Below are positions 1 to 64,000 of a stretch of DNA of 64,000 nt, in pieces (position 1 is the stretch's first letter; every line of letters starts with the position of its first letter). The stretch spans positions 27,514 through 91,513 of IMG/VR virus record IMGVR_UViG_3300036768_001501; one strand, 5' to 3'. The notes beneath the pieces were generated by a model, which was not told the origin of the DNA, searched no databases, and was given only the letters and a program-made list of their open reading frames with translations. The position numbers were made by a program, and so were the translations under genes. The stretch comes from a virus.

Positions 1-1
1 C

Positions 2-769
2 TATTTTGTTGCTGAGATGATTAATGGCGCTGCGCAGACGTATGTCGATTCTACTCCTGATAGTGATTTGGATATTTCTCGTTCCCCAGTTACTGCTACT
101 GGTGGCACGTTCTTTTATCCACTGTCGGAGCATTTCCCCAGCGCCCAAATTAAGGTTTTCATGCACTCGCATAGCCGGACGCTGATTGGTGCACGTGGTA
201 CGTGGACTCTCGACGCAGAGGCTGGCCGGGCTATGCCAATGCGTTGGGACATTAATGGTCTATATAACCCAGCGGTTGCTGAGGCCAATCCATCGATTGG
301 CGTACTGAATCCTGGAATTCCGTTTATTTTCCGCAACGCAGTTCTTACTCTTGCTAAGACTACTCGTGGAAAGACATCTGGTAGCGGTGCGACGATTACG
401 GCGATTGTGAAGTCCATTTCGATTACCCCAGGTACTCCGCTGGATAATAGACGTGATGCTTCTACGTCTACTGGCCTTAAGGAAATTGGTATTCATCGCC
501 GGTTCGACCCTCGGTTTGAGGTGGTTTTCGAGGTTGATCGCAGTTTCGCATTTGATGCGGTTGAAGAGTACAATAGCATGACTCTGTTCTCTGCGGTTTT
601 GAAAGTCGGGTCTGGTCCTGTTGTCCGGTTCCATTTCCCGAACATGCAGATCATGGATGCTCCAGCGCTTGTGAATCAAGACGGCGGCATTCTCTGCTGG
701 CGAGTCGCATTTCGACCGCGTCCTTATCAACGAGACGATTTCATGAAGATTTCGTTCCTGCCTAGCTAA
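2..769 (+). CDS. Tail tube-like protein, 5' end cut by window edge
   Basis: The reading frame is open to the first base of the window, so this is probably the C-terminal part of a longer protein; the first ATG is at 17 and has no clear ribosome site. Its beta-rich sequence has a mid-protein turn (ITPGTPLDNRRD) followed by a receptor-like 'GLKEIGIHRRFDPRFEVVFE' segment, the general pattern I associate with siphophage major tail tube proteins. Position supports this: it lies directly upstream of a frameshifted chaperone pair and the tape measure, where the tail tube gene normally sits. A strong terminator follows, as expected for a highly expressed structural gene. The alternative is another virion protein. 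The assignment rests mainly on gene order. Confidence 0.55.
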   Translation, partial: YFVAEMINGAAQTYVDSTPDSDLDISRSPVTATGGTFFYPLSEHFPSAQIKVFMHSHSRTLIGARGTWTLDAEAGRAMPMRWDINGLYNPAVAEANPSIGVLNPGIPFIFRNAVLTLAKTTRGKTSGSGATITAIVKSISITPGTPLDNRRDASTSTGLKEIGIHRRFDPRFEVVFEVDRSFAFDAVEEYNSMTLFSAVLKVGSGPVVRFHFPNMQIMDAPALVNQDGGILCWRVAFRPRPYQRDDFMKISFLPS

Positions 770-797
770 TTTGGTTGCGTCCACTCCCCTGGTAGCG

Positions 798-839
798 GTG
801 CCGCAGGCTGGATTTATCTGGTCTGCGGCACTGTTTTTT
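798..839 (+). terminator. Rho-independent terminator after the tail tube gene
   Basis: A perfect 9-bp stem (GTGCCGCAG at 798-806 with CTGCGGCAC at 823-831) and a 16-nt loop are followed by TGTTTTTT. It lies in the gap after the tail tube-like gene and would separate its expression from the chaperone and tape-measure genes. Confidence 0.85.
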
Positions 840-887
840 GTTGACTTGTATCTCGTTTGATGCTATGAAGATGGCGCGGAGGTTCAG

Positions 888-1472
888 ATGGGAAAACTAG
901 CAAGCACTATCGAGAAATATGTTAACCAGTCAGCGCGGCCAGTACGAAGCGTGGAAATTATCGATATGTCACGTATCGACCCGGACCTGAAGCGTAAGGT
1001 TTGCGCTGTTGTGCGGTACGTGGATCAAATGGAGTACCGCGCTGACGAAACGCAGATGTCCGACCCGGATTTCCGAAAGCAGTTTGCTAGTGAGGCTCTG
1101 CTTGCAATTTATGATGACGGGTTTTTGCCCTTCCCAGCGGATAAGGTGACAGAACGCGCGGTTGCTGGCTGGAGGGGCGCGCTTGGCGAACTAGCTCTCA
1201 AGGTACTCTGTCCGAAAATTTTTGAAGCCGATCTTGGCGATGCCGGTAATCAATCTGGCGCTGAGCGTGTTTTCGAGATTTCAGATAACGACGACCTCCT
1301 GGCGATTACGAAGCTCATGGACAGTGCCTTTTTCACTGCAATGTATTTTGGCGCTATTTCCTTGAGGGAGTTTGTCGTCAAGGAGGTTGATCGCGTAAAA
1401 AACTCATCACAGCCTACGTCCACTTCGCCCACGCAATCAACACCCCAAGATTCTGTCGTGGAAAAGGCGTAG
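888..1472 (+). CDS. Tail assembly chaperone, zero-frame product (gpG-like)
   Basis: The 194-aa product starts at ATG 888 behind GGAGGT. The sequence is mostly acidic and helical with a Ser/Thr/Pro/Gln-rich C-terminal tail. I recognise it by position and by the frameshift signal near its end: in siphophages the two ORFs between tail tube and tape measure encode chaperones that coat the tape measure during tail assembly, and the longer one is made by programmed -1 frameshifting. Codons GTA AAA AAC at 1395-1403 contain the heptamer A AAA AAC in the correct phase. Without slippage translation stops at 1472, giving this short form. No catalytic motif is expected in this family. Confidence 0.75.
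   Translation: MGKLASTIEKYVNQSARPVRSVEIIDMSRIDPDLKRKVCAVVRYVDQMEYRADETQMSDPDFRKQFASEALLAIYDDGFLPFPADKVTERAVAGWRGALGELALKVLCPKIFEADLGDAGNQSGAERVFEISDNDDLLAITKLMDSAFFTAMYFGAISLREFVVKEVDRVKNSSQPTSTSPTQSTPQDSVVEKA
1381..1403 (+). promoter_or_regulatory. Programmed -1 frameshift site with internal Shine-Dalgarno stimulator
   Basis: The heptamer A AAA AAC occupies 1397-1403, aligned X XXY YYZ to the zero frame. AGGAGG sits at 1381-1386, ten bases upstream, the arrangement that stimulates -1 slippage in the bacterial dnaX gene. No start codon follows this AGGAGG at a usable distance, so its likely role is stimulation. I saw no obvious downstream hairpin. Confidence 0.8.
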
Positions 1473-1816
1473 GCTGTTCCGAGAAGGCGTTTCATACTTG
1501 TCGGTGCTGCGAACACTCCGTGTTTCGCGGATGGGATCGCAGCCTATGTGAGGAGAAGTGCGTTTTCGACAACTTCCCTCCAATTGTTAGGGCGGTTGTC
1601 GATCTGGTAGGCTCTTGCCTGCATGTGCAGGCAGGCGACAGCGGCGTACTGTTTGTTGACCTGAACGACCTGCGCTATGACCGGATGCTTAAGGCGCATG
1701 GCGTTCAGCCAAGGCTCGAATTAGAGGAGCTTGTGCTGCATACCCTTGCCGTGTTCCGCGAAGTCATCGGCAAGGAGGGTATCATGTTCACGAAGGAAAT
1801 GCTTGACGTATCTTAA
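1403..1816 (+). CDS. Tail assembly chaperone, -1 frame extension (T domain of gpGT-like fusion)
   Basis: This frame is open from 1391 and overlaps the end of the short chaperone by about 80 bases. After a -1 slip on A AAA AAC, reading continues at 1403 and gives a fusion of about 309 aa (172 zero-frame residues plus 137). The extension has a cysteine-rich stretch right after the junction (CRGKG, then CRCCEHS, then CEEKC), which could bind a metal. A separate start at GTG 1520 is possible but has no good ribosome site. By analogy with lambda gpGT, the extension would contact the tail tube subunit while the common part binds the tape measure. Confidence 0.7.
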   Translation, partial: LITAYVHFAHAINTPRFCRGKGVGCSEKAFHTCRCCEHSVFRGWDRSLCEEKCVFDNFPPIVRAVVDLVGSCLHVQAGDSGVLFVDLNDLRYDRMLKAHGVQPRLELEELVLHTLAVFREVIGKEGIMFTKEMLDVS

Positions 1817-1841
1817 AATTCTTAATATAGTTAGTTACCTG

Positions 1842-1868
1842 TCAAGCAATTAAGTACTTGATTTTTTG
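1842..1868 (+). terminator. Weak terminator-like hairpin
   Basis: A 5-bp stem (TCAAG at 1842-1846 with CTTGA at 1857-1861) is followed directly by six T residues. The stem is short and A/T-containing, so termination may be partial. It lies just before the tape-measure promoter candidate. Confidence 0.4.
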
Positions 1869-1897
1869 TTGTTTTCTCGCGCTGCGTACTGTATCAT
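1869..1897 (+). promoter_or_regulatory. Candidate sigma70-type promoter of the tape-measure gene
   Basis: TTGTTT (1869-1874) and TATCAT (1892-1897) are separated by 17 bases. Transcription would start at about 1904, which is the first base of the GTG start of the tape-measure gene, and no Shine-Dalgarno site precedes that GTG. If both readings are right, the message is leaderless. Confidence 0.4.
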
Positions 1898-1903
1898 ATA
1901 GGC

Positions 1904-4900
1904 GTGGCAAAGCGCGAGGATATTAGCGTCGAGTTAGACGTATCGGTTACAGAGGAGCTTAATAAGCAAGCTACCAGTGTAACCAAAATCTCCAGCGCCA
2001 TATCGTCTATCAAGTCTGGCGCTCAGGAGGCTGCCGGTCCGATTAAGCAAATCGCGACCGACATGAAGTCTATTGCTACGAGCTCTTCTGATTTTGTCAA
2101 AAGCTTCGGCGATCTGCGCAAGGCTTTTGACGAGCTGAAAAAGCTCAATGTTAGTGCCGCCACGGAGAAGCTCAAAAAGGGACAGGAGAAGATTGAGGAG
2201 TTCACATCCAAGGTACGCGGCGCTGCGAGTGAGCTTGCCGATCTAACAAATAAGATCAGCAGCGCCACGTCAGGTATTGTATCTGCGTCTGAAGGAATCA
2301 AGTCTGTATCAACTGCTGTTTCTTCTCTTTCTACATCTATCGAGCGGGCCAATGCTGTTATCGATGCGTTTGCTTCGCGCGCTCGCCAATTGAGCGAGGC
2401 TGTTCAGTCAGTTGCTAATTCAGTAGCAAGAATCAGTGAATTAGAAGCCAAGACGCAGAGCGCCGAGACGCGGGCAAAGACTGAAACCGCAAAGCGGCGC
2501 GCTGCTCGTCGGCGGCAGCCAGAACCAGAGCCAGAGCCGACGCCAGAGCCTTCTCGTGGTGGCAGGAGAATTGTTAGTCGCATATCAGCCGTCGGTCAAT
2601 ATGTTCGTACCGAGCCCGAGCCTCCTCCTCGACCGCGTCGTGGCGGTGCGCGCGCTTCTGCTGTGCAGCAATATTGGCATACCGCGCCAATGGTTACAAA
2701 TGTATTACCGTCTGATGGCAATGAAAAGCCAGAGCCACCTCCTCGATCGCGTCGTGGAGGTTCGCATGCGCATACATATGTTGTGCGGCAATATGGGTAC
2801 ACAGCGCCAATGGCTACAAATGTAGCCCCGTCTTATAAGCGTACAAAGCAACATGGTGCTCATGAGTCAACTATTGGGCCTGGGCATTATGTCCATGTGC
2901 CGGCTGTTATTTATCCATCAGAAAAGGAGCCTCCGCGAGGGTACAGATACGGTTTTGGGTTTGGCGAAGACCCAACAAAGTTGTATCCGATTATGTCCGA
3001 GTATGCCACAGAGATTATGAGTCATGGTTTGCGCAGGCGTATTGGATTTCAGCCTGGTGGAAGCGAGTTTGTTGTAAGAGAAGATGCACCGTTGCAGATG
3101 AAGCAGCGACTTGCTTCGCCAAAATATAGGGCTCAGCTTGCTCAATTTCTGAGTCGTCTTGAATCTGGGCGTGCTCCGAGCGCAGCCAGCGGAACTAGAC
3201 TTTATCCGACAGCATCGGCTAGCTTATCAACCCCTATCAGCATGCAAGCTGCTAGCTTATCAACCCCTATCAGCATGCAAGCTGGCGGTGTGTATGCCGG
3301 ACCTAGTGATAGTGGCAGTGGCGGCGGGACCATTATGGGTCATGCGTCTGTGATCACGACCGAAACCCCGCGTCGCCGTCGTGGCGGTCGTCGCCCAAGC
3401 CTCTATCGTTGGATGGATGTTCGTGAGGCAAAACGTCGTTTTGCTGATTTGTCGGATCGACCGCTTGATGAGATTCTTGATCTTCTAAAAACAAAAGAAG
3501 AACGCGAAGCTCTGAAGAAGAAAACGCAGGCCGTTCAGACGGGGCAGTTCCGTATTCTTGACTTAACGAATGAGGTAGAGGATTTCTTTAGGGCTAAGCG
3601 CGAAGAGGAGCTTAAGAAGCTACCTAAGAAGGAACGTGAGTTTCGTTCGCCTTTCTATATCCCTGAGGAAATTGACATCACTGAAGACCCAGTGATGCAC
3701 GCGATGCTCAAGGTTTATAAGGACCTTAAGAAAGTGCCCGAAGCTATGCACTTCGTTGCGACTAGGGCACGTGAGAAGTTGTCCGGTGAGCGCGTACGGC
3801 AGTTCCGCGAGGTACTTAGTCAAGCTGGATTTAGCGAAGAGGACATAGAAAAGGGCCGGTTCCATGTGCCCTTTGTTCCTTTGTCGCTTGCTGCCGATAT
3901 GTCCGATCGTGCTGCGTTGGCTAATATTATGCTCGGCGGCGGCGGCAGAAAGCAGGCTGTAATTAGCTATGCGTTGAAGCATGCTCCGCATGCTCTTACG
4001 CCAGCAGGTTCGGCGTTCACTACTGCCATTTTTGAGCGTGGTTTAGGTTCCGAGCTGTTTAGTGAAGCATATTTGCAGGCGTTTGCGCAGGCAAGGCCAG
4101 AGACTCAGACTTATATTATGAAGCGTCTTAGCTCATTGCCGCGCTCTAAGGAGTATCAGTACGCCCAGAGGATGCGCTTATTCTTTGCAGATTTGTACAA
4201 GCGCAGCCCAGAGCCGGCAGTAAAATTGATGCGTGAGCTTGGCCCAGCAGTTGAATCGCTGTCTTTTAGTCCGCAAGATATTGTTTCGCTTTGGAGGGGG
4301 ATACGCTCTGCTGTTCCTGGCGGGCTGGAGAAAGTTAGGACGTTTACGGATTTCTTGAAATTCGTTGCTCCAGCGCAGCAGAAGGTTTGGTCTGGTACAT
4401 TTGTCGGTAGAACATTAGTGCTTTCATCTGCTATCCGCGATTTAAAGGAACAGTACGAGAAAGGTGAGCTCTCGAAAGGTAATATTGAGGACCTGAAAAG
4501 CCTGGCGGCTTCTGTTCGGCTTCTAAGTCGGTCATTTAGAACGCCAAAAGAGCGCCAACTTTCGCAGCTTGAGGTTGGGAAGAGAATCAATGATTTGATT
4601 GGCAAAATTACAGGCAGCAAATTCTACAAAGTGCTGCCAGCGAATGTGCAGCGAGACATTGATCACCTGATTAGCAATACTGTTGCGCCAATGCTTGGAG
4701 AGCCTGAGCATGCGGATATTCAGCAGCTATTTGATGTGGCTAGTGATATAAGGATCAAGTTGTTTGGCAGGCAGGCAGAAACTGTTGGCCAAATGCTCAG
4801 GCGATTATCAGATCATGCCAGGAAGGTTCTGCCGAAAGGTGAATTCAGGGCTTTTGAGAAGACTCTTGAGGAATACAGGCCAGCTAAGGGGCAGAAAGTT

Positions 4901-7900
4901 TCGTCTGATGTTGTCTTTAAGAAGATTTATCAAGATGTCATGTATGGCAGGTTCGGCAGTGAAGAGCTTTCCCAAAAGGTTCGTGGAGTTATGTCATCTG
5001 AATGGCACCGTGTGCGCACTGCGCATGATCCATTCGAGCATGCAAGGAAACACACTGGGGCCGATATTGTTGGTGACGAATTGAAGGATGCATATATCAA
5101 GCAACGGTCATTGCATGCAATGACTCAGGATATATTCGACATCCTTCCTGGCCCAAGCCCGTACAAGTACTATGGAGTGCGTGCACCTCTATTTGTGAGT
5201 GCTGAGCCGTACGAAGAGCAAGCAAAGATTGCTCTAGTGACTCGGGCCAAGATGAAATATTTGCCAGCTTTCAAGGATAAGAATTTTATATCCGGCATTG
5301 CCCGCTTGTACGAGATTTTCGGTGGCGTAAATCCGGCAAAGCTGATTGAAAAGGCAGAAAGCGGCAATGCGATCGCTGCGCTTGAGGCCAAGATGCTCTT
5401 GCCGAAGAAGGGCGAGGATTGGTTGCAGCACCTTGGCAAACTTATTCTTTCCCATCGCGTTGGAACATCGTTGGATATATTCGGTCGCAACATCAATGAA
5501 GCCATTCGGCGCCAACGCGAGGAGGCGCGTGCGATGCGCCGACGCATGCGCATGATGAAGAAGATTGAACAGGAAGCCAGGCGCAATGATCCATTCGCAG
5601 ATAAAAAGCTAGAGGCTGCTCTAGAGGCAGAAGAGCCGTTGAAGCGTGTTTTCTCGACAATGTATGGGCGCGCTGGCGTTAAGCTTCAAGAAAAGCAGCT
5701 AGAAAGACTTGTTGACCTGACCCTTGGTAGCGATTTCTGGGCTGCGCTACGTTACCAAGACGCGCTGGAAGTTCAGAAGAAACCAGAGCGTTTTGTTATG
5801 ACCATGATGGAATTGCTCGGGTTTCCCAGCGCCTCCGTTGTTGGCATGGGTAAGCTGCCTTCGTACGAGCAGCTTGTTGAGAGCTTGGCCAAGCATGGTG
5901 ATGCTTTCGTTTCTAATGCAATCGGGATTAGCAGAGATGTTGAGCGCGAGCTTCAAATGCTTGGTCTCGGTAATATTATTGCAAATGAGGTCTCTAAGGC
6001 TTCCGGCACGGAAGAGGCGGCTAAGAAGGATCGAAGCCGCAAGAAGGAAGTTGGCGCTGCGGAACTTACGCCGTCTGAGAGTGATGCCAGCAAGATTAAG
6101 AGAGCTCTGCGCAACAAGGGTACAAAGCTTAGTAAAAAGACTGCAAACATTCCGCTCACTGCCCAAGAGCTTATCGAGATGGCAGCTAATCTTGGTAAGG
6201 GGCGGCGGTCTATCCCTGAAGGCGTAGATATTGAGTCTGCATTTGAACAAAGGAAAAAGAATATCGCTGAGTTTGCGTCCTTGCTTGGTATTGATCCTAA
6301 GTCCCAAGCCGGTCAGAAGCGCTTGAAGGGCTGGGAGGAGTACCTTGAGAAGCTGAAGGAATCTGGCAACATATCTCAGCTAGTATTTCCGAACGTCGCT
6401 GAATGGCTTTTAGCAAGCGGTGTACGCGGAAGGCCGACGCCAGAAGTGGAGGAAATGAATCTGCGCATTGCCTCCTGGCTTCATGAGCACGGTCTGCTGG
6501 CTGGTACAAGCAATACGATTCTCAGGTGGCGGAAATTTTTTGAAGAGCAAGGTGGCCAGGTCACCAATGCTATTGCAAGCCAGATGATTAAGCCTAGCAA
6601 GCCAAGCGGCCCGCAGGCGTCTGCTGTATTTACGCCAATGATGGCCGGCGGCATGTATTCTGGAATGCCGAGTGGCGGCATGTCAATGGTTGGCGAAGGT
6701 ACTTATTCGACTGGCCCGACGATGCAGTTTGGGCAATATAGCTTTACTCCGTACGCCGAGTCCGGAAGTCCGCGAGCTATGGCTGCAGGTGGTGGCGGTG
6801 GCAAGGGCGGCGGTGGCAAGGGCGGCGGAAAGAAAGGTGGTGGCTTCTTTGGATTTTTTGGTGGCGGCGGCGGCGATGACGATGGTGGAGACGATGAGGA
6901 AGAAAAGGAGCCACCTAAGAAGCAAAAGCGCGGACGCAAGAAGAAATCGAGTGAAGAAGAGATAGATTGGACTGCTCCGCGTAGCGCGACTGGCGATAAG
7001 ACCATTGATTTTATTGTCGATCGCGTCACCAAGATGGTCAGCGCAATTCGTAAGCCAGAGCTTACGATGCCAGGATCGCAGGAGTCGTTTTTCCGTGAAA
7101 TTGTGATGCCTGCGATCGAGGTGCTGAACGCACTTGGTGTTTCAGGGAAGCCTGTTTCCGGCCCATTGAAAGGTCGTGCTGGCAAGAAGCTGAAGAACCA
7201 GCTCAAGCAGATGGGGATCGATGTCGAGAAGATGAGTGACATCGATTTGGGCATTATTGCCGGCATGCCCAAAGATTTGTTTGATTATCTCAAGTATCTT
7301 TTCAAGACTACGCCAGCAACGCCACGCCAACGGTCTCGTGCCAGCGAGTCGTTGGAGCATATTACCGAGACTGCGATTTTGCAGGGCAAAGTTGCTGGTG
7401 GCGAGGTAGACCTGTACCCGTGGCAAATGCAGACCATCAAGCGCCTTGCGTCTTTGCTTGGCCCAGAGGTTGGGCAATTTGCGTACGGTCTGTTCCAGAT
7501 GGGCAACATGTTCAAGACGCTGACGCAGGCAAGCCAGTTGGCTGCATCGAGCCCGTCGCCATACCTGTACGAAAAGCGCGTTACGACAGGCCCAGCTAAG
7601 CAAACTTATATAAAGGCTCGGCGCGGGAAGGCGATGGCTTCGGCTGCAGATTTGATTGCCAAGGCGGAGTCTCAGGCCGAAGCATTCAGAATGATTTCAG
7701 AAGGTGCGTCACTGCTGCCGCCTAAAGACCTAGCAAAGGCCATAGAAACATACATGAAGACAGGTGATGAGGAGGTCTTCAAGCAGACAGTCGATTCCAT
7801 GTTACGTCGTGAATCGGCTAAGACGCAGTACGAGCAGAAGATTCTACAGAAGCGCAATGTTGTTGATGAGCTTAAGCGAATCGAATTGACCAAAAAGGCT

Positions 7901-10900
7901 GTAGAGATGATTCGCAGCGGCAAAACCAAGCTGCGCGATGTTGATGATGTTGTGAAATATCTAGAAATCAAAGAGGAGTACGGAAAAGAGGTTGGGAAGC
8001 AGTTCTACGATGAATTAGTGAAACAACAGGAAGCACTAGATGCCCTTACCAAGGAGCGCAAGCAGCGCCTTGAGGCGCAGAAAAAGGTAGATGAACAGAA
8101 GCGCAAGACTAAGGAAGCAATCGAGAAGGCTAAGCGTGCGCGCGAAGAGGAAATCCTACCATCCGAGGCGGCTCGTCAATGGCAAGAGCTGGCTCAGTTT
8201 GGGAAGCCTCTTTATTTCGGTCGCCGTAGATTTACTCGGCAGTACTTCGAGCGCGAGTTTGGCGTAGATTTTGCTCGGTTTATCCCAACTGAAGAACACA
8301 TTGATGCGCTTGTGCGATTGCGCAAGTTGCAGGCCGAGGCCGGATCTGTTGCTGCTGCTCGGGAGGCGGAGAAGACATTCAGTGCTCTTTTTGCCACGCA
8401 GCGGCAGCGCGAAATGATGGTTGATTGGAAACGGCGTCGGCGCGAAATTGAGCGTGAGCAGCTTGAGGCGGATCGCTTGCAGCGGGAGATGGAAATCAAC
8501 CGGCAAGCAATGGAAAACATCCGCCTCCGCAAGACTCCGCTAAAAGATTTGCGCCTAGAGACGCAAGCTGTGCGCATCGAGATGGCTGCAAGGCGTGCCG
8601 GCTATTCTGAGGAAGAAGTGCGTCAGAGAGGCGCAAGTTTTCGCCAGACAGCTATTCAGTACGAGCGTGAGCAAACGCACTTCCGTCGCTTGAAAATCTC
8701 TTGGGAAGAATTGCTCCGGTACATGGGCCGCGTGTTTATTGGCTTGCAAGCATTCGACATGCTCCGTCGGGCCATCGATGTGGCAACAAACGTAACATTT
8801 GGATTTGCGCGGCAAATGCAAGATTTGCGCATTGGTGTTGTTAGTTCAGTTACTGCACTGAATAGATTTACAGTCGGCGGTCGCGGTGCCGAATTCGGTA
8901 TGCGCGAACAGGTGCAGCTAGCAGCCAGCGAAACGCAGGGAACTATCATGTTAATGAAGCAATATGCTTTGAAGTTCGGCGTACCGCTGGATCAATTGCT
9001 TGAGGGCTACCAAACGGCAGCCGGCGTGGCAAGGCAAGCTGGGTTCACTGGCCCAAATGTGGTCAAGGCTATCAGCTCCTTGGTTGCGTTCTCCCAAGCG
9101 ATGAACATCAGTATGAGCACGTTGGCCCGCACGATCGATAACGTGTTCACTGGCCAGCGTGTTGCTCAGGTAACGCTTGGTCGCATGCTCGGCTTGTCCG
9201 AGAGGAAAGTGCGCGAGCTTGTCGCCAAGGGCACTTTCCGTGAAGAACTTATGCGCCGCTTGGAGCCGGTAGCAGAAGCTGTTCAGCAGATGGGTGATAC
9301 GAGCATTCGTGTGCAATCTGCTCGTACGCTGTCTGCTATGATGATTTACTTCAATCAATTTACTCAGCCGGTTATGGATGTGGTTGCGCGTGGTATTGGC
9401 ATTGCCGGTGCGCCGTTCAAGAGCCTTGCTAATGAGATGATTCTGAAGGAGGCGCTATATCCTGATCGTAGTTTCTTGTCGAAATCGTTTGACTACGGGC
9501 GGGATTTCATGCTCCCGATGGGAGCTACGATTGGTAGCATTGTGATTTCGCGCGTTATTACCCACGCCATGCGCAATGCCGCTATGGAGGCCGCAAAGCA
9601 GGTTGGTGGAGCAGCAACTGGCGGCTTGATGTCTAGGCTTATAGCTTATGTACTTGGCGCCGGTGCTGGTGCTGCTGGTGGTGGTATTTTGCGAAGCGCG
9701 ATGGCGCGCATTGCTGGGTTCTCTTTGACTAGATTTATTGCTTCAAGGCCGCTGTTGGCGCTGCTTAGTGGAGCACTAACCAGTGGTGGCGTTCTTATGC
9801 CGCAGATTCTGTTAACGATGCTGCTTACCGGCGGGACGCTCGGGTTGACGTACTTGCTATCAAGGTCGCGATCGCAGAAACTGAGCGGTGAAAATTTGGC
9901 TGAAGCTGTATCGATTGCTCTGAATGAGGAAGCCCGTAAGGCCGTGTTGGAGAATCGCGGGATGGACGTTGTTCGGAGCAAGATGGGCATTTACGGCCCC
10001 ACTCAGGGTGCGCCCGAAGCTCGGCCTTCGTCTTCTGCCCTATATGGGCTTTTGCCGCTCCCTGGGCCTGGGTATTTGCACCCGTCGCCGACGCCTACCC
10101 CAACTCCCGCCATTACAGCTACCAGTACTCCTACTGTTACCCCTACTGCTACCCCTACTGTTACGCCGACGTCGCCACCTGGTGGTACTGCGGTTGATTT
10201 GTCAGCCGAGGGCGGTGAACCAAGCAAAGAAGTAAAGTCTGTGTCGCAACTGCTCGATAGCGCGGGGAAGATTAAAGAGAAGCTTGAAGGAGACAGGGAG
10301 CAGTACGAGCAATCTGTTTTACGTGGGCTAGCGATACCTGTTGAAGTTATGAAGGTAACGCAGCAACATATTCAGGAGGGTCAGAATAAACTTGCTGCAT
10401 TGAATGCCCTCTTGGAGCGCTTGCGGGAAAGCAGTGATGCAAATGCCCAGGCTACTGCGAACAAGCTAGAAGGAATTGTTGGCAGCCTGTCTACAGCGCT
10501 TTCGCAGTTCAGCGATACGATCTATGACGCTGAGGAGCTGGTTAAGCTTGAAACAGAGGCTCTTAGGTCTAGAGCCGCTGCCGCTAAGGCGCGTGGGCAG
10601 CTTGCCATTGCTCGTGCTCAGTACAAGGCACAGCGCGGGTTTGCTGTTAGCCCAGAGGAGTGGAGACAGGCAATTGAAACAGGCCGTCTGGCTGAAATTC
10701 CTCTTGTGGAAGAGGAGTTGAGGCGTACGCTTGAGGCTCTGCCTGATGAATTCAAGTCACTTAGCGCGCCTCCGTCTATGGAGCAGATGAGAGATTACAT
10801 TCAGAGGAGAGAAGAAGCAAAAAAAGCTGCCCAGGCCGGCGGCAATCTCTCTCGTGAATATATCGATCGAGAGGCAAGGAGGCTGTATAGTCAATATCTG

Positions 10901-13627
10901 AAGGCGTACGAATTGAAGCAAGATATTGAGGCCAGCAGGGGTAGTGCGTCTCTTGAAGCAGAGAGGGTTATTCTAGAGTCAGATATTGCAAGAAGGCGCC
11001 AGATGCTTGCGTACACTTCTGAGTCTAAAAAGAACCTTGCCCAGCTATCTGGTGACCTGTTGAGCGCAGTGTTGGGCGTGCAGCGCCCTGGTGATTTGCC
11101 TGGTGGGATAAAGAGATTTCGCGAGCTGCTTTTTGGTCTAGCCGGTGAAAGGCTAGAGCATGAAATGGCTTTGATTAGCAGCCAGTACGAGAGCCGGCTT
11201 ATGGAAGCCGAGCTTATGCCTGGGATGGCCGACGCCATTAAGCAATCAGCAGAATCTTTTCTTTTGAGCGCCGAAACGCAGGCTCGTTTATCGGCAATCG
11301 GGACTCTAGGAGGGATTGCTACTAGGCAAGCTGACGAAGCTAGCAGGCGCATTGCTGTTCGTCTTGAAAAATCTCAGTCTGAGGCACGTTTGGGCGCAAG
11401 CGCTTTGACGCTGGTCAATCCACTTAGCGAGACGACAGATGTAGCGGCTCGTATCTACGGTTCGATGTTGTCGCGTAGTGCCATTCAGGAGGCCGTTGCG
11501 TCTTTGGATCAGCAAATTAGTGAGTATGACGCTACTGCTCAAGAGGTGCGCAAGAGAATTCAAAGCATTGCCAGTACAGATGCAGAGCGCATTGCTGCAC
11601 GTGCAGAGTTGCAACGAATTGAAGAAAAGCGCAATGAGCTTGAGCGGCAACGAATTAATTTGCTCGCAGAAGGCAATGAGCGCTTAATTGAAGAGATTCA
11701 GCTTCGCATGGAGCTGTACCGTCGATCGTTTGCTGGCAGCATATTGTCAGGCCTCATTTCCGGTGGCCCGTTTGGGATGCTTCAGCCTCTTGCGCAGCGC
11801 GGTGAAGAGGCTTTGAATAAAGCCTTTGCTAGGCTTCTTGGTTACATTCCTGGCCCGCGCCGTGGAGTACAAGAACAGCGGGTAGAGGCCGAAAAGGTGC
11901 AGATCAATGTTTCTGGCGGCGATAGAAGGTACTCAATTGGCGGGCAGTTGATGGAAGATTTTAAGAACCTGCTTTCGCAGAATGTTGAGGAATCGAAAGC
12001 CGCTGAGGCAACTGGAAAGCAAGTTACTCAGGATGCCAAATCTCTTGGGAAAATGATCGCTGAAAAGCTTGGCATTTCTGACGCAGTTACCGCTTCTGTT
12101 GGTGCTTCTTATCAGGCATTTCGCATTATATCTGGTACTATTGAGACAGTGGATGAGATTCAAGATCGTATTCGCGCCCTGCGTAACCAGGTCGGCTGGA
12201 CGCTGAACCCAGATAAGTACGCGCAGCGTGCTATGGCCGAAGTGTTGAGGCCGTTTGGGCTGGGTGGTTTTGGCAAGATTATTGGCATGAGTAATTTGGG
12301 CAAGGGCCTTTCCGCCGCAGGACTAACTGGAGTTGGAGCTGGTGTTGGCTTTTTGGTTGGTGGACCAGTTGGAGCTGCTATCGGGGCAGGGCTTGGAGCT
12401 CTCTTAGGCGCGTTTGGGGCATCTGGGTTTGGCTTGTTTAGGCCGCCAACTCCAGCTTCGCGTTTGCGTCGCGGATTGCAGCGTGTTTTCGATGAGCTTG
12501 GCATTCCGCGTGATGCTCGTGGCGGACGTGGAATTTCGTTTATGCCGACGGAGTACAGCGAGATTACCGGAGAAGTTGGCGCAGCCACTGGTTTGTACTT
12601 GCGCAAGCGTTATCCTGGGCTTGGCGACTTGGGCCTTTTGCCGATTCGTATGATCTATGCAACCGCACAGGCCGGCAAGGCTCTTGGGTTGGCGCGTGAA
12701 GATACTGAGTACTTGGCCCGCTCTGTATCGAAGAAGCTCGTTCCATCGCTTGAGGCCGCTGCTATGGCGCTCGCTTCTCTCTATCGGAAGGGCGCTATCG
12801 GGCAGAAAGATTTCCTAAATGGCGCTGCTGGTATTGCTAGGATTTTTGGTGAGCTTCCGCCAGCGATTAATGCAGCCGCATTAGCTGTGAATGCATTTGC
12901 CCGCGACGGAAGCATTAGCTTCGAGCGCCTGAAACGTACAATCCAGGATGCGCAACAGGTTGTCTCTCGTGGCATTGCTGACGCCGTACGGCTCGGTGTT
13001 GAGTCAGGTGGAAGCGTTGCGCTGACTGGGCAGGCGATCGGTGACGCATTTTCTGATGCTTTCTTGCAGCGCGTGACCGAGCGCCTGATGCAGCGAAAGG
13101 ACATTGGTGACGCTTTGACGCGGGCTGTAGCTGAGGCTGAATCTGCTGCCGAGCTGCTTGCCGAGGGGCGTACTCAGGAATACGCAGTTCAGATTCAGAA
13201 AGTTATGTCCTTAATAGCCGAGTCGCAAACAAAAGTGGCTCAGATCATTTCTCCAGTGACGCAAGCACTCTATAGTGTTCGCACGACTCTTGGCATCGGT
13301 GCTCCAGGCGTTTATGCCCAGATTGGGTTCGGTGCATACAACTCCCAGTATATTGCCAATCAGCCCGCTAGGTACTTGTACAAAGATACTGGAGAAAGCG
13401 CTACTGCGTATGCGCCAAGGGCCTTCAGGCATGAAGACATTGAGAAAATGGGCCAGGTGATTGCTGGTGCTGTAGCAACAGCAATTGAACGTAGCAGTAG
13501 CGGCCAAAGGGTTACGATTAATGTCGATGGTGGAGAGTTCGGTACCGCTGTCAGCGGTGTTATGTACAAGCAGTCAAAGACTAGGGGAATTCAAGTTTCT
13601 ACACCACAGATGTTTGGGTTGGAGTAA
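1904..13627 (+). CDS. Giant tail tape-measure protein (3907 aa)
   Basis: The start is GTG 1904, with no clear ribosome site. The protein has a Ser/Ala-rich coiled-coil N-terminus (residues 1-200), a Pro/Glu/Arg region with three imperfect ~40-residue repeats (about 205-310), long charged helical segments, a Gly/Lys-rich then acidic linker (about 1625-1680), a hydrophobic cluster with several membrane-like segments (about 2540-2655), a Thr-Pro linker (about 2727-2765), more coiled coil, and a second glycine-rich hydrophobic region (about 3465-3510). Size, low complexity, hydrophobic islands and position after the chaperones all fit a tape measure, which sets tail length and is ejected ahead of the DNA. 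At about 0.15 nm per residue the tail would be near 0.58 micrometre. I could not identify an embedded lytic domain. Confidence 0.9.
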   Translation: MAKREDISVELDVSVTEELNKQATSVTKISSAISSIKSGAQEAAGPIKQIATDMKSIATSSSDFVKSFGDLRKAFDELKKLNVSAATEKLKKGQEKIEEFTSKVRGAASELADLTNKISSATSGIVSASEGIKSVSTAVSSLSTSIERANAVIDAFASRARQLSEAVQSVANSVARISELEAKTQSAETRAKTETAKRRAARRRQPEPEPEPTPEPSRGGRRIVSRISAVGQYVRTEPEPPPRPRRGGARASAVQQYWHTAPMVTNVLPSDGNEKPEPPPRSRRGGSHAHTYVVRQYGYTAPMATNVAPSYKRTKQHGAHESTIGPGHYVHVPAVIYPSEKEPPRGYRYGFGFGEDPTKLYPIMSEYATEIMSHGLRRRIGFQPGGSEFVVREDAPLQMKQRLASPKYRAQLAQFLSRLESGRAPSAASGTRLYPTASASLSTPISMQAASLSTPISMQAGGVYAGPSDSGSGGGTIMGHASVITTETPRRRRGGRRPSLYRWMDVREAKRRFADLSDRPLDEILDLLKTKEEREALKKKTQAVQTGQFRILDLTNEVEDFFRAKREEELKKLPKKEREFRSPFYIPEEIDITEDPVMHAMLKVYKDLKKVPEAMHFVATRAREKLSGERVRQFREVLSQAGFSEEDIEKGRFHVPFVPLSLAADMSDRAALANIMLGGGGRKQAVISYALKHAPHALTPAGSAFTTAIFERGLGSELFSEAYLQAFAQARPETQTYIMKRLSSLPRSKEYQYAQRMRLFFADLYKRSPEPAVKLMRELGPAVESLSFSPQDIVSLWRGIRSAVPGGLEKVRTFTDFLKFVAPAQQKVWSGTFVGRTLVLSSAIRDLKEQYEKGELSKGNIEDLKSLAASVRLLSRSFRTPKERQLSQLEVGKRINDLIGKITGSKFYKVLPANVQRDIDHLISNTVAPMLGEPEHADIQQLFDVASDIRIKLFGRQAETVGQMLRRLSDHARKVLPKGEFRAFEKTLEEYRPAKGQKVSSDVVFKKIYQDVMYGRFGSEELSQKVRGVMSSEWHRVRTAHDPFEHARKHTGADIVGDELKDAYIKQRSLHAMTQDIFDILPGPSPYKYYGVRAPLFVSAEPYEEQAKIALVTRAKMKYLPAFKDKNFISGIARLYEIFGGVNPAKLIEKAESGNAIAALEAKMLLPKKGEDWLQHLGKLILSHRVGTSLDIFGRNINEAIRRQREEARAMRRRMRMMKKIEQEARRNDPFADKKLEAALEAEEPLKRVFSTMYGRAGVKLQEKQLERLVDLTLGSDFWAALRYQDALEVQKKPERFVMTMMELLGFPSASVVGMGKLPSYEQLVESLAKHGDAFVSNAIGISRDVERELQMLGLGNIIANEVSKASGTEEAAKKDRSRKKEVGAAELTPSESDASKIKRALRNKGTKLSKKTANIPLTAQELIEMAANLGKGRRSIPEGVDIESAFEQRKKNIAEFASLLGIDPKSQAGQKRLKGWEEYLEKLKESGNISQLVFPNVAEWLLASGVRGRPTPEVEEMNLRIASWLHEHGLLAGTSNTILRWRKFFEEQGGQVTNAIASQMIKPSKPSGPQASAVFTPMMAGGMYSGMPSGGMSMVGEGTYSTGPTMQFGQYSFTPYAESGSPRAMAAGGGGGKGGGGKGGGKKGGGFFGFFGGGGGDDDGGDDEEEKEPPKKQKRGRKKKSSEEEIDWTAPRSATGDKTIDFIVDRVTKMVSAIRKPELTMPGSQESFFREIVMPAIEVLNALGVSGKPVSGPLKGRAGKKLKNQLKQMGIDVEKMSDIDLGIIAGMPKDLFDYLKYLFKTTPATPRQRSRASESLEHITETAILQGKVAGGEVDLYPWQMQTIKRLASLLGPEVGQFAYGLFQMGNMFKTLTQASQLAASSPSPYLYEKRVTTGPAKQTYIKARRGKAMASAADLIAKAESQAEAFRMISEGASLLPPKDLAKAIETYMKTGDEEVFKQTVDSMLRRESAKTQYEQKILQKRNVVDELKRIELTKKAVEMIRSGKTKLRDVDDVVKYLEIKEEYGKEVGKQFYDELVKQQEALDALTKERKQRLEAQKKVDEQKRKTKEAIEKAKRAREEEILPSEAARQWQELAQFGKPLYFGRRRFTRQYFEREFGVDFARFIPTEEHIDALVRLRKLQAEAGSVAAAREAEKTFSALFATQRQREMMVDWKRRRREIEREQLEADRLQREMEINRQAMENIRLRKTPLKDLRLETQAVRIEMAARRAGYSEEEVRQRGASFRQTAIQYEREQTHFRRLKISWEELLRYMGRVFIGLQAFDMLRRAIDVATNVTFGFARQMQDLRIGVVSSVTALNRFTVGGRGAEFGMREQVQLAASETQGTIMLMKQYALKFGVPLDQLLEGYQTAAGVARQAGFTGPNVVKAISSLVAFSQAMNISMSTLARTIDNVFTGQRVAQVTLGRMLGLSERKVRELVAKGTFREELMRRLEPVAEAVQQMGDTSIRVQSARTLSAMMIYFNQFTQPVMDVVARGIGIAGAPFKSLANEMILKEALYPDRSFLSKSFDYGRDFMLPMGATIGSIVISRVITHAMRNAAMEAAKQVGGAATGGLMSRLIAYVLGAGAGAAGGGILRSAMARIAGFSLTRFIASRPLLALLSGALTSGGVLMPQILLTMLLTGGTLGLTYLLSRSRSQKLSGENLAEAVSIALNEEARKAVLENRGMDVVRSKMGIYGPTQGAPEARPSSSALYGLLPLPGPGYLHPSPTPTPTPAITATSTPTVTPTATPTVTPTSPPGGTAVDLSAEGGEPSKEVKSVSQLLDSAGKIKEKLEGDREQYEQSVLRGLAIPVEVMKVTQQHIQEGQNKLAALNALLERLRESSDANAQATANKLEGIVGSLSTALSQFSDTIYDAEELVKLETEALRSRAAAAKARGQLAIARAQYKAQRGFAVSPEEWRQAIETGRLAEIPLVEEELRRTLEALPDEFKSLSAPPSMEQMRDYIQRREEAKKAAQAGGNLSREYIDREARRLYSQYLKAYELKQDIEASRGSASLEAERVILESDIARRRQMLAYTSESKKNLAQLSGDLLSAVLGVQRPGDLPGGIKRFRELLFGLAGERLEHEMALISSQYESRLMEAELMPGMADAIKQSAESFLLSAETQARLSAIGTLGGIATRQADEASRRIAVRLEKSQSEARLGASALTLVNPLSETTDVAARIYGSMLSRSAIQEAVASLDQQISEYDATAQEVRKRIQSIASTDAERIAARAELQRIEEKRNELERQRINLLAEGNERLIEEIQLRMELYRRSFAGSILSGLISGGPFGMLQPLAQRGEEALNKAFARLLGYIPGPRRGVQEQRVEAEKVQINVSGGDRRYSIGGQLMEDFKNLLSQNVEESKAAEATGKQVTQDAKSLGKMIAEKLGISDAVTASVGASYQAFRIISGTIETVDEIQDRIRALRNQVGWTLNPDKYAQRAMAEVLRPFGLGGFGKIIGMSNLGKGLSAAGLTGVGAGVGFLVGGPVGAAIGAGLGALLGAFGASGFGLFRPPTPASRLRRGLQRVFDELGIPRDARGGRGISFMPTEYSEITGEVGAATGLYLRKRYPGLGDLGLLPIRMIYATAQAGKALGLAREDTEYLARSVSKKLVPSLEAAAMALASLYRKGAIGQKDFLNGAAGIARIFGELPPAINAAALAVNAFARDGSISFERLKRTIQDAQQVVSRGIADAVRLGVESGGSVALTGQAIGDAFSDAFLQRVTERLMQRKDIGDALTRAVAEAESAAELLAEGRTQEYAVQIQKVMSLIAESQTKVAQIISPVTQALYSVRTTLGIGAPGVYAQIGFGAYNSQYIANQPARYLYKDTGESATAYAPRAFRHEDIEKMGQVIAGAVATAIERSSSGQRVTINVDGGEFGTAVSGVMYKQSKTRGIQVSTPQMFGLE
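2530..2830 (+). repeat. Three imperfect ~40-residue coding repeats in the tape-measure gene
   Basis: Units beginning near 2530, 2613 and 2733 share the pattern EPxPPPRxRRGG followed by a VxQY..TAPM.TNV segment. The second and third align over about 120 bases with scattered substitutions; the first is shorter. They form a proline/arginine linker after the N-terminal coiled coil. Confidence 0.6.
3218..3283 (+). repeat. Perfect 33-bp tandem duplication inside the tape-measure gene
   Basis: Units 3218-3250 and 3251-3283 are identical and keep the reading frame, duplicating 11 residues containing SLSTPISMQA. Perfect identity suggests a recent slippage event. Confidence 0.9.
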
Positions 13628-13630
13628 GGA

Positions 13631-16600
13631 ATGAAAACGATTCGTGCAGGCAGTGCTGGGTCAACAGAGATTATTGTTGTAACGAACGAGCTTGAGCCGT
13701 CGTCTATTTCTTTCGGCTCAAACCAGTCCGGCGACGGACTGCGCGTGATGCGCGTTCGTGGATCAAGCACGAATCTCGGGCGGTCGTGGCTAAGGGCGTA
13801 CGGCAAGTTGTCCGGCATGAACATTACGCCGCAGTCGGTCACCATCGATGTTTCTGGTAGCTCATCTGTTGTTCAATCAGGAAAGATTCCGACAATCGAT
13901 ACTATTATCAAAATGGTTAACCTTATCATGCAGGGCGATGATACATTTACAATTTCAGATGTTATAAAGCTGGTTAATGCCGCCCTAACTGATACGCCAA
14001 TGGATATGATGCACGGCGATACTGACAATATGCAGTCCCAGTTGGCATATCCTGTCTGGTACGCTGTGCGCGGCGGTACGCGCTATGGTGTTAGCCGTAG
14101 CTTTGCTGATCCATCTTTTGTTGGTCTGAATGACTTTTTCCCCAGCTCGGTGACGGCCCGCCAGCCTGGGTGCATTAATGATGTAAACGGCGGAAACAAA
14201 TGGACTATTAAATGCTTGGATATGATTCGCTGGAACGATCATATTTTCGTTGCTGTTGGGGCGGTGTACGGGCCATCGTCTGGCGGCAATAGCAACGATA
14301 CATGCGCCGTGATGGTTTATGATGTTGACATTAAGCGTGGTTCACCTATGGCATTGATTGGTGGTGTGTATGATGTATATCGGTACTTGTTCCCATCAAA
14401 TTATTCCCGCTCTGGGACAAGGACAGCATCTCTGATTGATGTTTCATTGGCTGTAGTTGATGGCGTCATCTATGTTGGTGTGCTTGGTCAGCTACAGCAG
14501 GGTACAAATGATGAGAGATTTGCAAATATCTTTTCATTGCCAGTCGCTCTGTATCCTGTGCTGTGTAAGTCCAGCCAATTTCAGGTTGGGTCTGATGGTG
14601 TTATTACATTTACGGTTGATGTTCCGATTTTCAAGAATGTAATTAGTGGAGACGAGGTATGTATTACTCGCGGTGCTTTGTCATCTTACCAGAGCGCAAC
14701 TGGTGTGTTTGTTGTCCAGAGTCGTCTTTCTGATTATAGTGTTACGCTTGTAGCAAAGGATAAGAGCGGCACATTTTTTGGCGGTAGTAGCGCTACGCCA
14801 AGGGAGACACTTACCAGCGCAAATAGCTCTAGTTTTTCATGTTATGTTGCAATTTCTAAGATGTTGAATCCGTCCAGGCCGCGTGGCCATGCTAGGCGGT
14901 CCGAGCTCTTCGCCGGCTGCCCGAATGTTATTGATATTGCTGACAACCAGTCTGGCGGTTTGATTATAGCTCATGATTCAAGAGAGACGTTTAATATTTT
15001 TGGATACTCTAATACGCGCACTTACACTTATGTCTTGCAGGCCAATGATCATGACAGCATTGGCAGAAAGATTCGCTTTGTATTGCCGCCGACGTATTCT
15101 GGCGTTGAGGATATAAGTGGACTTGGGAAAGCCATTTACCTCAAGAAGATTTCCGGTCTTTCGCTTCCTGGAGTACTGCCAGGGTCGTCCATTCGTATCT
15201 TGAGCGGTATTAGCAATGCCCCAAAGACATTTATGATTCAATCGCGCTATCAGTACGGGGATAGTGCGAATGAGAACAAGAGCTATTATGTCATCGGAAA
15301 TACTAGCGACTTGGACGCAACGTCAAACGCAGTCTTTAGCCAATATGTCGAAGTTGAGGTTGAGGTTCCGGTAGCTAATGCTCTATCTGGACATGTTGCG
15401 GCAAACATTGATTTGAAAAACGGCGAAACAATTACAGCTATGCATGTTCCGTTTACGTGGAGTGCATATCCGATCAAGTCTGAGAAAGTAATTTATGTTG
15501 GTACAAATATGGGTCGTATTTTCCGTACGATTGATGGCGGGGCGTCGTGGGATGAAATATATTCACCGCTTTATGGGCAGAATAACCGCGCGGGGAAGAA
15601 TTTCCCTGTTTTGTCAATCTTTTGTTTTCATATGGATGATCCGCGCGATATTACATTTTCGTCTATTCAGCGTGTTGGTGCTGCCGGATCAAGGCAGTAT
15701 AAACTTAGCGTGTCTGGCACAGGGAAAATATATTGGTGGCCGTACCAAGCGTTTGAGCTGCGGATTGGGTCTGCTCGGTTAGTTTGTGTGCGCTCCGAGC
15801 TGATAAAGGGGAAGAGCGGAACATTTCAAATTTCTAATGGTTCGCAGGAATTTGATTTTATTGTTAGCAATGAGTCGGATACTACTGTTCTTGATGGTTA
15901 CGTTGGTCAGACAAATAAAACATTTACATTTGTTCCTTTGCCAGATGTAATTGCTACCAGCAGAAACGGCATTGTTGTGCGGGCGCATCACTATGACCTG
16001 AAGAATGGTTTTATGGTTCTTTCTGCGCCTGCGCAAAGCGGCAGTAATCCTGCCGTTCCGGCTGATTTTAATGTTGAAGATAAGGACCCTGATTATGGCC
16101 AAAAAGTAATGCTTGATACATCAGTTGATTTGATTGATCAGTCTTGGGACGTTCTCGGGCCGATTGGTAGCGGGAATGCCCCGATGACCAACAATGGCGG
16201 TGTTTACAATTCAACGCAAATTGCCGGCTGTATCGTCGAGTCCGGTGGAACAGTCCGTTATGTTACCGGTGGATCAACTCATGTTAGTTGGCCTAGGTTG
16301 AATTTTACGAATAGCAACAATGAGCCTATTTCTAGCGTTTCTGTTTGCCGTGCAGTGTATGGTAGTTCTGACTCTAGCAATAAAGTTATGATAATATTTG
16401 GTGGCGGTGGAAAGTTTTCTGGCTATGTCGGGACCAATCAAACTACAATCAATGTTTCATGGAATTATGTCGGAATTGGTGCCATTGGCAGCACGGTGTC
16501 AGTTAAAGATACAGTTGCGACAAACAATGTGAATCTCTCATCGGCTGTATCTGAGACTGTTCCTGGATTGAATGCTGGCTCTACCATTACTGCCACAGGC

Positions 16601-18718
16601 GGACTTTATATTGCTGAAGTGAATGAGAATTCAACGAATGTTCAGTACGGTATGGCGTTCTTTATGGCCGACTCACAAGGCAATGTTTATGCCTGCTCCC
16701 CTATGGTTAGCAACTTTGAGGCGCAGGCCCTGAAGTTCAATTACGTGACCAGTGTGCCCGGATCAATCAATGCAATTGATGTCTCTTTTGATGATGCGAA
16801 CGGTACGTTAAAGACGAATCTGTTTCTCGCCGGAGTTGCGCGCGACGGTACGCCTACAGTATGGTTGCTGACCTGGACCGGAAATGACCCAATAAATGCT
16901 TGGCCTTATGCAGTAAGACAGATTGATAATAATAACATAAAGGAGGCCGCTCGTTCTCCAAAAGATGTGATCCAGGCAGCATTGCCGGATGTACCAAAGG
17001 AGATCGTTGCGTCACCTCGTATATTAGTTGCAGGCCAGAATCATCTTATGATTGCGCGGCAGGGGATTTTTTCTGGAGTTCAACTATCAAAGCCATGCCT
17101 ACTGAGCTTGTCTGGTGGCTCTCTTTTGTTGGCCGTTGTGAATGAAACAGGCAGGGCAATTGATATTTACTCCGCGAGTGCTCCTGGGCTTGTATTTTCA
17201 TTGATCAGTTCATATAAGCCGTCAAAGACTTCATTCGCATCTTGGGCTGATGCGCCAAGGCCGCGCTTAATGGAGACTGAGTTTGGCGAGATTATCTTGT
17301 TCTTTGATAATGATATTCGCGTCAGCGTTGACGGCGGGCGGAGCTGGCATACTGGTTTGTCGGACAAGATTCCGCTGCCTGTCAGCTTTAGTAAACCGAG
17401 CGATCAGCACGCAACTGATCCTGCAGCAGTGCTTGCGCCGGTCTTTGGTACCGTTGGATATTTATACAAGAAGAATACAAGTACCGATGCTGCTTTTAGG
17501 TTTGCCAGATCAATGACCGACAGTGCTGCAGATGCGGTTGGTTGTCCGGCTATTCCGAACAAGGAGCTGCTGGTCGGGCTTAAAAATCTAGTGATCAGTT
17601 TCTCCGGTGAGCCACAGGGAGGCGATAGGTTCTCCATTGACCTGGACTATGCAAATGGCGCAAGCCTTCTCGGTGCCAAGTCTCCGTCTGTGGCATTGGA
17701 GGTTGATATTTCTAGTTCCGATGCGGAGCTCGTATGGGACAGAATGTCTCAAAAGTATGATAGCAACAGAAAAATATGGAATGTTGATGCCATTGGTCTG
17801 TTTGGGATTAACTTTTCAAAGGCGGAGATTAAATTAAGCAAAGCAAGTGACTTGGGCAGTAACCCGACTTTTTATTCTGCTACACTGCACTCGTTTGTTA
17901 TGCCGGACGGGTCTTTCGCCGATGGATATTCAGATGGCTACTCAATTAGTGGATGTAAGGCTTTTGCGGACATGATCTATGTGCCTAGCGCTACGCTTAA
18001 TCATGGCGTATTTCGGCCTGGGAGAAGGCAATACTATGTGGTTGTAATTACCAGCGGACCTAATTCTCAAACTTATGTAGCAAAGATTCTAGATAACACA
18101 AAGAATACCCTTGTTGTTGAGTACGGCAGTAATCCTAATTTTAGTAGCGCTACTAATGTTCAGATCAAGATTTTTTCTGACAGGATGTTTTCTGTTCTGA
18201 AAAATGTCGAAGGTCATGATTACACGAAGGATGTTGATGGAGATTATCCTTATCGGTACTGCCGGTTTGTGAGGGTTAGGGTTCCCAGCGTCGCAACATC
18301 TGGCCAATATGTTTATGGCTCAAAAGCGCGCATTGGTGTCGTTGCCCACGGTGTTGCAACGCCGTACGGCAATCTAACGTACCGAGGTGAATCTAAACAT
18401 AAATTCTCGCGTGGCTTCAGTTACCGCGAGCGCCACTTCCGCACTGTCCGTGAAACGGAGACAGGGCAGGTGAGTGTTGTTGAGCTCAGCTCCAAGCCGC
18501 GCCTTGAGCTGACGCTGGAGTATGACGACGCGCTCTGGGAAGACCGTGATATGACAATGGCCTCCATGCTGCCTGCGCTTAAGAAGCCCGTGATCCTTGT
18601 GCTGGACTCCAATGATCCGCAATCAGCCGAGTGGATGGAGCTCGCAGAAGAGCCGGTTGTTAAAAATACATTTGCCGACCGGTACACATGGGAAGTCACT
18701 TGGCGTGAGGTCGTATAG
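13631..18718 (+). CDS. Large tail-tip protein with Asp-box-like motifs (1695 aa)
   Basis: ATG 13631 follows the tape-measure stop by three bases, with GGAG overlapping that junction, so the two genes are translationally linked. The long middle region is beta-rich and contains at least two BNR/Asp-box-like motifs (TIDGGASWDEI near residue 635 and SVDGGRSWHTG near 1235), suggesting a beta-propeller or sialidase-like fold. The last ~120 residues (YDDALWEDRDM and the YTWEVTWREVV end) resemble a distal-tail or baseplate connector domain. Near residues 95-118 two short TIxxxIKxVN repeats look vaguely dockerin-like but lack most calcium-binding aspartates. The likely role is distal tail protein or tail-tip adhesin; I cannot decide which. 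Confidence 0.6.
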   Translation: MKTIRAGSAGSTEIIVVTNELEPSSISFGSNQSGDGLRVMRVRGSSTNLGRSWLRAYGKLSGMNITPQSVTIDVSGSSSVVQSGKIPTIDTIIKMVNLIMQGDDTFTISDVIKLVNAALTDTPMDMMHGDTDNMQSQLAYPVWYAVRGGTRYGVSRSFADPSFVGLNDFFPSSVTARQPGCINDVNGGNKWTIKCLDMIRWNDHIFVAVGAVYGPSSGGNSNDTCAVMVYDVDIKRGSPMALIGGVYDVYRYLFPSNYSRSGTRTASLIDVSLAVVDGVIYVGVLGQLQQGTNDERFANIFSLPVALYPVLCKSSQFQVGSDGVITFTVDVPIFKNVISGDEVCITRGALSSYQSATGVFVVQSRLSDYSVTLVAKDKSGTFFGGSSATPRETLTSANSSSFSCYVAISKMLNPSRPRGHARRSELFAGCPNVIDIADNQSGGLIIAHDSRETFNIFGYSNTRTYTYVLQANDHDSIGRKIRFVLPPTYSGVEDISGLGKAIYLKKISGLSLPGVLPGSSIRILSGISNAPKTFMIQSRYQYGDSANENKSYYVIGNTSDLDATSNAVFSQYVEVEVEVPVANALSGHVAANIDLKNGETITAMHVPFTWSAYPIKSEKVIYVGTNMGRIFRTIDGGASWDEIYSPLYGQNNRAGKNFPVLSIFCFHMDDPRDITFSSIQRVGAAGSRQYKLSVSGTGKIYWWPYQAFELRIGSARLVCVRSELIKGKSGTFQISNGSQEFDFIVSNESDTTVLDGYVGQTNKTFTFVPLPDVIATSRNGIVVRAHHYDLKNGFMVLSAPAQSGSNPAVPADFNVEDKDPDYGQKVMLDTSVDLIDQSWDVLGPIGSGNAPMTNNGGVYNSTQIAGCIVESGGTVRYVTGGSTHVSWPRLNFTNSNNEPISSVSVCRAVYGSSDSSNKVMIIFGGGGKFSGYVGTNQTTINVSWNYVGIGAIGSTVSVKDTVATNNVNLSSAVSETVPGLNAGSTITATGGLYIAEVNENSTNVQYGMAFFMADSQGNVYACSPMVSNFEAQALKFNYVTSVPGSINAIDVSFDDANGTLKTNLFLAGVARDGTPTVWLLTWTGNDPINAWPYAVRQIDNNNIKEAARSPKDVIQAALPDVPKEIVASPRILVAGQNHLMIARQGIFSGVQLSKPCLLSLSGGSLLLAVVNETGRAIDIYSASAPGLVFSLISSYKPSKTSFASWADAPRPRLMETEFGEIILFFDNDIRVSVDGGRSWHTGLSDKIPLPVSFSKPSDQHATDPAAVLAPVFGTVGYLYKKNTSTDAAFRFARSMTDSAADAVGCPAIPNKELLVGLKNLVISFSGEPQGGDRFSIDLDYANGASLLGAKSPSVALEVDISSSDAELVWDRMSQKYDSNRKIWNVDAIGLFGINFSKAEIKLSKASDLGSNPTFYSATLHSFVMPDGSFADGYSDGYSISGCKAFADMIYVPSATLNHGVFRPGRRQYYVVVITSGPNSQTYVAKILDNTKNTLVVEYGSNPNFSSATNVQIKIFSDRMFSVLKNVEGHDYTKDVDGDYPYRYCRFVRVRVPSVATSGQYVYGSKARIGVVAHGVATPYGNLTYRGESKHKFSRGFSYRERHFRTVRETETGQVSVVELSSKPRLELTLEYDDALWEDRDMTMASMLPALKKPVILVLDSNDPQSAEWMELAEEPVVKNTFADRYTWEVTWREVV

Positions 18719-18720
18719 TT

Positions 18721-20235
18721 ATGCAGTTTGTGGTTTCCCTGTACTCCAGCCGAGCGATCGCTATGCCCGCAATGCGGGCGTATGAGGATATTGAGACGTA
18801 TGGCACCGTCCTGGCTGGGGTATCCCCAGGGAAACTGAAGACCGGCGAGCCAGTGCTTCCAATTCTAGCCGCGAATCCGGTCATTGTGCGTGAGATTAGT
18901 GTTTCAAGAAGGCAATCAATTGATGCCTCTGTGTCTATAGACATCTATCACACTGGGCTTGAGATTATAGATAAAGCGCGCGATGACTATCTACGTGTGC
19001 GCATCTATGCTGCCAAGTATGATGGGACAGACGTTACGCTCCTAGACCCAGTTTTTGATGGGAGCGTTATCAATATAGCATCATCTAGGGGGCGCGGAAT
19101 CATCACAATCGATGCCTCCGAGTACGATGACCGCATCGGCTCTATGTTCCCGCCAGAGCTGATTACTCGTGCCGACTTCCCCGACGCCCCAGACCTTGTT
19201 GCTGGAACCCTGAATAGGCAGATTGTGATCGGCCCGTTCCAGTACCCGATACCGGCAAGGCAAGTGGATCGCGATGGGCGTGTATTCTACATTTGCGACC
19301 CGCCGCTTTCTACTCCGCCTGCAATTGTATACGCCGACGGTAGGCTTGTGCCATCTAACAGTTACAGCTTTTTCGCTGGTCGGATGCAGAACAGCGGACT
19401 TGAGTACACTGGTCTGTTGTTCTCTCGCCCAGTGTCCGAAGTTGTTGGCAAGCCAGTGCAGTACGTGACCGTTTCGCATGGGCAAGGTATGCGCGCATCT
19501 AACGCGATTGAAGCACTGGCGCGCGTCTCTGGTATTGGTATTACGAGGCGGTTGACTGCGCTTGCGAAGGATATGGAAAGCGATTTTCCGATGTCCATCC
19601 TTCTCAATAAGCGCGATAATGCCTTCTCGATTCTCACCAAGCGCATTCTTCCGCAAACTCCATACATTACGCGCATGTACCTGGGCCTAGTTGATATTGT
19701 AGATGCGAATTTCAACAACTCACCAGTGGCTGAAATTCAGCCAGGAAATGGTTGGATTTCAGGACAGATTGGCGTTAGCCGCGCTGGTTTCGGCGATGTT
19801 GTCAATAACCTGCAGGTGAACGTTGGTATGACGCATCATGGCGGTCCGGCTCTGAGAAGGCCGCTCATGCAGATTGTCCGCAATGCGACAAACGGACCGT
19901 ACAATTTGCGCTCCATTGCAAGCCGCTCTCAATCAATCTACGGCCCGCGCGCACTCACAATTGATGCTGGTGATCTCATAGTGTACTGGGGACCTAATGG
20001 GCAGCCAATCAGTCCATCGGGGGAGCGACTGGCGAATTATATCATTCAGCACAGCGCCTTTGAGGGCGTGCGGTACACATACGCATGTTCAGATGATGCC
20101 CTTACAGTACTTAGTCTCGGTGACGTAGTGGAGTTAACAGACCCGCTGGTTGCCGAATCGACCGTGCGGGCCATAGTTGTAAGACAGGAGTTCAGCAGTG
20201 CTCCGACGATTACTTTTGAGCATATTTTTGCTTAG
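18721..20235 (+). CDS. Tail hub/baseplate-like protein (504 aa)
   Basis: The gene begins two bases after the previous stop. The N-terminal half has alternating beta strands with repeated short segments (VREISVSRRQSIDASVSIDI, GRGIITIDASEY), and the C-terminal half ends with strands followed by an ATITFEH-like close. Place and composition (after tape measure and distal-tail protein, before lysis genes) fit a tail hub component of the gp27/gpJ N-terminal type that closes the tube and carries fibres. No enzymatic motif was seen. The last 38 bases overlap the next gene in another frame. Confidence 0.5.
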   Translation: MQFVVSLYSSRAIAMPAMRAYEDIETYGTVLAGVSPGKLKTGEPVLPILAANPVIVREISVSRRQSIDASVSIDIYHTGLEIIDKARDDYLRVRIYAAKYDGTDVTLLDPVFDGSVINIASSRGRGIITIDASEYDDRIGSMFPPELITRADFPDAPDLVAGTLNRQIVIGPFQYPIPARQVDRDGRVFYICDPPLSTPPAIVYADGRLVPSNSYSFFAGRMQNSGLEYTGLLFSRPVSEVVGKPVQYVTVSHGQGMRASNAIEALARVSGIGITRRLTALAKDMESDFPMSILLNKRDNAFSILTKRILPQTPYITRMYLGLVDIVDANFNNSPVAEIQPGNGWISGQIGVSRAGFGDVVNNLQVNVGMTHHGGPALRRPLMQIVRNATNGPYNLRSIASRSQSIYGPRALTIDAGDLIVYWGPNGQPISPSGERLANYIIQHSAFEGVRYTYACSDDALTVLSLGDVVELTDPLVAESTVRAIVVRQEFSSAPTITFEHIFA

Positions 20236-20584
20236 TTTGCCGGCGCACGCGCAGGTCAAGCCGCCAGCTATTGGCGACATTATGATGTCGTCGCCGGATG
20301 TCAGGAATTTGACAGAATCCTGCGTGCTGGCATTTTCCAAGCAAAAGAGGCAGTTTATCTGCGCGATCCGGATAGATGTTCAACTTTCTCCAGGGCGTGA
20401 AACACTTGTGTTCAATCCTTATGTTACTCAAGATAAGAAAGTCCTATGCGGTTGTGCGTACGGCTGTAACCCACAGGGTATGGTGCTCGGGTACTATTCG
20501 GTGTCCAATGTAGATAATGGCGGATTCAAAATTGACCACGCCTATGCAATTGGGAACGAAAAGATTAGTTGTATTGTGTATTAG
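20198..20584 (+). CDS. Small secreted Cys-containing protein (128 aa)
   Basis: GTG 20198 sits behind GGAG and starts a clear Sec signal peptide (MLRRLLLSIFLLSLPAHAQ, likely cleaved after AHA), which decides the start even though it overlaps the hub gene. The mature part is about 109 residues with a CGCAYGC cluster and C-terminal CIVY; four or more cysteines could form disulfides outside the cytoplasm. I do not recognise the family. It is the first of several exported proteins in this half of the window and could be a cell-envelope or virion-associated factor. Its promoter-proximal neighbour is the lysis cassette. Confidence 0.65.
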   Translation: MLRRLLLSIFLLSLPAHAQVKPPAIGDIMMSSPDVRNLTESCVLAFSKQKRQFICAIRIDVQLSPGRETLVFNPYVTQDKKVLCGCAYGCNPQGMVLGYYSVSNVDNGGFKIDHAYAIGNEKISCIVY

Positions 20585-20598
20585 CAGCATGGTAAAAT
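20569..20598 (+). promoter_or_regulatory. Sigma70-like extended -10 promoter of the lysis cassette
   Basis: TTGTAT (20569-20574), an 18-base spacer and TGGTAAAAT (extended -10, 20590-20598) overlap the end of the small secreted gene. Transcription would begin about 20605, just upstream of the AGAGAGAGG ribosome site of the holin-like gene. Confidence 0.5.
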
Positions 20599-20623
20599 AG
20601 CGGCACTAAGAGAGAGGTAATCG

Positions 20624-20932
20624 ATGGCACCCGAAACCCGCGACGCAATTGCTATCGCAATTATCTGGTTGCTGATGCAGCTTCTTAAGGTTGCCAAGCG
20701 AAAGTTTGGGGATCGTGTGCCTGTCCTGAAGGGCATTGATGAGGATCAGCTTAAGAAGTTAATTCCTATTCTCTCCCTACTTTTGGCTGGTGGTGGGTAC
20801 GCGGCTGGCGCACTAGACGACCCACAGAGTGCAGTGGCTGTTGGTGGTTTGGCTGTAGCGGCCAACGAGGTTGGCAAGGCGACGGGTCGTCTAGTGCGCT
20901 CTATTGCTGGGAAGCCAAATGACCAACAATGA
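20624..20932 (+). CDS. Holin-like membrane protein (102 aa)
   Basis: ATG 20624 follows AGAGAGAGG. Three hydrophobic stretches can be drawn: residues 9-25, 46-64 and about 68-80, with a charged C-terminal tail. Size, membrane segments and a 14-base overlap with the endolysin gene support a holin, which would form lesions in the inner membrane at the end of infection. Membrane-segment counting by eye is uncertain, and holins share little sequence, so the call rests on context. Confidence 0.65.
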   Translation: MAPETRDAIAIAIIWLLMQLLKVAKRKFGDRVPVLKGIDEDQLKKLIPILSLLLAGGGYAAGALDDPQSAVAVGGLAVAANEVGKATGRLVRSIAGKPNDQQ

Positions 20933-21365
20933 ATACCTGCTCCTTCTCACCCTTGATGAGCTTGCTTTACTGCGCGGCCTTATCGCTGGCGAGGCCGAGG
21001 GGGAGCCGTACGTCGGCCAGGTGGCTGTGGCGTACGTCGCAAAAAACCGTGTCAAATATTCAAAGCAGGCCCTGGTTCCCTGGTGGCCCAGGAGCCTTAA
21101 GCAAGTCATTCTCCAGAAGCACCAGTTTTCCTGTTTTTGGGAAGACTGGGACAAAAGACGCAAAATCATTCTTGAGGCCATTCATTCGCCGGAGAAGTAC
21201 CAGAGGATCGATATGGCCGCGAAGGATGCTTACTATGAGCGGCTTCCTGACCCGACCCTGGGGGCGGATCATTACTTTTCCATCAATATTAAGCTGCCAA
21301 AGTGGGTAAAGTCAATGACGAAAACAGTGAGAATTGGGCGCCATGAATTCTACAAGTCAATCTAG
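20919..21365 (+). CDS. Endolysin, SleB/CwlJ-type cell wall hydrolase (148 aa)
   Basis: I chose ATG 20919, inside the holin gene, over the upstream TTG because it gives the normal family start. The segment LIAGEAEGEPYVGQVAVAYV (residues 21-40), then KNRV, then a QFSCF segment near 70, is the signature of the SleB hydrolase_2 family, in which the Glu of GEAxGE is the catalytic acid that cuts peptidoglycan glycan strands. The domain fills the whole protein, with no separate wall-binding domain and no signal peptide, so release through the holin is expected. The tail overlaps the next gene by 23 bases. Confidence 0.88.
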   Translation: MTNNEYLLLLTLDELALLRGLIAGEAEGEPYVGQVAVAYVAKNRVKYSKQALVPWWPRSLKQVILQKHQFSCFWEDWDKRRKIILEAIHSPEKYQRIDMAAKDAYYERLPDPTLGADHYFSINIKLPKWVKSMTKTVRIGRHEFYKSI

Positions 21366-21753
21366 TGGTACTAAGACAAGGAAGAGGGGAAACGGCAGGT
21401 CCTGCGCCGAGATTGAGGTGCTAGCTAACCGCCTTGACATGCTAGAGAAGACTGTTGAGGGGCTGGCGCACTTGTCTCAGCAGATTGCCGAGATGTCGGC
21501 ACAGATGAACGGCATCAAGGCGGATTTGTCGCGGCTGATTCTCCATGTGGAGAATCCAGCAAGCGCTGATCGTTCTCTGATTGTTCGGATCAAGAGCGTG
21601 GAAGATAAACTGTCATCTATTGAAGATACCATTGGGAAAGCTAGTGATTTTGCTCGTCAGGTTGGCGTTAGACTGCTTGTGTACTTTATTGCTGGCATGG
21701 TGAGCGGCGGGGCTACGATTGCTGCCGTCCTGAAAGTACTTGCGGAGCACTGA
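21343..21753 (+). CDS. Coiled-coil protein with C-terminal membrane anchor (136 aa)
   Basis: ATG 21343 lies inside the endolysin gene, consistent with translational coupling. Residues 1-25 are basic, 28-100 form heptad-rich coiled coil (ANRLDMLEKTVEGLAHLSQQ), and 108-130 are a single hydrophobic segment (RLLVYFIAGMVSGGATIAAV). The position at the end of the lysis cassette suggests a second lysis factor, such as a holin partner, antiholin or spanin-like protein, but no lipobox or signal peptide is present. The exact role is unknown. Confidence 0.6.
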   Translation: MNSTSQSSGTKTRKRGNGRSCAEIEVLANRLDMLEKTVEGLAHLSQQIAEMSAQMNGIKADLSRLILHVENPASADRSLIVRIKSVEDKLSSIEDTIGKASDFARQVGVRLLVYFIAGMVSGGATIAAVLKVLAEH

Positions 21754-21755
21754 GC

Positions 21756-22571
21756 ATGAGGAGAATCCTGGGATTAGCTCTAGGCGTATTTCTTTTGCTT
21801 ACCACGCGGGTGGCAAGTGCGCAGATTTATTATTTGATGCCTGGGGACTTGGTTCCTGCTTCTAGTGTTGCGCCAATTAATTTTCAAATTGTTGATCCAA
21901 CATTCAATGGCGTAACGGTGAATGGGCGGAGTCGTTGGCCGTATGCGCAAACAGGGTTTATGGCAAATGCATATCAGTCTGGATCGCCGAATTTTGATGA
22001 CGCGACCAACTACGATTACGGTGTTATGTTCGTGGTGCATCCTGAATTTGTTGGTCGTGATGATTCTTCAACCTTCCCGACAGTCGTGATTAAAGAAAGA
22101 GTGGTTTTCTTTTCGCTGGGAAACGCTGCAAGCTCATTTTCCCCACAGTATGTGTGTTTTAAGTTTCGCTACCAATGGATCAATGACGGCTCCTCTATTA
22201 ATGAAGCAAACAACTTTCGACCTGCGTCTGGATGGGGAGATAGCACTAATTGCGTGGATATAACAAATAAGCCTGCGCGTGAAATGATTAAAAGCGTGGT
22301 GACTATTCCAACTACAGTGATTGATGCAGCAACCAGTGGCAGTTGTACGCCTGGTACTACGCGGTGTCCACGCGGGACGTTAATCGGACACATTTATCGT
22401 ATACGCGCTAACGACATGTGTGGAGGTTCTGGTACACCATTTACCTGTTGCACTGGCAATGGCACTGGAAACTGTTGCGATGGGCCATCTAACAGCGCAA
22501 CAGCATGTAACATTCAACAAGAAAGCGTGCCAATCTGGGGCGTGAAGCTAGTTGTTGATGGTGGCCTATGA
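21756..22571 (+). CDS. Secreted Cys-rich protein (271 aa)
   Basis: ATG 21756 is preceded by GGAG. The first 22 residues are a Sec signal peptide (MRRILGLALGVFLLLTTRVA, then SAQ). The mature protein is beta-rich and acquires many cysteines towards the C-terminus, with CGGSGTPFTCCTGNGTGNCC near residues 227-246, then ends with a strand 'PIWGVKLVVDGGL'. The next two genes end in a comparable Cys cluster plus a terminal VxVxGVxxxx strand, so the three look like distant paralogues. It overlaps the next gene by 4 bases. I do not recognise the family; disulfide-stabilised surface or fibre subunits are plausible. Confidence 0.65.
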   Translation: MRRILGLALGVFLLLTTRVASAQIYYLMPGDLVPASSVAPINFQIVDPTFNGVTVNGRSRWPYAQTGFMANAYQSGSPNFDDATNYDYGVMFVVHPEFVGRDDSSTFPTVVIKERVVFFSLGNAASSFSPQYVCFKFRYQWINDGSSINEANNFRPASGWGDSTNCVDITNKPAREMIKSVVTIPTTVIDAATSGSCTPGTTRCPRGTLIGHIYRIRANDMCGGSGTPFTCCTGNGTGNCCDGPSNSATACNIQQESVPIWGVKLVVDGGL

Positions 22572-23257
22572 CTACGGTGCGTGCTTTTGCAATTTTACTT
22601 TGTATATTTCTGTTGCCAGCCGGAGTTAATGCGCAGCTTGCTTACGGCAAGGGCTTCGTGCCGGCGACTGCTCTTTTCCCCTCTTCCGGAACATCGTGTA
22701 CTCTACAGAGTTCCATTGGGGACAATACGGTTAAGAACAGAACATACTGGTGGAGCTGCACTGTCGGTAGCTCAACCACGGCGCGGTTCTCCTTTGTATC
22801 ACCAGCGCTTGGGGCGACTTATGGGCAAGCTGCCGTTGCTGTGCGGATTATGAACTCCAACACGGCAGCGAAGGACATTTGCGCGGTTTTTTCTAGCCAT
22901 GCCTACTTTTCGGCTGGCGCATTGCAAGTGAACCAGACGGGTTCAAACTGGCGTAATACCGCATGGACCGGCGGCTCATTGGGGAACGCCCAACAGGTAA
23001 CAATTTCTGCAAACACAACTCCGTGGTTGCTAATGGCAGCGCCGTCTGCGTCTGCCGCTGGCCCATCAATCATTGATGTTATGAACGCTTCCCCATCCCC
23101 AGCTTCGTCGGCAAATGAAATTGTTGTTCGTGAGGTAATCATTGGTGGGTGCAGCAACTTTTGTAGCGGGACAACACCGCCTACATGCTGTAACCCTAGT
23201 AGTTGCTCTTCAGACTATTCAGGTACGGTGAGAATCTATGGGGTTCATTTTTACTAA
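22568..23257 (+). CDS. Secreted Cys-rich protein, paralogue 2 (229 aa)
   Basis: It starts by an ATGA overlap with the previous gene. The signal peptide covers about 22 residues (MTTVRAFAILLCIFLLPAGV, then NAQ). The mature part has a Ser/Thr/Ala-rich beta sandwich character and a C-terminal module GGCSNFCSG..PTCCNPSSCSS followed by VRIYGVHFY. This matches the module that ends the next gene (GCQRLCS..FSCCGTSSCTD, then VKVLGVTLN). A conserved Cys-box plus terminal strand might be a sorting, docking or polymerisation element. The function is unknown. Confidence 0.65.
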   Translation: MTTVRAFAILLCIFLLPAGVNAQLAYGKGFVPATALFPSSGTSCTLQSSIGDNTVKNRTYWWSCTVGSSTTARFSFVSPALGATYGQAAVAVRIMNSNTAAKDICAVFSSHAYFSAGALQVNQTGSNWRNTAWTGGSLGNAQQVTISANTTPWLLMAAPSASAAGPSIIDVMNASPSPASSANEIVVREVIIGGCSNFCSGTTPPTCCNPSSCSSDYSGTVRIYGVHFY

Positions 23258-23957
23258 TGCAGTTGCGTTGCTGTTTTTGGCCAGCGTGGCTCAGGCCATC
23301 AGCTATACGTACACTTATGGCCCACAGTCTCTGATTGTGCAGCCAATGCTGGACGGCTCTACGGACGCTCCGAGTGATTGCGTATTGATCAATGACACTT
23401 TAGTTGCTGGCACGACCAGCCCTCATGCGCGCGTTCTGTACTGTAGGAATAATGAGGACCAGAACAATGAAGGTGTTTTTGGCATTCATGGGATTGTGCC
23501 AGTAGGGGCTACGCGCTTTGATATTATCGTTGATGTATACTCAGAGAGTGCTTCTAGTGGAAATCTTTGCGCTGTGGTGAACAATACGGTCATTGCGCAG
23601 TGGGCTTTTACCGACGCTGGTATAAAGCAGGGGGTGCGATACGATAGTGGGCCGGATGACTCTTTTGTGTCTGGCCTTTCTGGTGTTCTTGGCCCAGTTG
23701 CGGTGTCTGGAGCCAAAAGGCGCGTAAAGTTGAGCGCTAATAATGTGCAGTTGGCTTACATTGATAGTATTGGCAATCGCCAATACTGCGGTGGTACGAT
23801 ATGCAATGAGCAGTACTTCCGCATGGAAGTGTACATTCAGGGATGCCAGAGGCTTTGTTCGTTTGTATCCCCGCAATTTTCATGTTGCGGCACTAGCTCA
23901 TGTACCGATATTGGCAAAGTAAAAGTCCTTGGCGTGACCCTGAATTTACATGACTAA
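23238..23957 (+). CDS. Secreted Cys-rich protein, paralogue 3 (239 aa)
   Basis: ATG 23238 lies 20 bases inside the previous gene. The signal peptide is MGFIFTNAVALLFLASVAQA. The mature region is beta-rich with paired cysteines, ending in the shared C-terminal Cys-box (GCQRLCSFVSPQFSCCGTSS, residues about 204-223) and a terminal strand. Tandem arrangement and shared ending with the gene upstream suggest duplication and divergence. No enzymatic motif was found. Confidence 0.65.
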   Translation: MGFIFTNAVALLFLASVAQAISYTYTYGPQSLIVQPMLDGSTDAPSDCVLINDTLVAGTTSPHARVLYCRNNEDQNNEGVFGIHGIVPVGATRFDIIVDVYSESASSGNLCAVVNNTVIAQWAFTDAGIKQGVRYDSGPDDSFVSGLSGVLGPVAVSGAKRRVKLSANNVQLAYIDSIGNRQYCGGTICNEQYFRMEVYIQGCQRLCSFVSPQFSCCGTSSCTDIGKVKVLGVTLNLHD

Positions 23958-23975
23958 GGTTTACGGGGATGCGGT

Positions 23976-26900
23976 TTGTGGCTTGGTGTAGCAACACTAT
24001 TGGCGATTTTCTCGTTGGCAACCAGTGCGCTTGCGCAGCAAGCGCAAACTGCCGTTCAATTATCTGGGGGTCCAAACACTCAATCTTATATTGAACTTCC
24101 TGGTAGCGTCACCTACCATAGCAGTACAGGGATTTCGCTTTCCGCCTGGATCAAGTGGGATGGGAAGCGCTATTCTGGAGCTAGCGAGGCCGACTGGATG
24201 TCGGTCATATTCAAGGGGAATTTTAGCTCCGGTGCTTATGGTATTCTAATTAGCCGCTCCGACAGCAATAGCTCCAACGAGATTCGCTGTTACTACGGCT
24301 CTGGTGCTTATGTATCTTACGCTGTAACAAGTGGTCTTGATACTAACTGGCACCATATCGCGTGTACCATTGCGCCAAGTCCTAGTAATAACGTCAAGAT
24401 ATACCTAGACGGCTCTGTTGTTGCGAACCAGGCCGTTACTTTTTCCATTACTGACAATACTGCTTGGCCACTCCGCATTGGTGGTCATAACGGTTCACAG
24501 TACTATTATTTCGGCGGCCTGATTGATGATGTACGTATCCACAGTTCTGCTGTAGCGTCGACCGAGATTTCCGGCTTTTACAATAGCGGCAATGGTACGT
24601 GCCAAAATACAGGCGCTTTGTCTTTCTATTATCCTCTGGACGGTCATGGCACGAACATGGTTGGGACAAGCGGGGATTATACAAATATTGTCAATGCGTC
24701 CTGGTCACCGAGCGGGAAACTTGATTGTCGTGGCGGTAAGTTCGGTCGCGATTCGGCTGGCACAGAGACAACAACATACTTGGAGTTAGCCGATTCCACT
24801 TCGCTTGACCCGTCCACGACCATGACCGTTGAGGCGTGGTTCAAGTGGGACGGCGCTACGGCAGGTGCGCCAAACGACTGGATGTCGATTGTCTCCAAGG
24901 GGACATATAGCAGCGGCGAGTATGTCATTCTCATGAACCGCGCATCTAATACGTCTCAGCGCGAGCTGCGTTGTTATTTCACCAACAGCTATGTAAGTAC
25001 TTATGTTCCTGTTGATCTGCTGACGAGCTGGAACTACGTTGCCTGCACTCGCAACTCCTCCCAGATGAAGATTTATCTAAACGGGCAGCTTATGAGCACA
25101 GTGACGGCCCCGGCCTCGCAAGCAAACAATACGTCGCCATTGCGTATTGGCGTCCAGTCCGATGGCGGGTATCGGTTTGTCGGCCTGATTGACGATGTGC
25201 GCGTTTATAATTCCGAGCTCAGTGCTTATGATATTTACCGTAGGTACAACATGGGTGGTGGTCCATGCGACGTATCTACGTCAGCAAATCCGTTCTTTGT
25301 TGCCACGCTAAATGGCGGGCGTAGAGTAGCGGTTGGTACTAGTGGCACGCCGACGCTTGCAACTCTGTCTTCAACATCACCGCTTTGGGATACTGGTATT
25401 GTGCCGTGCGCCGATATTCCAGACCAGATTGCTGGCGGGCAGGAGATTCAGTTTACCCCAACGCCGACCAGAACACCAACGAACACGCATACACCTAGCC
25501 GTACTCCAACCAATACCCCCACGAACACACCAACTAACACCCCGACATTTACACCAACGAGAACCAATACTCCGACAAACACACCAACTAGTACTCCAAC
25601 CCCAACCGTAACTCCACTCGGCGGCGGTCAGGAAGTGCAATTCACTAGCACGCCAACTAGGACCCCGACTAACACACCGACTAACACGCCTACATTCACG
25701 CACACGCATACACCAACCAACACCCCTACGAATACACCAACTAATACTCACACAAATACACCAACTAATACTCCCACAAGGACGCCGACGAACACACCTA
25801 CGAACACGCCAACAAGCACTCCTACTCCCACGGTGACTCCACTTGGTGGTGGACAAGAGGTTCAATTCACTAGTACCCCGACAAGAACACCAACTAATAC
25901 GTCCACTCAAACACCAACTAACACGCCCACTCGCACGCCAACCCACACGCCAACTAACACACCAACATTTACATTTACAAATACTCCAACCAGAACACCA
26001 ACGAATACACCTACGAACACTCCGACAAACACACCAACTAGTACTCCAACCCCAACCGTAACTCCACTCGGCGGCGGTCAGGAAGTGCAATTCACTAGCA
26101 CGCCAACTAGGACCCCGACTAACACACCGACTCGCACGCCGACTAACACGCCAACTAGGACATCAACAAGCACTCCAACCAATACTCCAACCAGCACGCC
26201 GACTTCAACCTCAACGCGAACTTATACCCCGACTAACACGCCGACCAGTACGCCGACCCCTACGGTTACCCCGCTCGGCGGCGGGCAGGAGGTTCAGTTC
26301 ACAGCTACTCCCACACGTACCCCGACCGGGACGCCGACTAACACGCCGACCGGTACACCGACTTACACCCCAACGCGGACGCCCACAAACACGCCAACAA
26401 ATACTCCAACAAATACGCCCACCCAGACATCGACGCAGACACCAACGCCGACCGTAACCCCACTAGGTGGCGGGCAGGAGATTCAGTTCACAGCTACCCC
26501 TACCAGGACTTATACCAGAACCCAGACCATGACGCCGACCGTGACTAATACCGTAACTCCAACCAGGACCAGTACGCCAACCATTACGCCAACTAGTACT
26601 CCAACCCCAACCGTAACCCCACTCGGTGGTGGTCAGGAAGTGCAGTTCACCAGCACCCCGACAAGGACCCCGACAAATACGCCCACTCGAACACCAACAA
26701 ACACTAGCACCGTTACACCGACACGAACGCCTACCCCAACATCAAGCCCAACTACTACGGTAACCAGTACTAGTACGCCAACAGTTACCCCGACGCCAAC
26801 GGCGACTCCACTAGGTGGTGGTCAGGAAATTCAGTTTACCGCTACGCCTACGCGCACTTTCACCCCAAGCATTACACCTACCGGAACCATTCCGCCCTCA

Positions 26901-27800
26901 AGCACACCAACCAGGACACAAACACCGAGCAATACTCCAACGGTAACACCTACGCCCACCCAAACACCGCTCGGTGGCGGGCAGGAGATTCAGTTCACAG
27001 CTACCCCTACCAGGACTTATACGTTTACTCCAAGCCCATCTCACACTGCTACATTTACCCCGACAGATACTCCAACTGGTCAACCCACAAGTACGCCCAC
27101 ACGCACGCCAACGTCGACTGTTACCGGACTGCCAACGAATACACCAACTGCAACTCCAACTCCGACAGTTACGCCGCTCGGCGGTGGGCAAGAGGTGCAG
27201 TTTACCCCAACTCGTACAGCAACTGGCACACCTACGCCTACATCTACGCTAACGCCGACTGGCACTCCAACTGATACGGCAACGCCAACGCCCACCCCGC
27301 TTTATTCTTATACACCTACGCCGCTCGCTACCCCAACACCATCGCCTTTAGGTGGCGGTCAAGAGGTGCAGTTTACGCCAACCAGAACCGTTACGCCCAC
27401 GCCTACAATGACCAACACAATGACCCCAACCCCAACGAATGTGCCGACCAGGACTCCGACTCCGACATTGCCTGGCACTTATACACCTACGCCCATCACG
27501 ACGCCGACCCCGAAGCGCGAAGAGAAGGTCACCACGCACAGGCTGTTTGCGGACTGCGCTGACTTCACTACTCAGACCGGAGCCTGGGTGACTAGATATT
27601 TGACTTTCTCAAGACAGCCGTACGACGGTAGCGTTGCGTACTGCTGGCTACCTGGTGGCGGTGGTAGGATTATGTCAATGGATACCCGAATTACTTCCGC
27701 GCATGCATTCCTAACTATCGGAATTTACGCAACTAGGCCAGGCAATCCGCGATTACGGGCTTGCTGTCTGATTTACAGTTCCGAGCAGAGGTTTGAATGA
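23976..27800 (+). CDS. Secreted LamG-domain protein with long Thr-Pro repeat stalk (1274 aa)
   Basis: The start is TTG 23976; it is the only in-frame start that gives a complete signal peptide ([20 protein letters not shown]) and a GGGGAT ribosome-like site lies just upstream. Two LamG/concanavalin-like domains follow (about 28-225 and 250-430; each has [11 protein letters not shown] or [11 protein letters not shown] and a GLIDDVRxY strand), a family that binds glycans. Residues about 480-1165 are a Thr-Pro stalk ([10 protein letters not shown]) broken by 11 copies of GGQE[VI]QFT. The end is a ~90-residue Cys-containing domain starting [12 protein letters not shown]. Architecture suggests an adhesin or receptor-binding fibre carried on an extended, possibly glycosylated stalk. 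The Thr-Pro stalk type also occurs in a later gene (33156). Confidence 0.8.
25433..27500 (+). repeat. Thr-Pro coding repeat array with GGGQEVQFT spacers
   Basis: Eleven spacer units encoding GGQE[VI]QFT recur at irregular 120-270 base intervals among ACN-CCN (Thr-Pro) codons. One block of 114 bases is repeated without a mismatch (25569-25682 and 26019-26132, offset 450), and about 50 bases around 26465 and 26971 are also shared. This points to recent recombination between units. Long antisense frames across this region are an artefact of the repeats. Confidence 0.9.
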
Positions 27801-27815
27801 TTTTGGTTGCCTTTA

Positions 27816-27824
27816 TGATATAAT
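27816..27824 (+). promoter_or_regulatory. Extended -10 promoter element
   Basis: TGATATAAT is a consensus extended -10 (TGN plus TATAAT). A poor -35 (TTGAAT at 27793) lies at a long 20-base spacing. Transcription would start near 27831, just ahead of the CAGGAG ribosome site of the next gene. Confidence 0.5.
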
Positions 27825-27845
27825 CAAATGCAACAGGAGAGTACC

Positions 27846-28916
27846 ATGAAGAGAGCAATTTTGGCCCTAGCTCTTATGTTTGTAGCTTCTATTTCTCGTG
27901 CTGCCTGGCGCGAGGAGGTGAACGGCATCAATGGCGTGCCGATGCCGTCGCGCATGACGCAGTTTGACGTAGATGACAATGGTGATATTTATGTAGCCCA
28001 AACGTCGTTTACCGCTGACCGGCACGGCCTTGCTGTTGTGAGGCGCATCCACAACCGTATCTCCGACGTTGTGTTTGCCTATGAAACCAGGGCAACGGGA
28101 ATTGGTTGCACCGTGTTACTGGATATTCGGAACGGCCATAAGCTTGTCTATTTCATGTGCAGTAGCAGCGAACGTGGGGTTTACGACATTGACGCAGGTA
28201 CGACTAACCCAGTTCCGTACCTGAATCAGCCAATGCGCATGCTGGCACTGAACGACGGACTGTATTTTTCGCCATACGCCCAGCTTGTGAAGTTGGCGGA
28301 CGGAACGTTGTCAACAGTGTTTGGTAGCGGGACTCGGTTCGCTTGCGATTCCTCCGGTACCGATGCTCCACTCATCAGCTCTATGGCCTATCTAAATAAG
28401 TGGTATTTTGCTGAAACTGCTTGTTATGGGATCGGATCGCTTTGGCGCCTGAACGGCAGGGGCGCGGAGCGGATTACCAGCTTTACCGGCGCACAACCAA
28501 GTGTTGGACAAAGTATAATCGGAAGCAAAGTGCAGTCACCCGCTCTTGATGGTCGCGGCAATCTCTTGGCCGTACTGGATCGCGCTACGTCAACAGTTTA
28601 TCTTTTGGGCGAAGACCTGGTTGTGACAGGAGCCGTTGACTCTGTGCCGGTTTCTTCTGGTTCGTTTGCGCGCGTAATTCTCGGGCCACGTCGTGTGTAC
28701 GTGCTGGACGTGCAGCGGGAGACTATCTATTCGGAACAGATTCCTGGCATGCCGGAGCCGACCAACACGCCTGAGGTTCCTACGGCCACGCCGACAAGTC
28801 CACCGGTTCCAACGAACACGCCAGAGCCAACCGCGACAGTGCCTGCACCTGTGTGTCCGGCTGCGGTTTGTGATGCACTAAGATCAGCCGCAACGCTTTG
28901 CGGGTGTAACTTGTAA
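27846..28916 (+). CDS. Secreted beta-propeller-like protein (356 aa)
   Basis: ATG 27846 is chosen because CAGGAG lies 6 bases upstream; an earlier in-frame ATG lacks a site. The signal peptide is MKRAILALALMFVASISRAA. The body has repeated strand patterns (FDVDDNGDIYVAQ, LDGRGNLLAVLDR) like NHL or six-bladed propellers, then a short Pro/Thr linker (TNTPEVPTATPTSPP) and a Cys-containing end (CPAAVCDALRSAATLCGCNL). The linker and terminal cysteines match the style of neighbouring exported genes. Its role may be binding or scaffold; no catalytic residues are evident. Confidence 0.65.
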   Translation: MKRAILALALMFVASISRAAWREEVNGINGVPMPSRMTQFDVDDNGDIYVAQTSFTADRHGLAVVRRIHNRISDVVFAYETRATGIGCTVLLDIRNGHKLVYFMCSSSERGVYDIDAGTTNPVPYLNQPMRMLALNDGLYFSPYAQLVKLADGTLSTVFGSGTRFACDSSGTDAPLISSMAYLNKWYFAETACYGIGSLWRLNGRGAERITSFTGAQPSVGQSIIGSKVQSPALDGRGNLLAVLDRATSTVYLLGEDLVVTGAVDSVPVSSGSFARVILGPRRVYVLDVQRETIYSEQIPGMPEPTNTPEVPTATPTSPPVPTNTPEPTATVPAPVCPAAVCDALRSAATLCGCNL

Positions 28917-28935
28917 GTCAAGAAGGAGCTCAGGC

Positions 28936-29427
28936 ATGGTGTACGTGCTTCTCGTGTGTTCGTGGCTGTTCACTAGCGTTGCTTATGCACAAGCAGATCG
29001 TGGCCTCGGGATTCAGACAGCGGCTACGCCAACCGCCGTGATTGATGCGCATTGTTATAACTATAACGGGGAACAAAGGTGCGCTGACAAGATTATTGAT
29101 TCCCCACGCTGGAACCGCATCTACCAAGGCCCATTTGTAGGCGGTACTCCTGGTACGCCTACACCGGCGATACCACCAACACCGACGGTTGGGGCTGGTA
29201 CGCCAACGCCTATTCCTGCTTCCTGGTGCTACTGTTGCGCTAGGGGTCCGACACCTAATACGGGGCGAGTCTTGGTGTCCGTTGGTCCACAACCGTGGGG
29301 TGGCCCTGGTATTTATTTATCGGACTCGGATTGCGTGCGCTATCCCGCTCCGGCAACAGGTGATTGTTCCAACTTGTACGTAACCAGGCAGAACGTAGGA
29401 GACTACGTACGATGCGACATGCAGTAA
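28936..29427 (+). CDS. Small secreted protein with Pro/Thr linker (163 aa)
   Basis: ATG 28936 follows AAGGAG. The signal peptide is MVYVLLVCSWLFTSVAYAQ. The mature protein has a short N-terminal part with two cysteines, a TPGTPTPAIPPTPTVG linker near residue 75, and a C-terminal part starting SWCYCCARGPTP with further cysteines. It overlaps the next gene by 16 bases. The function is unknown; it shares design (signal, linker, Cys module) with its neighbours. Confidence 0.6.
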   Translation: MVYVLLVCSWLFTSVAYAQADRGLGIQTAATPTAVIDAHCYNYNGEQRCADKIIDSPRWNRIYQGPFVGGTPGTPTPAIPPTPTVGAGTPTPIPASWCYCCARGPTPNTGRVLVSVGPQPWGGPGIYLSDSDCVRYPAPATGDCSNLYVTRQNVGDYVRCDMQ

Positions 29428-32400
29428 TCTCAATTGGGCTTGTCGGCCTAATGTGCGCGCTTGTTGTCAACGCGCAGCCGCGCGTAGATGATGCCTACTC
29501 AGATAGCGAAGCACGCAGATCGATTCAGGCCTCTCCACCACTATCTTATGATTCTTCCACTGGCACAATGTCATTACCGCAAACCGTATGGCCGCTTACT
29601 TGGGGCGGCACGAATAACGGGGCACTTACAGATAGCCCAACTGGACAGGTTCTGCGTGTAGTTGGCGGCCAGGTCGTTAATGCACCAGTTCCGCAAGCTG
29701 ATATTGCGAGTGCGTTCGCCCTGTATGTTGACCCAGCCGGTACCGATGGCCCCGAGTGTGGCCCAATCAACAAACCGTGTAAAACGATTACAGGGCCGCA
29801 GGGTGTGCATGCGCGGATTCTGGCGAATAATGACAATGGGGCTTTTACATGTTCTAACGACAATGCCAAAAGTTGCATGCGCTGTGCTGGCGGTACGAAT
29901 TCAGGGGCGACATGCAACGAGCATCGCGATTGTACCGGAGGCGGTGTGTGTTCAACGCTTGTGTGCAGTGGTACGGATACACCATGCATGAAATACTGTT
30001 CAACGAGCGATATTGGCTGCTCAATTGACAATGATTGCCCATCGAATGAAACATGTTCCCGTACTCATCCGTCGTCACCGTGTGCAGCGGCATCATGTGT
30101 CAATGGCCCCAGGAGTTGGTGCGGTGGTGGTGCATGTAATATATTCGCAACTAAGACCTATGCGATTAACTTAGCTGTAGGCCAGTACAATGAATGGATT
30201 GGCTTTGCGTGCCAAGGAAATCAGAATATCCAATGCCACACCGATGCGGACTGCGGAGCGAACGGTCCATGTATTGATACAACAGTAAAATCTATTCCAT
30301 CCCCTGGCTGGCTTACGTACATTGGGCCAGATCGGCAATCGGCGGCAATTATTTCTGGATCAAGCATTGCAACGATGTATGTTTCCAACAGGCTTACCCT
30401 CGCGTTTCGGCGTTTGCAAATAATAAATGTCGGCAACGGAAACGCGTTATGGTTTGCTGGTGATGTGTGGGGCGCGGGCGTAACACATAGCGGGCTAGTT
30501 CACTGGGGTGACGGATACGATGCCATTATTTCTGGCCCAGGCAATGTTACAGTAGGTTTTGACGATATTTGGACGTACGGTTTTAGCTCAAATGCTTCAT
30601 TTCGCTCTATTCGCATTGAGCACGACAGCGCACTGGTATGTGCTAATAACACGCAATTTTCATGTTTGTCCGATGCTGATTGTCCGGGGTCATCGTGTGT
30701 TAAGAATAGGCGTTTTGGGTCAAGCGGCGCGATCCAATCTGTTATATCTCCACGTGCATCCGGTGGATCTGGTGACTCTATAATTGATTTTGCATTTATT
30801 CAGGGAGGATCTAAAGTAACAGCAGATTATCAAGGGCAAGTTGAGTTTGTGTTTAATCGTTGTGCTAGTGGCTTTAACACTGGCATTGTGCGCAGCTTGA
30901 TTAATGGATTCTCGTTCCCATCGCCGTACAAACATGCCGCTTTGGTAGCTATTCGTGGTCCATGCCAGTCAAACAATGCTTTCATATCTGGAGGTATATC
31001 CCAGGTGTCAGTACGAGATACAACTTTTGCGAAGTTGCGTTCGATTCCAGATAGGTCGCCGTTGTACGATATGATTATTGGTGACAAAGTTGATATGCTC
31101 TATGCTGGCAACGTCGCGTATAATGCCTGCCGTCGGCGCTTCGAGGGCACGGGCACGATTAGATATATTGACCCGAACGCCAGGACCACTGATCTTGGCC
31201 AGCGCTGGGGAGGCAATGCTGGCGGTTATCTTGGGGTGCTTGACTGTGACCAACCGCAGACCACAACGCTTGCTTCGCCGACAGTGACACTCTCGCAAAC
31301 TACGGGCGGTACACTTAGCAATGGGACTTACTGTTATCGCGCGACCGCTGTGAGCGAGTTCGGGGAAACTGTCGCCGGCGATGCTGCATGTATCACGCTT
31401 AGCGGCTGCAGTTCGAATTGCGCCGTGGCAATTACGGTGAACCAGGTTCATGGTGCCACTGGGTGGAAGATTTACGGACGACCGACTACATCCGGAGGCA
31501 CGTTCGGGCTTTTGCAGACGCTCTCTAGCTGGTCGTCGAATACATGGACGGATACTGGTGGTGGCACACCTGGCGCTGCACCGCCTAGTACAGATAGCTC
31601 TGCGCAACCGAATCCTATCGATGGCGAACTGTGGATGTCCAAGGTTGGCACGCGATATATCCCACGTTACCGTTCCGGTGGCACAACTTATTCGATTCCA
31701 ATCGGGCAAACCGGTGATGGGACTAACAACGGCGGTACGGTTGGATTTTTTACGCCTGACGGAACGCAGTTCGCGTCAATTTTAGACGTACCAGCTTTTT
31801 CCTTTACGCTATATCAAACTAATCGCGCCACTGTAGGTATTGGTATTAATGGCACCGGCCTGCTGTCATGTAGTACTTTTGATAGTAACAGATGCTCAGT
31901 TCCCAATGCCCCAATCTCGGCGAACCATATAGCCAACAAGTCGTATGTGGATACGAGCAAGCGTACGCTCCTGCTTTCGCCGATGGCATTCACTGCTGCT
32001 ACGGCCTGCACGCAGGATGTTGTCGCACCAAGTGGGAATACCCCAGGATATAGTTATCTTTCCTGCCCTGATGCCGCCGGGTCGGAATTCTCGGTCGTTT
32101 TTTCCATGCCAGACGGATGGTCAGGGTCAGCGCTTGCAGTAGCGCCTGTTGCGTTACATCGCGATTCCGCGAGCAACACGCTTGCGATTGATTGGAGTTG
32201 TAAGTGTGTTTCCTCGGGGTCTGCGATTACCGCTGCCTATGGCACGACGGCTACGACGTCGCAAACGGCATCGAGTGCAGATACTGTGACGCAGGCCACG
32301 TTCACTAATATTACCTGTGCGGGTACATGTAGTGGCACGTCAACTGTGGCGTTGCGTGGAGTTGTGAATACTACCAGCAGTAGCTGGACCAACGATCCGC

Positions 32401-32450
32401 GCATTCTCGGGGTAGAGGTGCGGTATGATCGGTCGGCGCATTCTGACTAG
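29412..32450 (+). CDS. Secreted fibre-like Cys-rich protein (1012 aa)
   Basis: ATG 29412 is chosen over an upstream TTG: GGAG lies about 10 bases before it and it starts the signal peptide (MRHAVISIGLVGLMCALVVN, then AQP). Residues about 45-90 contain PLTWGGTNNGALTDSPTGQV, the type of sequence seen at the base of phage tail fibres. A block of Cys repeats follows (CAGGTNSGATC, CTGGGVCS, CSIDNDCPSNETC, CHTDADCGANGPC, CLSDADCPGSSC), then beta-solenoid-like strands, a fibronectin-like segment near residue 640 (GTYCYRATAVSEFGETVAGD) and a Ser/Thr-rich C-terminal domain. It may be a tail fibre or spike, or a surface protein; a signal peptide is unexpected for a virion fibre. Confidence 0.65.
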   Translation: MRHAVISIGLVGLMCALVVNAQPRVDDAYSDSEARRSIQASPPLSYDSSTGTMSLPQTVWPLTWGGTNNGALTDSPTGQVLRVVGGQVVNAPVPQADIASAFALYVDPAGTDGPECGPINKPCKTITGPQGVHARILANNDNGAFTCSNDNAKSCMRCAGGTNSGATCNEHRDCTGGGVCSTLVCSGTDTPCMKYCSTSDIGCSIDNDCPSNETCSRTHPSSPCAAASCVNGPRSWCGGGACNIFATKTYAINLAVGQYNEWIGFACQGNQNIQCHTDADCGANGPCIDTTVKSIPSPGWLTYIGPDRQSAAIISGSSIATMYVSNRLTLAFRRLQIINVGNGNALWFAGDVWGAGVTHSGLVHWGDGYDAIISGPGNVTVGFDDIWTYGFSSNASFRSIRIEHDSALVCANNTQFSCLSDADCPGSSCVKNRRFGSSGAIQSVISPRASGGSGDSIIDFAFIQGGSKVTADYQGQVEFVFNRCASGFNTGIVRSLINGFSFPSPYKHAALVAIRGPCQSNNAFISGGISQVSVRDTTFAKLRSIPDRSPLYDMIIGDKVDMLYAGNVAYNACRRRFEGTGTIRYIDPNARTTDLGQRWGGNAGGYLGVLDCDQPQTTTLASPTVTLSQTTGGTLSNGTYCYRATAVSEFGETVAGDAACITLSGCSSNCAVAITVNQVHGATGWKIYGRPTTSGGTFGLLQTLSSWSSNTWTDTGGGTPGAAPPSTDSSAQPNPIDGELWMSKVGTRYIPRYRSGGTTYSIPIGQTGDGTNNGGTVGFFTPDGTQFASILDVPAFSFTLYQTNRATVGIGINGTGLLSCSTFDSNRCSVPNAPISANHIANKSYVDTSKRTLLLSPMAFTAATACTQDVVAPSGNTPGYSYLSCPDAAGSEFSVVFSMPDGWSGSALAVAPVALHRDSASNTLAIDWSCKCVSSGSAITAAYGTTATTSQTASSADTVTQATFTNITCAGTCSGTSTVALRGVVNTTSSSWTNDPRILGVEVRYDRSAHSD

Positions 32451-33144
32451 TGTTGCGTGCCTGTCACTCGTGTCCAGCGAGGCACTAGCCTACACGTACT
32501 TGCAGGTCTGCAACGCCGGAAGCACAACCTTTACTACGTCCATAAGTTGTAGTGGCAATGTTCCCGGCATGGGGGCGGTCGTTGTTGCTCATTCTTCTGA
32601 TAATACCTCCGGATACAGTATTACATCATCATGGGCAAGCGCCAGCCCCTTGAGTAGTACACTTGAGGTCAACAATGGCGCTAATCTTGATGGAGTTGGG
32701 CGAACATTCAGTGTGCCGTCTGCAGCAACTGGAGCAGCATGGTCAGGTTCTTTTACGGATAGTGTACGTGTCAAAAACATATGCGTTGCGCATATAGCAC
32801 ACACGAGGGTTTTCAATCTGACTCAAACACAAACAGCGACTGGTAGCGGCACGACTGTCTCTGTGCCTGCAGCCACTACGAGCTGCCCTTCTGGCTATAC
32901 TATGGCAACGATTGTGTCTGTAATGACATACTCTGGCTCTGCGCCGACCTTATCGGGCACTGGGACGCAACTCTGCGGCATAGATAACTTTGTCTCCTCG
33001 ACGCATCGCGCCACATTCCAGCACGGGTACGATGGCAGCAATGCATTCAGTGGCACGCTGTCGGTATCTGCAACGTGGGTGGCGATAGCTTATCGTTTTT
33101 GCCCGAAACGCAACATAGCGGGGTGGATTGGGACAACTGACTGA
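32425..33144 (+). CDS. Secreted beta-rich protein (239 aa)
   Basis: ATG 32425 overlaps the previous gene by 26 bases with GAGGTG upstream. The signal peptide covers about 22 residues (MIGRRILTSVACLSLVSSEA, then LA). The mature part is Ser/Thr-rich with alternating strands (FTTSISCSGNVPGMGAVVV) and scattered cysteines. The sequence resembles jelly-roll or Ig-like fibre heads in composition only. Function unknown. Confidence 0.55.
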   Translation: MIGRRILTSVACLSLVSSEALAYTYLQVCNAGSTTFTTSISCSGNVPGMGAVVVAHSSDNTSGYSITSSWASASPLSSTLEVNNGANLDGVGRTFSVPSAATGAAWSGSFTDSVRVKNICVAHIAHTRVFNLTQTQTATGSGTTVSVPAATTSCPSGYTMATIVSVMTYSGSAPTLSGTGTQLCGIDNFVSSTHRATFQHGYDGSNAFSGTLSVSATWVAIAYRFCPKRNIAGWIGTTD

Positions 33145-33155
33145 GGAGCAGATGA

Positions 33156-34238
33156 TTGAAGCGGGCGGTCGGGATACCGATTTGTGTCGTTGTGGCGCTA
33201 GCGATTTATGTTATTGCTACGCGCCCAAGCAAAGTTGGCGCTTATCCTCGTCCATTTTGGTTCGGTGCACCGACAAGTACGCCTACCCCTACCAATACCC
33301 CTACACATACCCCTACGGATACGCCAACGAACACCCCAACGAACACGCCCACCAGCACGCCAACGAACACCTCGACCCATACGCCCACCTTGCCCCCCAC
33401 AAGCACCCCAACCAATACTCCGACAAGCACGCCAACTTCAACACCAACGCGAACTTATACCCCGACCAGCACGCCGACTAATACGCCGACGAGTATCCCT
33501 ACAGAGACACCGACTAACACGCCAACAAATACGCCAACACCTACGTCTACGCCGATTGGCGGCGGACAAGAAGTACAGTTTACCGCTACACCGACAAGGA
33601 CACCGACGAGTACAAGCACCAGTACGTCTACAGGAACTCCAACATATTCACCAACGCCTACAGCATCTCCGACATATACTTTTACGCCTACCGCTACCCC
33701 AACAGCCACGCCAACACTCGGGCCGAACGACTGCTGTGAGTGGCTTGAGTCCGGCACATGGCAGGCCTGCGCAATTCCAGTGGCCGGCATTTGTCCTACA
33801 GGGGCAACTGGCGTGTACGGTGCCAGGTGCGTTGACGGCGTATGTTCAACAACGCCAATTGGGAACTGTCCACCGACGCCAACGCGCACACCGACACCAA
33901 CGGAGACACCAATTGAGGTTGGCGGCGGATCAACGTTCGGCAATACATATCCGCGTGAGGAGATTGTTACAACGTATCGGCTGCAGAACGGCTGCATAAA
34001 TATAACAGTAAGCGGTTCGTCTACGGCTGTGTTCTACGTTCCGCCCAACGTCCCTGTTCCAAATTTGTCATCTTATGTAGTACACTGTAGTGTGTCTGGC
34101 AATCAGTATCTAAGCGTTGACGAGATTGCGATGGTAACCGACAGTTACGCAGTGGTTTGGGTTTCGAACGCATCGGCCTCGATGCAGGGAGGACAACTAT
34201 GTTGTCTCTTCTACAATCAATCGCAGTTATATCCTTAA
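33156..34238 (+). CDS. Membrane-anchored or secreted Thr-Pro repeat protein (360 aa)
   Basis: TTG 33156 lies 7 bases after GAGGAG; an ATG at 33152 is in another frame and too close to that site. Residues 5-22 are a hydrophobic segment ([18 protein letters not shown]) that may stay as an anchor. A Thr-Pro stalk (about 40-190) contains one [17 protein letters not shown] unit, the same spacer that occurs 11 times in the LamG gene. A Cys-rich section ([16 protein letters not shown]), a second short linker and a C-terminal domain beginning [13 protein letters not shown], comparable with the LamG protein's end, follow. It is probably a recombined relative of the LamG gene. Confidence 0.65.
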
Positions 34239-34621
34239 TGCTTCTTGCCTCCTGCCGCGCTATTGAGTTCAACGATAGCAGCAGGAACGTAGTCTACGAG
34301 AAGTTCGGTGGTTTTGTCCCCTGCCTGCTTGACCAGGATGCGGACAATCTCAGATGGTGCGAGATGGACATGATTGGTGCTGTCGGGTTTCATGTCCTGA
34401 TGGACCCAAGCGGGAACTCCGTGCTCTCCGCAACTGATACTTATAAGATCGAGTACGCGCCAAATCCATCCGAAGGGCGTGCGCCACTTTGTCTTGGCAA
34501 GCCGTTATCGTGGAAGAATCGTTATATAATTCCTGCCGGGTACGTATTCTCTATTGGCAGCAAGGTTTTTGTGCCGTGTAGCATCGGCGGTACGCAGCTA
34601 TATGGGAAAATTGTGGATTAG
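34199..34621 (+). CDS. Putative lipoprotein (140 aa)
   Basis: ATG 34199 follows GGGAGG. The N-terminus [19 protein letters not shown] is a lipoprotein signal with a lipobox (LLAS/C), so the mature chain would begin at the cysteine and be lipid-anchored outside the cytoplasm. The rest (about 120 residues) is beta-rich with four more cysteines (for example [15 protein letters not shown]). Overlapping the upstream gene by 40 bases, it ends the exported-protein run. Phage lipoproteins can act in superinfection exclusion; that role here is only a suggestion. Confidence 0.6.
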
Positions 34622-34637
34622 CAATTCTTAGTGAGCC

Positions 34638-34958
34638 ATGAAAAAGGCCGCTGAGTATGTTGTTTGGCTCCTTAAGCTCGCGGCCATGATCATTCTGCTA
34701 GTGCCTGGAATTTGCCTTGTCTATGTAGGCAAGCAACTTTGCGAAGCCGCTAGATGGCTTGGCAAGGGCAACACAAAACAGATCACCGGCAAGCATGTAA
34801 CTAGAACTGTCAAAAAAATATGTACAAAATGCGCAGGATACGGTTACTACGGACAGGAAACGTGCTATAAGTGTGACGGGACCGGCGAAATCTGGACTTC
34901 AGTCAGTTGGTACGTGGTTAACGGGTACGTTGACGATGCTGAGCGCGTTGACATCTAG
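34638..34958 (+). CDS. Membrane protein with DnaJ-type zinc-finger pair (106 aa)
   Basis: One or two N-terminal hydrophobic segments (about residues 6-32) precede a cytoplasmic domain holding CTKCAGYG and CYKCDGTG (about residues 61-81). Two CxxCxGxG motifs form one zinc site of the DnaJ cysteine-rich domain. No J domain is present. Proteins with this half-module are often small chaperone-like or adaptor proteins; its membrane anchoring here is notable. The start ATG 34638 has only a weak ribosome site (GTGAG). Confidence 0.6.
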   Translation: MKKAAEYVVWLLKLAAMIILLVPGICLVYVGKQLCEAARWLGKGNTKQITGKHVTRTVKKICTKCAGYGYYGQETCYKCDGTGEIWTSVSWYVVNGYVDDAERVDI

Positions 34959-34969
34959 GTTGTGAAGCC

Positions 34970-35230
34970 ATGTTTGGTATGACAAGAATTAGGCTTGCTG
35001 TTGGAGAGCCAAGTCAGGATAAGCGCTATCTAGTTAACGTCGTCTGGCAACATGACGACGTCATAGCGTTAAAGTCTAACAGCACAGCCTACTGTATTGA
35101 TGCCGCTTCAGAATATGCCATGAAGATTATGGAGAAAAACTGCGATGTGGAGCACGGCAAGCACTACTGGCAATGGAGCATTGAGATTAACAGTAAGCTC
35201 ATTGTTCACTCATTGCCTGAGCCCTGGTAG
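34970..35230 (+). CDS. Hypothetical protein (86 aa)
   Basis: The gene lies 11 bases after the zinc-finger gene. ATG 34970 or ATG 34979 may be the start; neither has a strong ribosome site. The product is a small, soluble, mixed alpha/beta protein ending WSIEINSKLIVHSLPEPW. I do not recognise it. Its stop lies in a short inverted repeat shared with the convergent gene downstream. Confidence 0.5.
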   Translation: MFGMTRIRLAVGEPSQDKRYLVNVVWQHDDVIALKSNSTAYCIDAASEYAMKIMEKNCDVEHGKHYWQWSIEINSKLIVHSLPEPW

Positions 35231-35250
35231 AGCTCAAGAAATCTCTACCA
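35225..35250. terminator. Hairpin at the convergent gene junction
   Basis: TGGTAGAG (35225-35232) and CTCTACCA (35243-35250) form a perfect 8-bp stem with a 10-nt loop, spanning the stop codons of both convergent genes. There is no T tract on either strand, so bidirectional termination or transcript stabilisation is only a possibility. Confidence 0.4.
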
Positions 35251-35704
35251 AGCGCACGGAACCATCGTTGCTCATGATCAGCATGCAGTCGTGGTCCTCG
35301 TCGATCCACACGAGCTCCTCGGCGTCTTCTCCGACTTCGATGGGGTTGCCGAACAGCCGTGTAAGTGTCTTTAGTTTTGGGTCGAACAGCCCGAAGCGAA
35401 CCAAGCGAATAATTTCGTAGTCCAATGCCCGGCCAACGAGCGCACAGCCACGCAAGAACAAAAGCTCGAAAGCGAACTCTGCAATTAGCCCAGAATCCAG
35501 GTTCTCCAGCAGCGCAATCGTAATTTGTTTGCGTTCCATTTCGTTAATGAGCGCGCCGGCTTCGGCCTGTAGCATCGGGAACCATACATTATATGCGCGG
35601 TCCTGATCATCTACGGCCCATTTGCAGGCTGCGTCGGCATCTTCCATGCTTGCAAGCGCGCGACGGGCAACAATTCCTGCTAATAATTCGTTTGGATTGT
35701 TCAT
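35234..35704 (-). CDS. Hypothetical protein (156 aa)
   Basis: ATG 35704 (minus strand) is preceded by GGGAGGC. The product is mostly helical and acidic, with a C-terminal DAEELVWIDEDHDCMLIMSN stretch that looks beta-stranded. No known motif was recognised. It is the last gene (promoter-distal) of the minus-strand replication block, four bases from the convergent plus-strand gene. Confidence 0.55.
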   Translation of the reverse strand: MNNPNELLAGIVARRALASMEDADAACKWAVDDQDRAYNVWFPMLQAEAGALINEMERKQITIALLENLDSGLIAEFAFELLFLRGCALVGRALDYEIIRLVRFGLFDPKLKTLTRLFGNPIEVGEDAEELVWIDEDHDCMLIMSNDGSVRLVEIS

Positions 35705-35757
35705 ATAGCCTCCCTACGTCATGTTGATTATGTTTATATAGCGCTACTAGCGCCTGG

Positions 35758-35922
35758 TCAAGTAGATTGCTGCTTGTGAGGGCAACTATCTTGTAAGACG
35801 GCTAGCAGCTCACGGTAGGCTCGTTCTCTTGCCGATTGGCTATCCAGAACGGCTACTGCGCAGATTGCTTCGTCGTTGCAGTGGATGCACTTGATTTCTG
35901 GCTTATCTTGCTGAACCTGCAT
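35758..35922 (-). CDS. Small zinc-ribbon-like protein (54 aa)
   Basis: The minus-strand ATG at 35920-35922 opens a 54-codon frame. The product begins MQVQQDKPEIKCIHCNDEAI and ends QDSCPHKQQST, with a CxxC pair and a distal Cys-Pro-His, which could bind one zinc. Codon composition looks natural and a modest GGGGTG site lies upstream. A competing frame overlaps its start, so I am unsure which is translated. Confidence 0.45.
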   Translation of the reverse strand: MQVQQDKPEIKCIHCNDEAICAVAVLDSQSARERAYRELLAVLQDSCPHKQQST

Positions 35923-36083
35923 AATGTTGGCACCCCGACATCATCTTGGTCGCATACGGAAAAGAACTTCGCATGCTCATTACATACATAAAAGATGGTG
36001 TATCCGGCAAAGTTCTTGATTCTCTTCTTGGCGAGCCTGCTGCACTGGACTACGACAAGTTCACCATCGGCATGACGAGGCAT
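35853..36083 (-). CDS. Possible small protein overlapping the clamp gene end (76 aa)
   Basis: This minus-strand frame starts inside the last codons of the clamp gene and contains FYVCNEHAKFFSVCDQDD, a Cys-His pattern like a small metal-binding module. Its C-terminal third overlaps the 54-aa gene in another frame and looks low-complexity. It may be real only in its N-terminal half. Low confidence. Confidence 0.25.
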   Translation of the reverse strand: MPRHADGELVVVQCSRLAKKRIKNFAGYTIFYVCNEHAKFFSVCDQDDVGVPTLCRFSKISQKSSASTATTKQSAQ

Positions 36084-37228
36084 GTCTCGTTGGGGCTAAG
36101 CTTGAATACAATCGGCGCGAAGCCGATTTTCTCTGGATTAAAACAAATCTGGCAATTTTCGACAGCCGAGCTAGCAGCCCACGCAAAGTAAACTGCATTG
36201 ACGAGAAAGCGCACGTCGGTGCTGTTATCATTGTTTACCGACACATCAAGGTGCTCGGTTGAATCCCCTAGATATGACGACTTACTTTCCAGAATCATGG
36301 CACTGTCCTTGATAGATACAGCAATCTGCTTGATTTTCTCGATACTCGCCGTCTCAGCTAACAATGAAACCCGCTGGATTGCATTGGATAGCGCCTTTGC
36401 TGGCACGCTAATGCTATGCGTTGAGCCGGCGATGATTGCGTCAATCCCTAGCTCTGGCTTATGAAACACTGAGTTCGGGCATTGTACCGAAATGCGTGGA
36501 GTAACAATCTTGGTATGATTCTTGGTTGCAACGATGGTTGGTGAAATATACTGCGCAGCGCCGGTCAGCAAATGAATTATTGCGTCGGCGCAGTCTGGGT
36601 TGATCACGAACTCGATATTACCAGACGCGTCCCCAATGTCTTGCTCGACCAGGAGCAGACGGTACCGGTCTGTGGTCATGATCTGCAGCTTTGAATTTTT
36701 GACTGAGCAGAACAAAGCATAGAGCCCGCCCAGTTCTTCGGGCTTTGCTGTCGCCGAATTGAGCAGGGAGATCGACTTCTTGATAGCCTTCGCGAGATCG
36801 AATCCGCTTGGTGCAACAAATTCTACTTGCCCATCCGCATCGTTCGCGATACGCTTGCGCGACTCGAGTACAGACATTAAGGCATATTCCTGGTCCTGGA
36901 TTATATGTAATCTGCTACGGTTGCTGCCTGCATCTATCGTAATAGACTTCTCGTTGAATTTCAGCTCGACGTTTTCGACGGAGCTAAGTTTTAGGAGCTT
37001 ACTAAGAACTTCGGCTTCTACGGCTCCTGCGCGTGAGTCTGCCGATTCGTTGCCAGGCTCGACCTCGATAGATGCATACACAGTAGCATCAATGTTGTCG
37101 CCGCCAACTTGCAGTGACCTTTGTTCGCGGTCAAATGTAAGAGCCACGACGGCTGGACTGTGCGCAGCTTTGGGCGACCGAATGATGGTCTCGACGGCGG
37201 TAGCCAACTTCTCACGATTAACGAGCAT
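36050..37228 (-). CDS. dnaN: DNA polymerase sliding clamp (beta subunit, 392 aa)
   Basis: Minus-strand ATG 37228 lies behind AAGGAGG. Length is close to bacterial beta clamps (about 365-400 aa). The protein starts with the usual MLVNREKLATAVETIIR helix and shows three clamp-like repeats, for example NVELKFNEKSITIDAGSNRS, LYALFCSVKNSKLQIMTTDR (the conserved 'ATDxxRL' strand, here TTDRYRLLLVE) and a final MPMVNLS, matching the usual MPMR(L/V) end that forms the partner-binding pocket. It would form a ring that tethers a polymerase to DNA. No polymerase gene is visible in this window, so it may serve a phage polymerase elsewhere or the host one. Confidence 0.88.
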   Translation of the reverse strand: MLVNREKLATAVETIIRSPKAAHSPAVVALTFDREQRSLQVGGDNIDATVYASIEVEPGNESADSRAGAVEAEVLSKLLKLSSVENVELKFNEKSITIDAGSNRSRLHIIQDQEYALMSVLESRKRIANDADGQVEFVAPSGFDLAKAIKKSISLLNSATAKPEELGGLYALFCSVKNSKLQIMTTDRYRLLLVEQDIGDASGNIEFVINPDCADAIIHLLTGAAQYISPTIVATKNHTKIVTPRISVQCPNSVFHKPELGIDAIIAGSTHSISVPAKALSNAIQRVSLLAETASIEKIKQIAVSIKDSAMILESKSSYLGDSTEHLDVSVNNDNSTDVRFLVNAVYFAWAASSAVENCQICFNPEKIGFAPIVFKLSPNETCLVMPMVNLS

Positions 37229-37240
37229 CTTTTCCTCCTT

Positions 37241-37444
37241 TTATCCCACGTAGACAACCAATTCGCCGTTAGGTAGCCGCCTAATTACATAGAAGCAACC
37301 TTCCGACTCAACTTCCCATAGCGGAATTTCTCCATTGCGCTTTGGGGTTCCGAGCATTGTAGTTAGCTCACTTTCACTTGCATGCTTCAGCGAGCCTGCA
37401 TCGATTCTTCTTACAATTTCTAGTTTGTCCATGTGCCAAACCAT
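37241..37444 (-). CDS. Small hypothetical protein (63-67 aa)
   Basis: The gene precedes dnaN by 12 bases, and its stop overlaps the dnaN leader, so the two are co-transcribed. ATG 37444 or ATG 37432 (MDKLEIVRRIDAGSLKHA) may be the start; the second gives a more usual N-terminus, and neither has a good ribosome site. The product is an N-terminal helix and a C-terminal beta hairpin (GCFYVIRRLPNGELVVYVG). No family recognised. Confidence 0.5.
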   Translation of the reverse strand: MVWHMDKLEIVRRIDAGSLKHASESELTTMLGTPKRNGEIPLWEVESEGCFYVIRRLPNGELVVYVG

Positions 37445-37490
37445 AAATTACGTCGTTGGACGATGCAACCTATTGATTTGCTTTATACTT

Positions 37491-37913
37491 ATGTTGTATG
37501 TTTGCTGCGTGTGGTTGATCGAAAAGCTCATGCGCTTAGTCTTCTGGCTCTCGAAGCGCATGAGGAAGCGCGAGCTGGAAGTAGAGCCGTGGTGGCCACT
37601 GACTGATGTAAATCCGACTAGAAGCGAAATTCACGGACTGACGCTTAGTGTTGCAGACGATCGTTGGCAAGAGGGGGATTATCGTGGGTACGGCAATATG
37701 TTCATTGAAAACGCCGGCATAGGGAGACATAGCTTTGATGAGATGGTCGAGCATGCTGCTATGCATTTGATATATTTGCACGCCGGTCGCAGAGACGATG
37801 CTAACAGGAGTGCGTACGCCCATCTTGGGGCTGTTTTAGTGGCGATGGAGATTCTTTGTTATTATGCACAGGAGAAACCACATGTCTTCAGATGTGTACA
37901 AAAAACTTCGTGA
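37491..37913 (+). CDS. Membrane-anchored hypothetical protein (140 aa)
   Basis: This first plus-strand gene of a short divergent trio starts at ATG 37491 or the in-frame TTG 37473; a TTTATACTT -10-like element overlaps the start, so a later start cannot be excluded. The N-terminal ~25 residues are hydrophobic then basic (WLIEKLMRLVFWLSKRMRKR), giving one membrane segment. The cytoplasmic part contains PWWPL and a helical HSFDEMVEHAAMHLIYLHAG region. It overlaps the next gene by 32 bases. Function unknown. Confidence 0.5.
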   Translation: MLYVCCVWLIEKLMRLVFWLSKRMRKRELEVEPWWPLTDVNPTRSEIHGLTLSVADDRWQEGDYRGYGNMFIENAGIGRHSFDEMVEHAAMHLIYLHAGRRDDANRSAYAHLGAVLVAMEILCYYAQEKPHVFRCVQKTS

Positions 37914-38121
37914 AGCCCTGCCGATCAAGTACCCAAAGAGTGTTTGCCCCGTATGCGCGCTTGGGGACCATGAGTTGATTAAAGCCGTTGATAGGCTTTG
38001 GCAAGAAGGGTTTCGCGGTGCAGCAATCGCCGCATCTTTGGCGACAATTGGCGTTCGCAATATCACAAAGCACGCCGTTGAGAGGCATGGGAAAGCGTGT
38101 CTGAAAGAGAAAAAACGCTGA
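37882..38121 (+). CDS. Small DNA-binding-like protein with CPVC motif (79 aa)
   Basis: ATG 37882 follows CAGGAG. A CPVC pair at residues 22-25 and a later histidine-rich helix (ITKHAVERHGKACL) could form a zinc site. The middle (FRGAAIAASLATIGVRNITK) resembles a helix-turn-helix of the kind found in small terminase or site-recognition subunits, where a short HTH recognises DNA. It overlaps the metallophosphoesterase gene by 25 bases. The assignment is tentative. Confidence 0.5.
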   Translation: MSSDVYKKLREALPIKYPKSVCPVCALGDHELIKAVDRLWQEGFRGAAIAASLATIGVRNITKHAVERHGKACLKEKKR

Positions 38122-39167
38122 GGGAGATTGCCAAGCTAAAGGCACGGGAAGAGCGCCTTGAGCGAACGATTGCAAACCTCCTTCAGCGACTTGAAGAAGA
38201 AAAGAAGCGCAGAAAGGATTTGGCGTCAGCAATTTATAATGCTGCGCGCCAGGGCATTGACGCTTTGGAATTCCAGCCTATCGAACCGCCTCAAGTTTCT
38301 ACGGTTCCGGATCGTACGCCGCAGGTTGCGATAGCTGTTCTGAGCGATTGGCAGCTTGGCAAAGTTACCCATACGTACTCAACGAAAGTCTGCGAGCAGC
38401 GCATTGAGCTGTACGGGGATAAGCTCCTGTCGATTACGTCGATGCACAGACAGGCAGCTCCAGTCAACGAGCTGCGTGTTTATTTGTTAGGCGACATCAT
38501 TGAAGGCGAGTTGGTTTTCCCTGGGCAGGCTCACCAGATAGACGCTTCGCTCTACAAGCAAGTTACGTTGGACGGGCCAAGAATACTTGGCAACTTCCTC
38601 AGAAAGATGCTTGCAAATTTCGAGCGAATTACTGTTGTGGTTGTTTACGGCAACCACGGGGCGCTTGGTGGTAGGCAACGTAGGGAGTACCACCCAGAAA
38701 CTAATGCCGACCTGATGCTGTATAGGATTGTATCTTACATGTTCCACAATGAGCCTAGGATCAAGTTCGCTTTCCCTAAAAAGCACCAGGCATGGTACAA
38801 TGTAGATAAGATTGGGAAAAGCTCGTTTCTCCTGTTCCACGGTGACCAGATGAAAGGCGGCGGCTTTGCAGGCCTGCCGTTCTATGCGTTTGCCAGGGCT
38901 ATTCACTCTTGGTCCAGTGGAGCGATTCCGGAGAAGTTCGATTACGCCGTGTGTGGCCACTGGCACCAGGGGGCCAGCCTGCCGTTCAACTTTCGCATTC
39001 TCTGGGTGAACGGCAGCGTGGAGAGCTACAATACGTACGCCCAGGAACAGCTTAAATCAATGAGTGCTCCACACCAATGGCTATTGTTCTGCCACCCAGA
39101 TCATGGCGTGACTGCAGAGTATAGAATCTGGCTAAGTAGTGCGCCGTACGGCAAGAAGATTCAGTGA
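38097..39167 (+). CDS. Metallophosphoesterase (356 aa)
   Basis: GTG 38097 lies in the previous gene with a GGGA site upstream. Residues 1-45 form a charged coiled coil. The calcineurin-like phosphoesterase motifs appear in order: SDWQ (83-86, where DxH is usual), LLGDIIEGE (GD at 132-133), YGNHG (GNH at 185-187), LFHGDQ (248-250) and CGHWHQ (GHxH, 287-290). These bind two metal ions. The family includes nucleases and phosphatases; phage versions with a coiled-coil start are common in replication or recombination gene sets. The first motif has Gln instead of His, which is tolerated in some members. The substrate is unknown. Confidence 0.85.
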   Translation: MSEREKTLREIAKLKAREERLERTIANLLQRLEEEKKRRKDLASAIYNAARQGIDALEFQPIEPPQVSTVPDRTPQVAIAVLSDWQLGKVTHTYSTKVCEQRIELYGDKLLSITSMHRQAAPVNELRVYLLGDIIEGELVFPGQAHQIDASLYKQVTLDGPRILGNFLRKMLANFERITVVVVYGNHGALGGRQRREYHPETNADLMLYRIVSYMFHNEPRIKFAFPKKHQAWYNVDKIGKSSFLLFHGDQMKGGGFAGLPFYAFARAIHSWSSGAIPEKFDYAVCGHWHQGASLPFNFRILWVNGSVESYNTYAQEQLKSMSAPHQWLLFCHPDHGVTAEYRIWLSSAPYGKKIQ

Positions 39168-39499
39168 CTGATTCTTTTGATGCATGCGTTGGCAAGCTCT
39201 TTTGCCGATGCAACGCCTTTCTGGCAATCTCGCAGCATCATGTGCGTTACTGGCAGGTTATTGGGGTCGGCGCATTCCGGAATGTAGTCCTTGATTAGAA
39301 TCAGGACTTTTCCTGCGCTAGTAATGAAGTCCAAATTGATTGTCGATGATGTTGGGCAGACAGCGACTGCAGATGCGGAATGCAATACATATTCAAGTCC
39401 GCACGTAAGCAGCTTTTTGCATAGCTTGAATATTTGATCATCTGCATGTGCTTGCGTGGCCAGGAGCAGTGTTGCTGCTACTACGAATCTTTTCAGCAT
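39161..39499 (-). CDS. Secreted Cys-rich protein (112 aa)
   Basis: ATG 39499 (minus) follows GGAGG. A signal peptide (MLKRFVVAATLLLATQAHAD) precedes a ~93-residue mature chain with six cysteines (LCKKLLTCGLEY, AVCPTS, PECADP, RDCQKG, NACIK), an even number suited to three disulfides. It ends 7 bases into the convergent phosphoesterase gene. Function unknown; it is one of two exported proteins in the minus-strand block. Confidence 0.65.
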   Translation of the reverse strand: MLKRFVVAATLLLATQAHADDQIFKLCKKLLTCGLEYVLHSASAVAVCPTSSTINLDFITSAGKVLILIKDYIPECADPNNLPVTHMMLRDCQKGVASAKELANACIKRISH

Positions 39500-39528
39500 A
39501 GCATTACCTCCATTGGGGTTGTTAATCT

Positions 39529-39609
39529 ATACGCCCGGCCTTGGTTGCAAGAAAGAAGAGGCAGAAGCGCTTTGTTTTTTGTTAGCCACAACACAAAGGC
39601 CGGGCGTAT
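39529..39609. repeat. 14-bp perfect inverted repeat around a 53-base loop
   Basis: ATACGCCCGGCCTT (39529-39542) and AAGGCCGGGCGTAT (39596-39609) are exact inverse complements. The element fills the gap between the adenine methylase gene and the small secreted gene. It could be a terminator-like or regulatory RNA structure; no T tract follows on either strand. Confidence 0.7.
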
Positions 39610-39611
39610 CT

Positions 39612-40454
39612 TCAGGTTCTGATTTTCACCCACAGGCTTTCTACCCGTGTGGGCTTGGAGCCGGGGGAAAGAACACGCTGGTCTCTCCCTTCAAGCTGGC
39701 TGCATTTCAATGTCGTCTTTCGTGGGATGTCGATGCGCTGAAAGCCGTTAGATTCTAGCTTATTGTATATGTCGTGCTTATAGCCTGAAACGACGGCGCT
39801 GCCTTTCAGATTTAGAAGAGTCTCGATCAGTTGCTCGTGCAACTGGATATTCATTTCGTGGTTGTATAGCTCTGATTTCTTGTCTTTGATGTACGGTGGG
39901 TCGATATAGAAGAATACCTTTGCGTGGTCGTAGTACTTGATGCACTCGATGCCGTCCATTTGGTCAATGATGCAGTGCTTAAGCCTGAATACGTACGCAT
40001 CGATCAGAGCCTGGCGCATGAGCCAGGAGTTCACGCGAATATTGACGCCATTGCGCGTATCGAATCCGCGTGAGAATTGCGCCCCCATGCCATTGACAGA
40101 CATGAGGCTTGTAACCATTGTGGCCCAGGCGCGTTCTACTTGGGTTATGTTGTCCTTACAAATCATGAGTTGTTTTGCGCGCTCAAATTCAGCCTTGGCG
40201 TACGGTGTATACTGGACCATGTGCCTGAGTTCGTTTGCCAGGTCTTTCGATTTCAGCACGCGGAACAGGTTGACGATGTCTCCGTCAATATCGTTGATGA
40301 CTTCAGTTGGATGCGGGTCTTTGGCAAAGAGGACAGCGCACGAGCCAGCGTACGGTTCGCAATATACCATCGTATCCTGTGGAATATAGGCAATAATCCT
40401 CTTAGCCATAGCTCCCTTGGAGCCAGGGTACATCAGCGGCGGTCGAATGCCCAT
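39612..40454 (-). CDS. D12-class DNA adenine methyltransferase (280 aa)
   Basis: Family motifs are clear: MYPGSKG (8-14, the FxGxK start of D12 enzymes), EPYAGSCAV (33-41, AdoMet-binding motif I) and FYIDPPYIKD (182-191), holding the catalytic DPPY. The length is typical of Dam/DpnIIA-type enzymes (270-285 aa), which methylate adenine-N6, usually in GATC. The recognition sequence cannot be read from the protein. It could protect phage DNA from host restriction or mark DNA for repair or packaging. No restriction partner is nearby. ATG 40454 lacks a good ribosome site. Confidence 0.9.
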   Translation of the reverse strand: MGIRPPLMYPGSKGAMAKRIIAYIPQDTMVYCEPYAGSCAVLFAKDPHPTEVINDIDGDIVNLFRVLKSKDLANELRHMVQYTPYAKAEFERAKQLMICKDNITQVERAWATMVTSLMSVNGMGAQFSRGFDTRNGVNIRVNSWLMRQALIDAYVFRLKHCIIDQMDGIECIKYYDHAKVFFYIDPPYIKDKKSELYNHEMNIQLHEQLIETLLNLKGSAVVSGYKHDIYNKLESNGFQRIDIPRKTTLKCSQLEGRDQRVLSPGSKPTRVESLWVKIRT

Positions 40455-40464
40455 AGAATGTAAC

Positions 40465-40875
40465 TTACGAGTTAGCTTTTAGCTGATTCTGTTTTGCTTC
40501 TAGGCCAGTCAAGCAGCCGTCAACGGCTGACTTGATGATTGCAGCAAGGACATCAACATCGTCACTCTTGACTTTTTCATCAAGCAGTGACGCTGCAGTG
40601 TGGTATGCGTACCACACCCAATCGGTGGCCTGGTTACCAGCGATTTCCTTTGCCTTGTTACCGACAACCAGCTCCGGCCCAAGAGCCGAAAGCTTGGCCA
40701 GGGTTACTTTCGTGGCAGCTAGCTTGTCAGCGTCAAGATTGATGTTACGGCACTGGTTCATCGCTAGCGAGCGGGCCACTCCAACAACCAGCGGCGATAC
40801 TGTTTTGAGCTTCTGATTCACGCTTGCGCAGCCAAGCGCGGTGGCAAGAAACGCCAAGATGGTCAACTTTTTCAT
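40465..40875 (-). CDS. Putative lipoprotein (136 aa)
   Basis: AGGAGG lies 6 bases before the minus-strand ATG 40875, ruling out the TTG two codons upstream. MKKLTILAFLATALGCASVN is a lipoprotein signal with lipobox ALG/C. The mature protein is helical (residues 25-130) with three cysteines, no recognised family. Together with the secreted gene at 39161 it suggests that part of this block acts at the cell envelope, for example in superinfection exclusion, which is inference. Confidence 0.6.
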   Translation of the reverse strand: MKKLTILAFLATALGCASVNQKLKTVSPLVVGVARSLAMNQCRNINLDADKLAATKVTLAKLSALGPELVVGNKAKEIAGNQATDWVWYAYHTAASLLDEKVKSDDVDVLAAIIKSAVDGCLTGLEAKQNQLKANS

Positions 40876-40930
40876 TGGCAACCTCCTATGGGATCGAGGT
40901 CATTGTACTATAATGCTAGGTATAAGGCAA

Positions 40931-41506
40931 TTACTCCATCAGGAGCGCTAGATACAGCCCAATTAGATAGATTATTTCGGTGCGAGCGTTTTTATCTTTA
41001 GACATTAGGCATGCGCATATGGCATTTTCTTTTCGCCTTAACTGCTCTGACCACTCTGCGGCTACAACTAGTACTGGGTCTTTGCGGTTAGCCGAAACAC
41101 AAAGAACGCAGTTTTCGTTATGGGCTTTCTTGAAAATATTGTACAACCGCGTGGATGTAATCGTGCCGCCGAATGGCCATTCGAGAGTTTTGGCAAGAGC
41201 TTCGTCGTTCTTGCACTCGAATCCGACAATACTCTTCTCGCCAGCACGCCCAAAATGCCAATTGACAATGTCGATTGCTTTCTGGCTTTTTAATAATACA
41301 TCTACGCCTGGCTGCGACATGCGGCGTATGAGTATGTCCCCGTCCGGCTCGGAAACATACTCAGCGCCGTTGCGATTGCCAGGCTTGGTTGGCGGAGACG
41401 CCATAATCGTCAGCCCGAAGCTGTACGATAGCATCTCCGCCACTTCTTGCTGCAAGGCCCGACCCTTAGCCTTCTTGGACGCTGTACGCATACTACGCTT
41501 GCCCAT
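40931..41506 (-). CDS. PD-(D/E)XK-type nuclease, resolvase-like (191 aa)
   Basis: The N-terminal KKAKGRALQQEVAEML helix, then EYVSEPDGDIL (residues 51-61), then GFECKN (95-100, the E-x-K of the catalytic strand) are the order of motifs in PD-(D/E)XK nucleases used by phages as Holliday-junction resolvase-like enzymes. The helix and the EPDGD/ECK pair carry metal-binding residues. Overlap by 14 bases with the upstream RHH gene indicates one operon. The substrate is inferred, not shown. Confidence 0.65.
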   Translation of the reverse strand: MGKRSMRTASKKAKGRALQQEVAEMLSYSFGLTIMASPPTKPGNRNGAEYVSEPDGDILIRRMSQPGVDVLLKSQKAIDIVNWHFGRAGEKSIVGFECKNDEALAKTLEWPFGGTITSTRLYNIFKKAHNENCVLCVSANRKDPVLVVAAEWSEQLRRKENAICACLMSKDKNARTEIIYLIGLYLALLME

Positions 41507-41708
41507 TTGATTTTGGCCTCCTGATGCGCATCACGGCGCAGCGTACAATGGATTCGTCAAGATTGCCAGCTCTGATGGCCCTTAGCAGGTTTGCGGTGCT
41601 CTGTTTCATAAACGTAGACACGCGCAAAGATTCCTGCTCTGCCATGATTTGAATTGACTGGTACTGCTCTGGCGTAAGTGTAACAGCGACTGCTTTCTGC
41701 CTAGTCAT
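41493..41708 (-). CDS. Ribbon-helix-helix DNA-binding protein 1 (71 aa)
   Basis: The sequence MTRQKAVAVTLTPEQYQSIQ begins with a strand (AVAVTLT) and continues with two helices (residues 13-26 and 31-50), the ribbon-helix-helix pattern of Arc/CopG regulators, which dimerise and bind DNA with the strand. It overlaps the second RHH gene by 4 bases and the nuclease gene by 14 bases. Tandem small RHH genes may regulate their own operon. Confidence 0.6.
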   Translation of the reverse strand: MTRQKAVAVTLTPEQYQSIQIMAEQESLRVSTFMKQSTANLLRAIRAGNLDESIVRCAVMRIRRPKSNGQA

Positions 41709-41911
41709 TGGCTTACCTCCACTTGAGCATTTTGGCTTGTCTGTTCTTGGATTGCTACCGAATCAACGATGTCACCGAGCAGCTTGTGTGCTTTATACAA
41801 AGCGGCTGCGCGGACAATGGCGGCATGGGGGATGCCATGCTTCCGCGATAGTTCGTCGATTTCGGCGAACATTTCTGGTTGAAACTGCACTACGACAACT
41901 TTGTTTCGCAT
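41705..41911 (-). CDS. Ribbon-helix-helix DNA-binding protein 2 (68 aa)
   Basis: MRNKVVVVQFQPEMFAEIDE starts with a strand KVVVVQF and is followed by helices EMFAEIDELSRKHG and PHAAIVRAAALYKAHKLL: a clear CopG/Arc type RHH arrangement (residues 4-47) with an acidic tail. It is likely a transcriptional regulator of the minus-strand operon. A GGAGGT site precedes the minus-strand ATG 41911. Two RHH proteins in a row could form a heterodimer, but that is inference. Confidence 0.7.
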   Translation of the reverse strand: MRNKVVVVQFQPEMFAEIDELSRKHGIPHAAIVRAAALYKAHKLLGDIVDSVAIQEQTSQNAQVEVSQ

Positions 41912-41934
41912 CTTCTACTACCTCCTAAGTAGTT

Positions 41935-42564
41935 TTATGCTTCTGGCTGCTGATACAGCCGTAAGCATTCTTCCTTTACCTTACAACTACCGCATGGCCA
42001 TGTCGGCTGGCGGTAAACTATATTGCCTGTGTCCATGTCATACGCATGCGTGAAAGCCCAGGGTGGGTCGGGCAGCTTGTGAGAACTGGTTTGAGCTAAC
42101 AAGGTTTCTACTTCTTTTTCGTATTCGCCTGGCTCCAAATGGTCCAGGCGAACATCGAACGTTTCCCTGCAAACCCAGAGCGCCGATGCGCCAATGCCAA
42201 ATGCGACGCTCAGAATCTTCAGGCTGCGCACGACGTGCGGGAATGCATGCAGTGGCTTAGAGAAATTGAACCGAGGTGCTGGGATAATGACGCCAACGCG
42301 GTTATCGCTACCGGTGTCGCTCAGAAAAACAATGTCTGGCTTAATGAGGACACCATTGATTGTAATCGCGTCATCGTCTGTTCCAGGGCGAAACTTAAAG
42401 TAGGTCTGCATGTATTCGCTTTCCGCAATCGCCTTGCGGAACGCCGCATTGAGGGCAAACGCACGCGCAGTTTTTGCGGGTAGCGGCCTCGTTAGGTCTG
42501 TTCCCAGACGCGCTTCTAGATTGACAGCGCGAACACAGGTTGCAACTCTGAAATATTCTACCAT
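41935..42564 (-). CDS. Cas4/RecB-like protein with C-terminal Cys cluster, possibly inactive (209 aa)
   Basis: An N-terminal cysteine (ATCVRA) and a C-terminal WPCGSCKVKEECLRL cluster (about residues 190-204) form a pattern like the iron-sulfur cluster of Cas4/AddB-type nucleases. The middle has IKPDIVFLS (about 74-82), resembling the PD of the PD-(D/E)XK core. The next strand, VGVIIPA (about 90), lacks the E-x-K pair. It may be a nuclease-fold protein that has lost activity, or one whose core I have misaligned. A GGAGG site precedes ATG 42564. Confidence 0.4.
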   Translation of the reverse strand: MVEYFRVATCVRAVNLEARLGTDLTRPLPAKTARAFALNAAFRKAIAESEYMQTYFKFRPGTDDDAITINGVLIKPDIVFLSDTGSDNRVGVIIPAPRFNFSKPLHAFPHVVRSLKILSVAFGIGASALWVCRETFDVRLDHLEPGEYEKEVETLLAQTSSHKLPDPPWAFTHAYDMDTGNIVYRQPTWPCGSCKVKEECLRLYQQPEA

Positions 42565-42581
42565 CTTTTCCTCCTTTCTGT

Positions 42582-42944
42582 TTATACAAGGCTCATTTCA
42601 GCGCGCTTCAGCGCTAGCTTTGATCTTAACATATCAATATAAGTTCGCAAGCTCTCGTATCTAACTCTTGCAACGTTTGCTTTCTTTGCCGCTGCGTTCA
42701 TGCCTGTAATATGCTCGATGTACTCCGGCGAAGCCAATGCTTCTGCCTCGCGCTGGGCATCGGACTTGGCGGAGCTTTGCTGCTTGAGTCGTGCAACAAG
42801 CACTTTCTTGGTCTCATACAAAAGCTCATACGCAGCTTGCGCTTCGGCCCATTCAAGTCCGGCATCAAGCAGCTCTTTATATAGCTTTTGTGGGTCAAAG
42901 TCTGTTTCATTGATTTCTGCTTTTGCCTCTTCAATCCAGCTCAT
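42582..42944 (-). CDS. Helical phage protein (120 aa)
   Basis: Mostly charged helix with a central SPEYIEHITGMNAAAKKANV and ending RSKLALKRAEMSLV. I have an impression that a protein with this pattern is often next to recombination or helicase genes in phages, but I cannot name it. It overlaps the helicase gene by 4 bases (ATGA). Likely a small partner of that helicase or of the nuclease. Confidence 0.55.
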   Translation of the reverse strand: MSWIEEAKAEINETDFDPQKLYKELLDAGLEWAEAQAAYELLYETKKVLVARLKQQSSAKSDAQREAEALASPEYIEHITGMNAAAKKANVARVRYESLRTYIDMLRSKLALKRAEMSLV

Positions 42945-44800
42945 AAAAGGGTTGCCTCCCCGCTAACAAAATCTTGCAAGATAGCACGCACTTCGGACTG
43001 CTGATCAACCCCGTCGAAACTGAATGACGCCTCTGTATCTCCGGTTGCCTTGGACAAATCAGATGCGCGATCGATTACCCGCCGCGCAATGCGTTCGTCA
43101 ATCGTATCAGCAGCGACAATATACTGGCACAGCACGTTCTTCTTTTGGCCAATACGGTACAGCCGGTCTTCGGCCTGAACGATGGTCGATGGTAGCCAGT
43201 CCATTTCTAGAAAGAGCGCAACTTGCGCTTCTGGAATGTCGATCCCGACACCGCACGACGACATCGTTAGGACAATCATATGAGGTTGATCCGGGTCCGC
43301 GATGATAGAATCACGGAACTGCTGGATTACTTGTAAGCGAGCTTTATGATCCAGCTCTCCATGCACAACGGGGCAGCGGTACAGCTTCCCGACGTATTCG
43401 GCTACGGCCCGATGGTAGCAGAAGGCAACAATCTGTCCGCAATTGTCTGAAATATCTTGTACGTAATCTTTAATTGCCTCTGCTTTCATCATGGCAGTCT
43501 TGCGTCGCGCTTCAGCCAATTCTGCCATGCGCGATGCAAACTGCTTACGCGCTGCTGCGTCCTTGGCAATAATCGCCTGGTATGCCTGTTTTGCTAGACG
43601 CTTTTCCAGCTCCGCCTGGGCAATAAGCTGCTCGGATTTCGGCAGCACAACAATTTCACGCATCTTTTCCGGCAGCTCGTTCAGCACGTCCTGCTTGCTG
43701 CGGCGAATCATGATATGCATGCGTAGGCGGTTGGCCAGCTCTGTAAGTAGCTCATCTTTCTCGCGCTTGCTCATTTCGCGCTCTTCGTACGCCATGCGCT
43801 GGCCATAGCGTGTGTACACTACGCCAAGCTGCATGCCACAGTAGCGCTGAACGATCTCGCTCCTGCGGAATTCCTGCGGGGCCAGCGCATTTGCAAGATT
43901 GCAAATATCTACAACGGCAGCAGTTCCAGGTGTGCCGGTCATCATGAGTATAGACCGATAGTTAATCTTCGGCGGGACGAACTTTTTGCCTTTATAAAAA
44001 CCAAGAATCACCTTGGTCCTTTGCGCCGACGGATTCTTAACATAATGGGCCTCGTCAAGAACAATTAGGTCGAAGTTAATGTTCTTGAATGCATCCTGCA
44101 GCTTGGTCACCAATTCGTAATTCATAATCATCACGAATTGGGTGATATAGCCACGGTTCATGGCGGTCAGAAACTCAAGCTGTCGCCTCTTGGTCATTGT
44201 GGCGTTGCTCACAGGGATAATGCGCATATCCCTACGCGACAGCCATTCGTTCAACTTGTCTGCGAACTTAGTTACCATGATCGAGGGGCAAACAATCAAT
44301 ACCCGCTCGATCTCTGGCAAGCTGTCGATAACGCCAATTGCCTGGATTGTTTTGCCGACACCCATATCATCGGCGAGAAGCACGCCACGCTTGACTTTCT
44401 CTTCGCCCGACAAAATACGTCGAATCTCTGTGGCGATGCTTGAAATGGATCTTTTTTGAAAGCTCATATATTCGCCGCCACGTGGGGTAGGCACAATGAC
44501 GCCGTCATGCAGGTGCACATACTCCAATGGTGTGGCGAAACTGGCAGAGAACAGGTCCATAGCTTTCTTTACAGGCAGCAGATGCTCTGGATGCAGATGC
44601 ATCGCGCGCATAATTTCCATGGCCTCTGTAACTAGATATGTAGACCCCAGATGACCGGAATGCTCCAGCCGAAGCTGAACCTTCCCTGATTCAATCAGCT
44701 TGCGCGCAGGCGAGCGCAAGATATACGGCATGAAGAAGGTCCAACGACCGTCTCTATATTGAATGGACCGTTCTGCTGATGCGCATTGATAGCATGTCAT
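42941..44800 (-). CDS. SNF2-family DNA translocase/helicase (619 aa)
   Basis: Helicase superfamily 2 motifs are all visible: motif I ADDMGVGKT (143-151), Ia CPSIMVTKF, motif II DEAH (249-252), motif III MTGTP (287-291), motif V MSSCGVGIDI (near 520) and motif VI QAEDRLYRIGQ (542-552). The N-terminal ~110 residues may hold a HARP-like or other DNA-binding domain. The SNF2/SMARCAL1-like layout is typical of phage enzymes that remodel replication forks or displace proteins. The 4-base overlap with the helical protein suggests coupling. Confidence 0.9.
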   Translation of the reverse strand: MTCYQCASAERSIQYRDGRWTFFMPYILRSPARKLIESGKVQLRLEHSGHLGSTYLVTEAMEIMRAMHLHPEHLLPVKKAMDLFSASFATPLEYVHLHDGVIVPTPRGGEYMSFQKRSISSIATEIRRILSGEEKVKRGVLLADDMGVGKTIQAIGVIDSLPEIERVLIVCPSIMVTKFADKLNEWLSRRDMRIIPVSNATMTKRRQLEFLTAMNRGYITQFVMIMNYELVTKLQDAFKNINFDLIVLDEAHYVKNPSAQRTKVILGFYKGKKFVPPKINYRSILMMTGTPGTAAVVDICNLANALAPQEFRRSEIVQRYCGMQLGVVYTRYGQRMAYEEREMSKREKDELLTELANRLRMHIMIRRSKQDVLNELPEKMREIVVLPKSEQLIAQAELEKRLAKQAYQAIIAKDAAARKQFASRMAELAEARRKTAMMKAEAIKDYVQDISDNCGQIVAFCYHRAVAEYVGKLYRCPVVHGELDHKARLQVIQQFRDSIIADPDQPHMIVLTMSSCGVGIDIPEAQVALFLEMDWLPSTIVQAEDRLYRIGQKKNVLCQYIVAADTIDERIARRVIDRASDLSKATGDTEASFSFDGVDQQSEVRAILQDFVSGEATLL

Positions 44801-44842
44801 GGGACTAATATAGCCAGCGCGGCTACCTATGCAATGTTATAT

Positions 44843-45412
44843 TCAAACTTTAAAGATAACTGGATCGAGCGCGCCATGCGTTGCGTATATTTCCCTGGTC
44901 ATATCGATGCAGCGCGGAAGCGTGACAAAGTCGAACCGGACAACGTCATCGTGTCCAAGGTGGTAAATGCCATAAGCGCACATGGCTCGATTGATGAAGT
45001 CGAACTGCCTGTCCATGATCAGCTCGTAGATAATTGCCGAAGTAATTAGCGGATCTTCGTCTGGGATATAGACATCTACTGCATGCCCATGAATATGCTG
45101 CCTGCAGTTAGTCTGATCCTTGGCAGGAAAAGCAGGCTCTGGGATATAGCCAGTTACTACATAGACCGGAGAATCCAGAACGGATGCCAGCATAATAATG
45201 TCGCGCGATAGGCTTAGATGCTGAACGTTCGGGTCGAGCCTTGCTGGCTCGATTTTCTCAGTTCCAGGAAAGCTCCATACGCGCGGCAGAATCGTTCGCC
45301 TGGCTAACTCCAGGAACGAATGTTCGATCTGCATTGCCACTTCGCGAAACTGGAATCCCATGTATCTCTCAATTTTTGGATGGATAAATGTATTTGATTT
45401 GTATGTCTCCAT
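44843..45412 (-). CDS. Peptidase M15-like protein (189 aa)
   Basis: GAGG lies 6 bases before ATG 45412, which I prefer to upstream ATG codons at 45433 and 45424. The segment RQHIHGHAVDVYIP (residues 104-117) matches the HxxGxAxD zinc motif of M15 (VanY/D,D-carboxypeptidase, VanX and phage endolysin) families. The usual HxD near the C-terminus appears as VVRFDFV (Arg where the third zinc ligand His is expected) unless H near 'YHLGHDD' substitutes. It could act on peptidoglycan stems, but activity is uncertain. It overlaps the upstream gene by 44 bases. Confidence 0.5.
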   Translation of the reverse strand: METYKSNTFIHPKIERYMGFQFREVAMQIEHSFLELARRTILPRVWSFPGTEKIEPARLDPNVQHLSLSRDIIMLASVLDSPVYVVTGYIPEPAFPAKDQTNCRQHIHGHAVDVYIPDEDPLITSAIIYELIMDRQFDFINRAMCAYGIYHLGHDDVVRFDFVTLPRCIDMTREIYATHGALDPVIFKV

Positions 45413-45827
45413 TGCAAGCCTCATGTTGCTCAACGAATTCTTTGACTTTATGGCGTAATGCTGGGTCTATAAACCACAACTCTTGGCCTACATTACATTG
45501 GTCGCAATCGATCTTTATTTTTAGCTTCCTACGTGCATGCAGCACCTCTTGATAGGTGCGGACTATGCGCATAAGTCTGCTAACTTTGACGGCGCGAGAA
45601 TATTGTCGCTTTGGGCGTAGCATTGCGCGCTTTTGCTCTACGTGCCTGATGTAGTGCAAAGCGCACCGACCACCACGTACGGCAGGTCGATTGCACAGGT
45701 AGCACTCAAGAAGCGCCCTCTTGAACCGCCTCTCGCGCCTCTTGAGTAGCCGCTGTCTCTCCTTGCGACTTTCCGGCACCGAGCCTGATGAAAGTGAGTC
45801 CGGTTGCGTTGGCTCGTTCTTCTCCAT
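45369..45827 (-). CDS. Basic zinc-binding protein (152 aa)
   Basis: After a ~20-residue acidic start comes a very basic helix (RKERQRLLKRRERRFKRALL), then CYLCNRPAVRGGRCALHY (about residues 42-59), a treble-clef-like Cys/His site, then CDQCNVGQ (about 108-115) and a later Cys. Such sites occur in HNH-like or DNA/RNA-binding proteins; no HNH core is seen. It overlaps the upstream gene by 122 bases in another frame, so its true start may be further in. Confidence 0.5.
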   Translation of the reverse strand: MEKNEPTQPDSLSSGSVPESRKERQRLLKRRERRFKRALLECYLCNRPAVRGGRCALHYIRHVEQKRAMLRPKRQYSRAVKVSRLMRIVRTYQEVLHARRKLKIKIDCDQCNVGQELWFIDPALRHKVKEFVEQHEACNGDIQIKYIYPSKN

Positions 45828-46287
45828 CGCTGCCTGGCTTAATATATACTACCGTGTTGTCACGGTAGTCAACCACCATGCCAACAGATAGCTGCCGGCC
45901 TTTTACGCGAAAGACTGCCAAGTCTCCAGCTTCTGGAAACTGCGTCGAGAACTGGTGCGTATTGGCCCACATAATTAGTGCCGCACTCGATTGCGTTGGG
46001 GCTGATTCGCCAACCAGCAGCTCAGTCATGCTGCTTGGGGTGAGCAGCTTACTATTAAGCATGGCTGTGAAGAAAAGGGTGAGACGCTCTGAATCTTTAA
46101 TCATGTTGAATACGTGCCCGTCTCCGGCCCACCTGTGTGCCAGCTTGGCATATAGCATGGCGTCTGGAGAATCTTTTGGCAAAGAAAGCACAGAACACAA
46201 CTCGCGCCGAAGCGCTGGCAAGTTCTTGACGTATCTGAAGAATCTTGCCGAATCTTTTGTTAGCTCAAGCACTTCCTCCGGCCTCAT
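45706..46287 (-). CDS. CHAP/NlpC-like fold protein lacking an obvious catalytic cysteine (193 aa)
   Basis: ATG 46287 overlaps the upstream small gene by ATGA. Residues about 95-165 contain PTQSSAALIMWANTHQF and then PEAGDLAVFRVKG, VGMVVDYRDNTVVYI, an arrangement like phage CHAP/TIGR02594-type amidase domains, in which the catalytic Cys precedes a GDxVVF strand and a His follows in GHVGxV. The corresponding positions here are Phe/Thr (TLFFTAML) and Ser-Val-Gly, so the enzyme may be inactive or the match coincidental. It ends in a flexible Gln/Glu/Ala tail overlapping the next gene. Confidence 0.35.
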   Translation of the reverse strand: MRPEEVLELTKDSARFFRYVKNLPALRRELCSVLSLPKDSPDAMLYAKLAHRWAGDGHVFNMIKDSERLTLFFTAMLNSKLLTPSSMTELLVGESAPTQSSAALIMWANTHQFSTQFPEAGDLAVFRVKGRQLSVGMVVDYRDNTVVYIKPGSDGEERANATGLTFIRLGAGKSQGETAATQEAREAVQEGAS

Positions 46288-46436
46288 AGGGCTGTCCTTT
46301 TGTTGTCCCTGGTGGTTGTTTTTCCAGCAACTGCTTTCTTGATGTCCTCAACCAGATTGCGCAGGCTTTGCACTTCCTGGCGCAACTCTTGAAGCTCTTT
46401 AATCAATTCATCTTTGGTCTTTTTGCTGTCCGGCAT
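46284..46436 (-). CDS. Small coiled-coil protein (50 aa)
   Basis: AAGGAGG precedes the minus-strand ATG (46434-46436) at a good distance. The product is a charged coiled coil with heptads (ELIKELQELRQEVQSLRNLV) and a basic tail ending NKRTAL. Its stop overlaps the next start by ATGA. It is too short for default gene calls but the ribosome site and coupling make it convincing. Function unknown. Confidence 0.65.
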   Translation of the reverse strand: MPDSKKTKDELIKELQELRQEVQSLRNLVEDIKKAVAGKTTTRDNKRTAL

Positions 46437-46455
46437 GCATTCCTCCTTTTATCTG

Positions 46456-47697
46456 TCAGTGCGAATATGTTTGCTGCTTGGCAAAACCGCTTTCGCCAAG
46501 CTCTGAATGACAAGCGCTCAGAGTTTCTACAGAAACAATCGGCCTGGTGCGTGCACGTGGGGCAATGGATGTAGCCAGGGATTCGGCCATCGCCTTGGCG
46601 AGAAAGACAGTTTCTGACGCCGACTTACGAATAGTGAGCAAGACATTCTGCCCGTACGTTCTGCCCTTCGCATGGACGGGACAAAAGCTATCTTTCATTG
46701 TGGTTCCACGCTTAAAAGTAAGCACCTGAACTAGCGGTGCATTGCATACATCGCACGCGCCCTCCAACGCAAGAATCTTTTTCGGCTTTTTGGGGGCGAA
46801 TACAAAGCTCTTGGCGATTGCCGATGCCGATTTGAGCAGGGTTCGTTCGTCTGGCGCAGAAATCTCGGCAATACCACAATCGCCGTCTGGGTCTTGAGCG
46901 TAAATCTGCGGCGCGCCTCCACAAGTAATACATAGGTCGTCGGCTGGCCAATAACTAATAATCGTGCCAACTTTGCGATTCTCTGTATTCATGCCAGAAC
47001 TGGCGGTATATAGGTCATCCGGCTTGGCTGGGATGTTCTTGCAATTATAGACAATGATTCTTGCCTTAAGCTGCTTGCACTTTGTGCAGCGCAGGCTGTT
47101 TTCGGCAGCCATAACGCCGATCTGGGCAAAGAGAGATTGGTACATGCCTGCTCCATGAACCAGGTGGAAAAACAAACCGTGTTTTAGCGCCCTATGCAAT
47201 AATTCCATGATTTCACTCATAGTTTTCTCATCATTCATACTTTCAATAAAAGATACGCCAGTCGGGCATGGCGCAAGACGATCAACTACATGTGGAACGC
47301 TAAAGTCACGGTGGTCTTGTGTCCACGTGAATGTAGATGGCAAAGATATAGAACACGATGGGCATACGTTGCAGATGTATGGGGAAACGAAGTAGTCGAG
47401 ACAGATCTGGCATGTCTTGACCAGGTCCTTAATAGATTTGGCACTCTCTAGGGCTTCCCTAGCTGCCATTATAACCGGTTTTATCGCCTTGGCGGAGAAA
47501 TTAATTCCCACAATGGCAATCGTATGTTGGTTGCAATAATCCCACACGTCGGGTATTAATGCGGGACAACCTACATTGTGAGAAAAAACAGTGTTGTTGA
47601 GTTTCCGATCGTGCAGAAAAGTTCCGCACGTTTCCTCCGCGCGATTTCGGTCGAAACCGCAGCGACATTCGATTGTTGGTAACATTGGGTAGATCAT
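46456..47697 (-). CDS. Cys-rich multi-zinc-site protein (413 aa)
   Basis: This is the first gene of the minus block, starting at ATG 47697 with GGGGT upstream. At least five Cys clusters appear: ECRCGFDRNRAEETCG (10-25), CQICLDYFVSPYICNVCPSC (about 96-115), LRCTKCKQ (about 205), CITCGG (about 258), and CDVCNAPL with a distal FCPVH (about 320-345), each capable of holding zinc. The helical segments between them and the lack of a known core mean I cannot assign a function; nucleic-acid or protein binding is the usual role of such arrays. Confidence 0.6.
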   Translation of the reverse strand: MIYPMLPTIECRCGFDRNRAEETCGTFLHDRKLNNTVFSHNVGCPALIPDVWDYCNQHTIAIVGINFSAKAIKPVIMAAREALESAKSIKDLVKTCQICLDYFVSPYICNVCPSCSISLPSTFTWTQDHRDFSVPHVVDRLAPCPTGVSFIESMNDEKTMSEIMELLHRALKHGLFFHLVHGAGMYQSLFAQIGVMAAENSLRCTKCKQLKARIIVYNCKNIPAKPDDLYTASSGMNTENRKVGTIISYWPADDLCITCGGAPQIYAQDPDGDCGIAEISAPDERTLLKSASAIAKSFVFAPKKPKKILALEGACDVCNAPLVQVLTFKRGTTMKDSFCPVHAKGRTYGQNVLLTIRKSASETVFLAKAMAESLATSIAPRARTRPIVSVETLSACHSELGESGFAKQQTYSH

Positions 47698-47735
47698 GAC
47701 CCCAACTATATCACGGAAAGACCGGTTGGCAAGCC

Positions 47736-48008
47736 ATGAAGAAGCTATCTAGTTATATTAGATTATCCGACATCATTACAAATCAGGAAGAAGCCAACAT
47801 GGTCCTTCGCGGAGTCCGGCTGAATAAGCTATGGATATATGACGTTACCGGTAGGCGGGTTGACTATGTCGAGGCTCGGGCTAGGCTTGGCAATGATCCG
47901 AATCTTATTGTTCCAGGGGCGTCTTTGCGCGGATTTCGGGTCAAGAAAACCAAAATTAAGTATAAAAGCCCGAAATCCAGGGGCAGTATACGCGGCAGGA
48001 CTGGATAA
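47736..48008 (+). CDS. Small basic protein (90 aa)
   Basis: ATG 47736 starts 39 bases from the divergent Cys-rich gene. The product has an N-terminal SYIRLSDIITNQEEANMVLR helix, a central strand (NKLWIYDVTGRRVDYV) and a very basic C-terminus (RVKKTKIKYKSPKSRGSIRG). The last 25 codons run into the first 15-bp repeat, so either the repeat contributes coding sequence or the stop is coincidental. It could be a DNA-binding regulator for the adjacent repeats. Confidence 0.45.
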   Translation: MKKLSSYIRLSDIITNQEEANMVLRGVRLNKLWIYDVTGRRVDYVEARARLGNDPNLIVPGASLRGFRVKKTKIKYKSPKSRGSIRGRTG

Positions 48009-48079
48009 CCTTGAAATATTGTGGCAGTATACGCGCCAAGGCAAAGGGGCAGCGAAATTCCAGAGCAGTATACGCGGCA
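47983..48079 (+). repeat. Three 15-bp repeats at exact 41-bp spacing
   Basis: GCAGTATACGCGGCA is found at 47983-47997, 48024-48038 (one mismatch, CGCC) and 48065-48079. Starts are 41 bases apart, close to four helical turns, so a dimeric or oligomeric protein would see them on one face of the DNA. They lie between the small basic gene and the RT leader. Related motifs occur at 54478 and near the right end. Confidence 0.85.
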
Positions 48080-48102
48080 AGAAATATGATCTAAGAAGAT
48101 AG

Positions 48103-48659
48103 GCAGAGACCTGGATGCTTAGATATTATACCCCGGGCAACTTGACAGTGTGCTTTTGTAAAATGTCGGTCTTTTCGTCCACGATCAGAAAATTCCAGCT
48201 ATGCTTTGGTTCGCCTTGGCTTTGGTGCCAGAGCCAGCCAAGCGGCGTACGACAAATTGCGCAATTTTGCCGTACGCATGCGCGATAGCGGCGGTATTGT
48301 TACGCGCGATGTACTCGTCGCGGCAACCTGTATGACGTCGGGGGCAGGACCGACTTGCCCCCTCGCGCTACCGTGTACATAACAACATGCTTAGCTGCGG
48401 GTTACACCAGAACCACGCGCGATGTATTCGTCGCGGCAACCTGCGTTCCGTCACCGAGGCGTACTCGCGAAGACTCGGCTCAACTCCGCCACGGCACTTC
48501 GCTTCGCGAAGTGCGCTCCGCTACGTTGGGGCCTCGTCTTCGCTCCGTGCGCTCGCTTCGCGCAGCTAAGCATGCGCGCCCCGGTACGCGGCTAACTGCC
48601 CCGTACCGGGGCAAAATCTTATATAACGCAACACAACAGAAAGGAGGAACAGTACATAT
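48103..48659 (+). ncRNA. Structured leader of the RT operon, candidate noncoding RNA
   Basis: No convincing gene fits this 557-base stretch. Four strong hairpins occur: 48245-48277 (7-bp outer stem GCGTACG/CGTACGC around the palindrome AAATTGCGCAATTT), 48340-48362 (GGGGGCA/TGCCCCC), 48494-48514 (GCACTTCGC-TTC-GCGAAGTGC) and 48578-48612 (11-bp GCCCCGGTACG/CGTACCGGGGC). A 29-bp direct repeat with one mismatch spans 48302-48330 and 48415-48443. A TTGACA (48142-48147) lacks a good -10. AAAGGAGG near its end serves the next gene. RTs of retron and defence type often use a structured RNA encoded upstream; that this is one is inference. Confidence 0.45.
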
Positions 48660-49697
48660 ATGCGAACAATCAATTTTGGGTACTGGAAAGAGGAAAATGG
48701 CCAGCGCGTGTTCGTTACCACAAGCGAGCATGCGCTTGAAGTGCAACATCAAGTAGCAGAGCGGCTGGCACTGATTGCGTACCTGCTACAGCGCTGCGGG
48801 TGCGGAATCGTAAGCGCCGTTAACTTACCAGAGCTTGGCGTGTCGGCGTACCAGATAGCATCAGAAATTGCCGTACGCGCCTGGCGCCTAAGCAAGAAGG
48901 TGGACAAACAAGACATAGTGGTTGCGCACTACAAGATGCATAACATGTACGACCAGCTCGATCTTGCAAGTGTGTACGCTACGTTAGAATTTACGGCTAA
49001 CTATTGCACGTTTGGCATAGGTATCACGAAAGATTCGCACGTTGTCGCGAAGCCGTTCAGCGACCGCAAACGCATGGAGCCATTGTGCCAGTACGTGGAC
49101 ATGCTGTACGGGATATTACGAAGGATGAATGCCAATGATCGTTGGCATGGCATTGCCTCTCAGGGCAATGAGGCTCAGTACATCATGCCGTACGATCCAC
49201 TGCGCGAGCGTTTTGTCGTTGCCGCTGGACTGCCTACGTCTCCGTACATAGCTGGCTTGTATTTTGCGTACAAAGCTTACAGCAACTTAGCGCAGTTCGC
49301 GAACGACGCTATCAATAAATCTGGAATCTTATACAATGCCGTGCACGTGCCTGGCGTGTCTGTACCAAGGAGACTTGGGTACGCGCAACGCGCATGGACG
49401 TGCGGTGACTATGGCAAAACGTACTGGAGCGAAATTTCGCAGATGCATTTCTTTCACTACGGCCAAGAGGCTGTACTGATTCATACGCGCGATAGCTGCT
49501 ACCTGCCGTTCTTCAAAGACAGTACGCTCAACTATAGGGTTAACGGGTACTTATACGGTGATTCGTTCTCGTTCTACGGAAACGAAATCACCGTAGGCAA
49601 TCCAGAAGTACGTGGCGACAATTCGCCTGTGCCAGCGTCTGCACACGTGGAGAAAGCAAAAACAGTGCTACGTACATTTGCAGTGATGGGAGATTAA
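48660..49697 (+). CDS. Catalytically degenerate reverse-transcriptase paralogue (345 aa)
   Basis: ATG 48660 follows AAAGGAGG. The protein aligns end to end with the intact RT downstream: RVFVTTSEHALEVQ (16-29), matching RIFVTTSEYARKIQ; YCTFGIGITKDSHVVAK (115-131), matching YDYGLSISQASVVALG; AAGLPTSPYIAGLYFA (188-203), matching the RT4 motif GQGPCTSPHFANIM; and FFHYGQEAVLI (264-274), matching FAYSRYADDILI. The RT4 GLPTSP box is canonical, but the YADD box is YGQE and the motif A aspartates appear to be missing. It is likely a non-catalytic partner (structural, RNA-binding, or template-holding), as p51 is to p66 in HIV RT. Inactivity is inferred from the alignment by eye. Confidence 0.75.
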   Translation: MRTINFGYWKEENGQRVFVTTSEHALEVQHQVAERLALIAYLLQRCGCGIVSAVNLPELGVSAYQIASEIAVRAWRLSKKVDKQDIVVAHYKMHNMYDQLDLASVYATLEFTANYCTFGIGITKDSHVVAKPFSDRKRMEPLCQYVDMLYGILRRMNANDRWHGIASQGNEAQYIMPYDPLRERFVVAAGLPTSPYIAGLYFAYKAYSNLAQFANDAINKSGILYNAVHVPGVSVPRRLGYAQRAWTCGDYGKTYWSEISQMHFFHYGQEAVLIHTRDSCYLPFFKDSTLNYRVNGYLYGDSFSFYGNEITVGNPEVRGDNSPVPASAHVEKAKTVLRTFAVMGD

Positions 49698-49698
49698 T

Positions 49699-50796
49699 AT
49701 GCAGGATGTTGGGCACTGGACAACGATTCCCGTCGGTCGCAAGCAGCGCCGCATCTTTGTTACGACATCGGAGTACGCGCGCAAGATACAGCGCGATTTA
49801 GCATGGCGCTTGGCCGCATGGTCGTACTTCTTCAGGCACTGTTCGTGTGGCTTGTTCCGGCCTATCACCGCATATGCGCCAAAAAGCAGCGTACACGATC
49901 ACGTGCGCTTGCATATGGAATGCGCAGCGCGATGGCTCGATGCAGTCACGTACAAGATAGACATAAAGGATTGCTTCAATTCCCTGATGCCTATTGCTTT
50001 CAGGTCGTACGTGCGAGCTGTATACAGAACATTGCTCGGGTACGACTACGGACTTTCTATAAGCCAGGCAAGCGTAGTCGCACTTGGAAGTAGAAGCCTG
50101 TACGGCGGCGACAAGCTGCGTGATGCAATCTGGAGCACAATCATGAACAAGCACCATAGATTCTGGCTCAATTTCGAGTCCATCGTGAACAAGTACGGCG
50201 AGATCGAGAACAGAAAGGTTCAGGCGCTCTTCCCGTACTGCGATGACAAGCGCTTACATGTTGTTGGACAAGGCCCATGTACATCTCCGCACTTTGCTAA
50301 TATAATGCTGCTATCACTCGATTGTACCCTCATGCACAAGATACTTGACCACAAATATTCTGCCGAAGGATCCGTACATGAGATTGGGCTGTTCGGGCAA
50401 TGCGCCCACAAAAAGGCACAATTGCCTTTTGCGTACTCGCGGTACGCAGACGACATTTTAATCACCACGAGTATTGCAACGGACAAGGTGCTTGAAGCTA
50501 TCGAGTTTGCGCTTGCGCTTCACGGCCTGAAAGCCAAGTACGTCGAGCAGTACAAGCAGACAGACCGCATTAACGTCTGCGGGTTTACGTGGACGGTTGG
50601 CGAAGAAGACATCCGCCCGACGCGGCGCGTACGTAGGAGGCTACGCGCGTTGCGTCATATTCATAAAAAGTACAATGACACGAAAGGAGGGCAATTGCAA
50701 TGCTTTGAGCAATGGGCAGATGTGTACAGCGAGTCAAGGCTAGGCAGCTCGAAAGCTGCTCGGGTGCTAAAGACAATTATTGCAGCAAATGCGTAA
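49699..50796 (+). CDS. Reverse transcriptase (365 aa)
   Basis: The gene starts one base after the upstream stop, with GGGAG as ribosome site. RT fingers and palm motifs are in order: KIDIKDCF (86-93; motif A Asp88 and Asp91), GQGPCTSPHFANIMLLSLD (190-208, RT4), AYSRYADDILIT (245-256, catalytic YADD 249-252), LHGLKAKYVEQYK (274-286) and INVCGFTW (291-298, RT6-7). The basic RPTRRVRRRLRALRHIH (306-322) and a GG..FEQWADVY end look like the alpha-helical thumb of group II/retron-type RTs. It lacks a maturase or endonuclease domain, so it is not a group II intron protein. QGxxTSP is unlike the LTSQ box of diversity-generating RTs. Function in the phage is unknown. Confidence 0.9.
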   Translation: MQDVGHWTTIPVGRKQRRIFVTTSEYARKIQRDLAWRLAAWSYFFRHCSCGLFRPITAYAPKSSVHDHVRLHMECAARWLDAVTYKIDIKDCFNSLMPIAFRSYVRAVYRTLLGYDYGLSISQASVVALGSRSLYGGDKLRDAIWSTIMNKHHRFWLNFESIVNKYGEIENRKVQALFPYCDDKRLHVVGQGPCTSPHFANIMLLSLDCTLMHKILDHKYSAEGSVHEIGLFGQCAHKKAQLPFAYSRYADDILITTSIATDKVLEAIEFALALHGLKAKYVEQYKQTDRINVCGFTWTVGEEDIRPTRRVRRRLRALRHIHKKYNDTKGGQLQCFEQWADVYSESRLGSSKAARVLKTIIAANA

Positions 50797-50815
50797 GATG
50801 GAGGATACGTACGCT

Positions 50816-51949
50816 ATGCATGACCCAATGAAGGTTCTTCTTGAAGAAGCACGCAGCGGCGCGCGCGTACTGCTCGCTGGCCCACCGGCTACGGGCAAAA
50901 CTGCGCGCATTCGCGCGATTGCGAAAGAACTCGGGTACGAGTTCATTTGTACGCCGCTCCATTTGCAGGAGCGCGTTGACTTAAGCGGCGCAATTGTACC
51001 TGCTGGCGATGTTGCACGACAATTGCCGCTAGAGCTGATTGCGCGCTTGCGCAACGCCAAAAAGCCGGTACTCTGGCTGATCGACGACCTAGGAAAAGCG
51101 CCGATCGATATACAAGGCGCCCTCAAGTCGCTGATCACGCGCGCCGGCGAAGGCATGTCGCTGCCTGAACCCGTACTCGTGTGGGGCGCGACAAACCGAC
51201 CAGAAGATGCGGCTGGCGTACGCGGCCTCGATGAAGCGCTGCGAAGCGAATATGATGCCGCGTACGAAATCCAAGCGCCTATTGCGGTCGTACAAGGCGG
51301 CCAGGTGGTGGACGTTAAAATTCCCGTCCCGACCGAGCGCGGTACCGTGCCACTTGCGCCGTGGGAAGATGAAGTGGAAAACTGGTGCATGTGGGCACTA
51401 GATTATGCACGCCAGCTCGAAACAACCGATCCGCAGCGTGCGTACTGGGCCGCGCAAGTCGTGGCATTCCACCGTGTAACACGCGGCGAATGGTTGTACC
51501 GCTGGCATCACGTGCAGAATCCCGCAGAACGGTTCCCTGATTTCCGCTCGTGGCATGCTGTTATGAAGCTTCCGGAGCCGCTGCAGAAGTACGAGCCGAT
51601 TGCTGCCCGCATTGGCCATCCGGCAACTGCTGCATTCATTTCGGTACGCGAAGACATCACCAGCATGCCAACGCTAGACGAAATTCTCGCATCGCCGCAA
51701 ACAGCGCCTGTTCCAGGCGAAGGAAGTACTGCGGCAATGTACTTGCTCGCAACGCTAATTGCGATTTGGGCATCTCTCGATAACTTGCGTCACTTGATTC
51801 CGTACGTTGAGCGATTGCCGCGACAATTTGCTGCGCTTGCTGCCAAAGGCATCGCGCGCAAGTTTAAGGATAACGTTGACAAGCTTGTTGCGGTCGAACG
51901 ATGGAACAAGTTTGTTGACCGCAACAGCGACCTGTTCGACATCGAGTAG
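50816..51949 (+). CDS. MoxR-type AAA+ ATPase (377 aa)
   Basis: GGAGG (50800-50804) is 11 bases before ATG 50816, the preferred start; an in-frame ATG at 50798 is possible. Walker A GPPATGKT (22-29), Walker B LWLIDDLG (86-93), sensor 1 WGATNRPE (123-130) and a 'GLDEALRSEYD' arginine-finger region (138-148) identify an AAA+ ATPase of the MoxR/CobS type, which assembles as a hexamer and remodels or chaperones partners that carry VWA domains. The VWA protein two genes downstream is the expected partner. The gap from the RT stop is 19 bases, so co-transcription is likely. Confidence 0.88.
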   Translation: MHDPMKVLLEEARSGARVLLAGPPATGKTARIRAIAKELGYEFICTPLHLQERVDLSGAIVPAGDVARQLPLELIARLRNAKKPVLWLIDDLGKAPIDIQGALKSLITRAGEGMSLPEPVLVWGATNRPEDAAGVRGLDEALRSEYDAAYEIQAPIAVVQGGQVVDVKIPVPTERGTVPLAPWEDEVENWCMWALDYARQLETTDPQRAYWAAQVVAFHRVTRGEWLYRWHHVQNPAERFPDFRSWHAVMKLPEPLQKYEPIAARIGHPATAAFISVREDITSMPTLDEILASPQTAPVPGEGSTAAMYLLATLIAIWASLDNLRHLIPYVERLPRQFAALAAKGIARKFKDNVDKLVAVERWNKFVDRNSDLFDIE

Positions 51950-51977
51950 CGTACAAACCGTTAGGGAGGTTATCTAT

Positions 51978-52727
51978 ATGGCACTAGAAGCAAAAAACTT
52001 CGTACTCGCGCGACCGCACGTTACCGTGTGGAACCCGATGGTCACCGACCACGAGCTAACGCGCGTCATCACGGAAACCACAACGATCCCGAACCAAGAG
52101 CGCGTACGCGCAATGCGCTCGTTGCGACAAATCGATTCGCACAAAAAGCTCATTGCGCTGCGTACGGAAGCCTTCACCAAATTTAACACGCGCACGTGGC
52201 CATGCGAATTCCGTGGGTTCCGCATCGCCAACGTAGTGGTTGTACCAGAATTGCGCGACATCATTGCTGACATACAACCGCGATTCCAAACAGCGCTCGA
52301 TGCGTTCTTGCAGGAGTACGAGGGCGCACGCCGACGTGGCGTCATCTCGCCAATCTGGCCGAGCGCAAACGCAGTACGCGACAAATTCTATTGCGAAGCG
52401 CAATTCTTGCCGATTCCGGCTGATAGGGAATGGCAAACGTGGTTCATGAACATGCGCGCAATGCATCTGGAGTACTTCCGGCAGCGCATTCTAGAGGCGC
52501 TTGATGATGCCGTACGCCGCTTGACGGTCAAAGGCGGCAAGCGCAAGACGGTTGCGCGCGTACTTGCAAGCGCGCTTAAGATGGCGGCGGATATTGAGCT
52601 ACCGCCAGAGCTAAGCAAGCTCGTACAAGAGCTAGATACCGTGGCCGACGCGGCCAAGAGCGCACCAGAACAGCAGCTATCTAAGATTGACATGCTCGCG
52701 GCACGAGTACGTGCAATCGCAGGATAA
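51978..52727 (+). CDS. Helical protein between AAA+ and VWA genes (249 aa)
   Basis: ATG 51978 follows GGGAGGT; codons upstream in the same frame are an overlap with the ATPase gene. The sequence is helical; a WPCEFRGFRIANVVVVPELR region (about residues 74-93) and PSANAVRDKFYCEAQFLPIP (about 127-146) look like conserved cores. A protein of this size and position often sits between MoxR ATPase and VWA genes in phages (DUF3150-like), but I cannot confirm the family by eye. Likely a co-factor of the ATPase-VWA complex. Confidence 0.55.
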   Translation: MALEAKNFVLARPHVTVWNPMVTDHELTRVITETTTIPNQERVRAMRSLRQIDSHKKLIALRTEAFTKFNTRTWPCEFRGFRIANVVVVPELRDIIADIQPRFQTALDAFLQEYEGARRRGVISPIWPSANAVRDKFYCEAQFLPIPADREWQTWFMNMRAMHLEYFRQRILEALDDAVRRLTVKGGKRKTVARVLASALKMAADIELPPELSKLVQELDTVADAAKSAPEQQLSKIDMLAARVRAIAG

Positions 52728-52751
52728 CATTCTAACTAGTTAGGGGAAATC

Positions 52752-54476
52752 ATGCGTAAGCCAAACAAGCAAGAGTCGCGCCGCTTAGAGCGCGTTCTCT
52801 TCAAGCTATTATCGCATCCACGTACGGCAGCGATCGTTGGTTCTGTCGCTGGCGAATTACGTACGCGTCCATCCAATAAAGCCGATGGTTCGCGTGCATT
52901 CGAGTACTATGTCGTTGATGTCGGTATGGACAAGTTTATCGCTTCCGCTGACGAGAATTTTCGTATCGTACTCGGCTCGGAGTTCCTCCAGAAGGCTAGC
53001 ATCGAAGAATTGAAGTACGTGCTCGTGCACGAATGCACGCACATTGCAATGGGTCACTTGTGGCGTCTCTGGAAACATGCTCAAATTGATGAGCGCGCCT
53101 TCTTTATCGCAGTTGATTATGAAGTTTACCGGGTACTCAAGCCGCTGCATGACCAAGGTGTGATTCGCGAACCGGACGGAACGTGCGTACCGAAAGCGCT
53201 CGAAACTCCAGATTGGGCCTGGAATTTGTCCGCTGAAGAAATCTGGCGACGCTTACGCAAGCAAGCGCAAACGCCAAGCCCGCTGCAAGTACTTGCGCAT
53301 TCGAGCGGCCAAAGCAGAGACGAAAAGCAAGGCTTTGGCGATCACGAGAATGAAGATTCTGAAGTACCCGTAGACGAAGCGGGCGAGTACGGGCAACACG
53401 ATTGCGATAGCGAGGGCAATGTTTCTAAGGGTGACCCGCGTCGCAATCGTACCAGTACGCCAGGCGGCAGGACGCCAAGCGAACAAGCCAAGAGCGGCAA
53501 AGGCAATAACAACAATGAATGCGACGACGTTGCAAGTACGCCAGGTGGAAAAGACCCACAAAAGCAATCAAACCAAGCCGCAGATGGGTACGGAGATGAT
53601 GGCAACGGCGAAGAAGACGGCGACAATCAAAGTGGCGGCGCGTCCGAAGACTTGCTTGACGAGCTTGCGAAAATTGCACGCAGGCTTGGCCTGCAGCCGT
53701 GTACGTCACAGCAGAGCGCTGAAAATATGCGCCAGTTTGTTGAAGGCGCATTACAGCGCCATGCAATCTTAATCAAGATCGCAGAAGATAAGTCAGGCCA
53801 AGCGCAAGGGCCAAACGGCGGCAACGTACAAGATTTCTTGCAGCTCAATGTACGTGCGCCGGTTCATAACTGGCAAGATGAGCTGCGCGAATTCGTACAG
53901 ACGAACATTATTCGCCGCCCAGACTGGATGCGCCCAGCTAAGCAAACATGGGCAACGGGCGTGTACACGCCACGGCGTCAACGCTACGTACCAGGCACGC
54001 TTGTGATTTGCCGTGATACTTCCGGTTCTATGCAAGTGAAAGAGTTCGATCATATTGCAAGCGAGCTGAAAGATATTTTCGATATAGCTGCATGCGAAAA
54101 CATACAGCTATTGGCAATCGACGGCGACACGCGCGTTACGCAGACATTTATTATCGATAGCGCAAGCGTACTTGAGCAATGGCTGCGTGCACCAAAAGGA
54201 CGTGGCGGCACTGAATACGACCAGTTCATGGAGTACGTAAAGCAATTGCGTAACGGCGACGTTGAAGAATCCGCCATGCTGGAGGGCGATATATGCGGTA
54301 TGATTCTTTGTACCGACTTGGAAGTGTCACAACGCACAATCGATGCGCTTGAACCGCCGGAAGACATTCCGCTGATCTTCATGTACGTCGGTCACCGGAA
54401 AGAAATTCCAGTGGACGTTACGGCAAAAGGCAAGCTCATTAATGTTACTGCAGCGGTACGCGCTAAGAATGCTTAG
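52752..54476 (+). CDS. VWA protein with HExxH metallopeptidase-like motif (574 aa)
   Basis: ATG 52752 follows GGGGA. HECTH (93-97) in VLVHECTHIAMGH is a zinc-metalloprotease HExxH motif. Residues about 180-310 are a Gly/Asn/Asp/Ser-rich low-complexity linker. The C-terminal part has ICRDTSGSM (about 418-426), the MIDAS DxSxS of a von Willebrand A domain, then a RGGTEYD segment (about 480) supplying later MIDAS residues. This two-part architecture is known for the DUF2201/CobT-like partners of MoxR ATPases. It would bind Mg2+ and its partner ATPase; proteolysis is possible but unproven. Confidence 0.82.
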   Translation: MRKPNKQESRRLERVLFKLLSHPRTAAIVGSVAGELRTRPSNKADGSRAFEYYVVDVGMDKFIASADENFRIVLGSEFLQKASIEELKYVLVHECTHIAMGHLWRLWKHAQIDERAFFIAVDYEVYRVLKPLHDQGVIREPDGTCVPKALETPDWAWNLSAEEIWRRLRKQAQTPSPLQVLAHSSGQSRDEKQGFGDHENEDSEVPVDEAGEYGQHDCDSEGNVSKGDPRRNRTSTPGGRTPSEQAKSGKGNNNNECDDVASTPGGKDPQKQSNQAADGYGDDGNGEEDGDNQSGGASEDLLDELAKIARRLGLQPCTSQQSAENMRQFVEGALQRHAILIKIAEDKSGQAQGPNGGNVQDFLQLNVRAPVHNWQDELREFVQTNIIRRPDWMRPAKQTWATGVYTPRRQRYVPGTLVICRDTSGSMQVKEFDHIASELKDIFDIAACENIQLLAIDGDTRVTQTFIIDSASVLEQWLRAPKGRGGTEYDQFMEYVKQLRNGDVEESAMLEGDICGMILCTDLEVSQRTIDALEPPEDIPLIFMYVGHRKEIPVDVTAKGKLINVTAAVRAKNA

Positions 54477-54830
54477 CGCAGTATACATATAAGCCCACGT
54501 ACAGCCGAAACGACAGAACAGTATACATATATTGCGCAGATACGCGTACGGGTACAGGCGCTCCGCGCCTAAAAGTACCCAGGGAGGGCTGGAAATGACG
54601 CGGTGCGTTAATGTCGGTCTTTTCGAGTTTTGACAAAATTCGCGCTGCTACCTTTAGAAGCGGCCCATCGGGACCAGCCTCGGCGTACACGCCGGTCGTA
54701 CGCCGAGGACCGTAGGTGGCCGGCAACCGCGGTACGCATACCGCGCGTGCGTACTGCGGGAGGTAATGTGCGCGGAACGCGGGGCGAACGCGGTAAGTCG
54801 CGTTCCGCTAGTAGCCCCGAAGGAGGTTAT
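54477..54830 (+). ncRNA. Second structured leader, candidate noncoding RNA or 5' UTR
   Basis: No gene fits this 354-base stretch. Two CAGTATACATATA copies (54478 and 54518, 40 bases apart) begin it. Hairpins follow: GGGTAC/GTACCC enclosing GGCGC-TCC-GCGCC (about 54550-54586), CCTCGGCGTAC/GTACGCCGAGG (54678-54708, perfect 11-bp stem), CGCGGTA/TACCGCG (about 54728-54745) and GCGGAACGCG/CGCGTTCCGC (54772-54808, 10-bp). The 16-mer AATGTCGGTCTTTTCG (54610-54625) also occurs in the RT leader (48162-48177). A strong AAGGAGG closes the region ahead of the next gene. Confidence 0.4.
54478..54531 (+). repeat. Pair of CAGTATACATATA repeats, 40 bp apart
   Basis: Copies start at 54478 (GCAGTATACATATA) and 54518 (ACAGTATACATATA). 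They share the GCAGTATAC core with the 41-bp-spaced array at 47983 and, like it, stand at the head of a structured leader. Confidence 0.7.
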
Positions 54831-55625
54831 ATGGGTACCAAAACGCGACGTGGTCGACGTGGTGGGCGGCGTGTGCAGGCCGCCCGCGCGCTCGCGGCGT
54901 ACATGGCCGCTGAGCGCGGCGTGAAAAAGGTACCGCCGCTCGTGGTACGCATGCGGGCGGCGGCAATGGAGCTCGCGCGAAGTCGCGCGCTGGAAGTACT
55001 CGGCGAAAAGCCGAGCGTAGATCCGCGCCGCGCGTACGACGCAACGTACGTGCGGCAACAGCGCGCGAAGGCCGCGCGCTGGGAGGCCGCGTACAAAGAA
55101 GCGGTCTCCCGCTTCTACCCACGCGCTCTCGTTGAGATCGAGCGCGATTTGAGCGCCAGCGTGTACGAGGCGCTCAATTACGATCGTGCCCTCCCGCGCG
55201 TCTTCGGCGAGATCGCGTGCGGGATTCGCGCGATGGCGTACGGCATCCGCGCCTTCGCTGACGCGATTGGCGCGGCAGTACGTCGCCAGCGCGAGGCGCG
55301 TCGCATTGCGGCTGCGCGCCGCGTACAGCGGCAGCGCGCTACCGAAAACCGCCTGTGGTGGGAAAGCTACAAGCGGCATATTGGCGTACGGGACGAAGAG
55401 CTTGTGGACAAGCTCTTCGAGGCGCTCGAAAAGACGAGCGCCGATGACGCGCATGAGATGCGTACGCAAGCTCGCGCGGCGTACGCTATCGGCCAAGCGC
55501 TGTTCACGTTGGGCAGCGCGCTTGGCATGACGGCCAAGCGTCGCGTGTTCAACGCGAAGGCCGCGCTCGAAGTACTCGATCGTTACGCGCAGCTCCCCGG
55601 CGCGTACGTGATGGGCGACGAGTAA
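54831..55625 (+). CDS. Very basic Arg/Ala-rich protein (264 aa)
   Basis: AAGGAGG lies 5 bases before ATG 54831. The first 15 residues are almost all Lys/Arg/Gly (TKTRRGRRGGRRVQAARALA). Long helices follow, with repeated AR/RR pairs (RRQREARRIAAARRVQRQRA near residue 155). Net charge is strongly positive, so nucleic-acid binding (histone-like, nucleoid or RNA binding) is likely, but no fold is recognised. It is followed by a strong terminator, so this leader-gene unit is a monocistronic transcript. The gene is among the richest in GTAC words. Confidence 0.6.
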   Translation: MGTKTRRGRRGGRRVQAARALAAYMAAERGVKKVPPLVVRMRAAAMELARSRALEVLGEKPSVDPRRAYDATYVRQQRAKAARWEAAYKEAVSRFYPRALVEIERDLSASVYEALNYDRALPRVFGEIACGIRAMAYGIRAFADAIGAAVRRQREARRIAAARRVQRQRATENRLWWESYKRHIGVRDEELVDKLFEALEKTSADDAHEMRTQARAAYAIGQALFTLGSALGMTAKRRVFNAKAALEVLDRYAQLPGAYVMGDE

Positions 55626-55667
55626 CGCCCGTCACGTCGCGCTACGTAGTTGCGCGCCATGTCATAA

Positions 55668-55698
55668 GCCCCACGGCGCCCGCCGTGGGGCTTTTTTT
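55668..55698 (+). terminator. Strong rho-independent terminator
   Basis: GCCCCACGGC (55668-55677), a GCCC loop and GCCGTGGGGC (55682-55691), a perfect 10-bp stem, are followed by seven T residues. It ends the basic-protein transcript 12 bases before the next gene. Confidence 0.95.
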
Positions 55699-55709
55699 GG
55701 CGTACAGGT

Positions 55710-56051
55710 ATGCGTACAAGGTCGTTCTACTCAGTCGCGCTCGATGAGCGCGAATTGTTCGCCGCGTACGTCGGCGACCGCGTCGCATTCGGCAAGCTAC
55801 AGGCTTGCGATGGCGGCACGGGTCCGAAGTACGCGGCCCGCGTATTCGCCATTCCTGGCGGGCGATTCAAGGCGCGCCCGTTGGACGGCGAAGTACGCAA
55901 GCTCCTGGAAGGGCTGCGTCTCGTGGTAGACCGCCGCGACCAGGAGACGCTACGCGACGGGTGTCGCGTACAGATCACCGGCTATTCGCGTGTCGTGAAT
56001 AGCGTGGTGTTTGTACGTGTACACCACGACGCGGATTGCAAACACGCATAG
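55710..56051 (+). CDS. Hypothetical protein (113 aa)
   Basis: ATG 55710 begins right after a terminator, so its expression needs a promoter within or just past that site, or readthrough. Only a weak ACAGGT ribosome site is seen. The product has an N-terminal helix (LDERELFAAYVGDRVAFGKL), a basic middle and a C-terminal strand-rich end (VVNSVVFVRVHHDADC). No family recognised. It heads the small-gene array. Confidence 0.5.
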   Translation: MRTRSFYSVALDERELFAAYVGDRVAFGKLQACDGGTGPKYAARVFAIPGGRFKARPLDGEVRKLLEGLRLVVDRRDQETLRDGCRVQITGYSRVVNSVVFVRVHHDADCKHA

Positions 56052-56062
56052 GAGGACGCTAT

Positions 56063-56362
56063 ATGCGTACATATATCCTCAACGCCCTCCCCGTAGTGGG
56101 CGAGGGTACGCTACGAGTCACGCGCGCCACGTTACGTGAGCTGCGCGAAGCGTACGCCCAAGGCGCAACGTCGCTCATTGGGCATGAGGCCACAGCCGCA
56201 GTACTCGGCGTGGCCTACAACCGCGCAATGCTGGACACGTTTCAAGTAGGGGACGTGTACTACATTGCGCGACTCAAAGTCCGCCTGCCGGCTGACGTAC
56301 GCGACTTGCCGGCTATCGGCGAAAGCGACCTGGACGTGTACCGCGTCGAGGTCATCGCGTAA
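56063..56362 (+). CDS. AcrIII-1/DUF1874-family protein, candidate cA4 ring nuclease (99 aa)
   Basis: AGGAGG precedes ATG 56063. The protein follows the family plan closely: TYILNALPV start (3-11), TSLIGHEATAAVLGVAYNR (36-54) and VGDVYYIARLKVRLP (62-76). The GH of SxIGHxxT is the catalytic His of AcrIII-1 proteins, which cleave cyclic tetra-adenylate and so disarm type III CRISPR signalling. After RLP the family usually has an acidic EG pair; here it reads ADV, so activity may be reduced or carried by another residue. Function as an anti-CRISPR is inferred. Confidence 0.75.
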   Translation: MRTYILNALPVVGEGTLRVTRATLRELREAYAQGATSLIGHEATAAVLGVAYNRAMLDTFQVGDVYYIARLKVRLPADVRDLPAIGESDLDVYRVEVIA

Positions 56363-56364
56363 TC

Positions 56365-56655
56365 ATGGCGGACGCGGCAAAGCGCGAGTACGCGCTTAAC
56401 GTGGCGGACCTCACGCACTTTCCGCCACACATTGCACCATTCCTGCTTCCGCAGGACGTGGTGCAAAACCGCGTACTCGTGGACGCGGAGCCAGGTCGCG
56501 TAGATGGCAGCGCCCTCGTACTGGAGACAGACGAGGATCGCGCCATTGCGATCATCCGCCTGCTACGGCATATGGCGTACAAATCGGGGGTCAAGCACCC
56601 GCTGCGCGCCTATGTCCGCAAGGCGGGTACGAAGACCTGGAAGCGGGTACGATAA
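56365..56655 (+). CDS. Hypothetical protein (96 aa)
   Basis: It starts two bases after the AcrIII-1-like stop, and its stop TAATG overlaps the next start, so it is translated in a chain. A PPHIAPFLLPQDVVQNRVLV region and a basic C-terminus (RKAGTKTWKRVR) are visible. I do not recognise it. Its closeness to the ring-nuclease-like gene suggests a shared anti-defence context, without proof. Confidence 0.5.
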   Translation: MADAAKREYALNVADLTHFPPHIAPFLLPQDVVQNRVLVDAEPGRVDGSALVLETDEDRAIAIIRLLRHMAYKSGVKHPLRAYVRKAGTKTWKRVR

Positions 56656-57095
56656 TGTCACGTATCCCGCTCGGCACGAGCTGGTTGTACAAGCTCAATC
56701 CCGCGTTTTCGCGGTTTGAGCTACATCCAGCTTGGATGCGTCCGCACGGTTGTACGTGCGACGACCGCAGTAGTTGGCCGTACGGCGTACTACGCCAACG
56801 GCTAACGTGCGACGTCTGCACGGAATCCGTGCGCAAGTGGGAGCAGGCTGTGCGTACAAAGAATGCGCAAGCGTACTGCTCTATGTGCGGTGAGGCGTGT
56901 ATCGGACACCAGGGGTGTTTCACTTACACGTACTCCCTGGGGTCTGTCGAGCACGCCTGTGACCTGCGCGCGCACTGGTTTGCGTACGACGACCCTGACG
57001 ATGGCGTCGATCCAGTGCGCGTCGCGAAAGAGGGCGGCGAGTACATTTGCGGAAAGTGCATCTTCTCGTACTTGGCCGCCCGTATGAAGCGATAG
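56655..57095 (+). CDS. Cys-rich zinc-finger-like protein (146 aa)
   Basis: The start overlaps the previous stop. Pairs CTCDD (about 33), CDVC (about 52), CSMCGEAC (about 74), and a late CGKCIFSYL (about 132) total about ten cysteines and several histidines (HGCT, GHQGC), enough for two or three zinc sites. The protein may bind nucleic acid or another protein. No family recognised; GTAC-rich like its neighbours. Confidence 0.5.
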   Translation: MSRIPLGTSWLYKLNPAFSRFELHPAWMRPHGCTCDDRSSWPYGVLRQRLTCDVCTESVRKWEQAVRTKNAQAYCSMCGEACIGHQGCFTYTYSLGSVEHACDLRAHWFAYDDPDDGVDPVRVAKEGGEYICGKCIFSYLAARMKR

Positions 57096-57107
57096 GAGGT
57101 AGCGCAT

Positions 57108-57533
57108 ATGAAACGTACAAAGAAGCGCTATGTTTTCTGTGCCGCTACAGGCAACGAGCCTAGCGGCCTCGCGGAGCATATCCGCGACGAGTACTTCCGC
57201 GCCGACCGTCCGGATGGCGCGACGTACGACGTTATCGCGGTCGCGCAAAGCGATAACGTCGATCGGTCCCGCGTACAATTCGATTGGGACCTCTTCGTGT
57301 ACGGCGAAGAGGCCGTGATCGATTTCGTGCGCGAAGACGTTGCGCGTGAAGAGCGCGATGAGATCGTCGCGTACGTCATCCTTGACGGATGGACAAATCC
57401 GCGACTGCTCATCACGCTCGTACAAGCGATGGAAGCGCGCGGCATCCCGTTTGCTGCGTACGACTTGCGCTGCTTGCCCAACCAGTTCCTCTGGGTGTAC
57501 TGGGGGTTCGAGCCCACGTACAACCCGGAGTGA
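57108..57533 (+). CDS. Hypothetical protein, paralogue of the next gene (141 aa)
   Basis: AGGAGG precedes ATG 57108. A central VAYVILDGWTNPRLLITLVQ (about residues 86-105) matches the next gene's DAYVLVDNWTDAYALTILLR, both placed 90-95 residues from the start and followed by a short strand-rich end. These two genes are clearly related by duplication. Beginning (KKRYVFCAATGNEP) looks like a Rossmann-like beta strand. Function unknown. Confidence 0.55.
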   Translation: MKRTKKRYVFCAATGNEPSGLAEHIRDEYFRADRPDGATYDVIAVAQSDNVDRSRVQFDWDLFVYGEEAVIDFVREDVAREERDEIVAYVILDGWTNPRLLITLVQAMEARGIPFAAYDLRCLPNQFLWVYWGFEPTYNPE

Positions 57534-57544
57534 GCGGTACGCGC

Positions 57545-57967
57545 ATGTCGGACATTAAGCGCGATCGCGATCGGCTGACGCTGGTCTTCGTACCGGTACG
57601 TGACGAGCGAGACCAGCGATTCGCAAAGCTGCTACAGCTTTGCGTAGAACCGTTCAACGCCCACGACCACCTATTTGTGGGCGTTGTACAAGGTGCGCGC
57701 AACGACGTTTTGTTGCGCGAGTTCGACGACAACGAGCGCGAGTACCTGGACGTGGTACTCAGCACTGACATGCTCCGCGCGTTCGTATTCGGGCATGTGA
57801 ATAAAAACCCGAAGGGTGAACGCATGGACGCGTACGTGCTCGTGGACAACTGGACGGACGCGTACGCGCTAACCATCCTTCTCCGCGCGCTTGTAGAAAG
57901 CTGCGCGAAGTTCGGTGTGTTCGAGTTCGATGACGGATCGACACACCAGGCTTGGGTACGCCGATGA
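57545..57967 (+). CDS. Hypothetical protein, second paralogue (140 aa)
   Basis: ATG 57545 is 11 bases after the previous stop with a distant GGAG. It begins RLTLVFVPVRDERDQRFAKL and carries the same AYVLVDNWT core (about residues 97-106) as the preceding gene. A helical middle (DNEREYLDVVLSTDMLRAFV) separates the two. Its stop overlaps the next start (CGATGA). Function unknown. Confidence 0.55.
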   Translation: MSDIKRDRDRLTLVFVPVRDERDQRFAKLLQLCVEPFNAHDHLFVGVVQGARNDVLLREFDDNEREYLDVVLSTDMLRAFVFGHVNKNPKGERMDAYVLVDNWTDAYALTILLRALVESCAKFGVFEFDDGSTHQAWVRR

Positions 57968-58371
57968 ACCACTTCTACCGCGTACTTATCCGCCACGAGG
58001 GGGGCCTGTACTCCCCCCTCGTGGCGTTCGATTCGCCGCTCAGCGTAGCGCACGAGCCACTTAAGTGGGCACGTACGCCGCAAGCGGCAGAAGTGCACGG
58101 TTACTACATTACCGTGTACGAAAACCTGGCGCAAGCGCGCCAGCTCTGGTCGAACCTGACTGCGTACGAGGTTCGACCAGAGTTCATGCAGGCGTACGAG
58201 ATTTGGGCCTGCGAGGCGCGCGGCATTGCGCGCCATCTGCCACCGCCCGTCAACCCGTACGACATCGACAAAGGGTTGATCGGGCCTGCGTACGCGCGCC
58301 CTGGTGCGCCGTACTGGATGGACGGCACGCTAATGGCGCGCGAAGTACGTCCGATAAAGTCCGTGTACTAG
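57964..58371 (+). CDS. Tandem-array family protein 1 (135 aa)
   Basis: ATG 57964 overlaps the preceding stop. It is the first of ten related small proteins. Shared features: a hydrophobic start (NHFYRVLIRHEGG; elsewhere YKVV), a W after ~40 residues (LKWARTP; elsewhere EWVRAP), a YGL/GYY strand (HGYYITVYENLAQARQLW; elsewhere GYGLCVF), an E-I-W-x-C-E-A-x-G turn (AYEIWACEARGI) and a terminal DGTLMAREVRPI (elsewhere GTLMADAVRLI). The family is not one I can name. It diverges most from the others in this member. Confidence 0.65.
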   Translation: MNHFYRVLIRHEGGLYSPLVAFDSPLSVAHEPLKWARTPQAAEVHGYYITVYENLAQARQLWSNLTAYEVRPEFMQAYEIWACEARGIARHLPPPVNPYDIDKGLIGPAYARPGAPYWMDGTLMAREVRPIKSVY

Positions 58372-58383
58372 GAGGGTGTTATT

Positions 58384-58965
58384 GTGAAGTGTTTCACGGC
58401 GTTCACAGATAGCGCGGCTGAAGGCATTGCCGTTCAGCGCGAACCGTACGAGCACGTGTTCTTGGGGTACACGCGACCTAGTCGCAAGCTGGTACGTATC
58501 CCGATCGACATGCGATTGTCGGTACACGTATGCGGTGACGTTGTGTACAACGCTACCGTGTTGCGTGTGGAAAACGGTCCGCTCTTCTTGACCGAAGAGC
58601 AGGATCCGAACGACACGCGCGCACTCGTACTCGTGCGCATTCATGGGAATCGATTTGGAGTGCGGTACGAGCTGCCGCGCGAAAACTGGTTGTACGTGGA
58701 CAAGAAACTGGTCTGGTTCCCGCCAGACGGTACGGAGATGGCGGGGGTGCTACCGTTGGCATCCGCGTACACGGTGCACTATGAAGGCCGCAAGCGCATT
58801 CCGTACGAGACCAAGCTTGTGGTCCTCGAAAAGGACGCACAATTCATTGTGACCCGTCCGTGTACGTCGTGTGGCGCGCTACGTTCGCGCATCGTGACGT
58901 GGGACGGTACGCAAGTGAAAGTGCGTACATGGTCACAATTGCACAAGGAGGAGTGTGGTCAATGA
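58384..58965 (+). CDS. Hypothetical protein in the array (193 aa)
   Basis: GTG 58384 follows AGGAGGG. Unlike the neighbours it lacks the tandem-family signature. The protein is beta-rich (KLVRIPIDMRLSVHVCGDVV, WLYVDKKLVWFPPD), with a C-terminal CTSCGALRSRIVTWDG CxxC pair (about residues 158-161). It may bind a metal. It overlaps the next gene by ATGA. Function unknown. Confidence 0.5.
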   Translation: MKCFTAFTDSAAEGIAVQREPYEHVFLGYTRPSRKLVRIPIDMRLSVHVCGDVVYNATVLRVENGPLFLTEEQDPNDTRALVLVRIHGNRFGVRYELPRENWLYVDKKLVWFPPDGTEMAGVLPLASAYTVHYEGRKRIPYETKLVVLEKDAQFIVTRPCTSCGALRSRIVTWDGTQVKVRTWSQLHKEECGQ

Positions 58966-59414
58966 ATGACGGCAAATTGTACAAAATTGTACGCAGACTG
59001 CACGCGCTGACTGAAGCGCGCATGTCGCTCATAGTACCCGAGAGCTCACCTATCATAGCGTACTATGAGCCAAATCGGTGGACGAAGGCGAAACCGGAAG
59101 CCCTGCATCGCGGCTACGGGTTGTTCGTGTACCGCGACCTCGACGCCGCGCTCGACTTCATGCGCTTCGTTCTTGACGCGTACAAAGACGCGGAGGCGCG
59201 CTTCCGCGTCAACCGTGAGGCCTCGTACTCAAGATACGAGCTCTGGGAAGTGCTTGGCATGGGTACGTGGCCCACGATCCACGTCAAGCCACTGGACGCA
59301 GAGGCTATTTGCAAAGGCATTCTGCACCCGAAGTACGCAATCGCGGAAGAGTTTCCCGATGCGCCGTACATCCTCATGGCGCAAGCGGTGAAACTCGTAC
59401 GCCGCGTAGTATGA
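58962..59414 (+). CDS. Tandem-array family protein 2 (150 aa)
   Basis: ATG 58962 follows AGGAGG and overlaps the previous stop by four bases. Family landmarks are LYKIVRRLHALTEARMSLIV at the start, YEPNRWTKAKPEA (about 36-48), GYGLFVYRDLDAALDFMRFV (about 53-72) and YELWEVLG (about 92). The terminal PYILMAQAVKLVRRVV matches the LMAxAVRL end of other members. Function unknown; start coupling suggests expression as one chain. Confidence 0.7.
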   Translation: MNDGKLYKIVRRLHALTEARMSLIVPESSPIIAYYEPNRWTKAKPEALHRGYGLFVYRDLDAALDFMRFVLDAYKDAEARFRVNREASYSRYELWEVLGMGTWPTIHVKPLDAEAICKGILHPKYAIAEEFPDAPYILMAQAVKLVRRVV

Positions 59415-59427
59415 AGTAGGAGGTGCC

Positions 59428-59799
59428 GTGAGGTACTATAAGGTTGTTCTACGCTACCCAAACCAGGATTCGCGATACTCCGTGTTCAAGTACCACGGAA
59501 AGCGCGTGGAATACCGTATTCGGCGCGTAACTGTCGCGCCGTACGAAAACCTGTACAAAACGGGTTGCAAGTTGTTCATCTTTGACAACTTGCGTACCGC
59601 ACGCGAGTGGGCGGAAAGATGGCAACGCTGCAAGCCGCTTGTCAGTATGCCAGGAGAAGCGCTAGAAGTGTGGCGTGTACTGGCGGTTGATGTTTGTACT
59701 ATACCGCCTGACATTCAGCAATTCGCGCCATTACATACGCTTATGGCCGGCTATGTAGTACTCCATAAGCGTATTTGCGAAGTACCGCTATTTGTATAA
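59428..59799 (+). CDS. Tandem-array family protein 3 (123 aa)
   Basis: GTG 59428 follows AGGAGG. Landmarks: RYYKVVLRYPNQDSRYSVFK start, CKLFIFDNLRTAREWAERW (about 48-66, the YGLxVFxxLxxAxxF element) and ALEVWRVLAVDV (about 78-89). The end, LHTLMAGYVVLHKRICEVPL, is a variant of the LMAxAV segment. Member of the same unknown family. Confidence 0.65.
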   Translation: MRYYKVVLRYPNQDSRYSVFKYHGKRVEYRIRRVTVAPYENLYKTGCKLFIFDNLRTAREWAERWQRCKPLVSMPGEALEVWRVLAVDVCTIPPDIQQFAPLHTLMAGYVVLHKRICEVPLFV

Positions 59800-59800
59800 G

Positions 59801-60169
59801 ATGAGCGAGTACTATAAAGTAGTACGCCTGTTCGAGGACGGCGTACGCGGATCGGCCATCGTGGCACGGGATTGCAACCTGTTTCACGAGTACGTGCCAA
59901 GTACATGGGTACACGCGCGCCCAAATGCGCTCAAGTTTGGGCTATTCGTGTTTACGTCATGCAAAGCGGCACTAGAATTCGCCCATACAATGGGCGCGGG
60001 TTCCAACATCGTGTACGAGATTTGGCGCGTGGACGCAGAGGGCGTACGCCCACTGCCAATGGCGGACACGCTATCAGATAACCCAAGTCAGCGCATGGTT
60101 GACGCGCTGATTATGCGTGAGTGCGTTCGCCGCGTACCGCGTGGATACTGCGACAAAACGTTTGTGTAG
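59801..60169 (+). CDS. Tandem-array family protein 4 (122 aa)
   Basis: ATG 59801 starts right after the previous stop; no own ribosome site is clear, so translation is probably coupled. Landmarks: SEYYKVVRLFEDGVRGSAIV, YVPSTWVHARPNAL, FGLFVFTSCKAALEFAHTMG, VYEIWRVDAEGVRPLP, then MVDALIMRECVRRVP. It is nearly a duplicate of the next gene, the two sharing most of their first 60 residues, and probably arose by recent duplication. Function unknown. Confidence 0.72.
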   Translation: MSEYYKVVRLFEDGVRGSAIVARDCNLFHEYVPSTWVHARPNALKFGLFVFTSCKAALEFAHTMGAGSNIVYEIWRVDAEGVRPLPMADTLSDNPSQRMVDALIMRECVRRVPRGYCDKTFV

Positions 60170-60177
60170 GAACGCAC

Positions 60178-60519
60178 ATGTCCGAGTACTTCAAAGTCGT
60201 ACGCCTGTTCGAGGACGGCGTACGCGGGTCTGCTATTACGCCGCGCGAAAGCGCCTTTTTCCACCACTACGTACCAGGCGAATGGGTGCGCGTGCGGCAA
60301 AACCCGTTCAAGTACGGGTTATTTGTCTTCACTAGCTACGACGTGGCGCTGGAGTTCGCCATCGAAATGCGCATGGAACCTGGTACACTGTACGAGATTT
60401 GGCGCGTTGACGTTGAGGACCCGCGTCCGTTGCCAACGGCAGATGAGCTAACGGACAATCCGAGCGTACGCATGGTAGACGCGCTGATTATGCGCGAGTG
60501 CGTTCGCCGCGTACCGTAG
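60178..60519 (+). CDS. Tandem-array family protein 5 (113 aa)
   Basis: ATG 60178 follows AGGAAC. Close copy of the preceding protein: SEYFKVVRLFEDGVRGSAIT, YVPGEWVRVRQNPF, YGLFVFTSYDVALEFAIEM, LYEIWRVDVEDPRPLP, RMVDALIMRECVRRVP. Both end in the same REC-VRRVP tail. Function unknown. Confidence 0.72.
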   Translation: MSEYFKVVRLFEDGVRGSAITPRESAFFHHYVPGEWVRVRQNPFKYGLFVFTSYDVALEFAIEMRMEPGTLYEIWRVDVEDPRPLPTADELTDNPSVRMVDALIMRECVRRVP

Positions 60520-60527
60520 GAGTTGCA

Positions 60528-60980
60528 ATGGCAAAACAACGTTCTGCGCGCACAGTGTACAAGGTTGTGCGCAAGTACGGAAGCCGCCTGGTGTCGCTGT
60601 ATTTTAATGCGTCCGAAGCGCCAGGCGTGGAGTACGTGCCTAGCGAATGGGCACATGCACCAGATGTTATGCACAAGTACAAGTACGGACTATGCGTGTT
60701 TGGCACGCTTGAAGATGTGTTCCTGTTCACGTTCCGGAAAAGTACCGACAAGTCGCCACGTGACTTGCAAGTTTGGGAATGCGAAGCCCTTGGCGTACGC
60801 AAGCCGCGCGTAAAGCGCTTGTCGATCGGCGACGTAGTCCCAGTTGCTTTGGGTGAGGTACACATATCCAAAGCGATGCAAGACGAGTGGCCGACCGGTA
60901 CGCTGCATGCGGACGCGGTACGCCTCATGAAGCCAATACCGTGGGACAAGGTCAAGAACGAGCATAAGGTGGTGTACTAA
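60528..60980 (+). CDS. Tandem-array family protein 6 (150 aa)
   Basis: AGGAG precedes ATG 60528. Landmarks: VYKVVRKYGSRLVSLYFNAS, YVPSEWAHAPDVMHKYKYGL, CVFGTLEDVFLFTF, LQVWECEALGVRKPRVKRL and a terminal WPTGTLHADAVRLMKPIPWD. This member and the next four share a longer C-terminal half with a PTGTLxAxAVRLxxPxPW box. Function unknown. Confidence 0.72.
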   Translation: MAKQRSARTVYKVVRKYGSRLVSLYFNASEAPGVEYVPSEWAHAPDVMHKYKYGLCVFGTLEDVFLFTFRKSTDKSPRDLQVWECEALGVRKPRVKRLSIGDVVPVALGEVHISKAMQDEWPTGTLHADAVRLMKPIPWDKVKNEHKVVY

Positions 60981-60981
60981 A

Positions 60982-61428
60982 ATGAGACAACGCCTAAAAA
61001 CCGTGTACAAGATTGTGCGCACCGACACCGGTGGTAGCGCGCTTGCGTCTATATCGTTCATGTTCTCAGAGCCGGCGTGCACGCGGTACACACCGCAAAA
61101 ATGGGTACGCGCTCCGAAGGTTATGCGTAAGCGCGGATATGACCTATGCGTGTTCGACTCGCTTGAGAGCGTACACGATTTTATCAATTGGGACCAGTAC
61201 CACCCGCCGTGCAGCTGGCAGGTCTGGAAATGCGACGCCATTGGCGTACGCAAGCCGGTCGCAAACCGATTGTTCACGGATTACGTTACTAGCTTCGTAC
61301 TAGGCGAGCTAGGCGCGGAAGAAATTCGATTTCACGCCTGGCCGACCGGTACGCTATTTGCGACGGCTGTTCGACTGATCGAGCCGGTACCGTGGGATAC
61401 GGTCAGGAATGCCGTACGGGGGGAATAA
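60982..61428 (+). CDS. Tandem-array family protein 7 (148 aa)
   Basis: ATG 60982 is one base from the previous stop. Landmarks: VYKIVRTDTGGSALASISFM, YTPQKWVRAPKVMRKRGYDL, CVFDSLESVHDFI, WQVWKCDAIGVRKPVANRL, WPTGTLFATAVRLIEPVPWD. It shares its layout with family protein 6. Function unknown. Confidence 0.72.
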   Translation: MRQRLKTVYKIVRTDTGGSALASISFMFSEPACTRYTPQKWVRAPKVMRKRGYDLCVFDSLESVHDFINWDQYHPPCSWQVWKCDAIGVRKPVANRLFTDYVTSFVLGELGAEEIRFHAWPTGTLFATAVRLIEPVPWDTVRNAVRGE

Positions 61429-61429
61429 T

Positions 61430-61879
61430 ATGCGCAAAAAGAATTTAGCGTACAAGGTTGTCAACGTCGAGCGCGGCAAGTTAACGTCGCTGTCGTTCCG
61501 TCTCGGGGACCCAGCGTGCGTTATCTATAAGCCGCAGGAATGGGTACGCGCGCCATTAGCGATGCGCAAGCGCGGGTACTGGTTGTACGTATTCGCAGAC
61601 CTGGCCGACGTACGAAAGTTCTTCCTGATGGACAAGTTCGCCATCGCGAAGGAGGCGTACAACATTGAGCTGTGGGAATGCGAAACGCTCGATTTGTACG
61701 TACCCCTAGCAAGCCGGCTGGACGTGGTAGACGTCAATATGCTTACAGCCGGTACGCTACGCAAGCCGCGCGGCTGGTACCGAAGCTGGCCGGACGGCAC
61801 GCTCATGGCACGTGCTATCCGCCTGACAAAGCCAGTACCATGGGAAACGCTAGATAACCTGCCAGAGGTGGTGTACTGA
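61430..61879 (+). CDS. Tandem-array family protein 8 (149 aa)
   Basis: GGGGGA precedes ATG 61430. Landmarks: AYKVVNVERGKLTSLSFRLG, YKPQEWVRAPLAMRKRGYWL, YVFADLADVRKFF, IELWECETLDLYVPLASRL and a final WPDGTLMARAIRLTKPVPWE. Function unknown. Confidence 0.72.
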   Translation: MRKKNLAYKVVNVERGKLTSLSFRLGDPACVIYKPQEWVRAPLAMRKRGYWLYVFADLADVRKFFLMDKFAIAKEAYNIELWECETLDLYVPLASRLDVVDVNMLTAGTLRKPRGWYRSWPDGTLMARAIRLTKPVPWETLDNLPEVVY

Positions 61880-61880
61880 A

Positions 61881-62318
61881 ATGAAACACTGTTCTATCCC
61901 AACCCCACTCGTACAGGCGTACAAGATCGTGCGCTACACGCCATTTGGCGAATTTACATCGCTGGCATTACCCATGTTCCGCTATATGCATACCAAGTAC
62001 GTGCTCGGAAAATGGGTGTACGCGCAGCCTCCAATGACCGAACACGGGTACGGGCTGTGCATATTCAGAACGATCCGTCACGCCTGCGAATACCTAGACC
62101 TGACTGTAGGGCCGGTACGCGGCTGGCAGTTATGGCGCTGCGAAGCTATAAACGTACGCGCAGACCTGCCACCACCCCTGTACACAGCACATGACGCCTC
62201 GGGCAACCCAGACTTCAGCCAGATATATGAGTACCCGTGGCCGACAGGAACGTTAATGGCAGACGCTGTACGCCTAATCGAACATATCCCGTGGAAAGAG
62301 GCATTCCGTCATGCGTAA
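61881..62318 (+). CDS. Tandem-array family protein 9 (145 aa)
   Basis: ATG 61881 begins two bases after the stop of family protein 8. Landmarks: AYKIVRYTPFGEFTSLALPM, YVLGKWVYAQPPMTEHGYGL, CIFRTIRHACEYL, WQLWRCEAINVRADLPPPL, WPTGTLMADAVRLIEHIPWK. The last eight bases overlap family protein 10. Function unknown. Confidence 0.72.
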   Translation: MKHCSIPTPLVQAYKIVRYTPFGEFTSLALPMFRYMHTKYVLGKWVYAQPPMTEHGYGLCIFRTIRHACEYLDLTVGPVRGWQLWRCEAINVRADLPPPLYTAHDASGNPDFSQIYEYPWPTGTLMADAVRLIEHIPWKEAFRHA

Positions 62319-62742
62319 ACGATCCCCAAAACAATTCTACAAGATCGTACGCCGCTTGAACAACAACGAGCGCGTTTCCCTGTTTGTACCGCTATCCTCC
62401 TACCATTGCGTGATATACGAGCCAGGTAAAATCGCGTACGCTGATCCAGTCATGCGCAAGCGTAAATATGGCTTGTGCATCTTCGAGGATATGGAGCACG
62501 TACGCGAATACCTGTGCTCGATTACCAGACCGGCACTAGAACCGTCTATCGAGGTGTGGCGGTGTACTGCATGGGGCGTGTACAAACGCCTGCCAAGACA
62601 ACTAGATTGGGGCTATGTAGACGCAGGCGTTTTCAACCCGCCCGCGGTACGCATACCGTGGCCAGAAGGCACACGCATGGCGCATGCGGTGCGCCTCGAT
62701 GAGATAGTTGGTACCTACTATAATATAGTGAAGGGGTACTAA
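62311..62742 (+). CDS. Tandem-array family protein 10 (143 aa)
   Basis: ATG 62311 lies inside family protein 9's last codons. Landmarks: FYKIVRRLNNNERVSLFVPL, YEPGKIAYADPVMRKRKYGL, CIFEDMEHVREYL, IEVWRCTAWGVYKRLPRQL, WPEGTRMAHAVRLDEIVGT. It is the last of the array and shares the long C-terminal half with members 6-9. Function unknown. Confidence 0.7.
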   Translation: MRKRSPKQFYKIVRRLNNNERVSLFVPLSSYHCVIYEPGKIAYADPVMRKRKYGLCIFEDMEHVREYLCSITRPALEPSIEVWRCTAWGVYKRLPRQLDWGYVDAGVFNPPAVRIPWPEGTRMAHAVRLDEIVGTYYNIVKGY

Positions 62743-62948
62743 GCATGCATCAGCATGTAGATAGCAGCATGCGGCACGTGTGCATAGGTAGCGCGGGCGT
62801 GCGTACAGATAACGGCGGCGCAGGCGTGCGTACGGGCAAGAACAGCAAGCAGGACGGCAAACAACACGGCCAGCATGACGGTGTGCTGATGGGGGGATAC
62901 GGTACCCGTACCTCCCCCGCGTACGCCCCTTATCTTGCATTTTTGCAT
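62739..62948 (-). CDS. Small membrane protein on the minus strand (69 aa)
   Basis: A strong AGGAGG lies 8 bases upstream of the minus-strand ATG (62946-62948). The product begins MQKCKIRGVRGGGTGTVS and has one hydrophobic segment (VMLAVLFAVLLAVLA, about 24-38), then a His/Cys/Ala tail. It is the only minus-strand gene candidate in the right third and overlaps a plus-strand frame in part. It is a small membrane peptide if real; the ribosome site argues for it. Confidence 0.45.
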   Translation of the reverse strand: MQKCKIRGVRGGGTGTVSPHQHTVMLAVLFAVLLAVLARTHACAAVICTHARATYAHVPHAAIYMLMHA

Positions 62949-63230
62949 ATAAGGTTCCTCCTGCGCCACGGCCCGCGCCGCGTACAGCGTGTGCGTATCC
63001 GGGCTGTGGTTGATGGAGGTAGCGACGTACTGCGTGCTGTGGCTAGTGCTATGGGCGCGTTGCAGATAGCGTACCCGGGCATGGGTAACGCTATAGAGCG
63101 GGCTGTTACGCAGCTATGGCGTACCGGCAGTGCGTATGCCTGGTTCGATAACGGGCTGGTACTGGTGCGTAGCAAGGGCCTGTCGTCCACGCGCAGGTGC
63201 AAGATCAGCGTGCATGTATTGTGCGCGTAG
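62745..63230 (+). CDS. Hypothetical protein before the final terminator (up to 161 aa)
   Basis: The long frame starts at ATG 62745, but its first half is low-complexity (Gly, His, Gln) and overlaps the minus-strand gene. The second half looks coding (RIRAVVDGGSDVLRAVASAM, then AYPGMGNAIERAVTQLW, then SAYAWFDNGLVLVRSKG) and a strong terminator follows, so a start near GTG 62991 giving 79 residues is possible. No good ribosome site is seen for either. Function unknown. Confidence 0.4.
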   Translation: MHQHVDSSMRHVCIGSAGVRTDNGGAGVRTGKNSKQDGKQHGQHDGVLMGGYGTRTSPAYAPYLAFLHIRFLLRHGPRRVQRVRIRAVVDGGSDVLRAVASAMGALQIAYPGMGNAIERAVTQLWRTGSAYAWFDNGLVLVRSKGLSSTRRCKISVHVLCA

Positions 63231-63237
63231 CATGCAT

Positions 63238-63271
63238 ACCGCTGGGGTTTCGGCCCCAGCGGTATTTTTTT
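63238..63271 (+). terminator. Strong rho-independent terminator
   Basis: ACCGCTGGGG (63238-63247), a TTTCGG loop and CCCCAGCGGT (63254-63263) are a perfect 10-bp stem, followed by ATTTTTTT. It ends the transcript of the small-gene array. Confidence 0.95.
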
Positions 63272-63420
63272 GTCCTCTGGCTGCGTACGCGGTACGCGTA
63301 TGGTATCAAACGATCGGGCAGTATATGCGCGCAAATGACGGTGTACGGCGTACTCGGCGCGGGGCGCATATAAGCAACCAGGGTGTCCGGCTTGTGGCTG
63401 GCTGGTGTGTCTATGCTCTG

Positions 63421-63470
63421 GTTTGCATAGCGTGTTTGCATAGTGCGTTTGCCTAGCGTGTATGGCCTAG
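63421..63470 (+). repeat. 13-bp tandem direct repeats (3.8 copies)
   Basis: GTTTGCATAGCGT, GTTTGCATAGTGC, GTTTGCCTAGCGT and GTATGGCCTAG follow each other without gaps. This is iteron-like in size, but the copy number is small. Confidence 0.7.
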
Positions 63471-63561
63471 CCGGCCTGCGTACTATATGAGCGGATGGCG
63501 TGGGTAGCGTTTCTTTGCGTACACCAAATTCTGGTTACGGGCCACAAAAGTGGGTGTACGC

Positions 63562-63622
63562 GGTGTGGCAATTATTCATATAGTACGCGCTTTCTGTCCT
63601 AGTGTCACAAAATTGCCACACC
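63562..63622. repeat. 12-bp inverted repeat with 37-base spacer
   Basis: GGTGTGGCAATT (63562-63573) and AATTGCCACACC (63611-63622) are exact inverse complements around an AT-rich centre that contains CATATAGTACGCGC. It could be an operator pair or a cruciform near an origin. Confidence 0.7.
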
Positions 63623-64000
63623 ATAGTTGCCTTGACACGTGCTTATGTAGCATGGCTGTCAAAAACCCTGTACGCACAGCGCTGATAAGTCGCAAAAGGT
63701 GGTGTACGCACTTTGGGTGCGTGGCAAGAAAATGACGCTGCGTACATGGTTGATGTGTATCATTTTGGTACACACCGTCTGTCCGGCTGCGGCAGTATCG
63801 GCATAGTACTGACGGTTTGCTGCGTACGCGGTACGCAGGCTATGTTTCTGGCAGTATAGGCAAGATCGTGACGGTGTACGGCGTACAAAGGGGCCGGCTG
63901 CGACAGTATGTACGCGGCTAACGACGCGGCAGTATGTACGCGGCGGCGATGATGTACGGCGTACAACCGGCGGGACCCGGCAGTATGTACGCGGCGGCGA

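Follow-up and report, generated by a model that had tools for sequence, protein, structure and literature searches.

A putative retron-like cassette in a phage genome, with an RT-derived, YxDD-less protein beside an active-type reverse transcriptase

Retrons, in which a reverse transcriptase (RT) copies a small RNA into DNA, are best known as systems that defend bacteria against phages. According to PMC12548924, the characteristic partners of type III retrons are a PRTase and a DNA-binding protein, and retron effectors are variable and are replaced. Two neighbouring genes of the RT family occur in DRT3, which comprises Drt3a, Drt3b and a noncoding RNA (ncRNA); PMC13174585 describes both enzymes as active and places the ncRNA downstream of drt3b. 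Here we describe a locus in a 64,000-nt stretch of virus DNA (the window; positions 27,514 to 91,513 of IMG/VR record IMGVR_UViG_3300036768_001501), which we read, with somewhat better than balanced confidence, as a phage-encoded retron-like cassette consisting of an ncRNA (msr-msd), then an RT-derived protein without YxDD (P0001), then an active retron-type RT (P0002). The coordinates of its parts are collected in Table 1.

The two open reading frames adjoin on one strand with a single base between them, just as the first-pass annotation had reported, and the start codon of P0001 stands behind a good ribosome-binding site, AAAGGAGGAAC. The phage setting, also proposed at that stage, is real because the 91.5-kb virus record holds terminase, portal, RecA and DNA clamp genes together with a SNF2 helicase gene. 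Hairpin DNA is a substrate of SbcC/SbcD-type nucleases, and the SbcC/SbcD-like genes of this phage are therefore worth remembering: RecA, a calcineurin-like (SbcD-like) phosphoesterase and an SbcC/Rad50-like ATPase are all phage-encoded (L066:604-1632, L066:13385-14551 and L067:2822-5044). Several further features of the window were recorded in passing. A repeat of ~30 nt (containing GCAGTATACGCG) occurs in three copies at an exact spacing of 41 nt (47971-48082), just 5' of the retron-like region; small related proteins with starts like YYKVV or YKIVR form a tandem family at 59428-62742; and a gene for a 1274-aa protein (23976-27800) has internal repeats at 25429-27022, with related sequence recurring at 33284-33712. 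The ARAGORN tRNA calls at 5877-5971 and 55474-55568 lie inside long ORFs and are probably false.

Table 1 Features of the putative cassette and its upstream flank, numbered from the first base of the window
Feature	Position	Strand	Basis
Whole cassette, ~2.4 kb	48386-50796
Duplicate of the msr hairpin, 38 nt long, with 87% identity overall and 97% over the first 29 nt	48302-48339	+	repeat comparison
Putative msr-msd ncRNA of a retron, 189 nt, enclosed by the 14-bp a1/a2 stem	48386-48574	+	perfect inverted repeat, fold
a1 arm, CATGCTTAGCTGCG, containing TTAGC as candidate priming-G site	48386-48399	+	inverted repeat; G assigned by analogy with known retrons
msr hairpin, 7 bp, tip UG-UAUU-CG	48418-48435	+	resembles type III-A msr tip UG-UAGU-CG
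Putative msd, a long hairpin with imperfect pairing that would be copied into cDNA	48455-48555	+	predicted fold
a2 arm, CGCAGCTAAGCATG	48561-48574	+	inverted repeat
Strong hairpin between msd and the first ORF, without a T run	48578-48612	+	predicted fold
P0001 (345 aa), putative non-catalytic partner lacking YxDD, with RT ancestry in its first ~200 residues	48660-49697	+	sequence comparison with P0002
P0002, 365 aa, active-type retron-like RT	49699-50796	+	D88, YADD 249-252; profile ranking

The RT blocks of P0002 stand in their regular order, with RRIFVTTSE..RKIQ as block 1, then HVRLH, KIDIKDCF as motif A, GPCTSP..AN as block 4, SRYADD as motif C and finally VCGF. The catalytic residues first assigned to it are confirmed, motif A supplying Asp88 and Asp91 and motif C the YADD. 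In PADLOC the top model was the retron RT_III-A (2.3e-14), the best DRT/UG model reached 1.3e-6, and Drt3a was among the weak matches (7.5e-5). In NCBIfam the retron St85 RT came first (8.1e-12, below the curated cut-off), with group II introns at 3.9e-6. An hhalign comparison with a profile built from 47 sampled RTs, most of them retron-type and P0002 not among them, gave 99.2% with an E value of 2.4e-19. Judged by its sequence, P0002 is a retron-type RT; it matches the RTs of retron type III-A best and those of DRT, group II and CRISPR systems less well, a placement that reflects a ranking of models. The retron motifs are only partly kept, the NAxxH position reading HVRLH and the VTG position VCG, which counts against a retron; some retron RTs in our sample vary as well, L046 having DAAELH. 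P0002 represents a deep branch: the nearest phage RTs found, in viral contigs, are 24-35% identical to it, and alignments with retron RTs reached only distant RTs. The AlphaFold model of P0002, made from two sequences, was too poor to use (pLDDT 34).

Retron hallmarks had initially been described as not all present, which missed an msr-msd-like element in the 560 bases upstream of P0001, beside an RT that groups with retron RTs. Within this interval lies a perfect 14-nt inverted repeat with a gap of 161 nt, in the right orientation. Such a repeat arose in 4 of 5000 shuffles of 48100-48659, and the chance rate of a repeat of at least 14 nt is about 0.7-0.9% of 370-nt tiles. In the predicted plus-strand fold, the repeat pairs as a closed 14-bp stem around two or three small hairpins and one of ~100 nt; the z-score is -5.2, and no shuffle was equally good. 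The left arm contains TTAGC as a candidate site of the priming G, which retrons have in a conserved AGC near the 5' arm, but here the motif is inside the 14-bp stem. As predicted from this one sequence, the layout is that of a retron msr-msd, with an a1/a2 repeat and msr and msd hairpins. An Rfam search found no RNA family. A small inverted-repeat transposon was also considered as the identity of the 189-nt element and rejected, its flanks having no target-site duplication.

When the identical procedure was run on sampled retron-type loci, it yielded similar upstream elements, repeats of at least 12 nt within 350 nt upstream being present at 10 of 70 RTs versus 14 of 916 other tiles. With retron type III-A (for example L062, L063 and L080, and the III-A1 ncRNA as in PMC12548924) the cassette has in common the best-matching RT family, an upstream ncRNA closed by an inverted repeat of 10-14 nt or longer, a hairpin tip of the form UG-NNNU-CG and a TAG near the 5' arm. 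The tip reads UG-UAGU-CG at the type III-A loci L010, L018, L062, L063 and L080, and the background of the motif is about 0.005 per 700 nt; because the motif was defined only after the control loci had been inspected, this likeness supports the relationship without proving it. The type III-A link of the tip agrees with the best match of P0002, the two being independent data. In several respects, however, the cassette is unlike type III-A. No PRTase or DNA-binding partner was detected by PADLOC in the eight flanking proteins tested, and no known retron effector, type III effector included, was found next to the cassette. Moreover, an RT-derived protein stands between the RNA and the RT, an extra small hairpin precedes the msr hairpin, and P0002 is a distant match. 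The overall msr sequence goes unrecognised by the type III-A covariance model, which left the element undetected and likewise missed other type III-A loci such as L009 and L064. We class the cassette as retron-like, a new variant whose membership of type III-A is unproven.

BLASTP aligns P0001 with P0002 at E=3e-9 and 26% identity. Residues 1-50 account for most of this similarity, whose local score over the whole length has z=15; beyond residue 45 the local score was equalled by 81 of 2000 shuffles. A collinear block with the pattern MN..RW..PY..VV..GLPTSP, spanning ~149-200 of P0001 and ~143-202 of P0002, was matched by none of 1000 shuffles when the alignment was held near the diagonal. After residue 200, in the last 145 residues, no similarity to P0002 was found, 507 of 2000 shuffles being equally good. 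The first-pass annotation had called the two proteins homologous along their length and had set YGQE opposite YADD; relatedness is detectable only in the first ~200 residues, and the YGQE placement is unsupported because it falls beyond them. Its statement that P0001 has no motif A aspartates is doubtful as well, since H90 and QLDLASVY (D101) align with the conserved His and the motif A Asp in an alignment of P0001 with 29 other RTs, uncertain at ~20% identity. The motif A Asp may thus be kept in P0001 as D101. No DD occurs anywhere in the P0001 sequence; the YxDD site is therefore truly absent, and the protein should be catalytically inactive. Over at least its front half, P0001 derives from an RT. 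What stands of the proposed dead/active pair in a phage is an active RT next to a relative whose catalytic site is incomplete, the RT homology of P0001 being shown for about the first 200 residues. In profile searches, P0001 matched no database profile, toxin and effector families included (PADLOC and NCBIfam among those searched). PDB sequence searches gave no RT match, and the AlphaFold model of P0001 from 30 sequences (pLDDT 51) was too poor for a PDB fold search from it to be meaningful.

The loss of detectable similarity to P0002 after residue 200 would also suit a different role, in which P0001 is the true effector: it would have borrowed an RT N-terminal segment for docking or RNA binding, its unrelated C-terminal half would act, and the RT/msDNA complex would restrain it. 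The position of the gene inside the cassette, where a partner would sit, and the replaceable nature of retron effectors (PMC12548924) argue in the same direction. We nonetheless regard this as rather unlikely, given that P0001 matches none of the known effector or toxin families and that the picture would be the same if P0001 had arisen from an RT and diverged quickly once catalysis was lost.

The pairing of a retron-type RT with an RT-derived, YxDD-less partner was found nowhere else in the collections searched. Viral and genome contigs searched with patterns for one or both proteins, and phages searched by tblastn, returned no relatives of the pair or of P0001, and no P0001 homologue was present at any RT locus scanned, a second RT-like ORF being seen only at Aminobacter L011. 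Searches of open-access papers turned up no retron reported to have an additional RT that is inactive. The Aminobacter locus, on a plasmid (L011:1-3156), has two adjoining RT genes, the second of which encodes a type VII-A1 retron RT-DUF3800 fusion.

That no relative was found that could confirm the RNA bears on another possibility, namely that the pair acts in some other phage DNA metabolism as an RT with a dead helper subunit, the upstream inverted repeat being due to chance or regulatory. The negative result of the type III-A msr model would fit this, as would the other phage RTs related to P0002 (L021-L024, L026-L028 and L031). These are retron-type, phage-encoded like P0002, include its nearest viral-contig relatives, and have in common with it the C-terminal PTR..RR.LRA..H and QG.PTSP blocks, but they differ in being single RTs without a second RT-like neighbour and without a clear upstream inverted repeat. 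Against such a role, the repeat, fold, position, TTAGC and hairpin tip are all retron-consistent, and we judge it improbable. Together with L032, where a perfect inverted repeat of 14 nt directly follows the RT, the loci L021, L022, L023, L024, L026-L028 and L031 make up a phage retron-type RT clade without a recognised effector. Retron-type RTs are also present in large Staphylococcus (MarsHill) and Listeria (LPJP1) phages (L016:1148-3894 and L017:2344-3873); in MarsHill, a 1.2-kb annotation-free gap upstream of the RT holds a 12-nt inverted repeat.

The comparison with DRT3 made at first reading holds insofar as two neighbouring RT-family genes and an RNA element are present, and the weak Drt3a match of P0002 could be counted in its favour. 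In contrast to DRT3 as described in PMC13174585, the element here lies upstream, the RTs belong to other families and one of the two proteins has no YxDD. P0001 had no Drt3 match in PADLOC, and P0002 scores far better with retron models than with Drt3a. A DRT3-like dual-RT system, in which both proteins would make or shape DNA with a templating ncRNA, is thus very improbable. A diversity-generating retroelement (DGR), which might come to mind for an RT encoded by a tailed phage whose tail genes are large, is already contradicted and was rejected: no template/variable repeat pair differing at A positions and involving 47690-51000 was found across the 91.5-kb record, and block 4 of P0002 is GPCTSP, whereas DGR RTs have the SQ form.

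For the favoured reading, the retron-like cassette, we infer transcription, cDNA, a complex and a function from the genes, motifs, inverted repeat, predicted fold and RT family observed directly. The RNA would be made together with the operon and closed by the a1/a2 stem. P0002 would then bind the msr hairpins, use the 2'-OH of the TTAGC G as primer and copy the long hairpin, giving branched msDNA. Through its RT front half, P0001 would join the RT/RNA complex as a non-catalytic subunit with a structural, RNA-binding or controlled-effector role, taking the slot where retrons usually carry an effector. A more specific form of this proposal, which we offer only tentatively, is a phage retron whose RT is a heterodimer of one active protein and a dedicated dead paralogue, the latter within the msDNA-protein complex or as a controlled effector, possibly with its own msr-like RNA, represented by the second copy of the msr hairpin.

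For the phage, the cassette would perhaps serve in excluding competing phages or in interfering with host defence, and a role in replication may also be proposed. If this reading is true, a large tailed phage would carry in its genome a retron that has an RT relative in place of the usual effector, which would make it a retron used by a virus, and the cassette would represent a new way of completing the RT/msDNA/partner complex.
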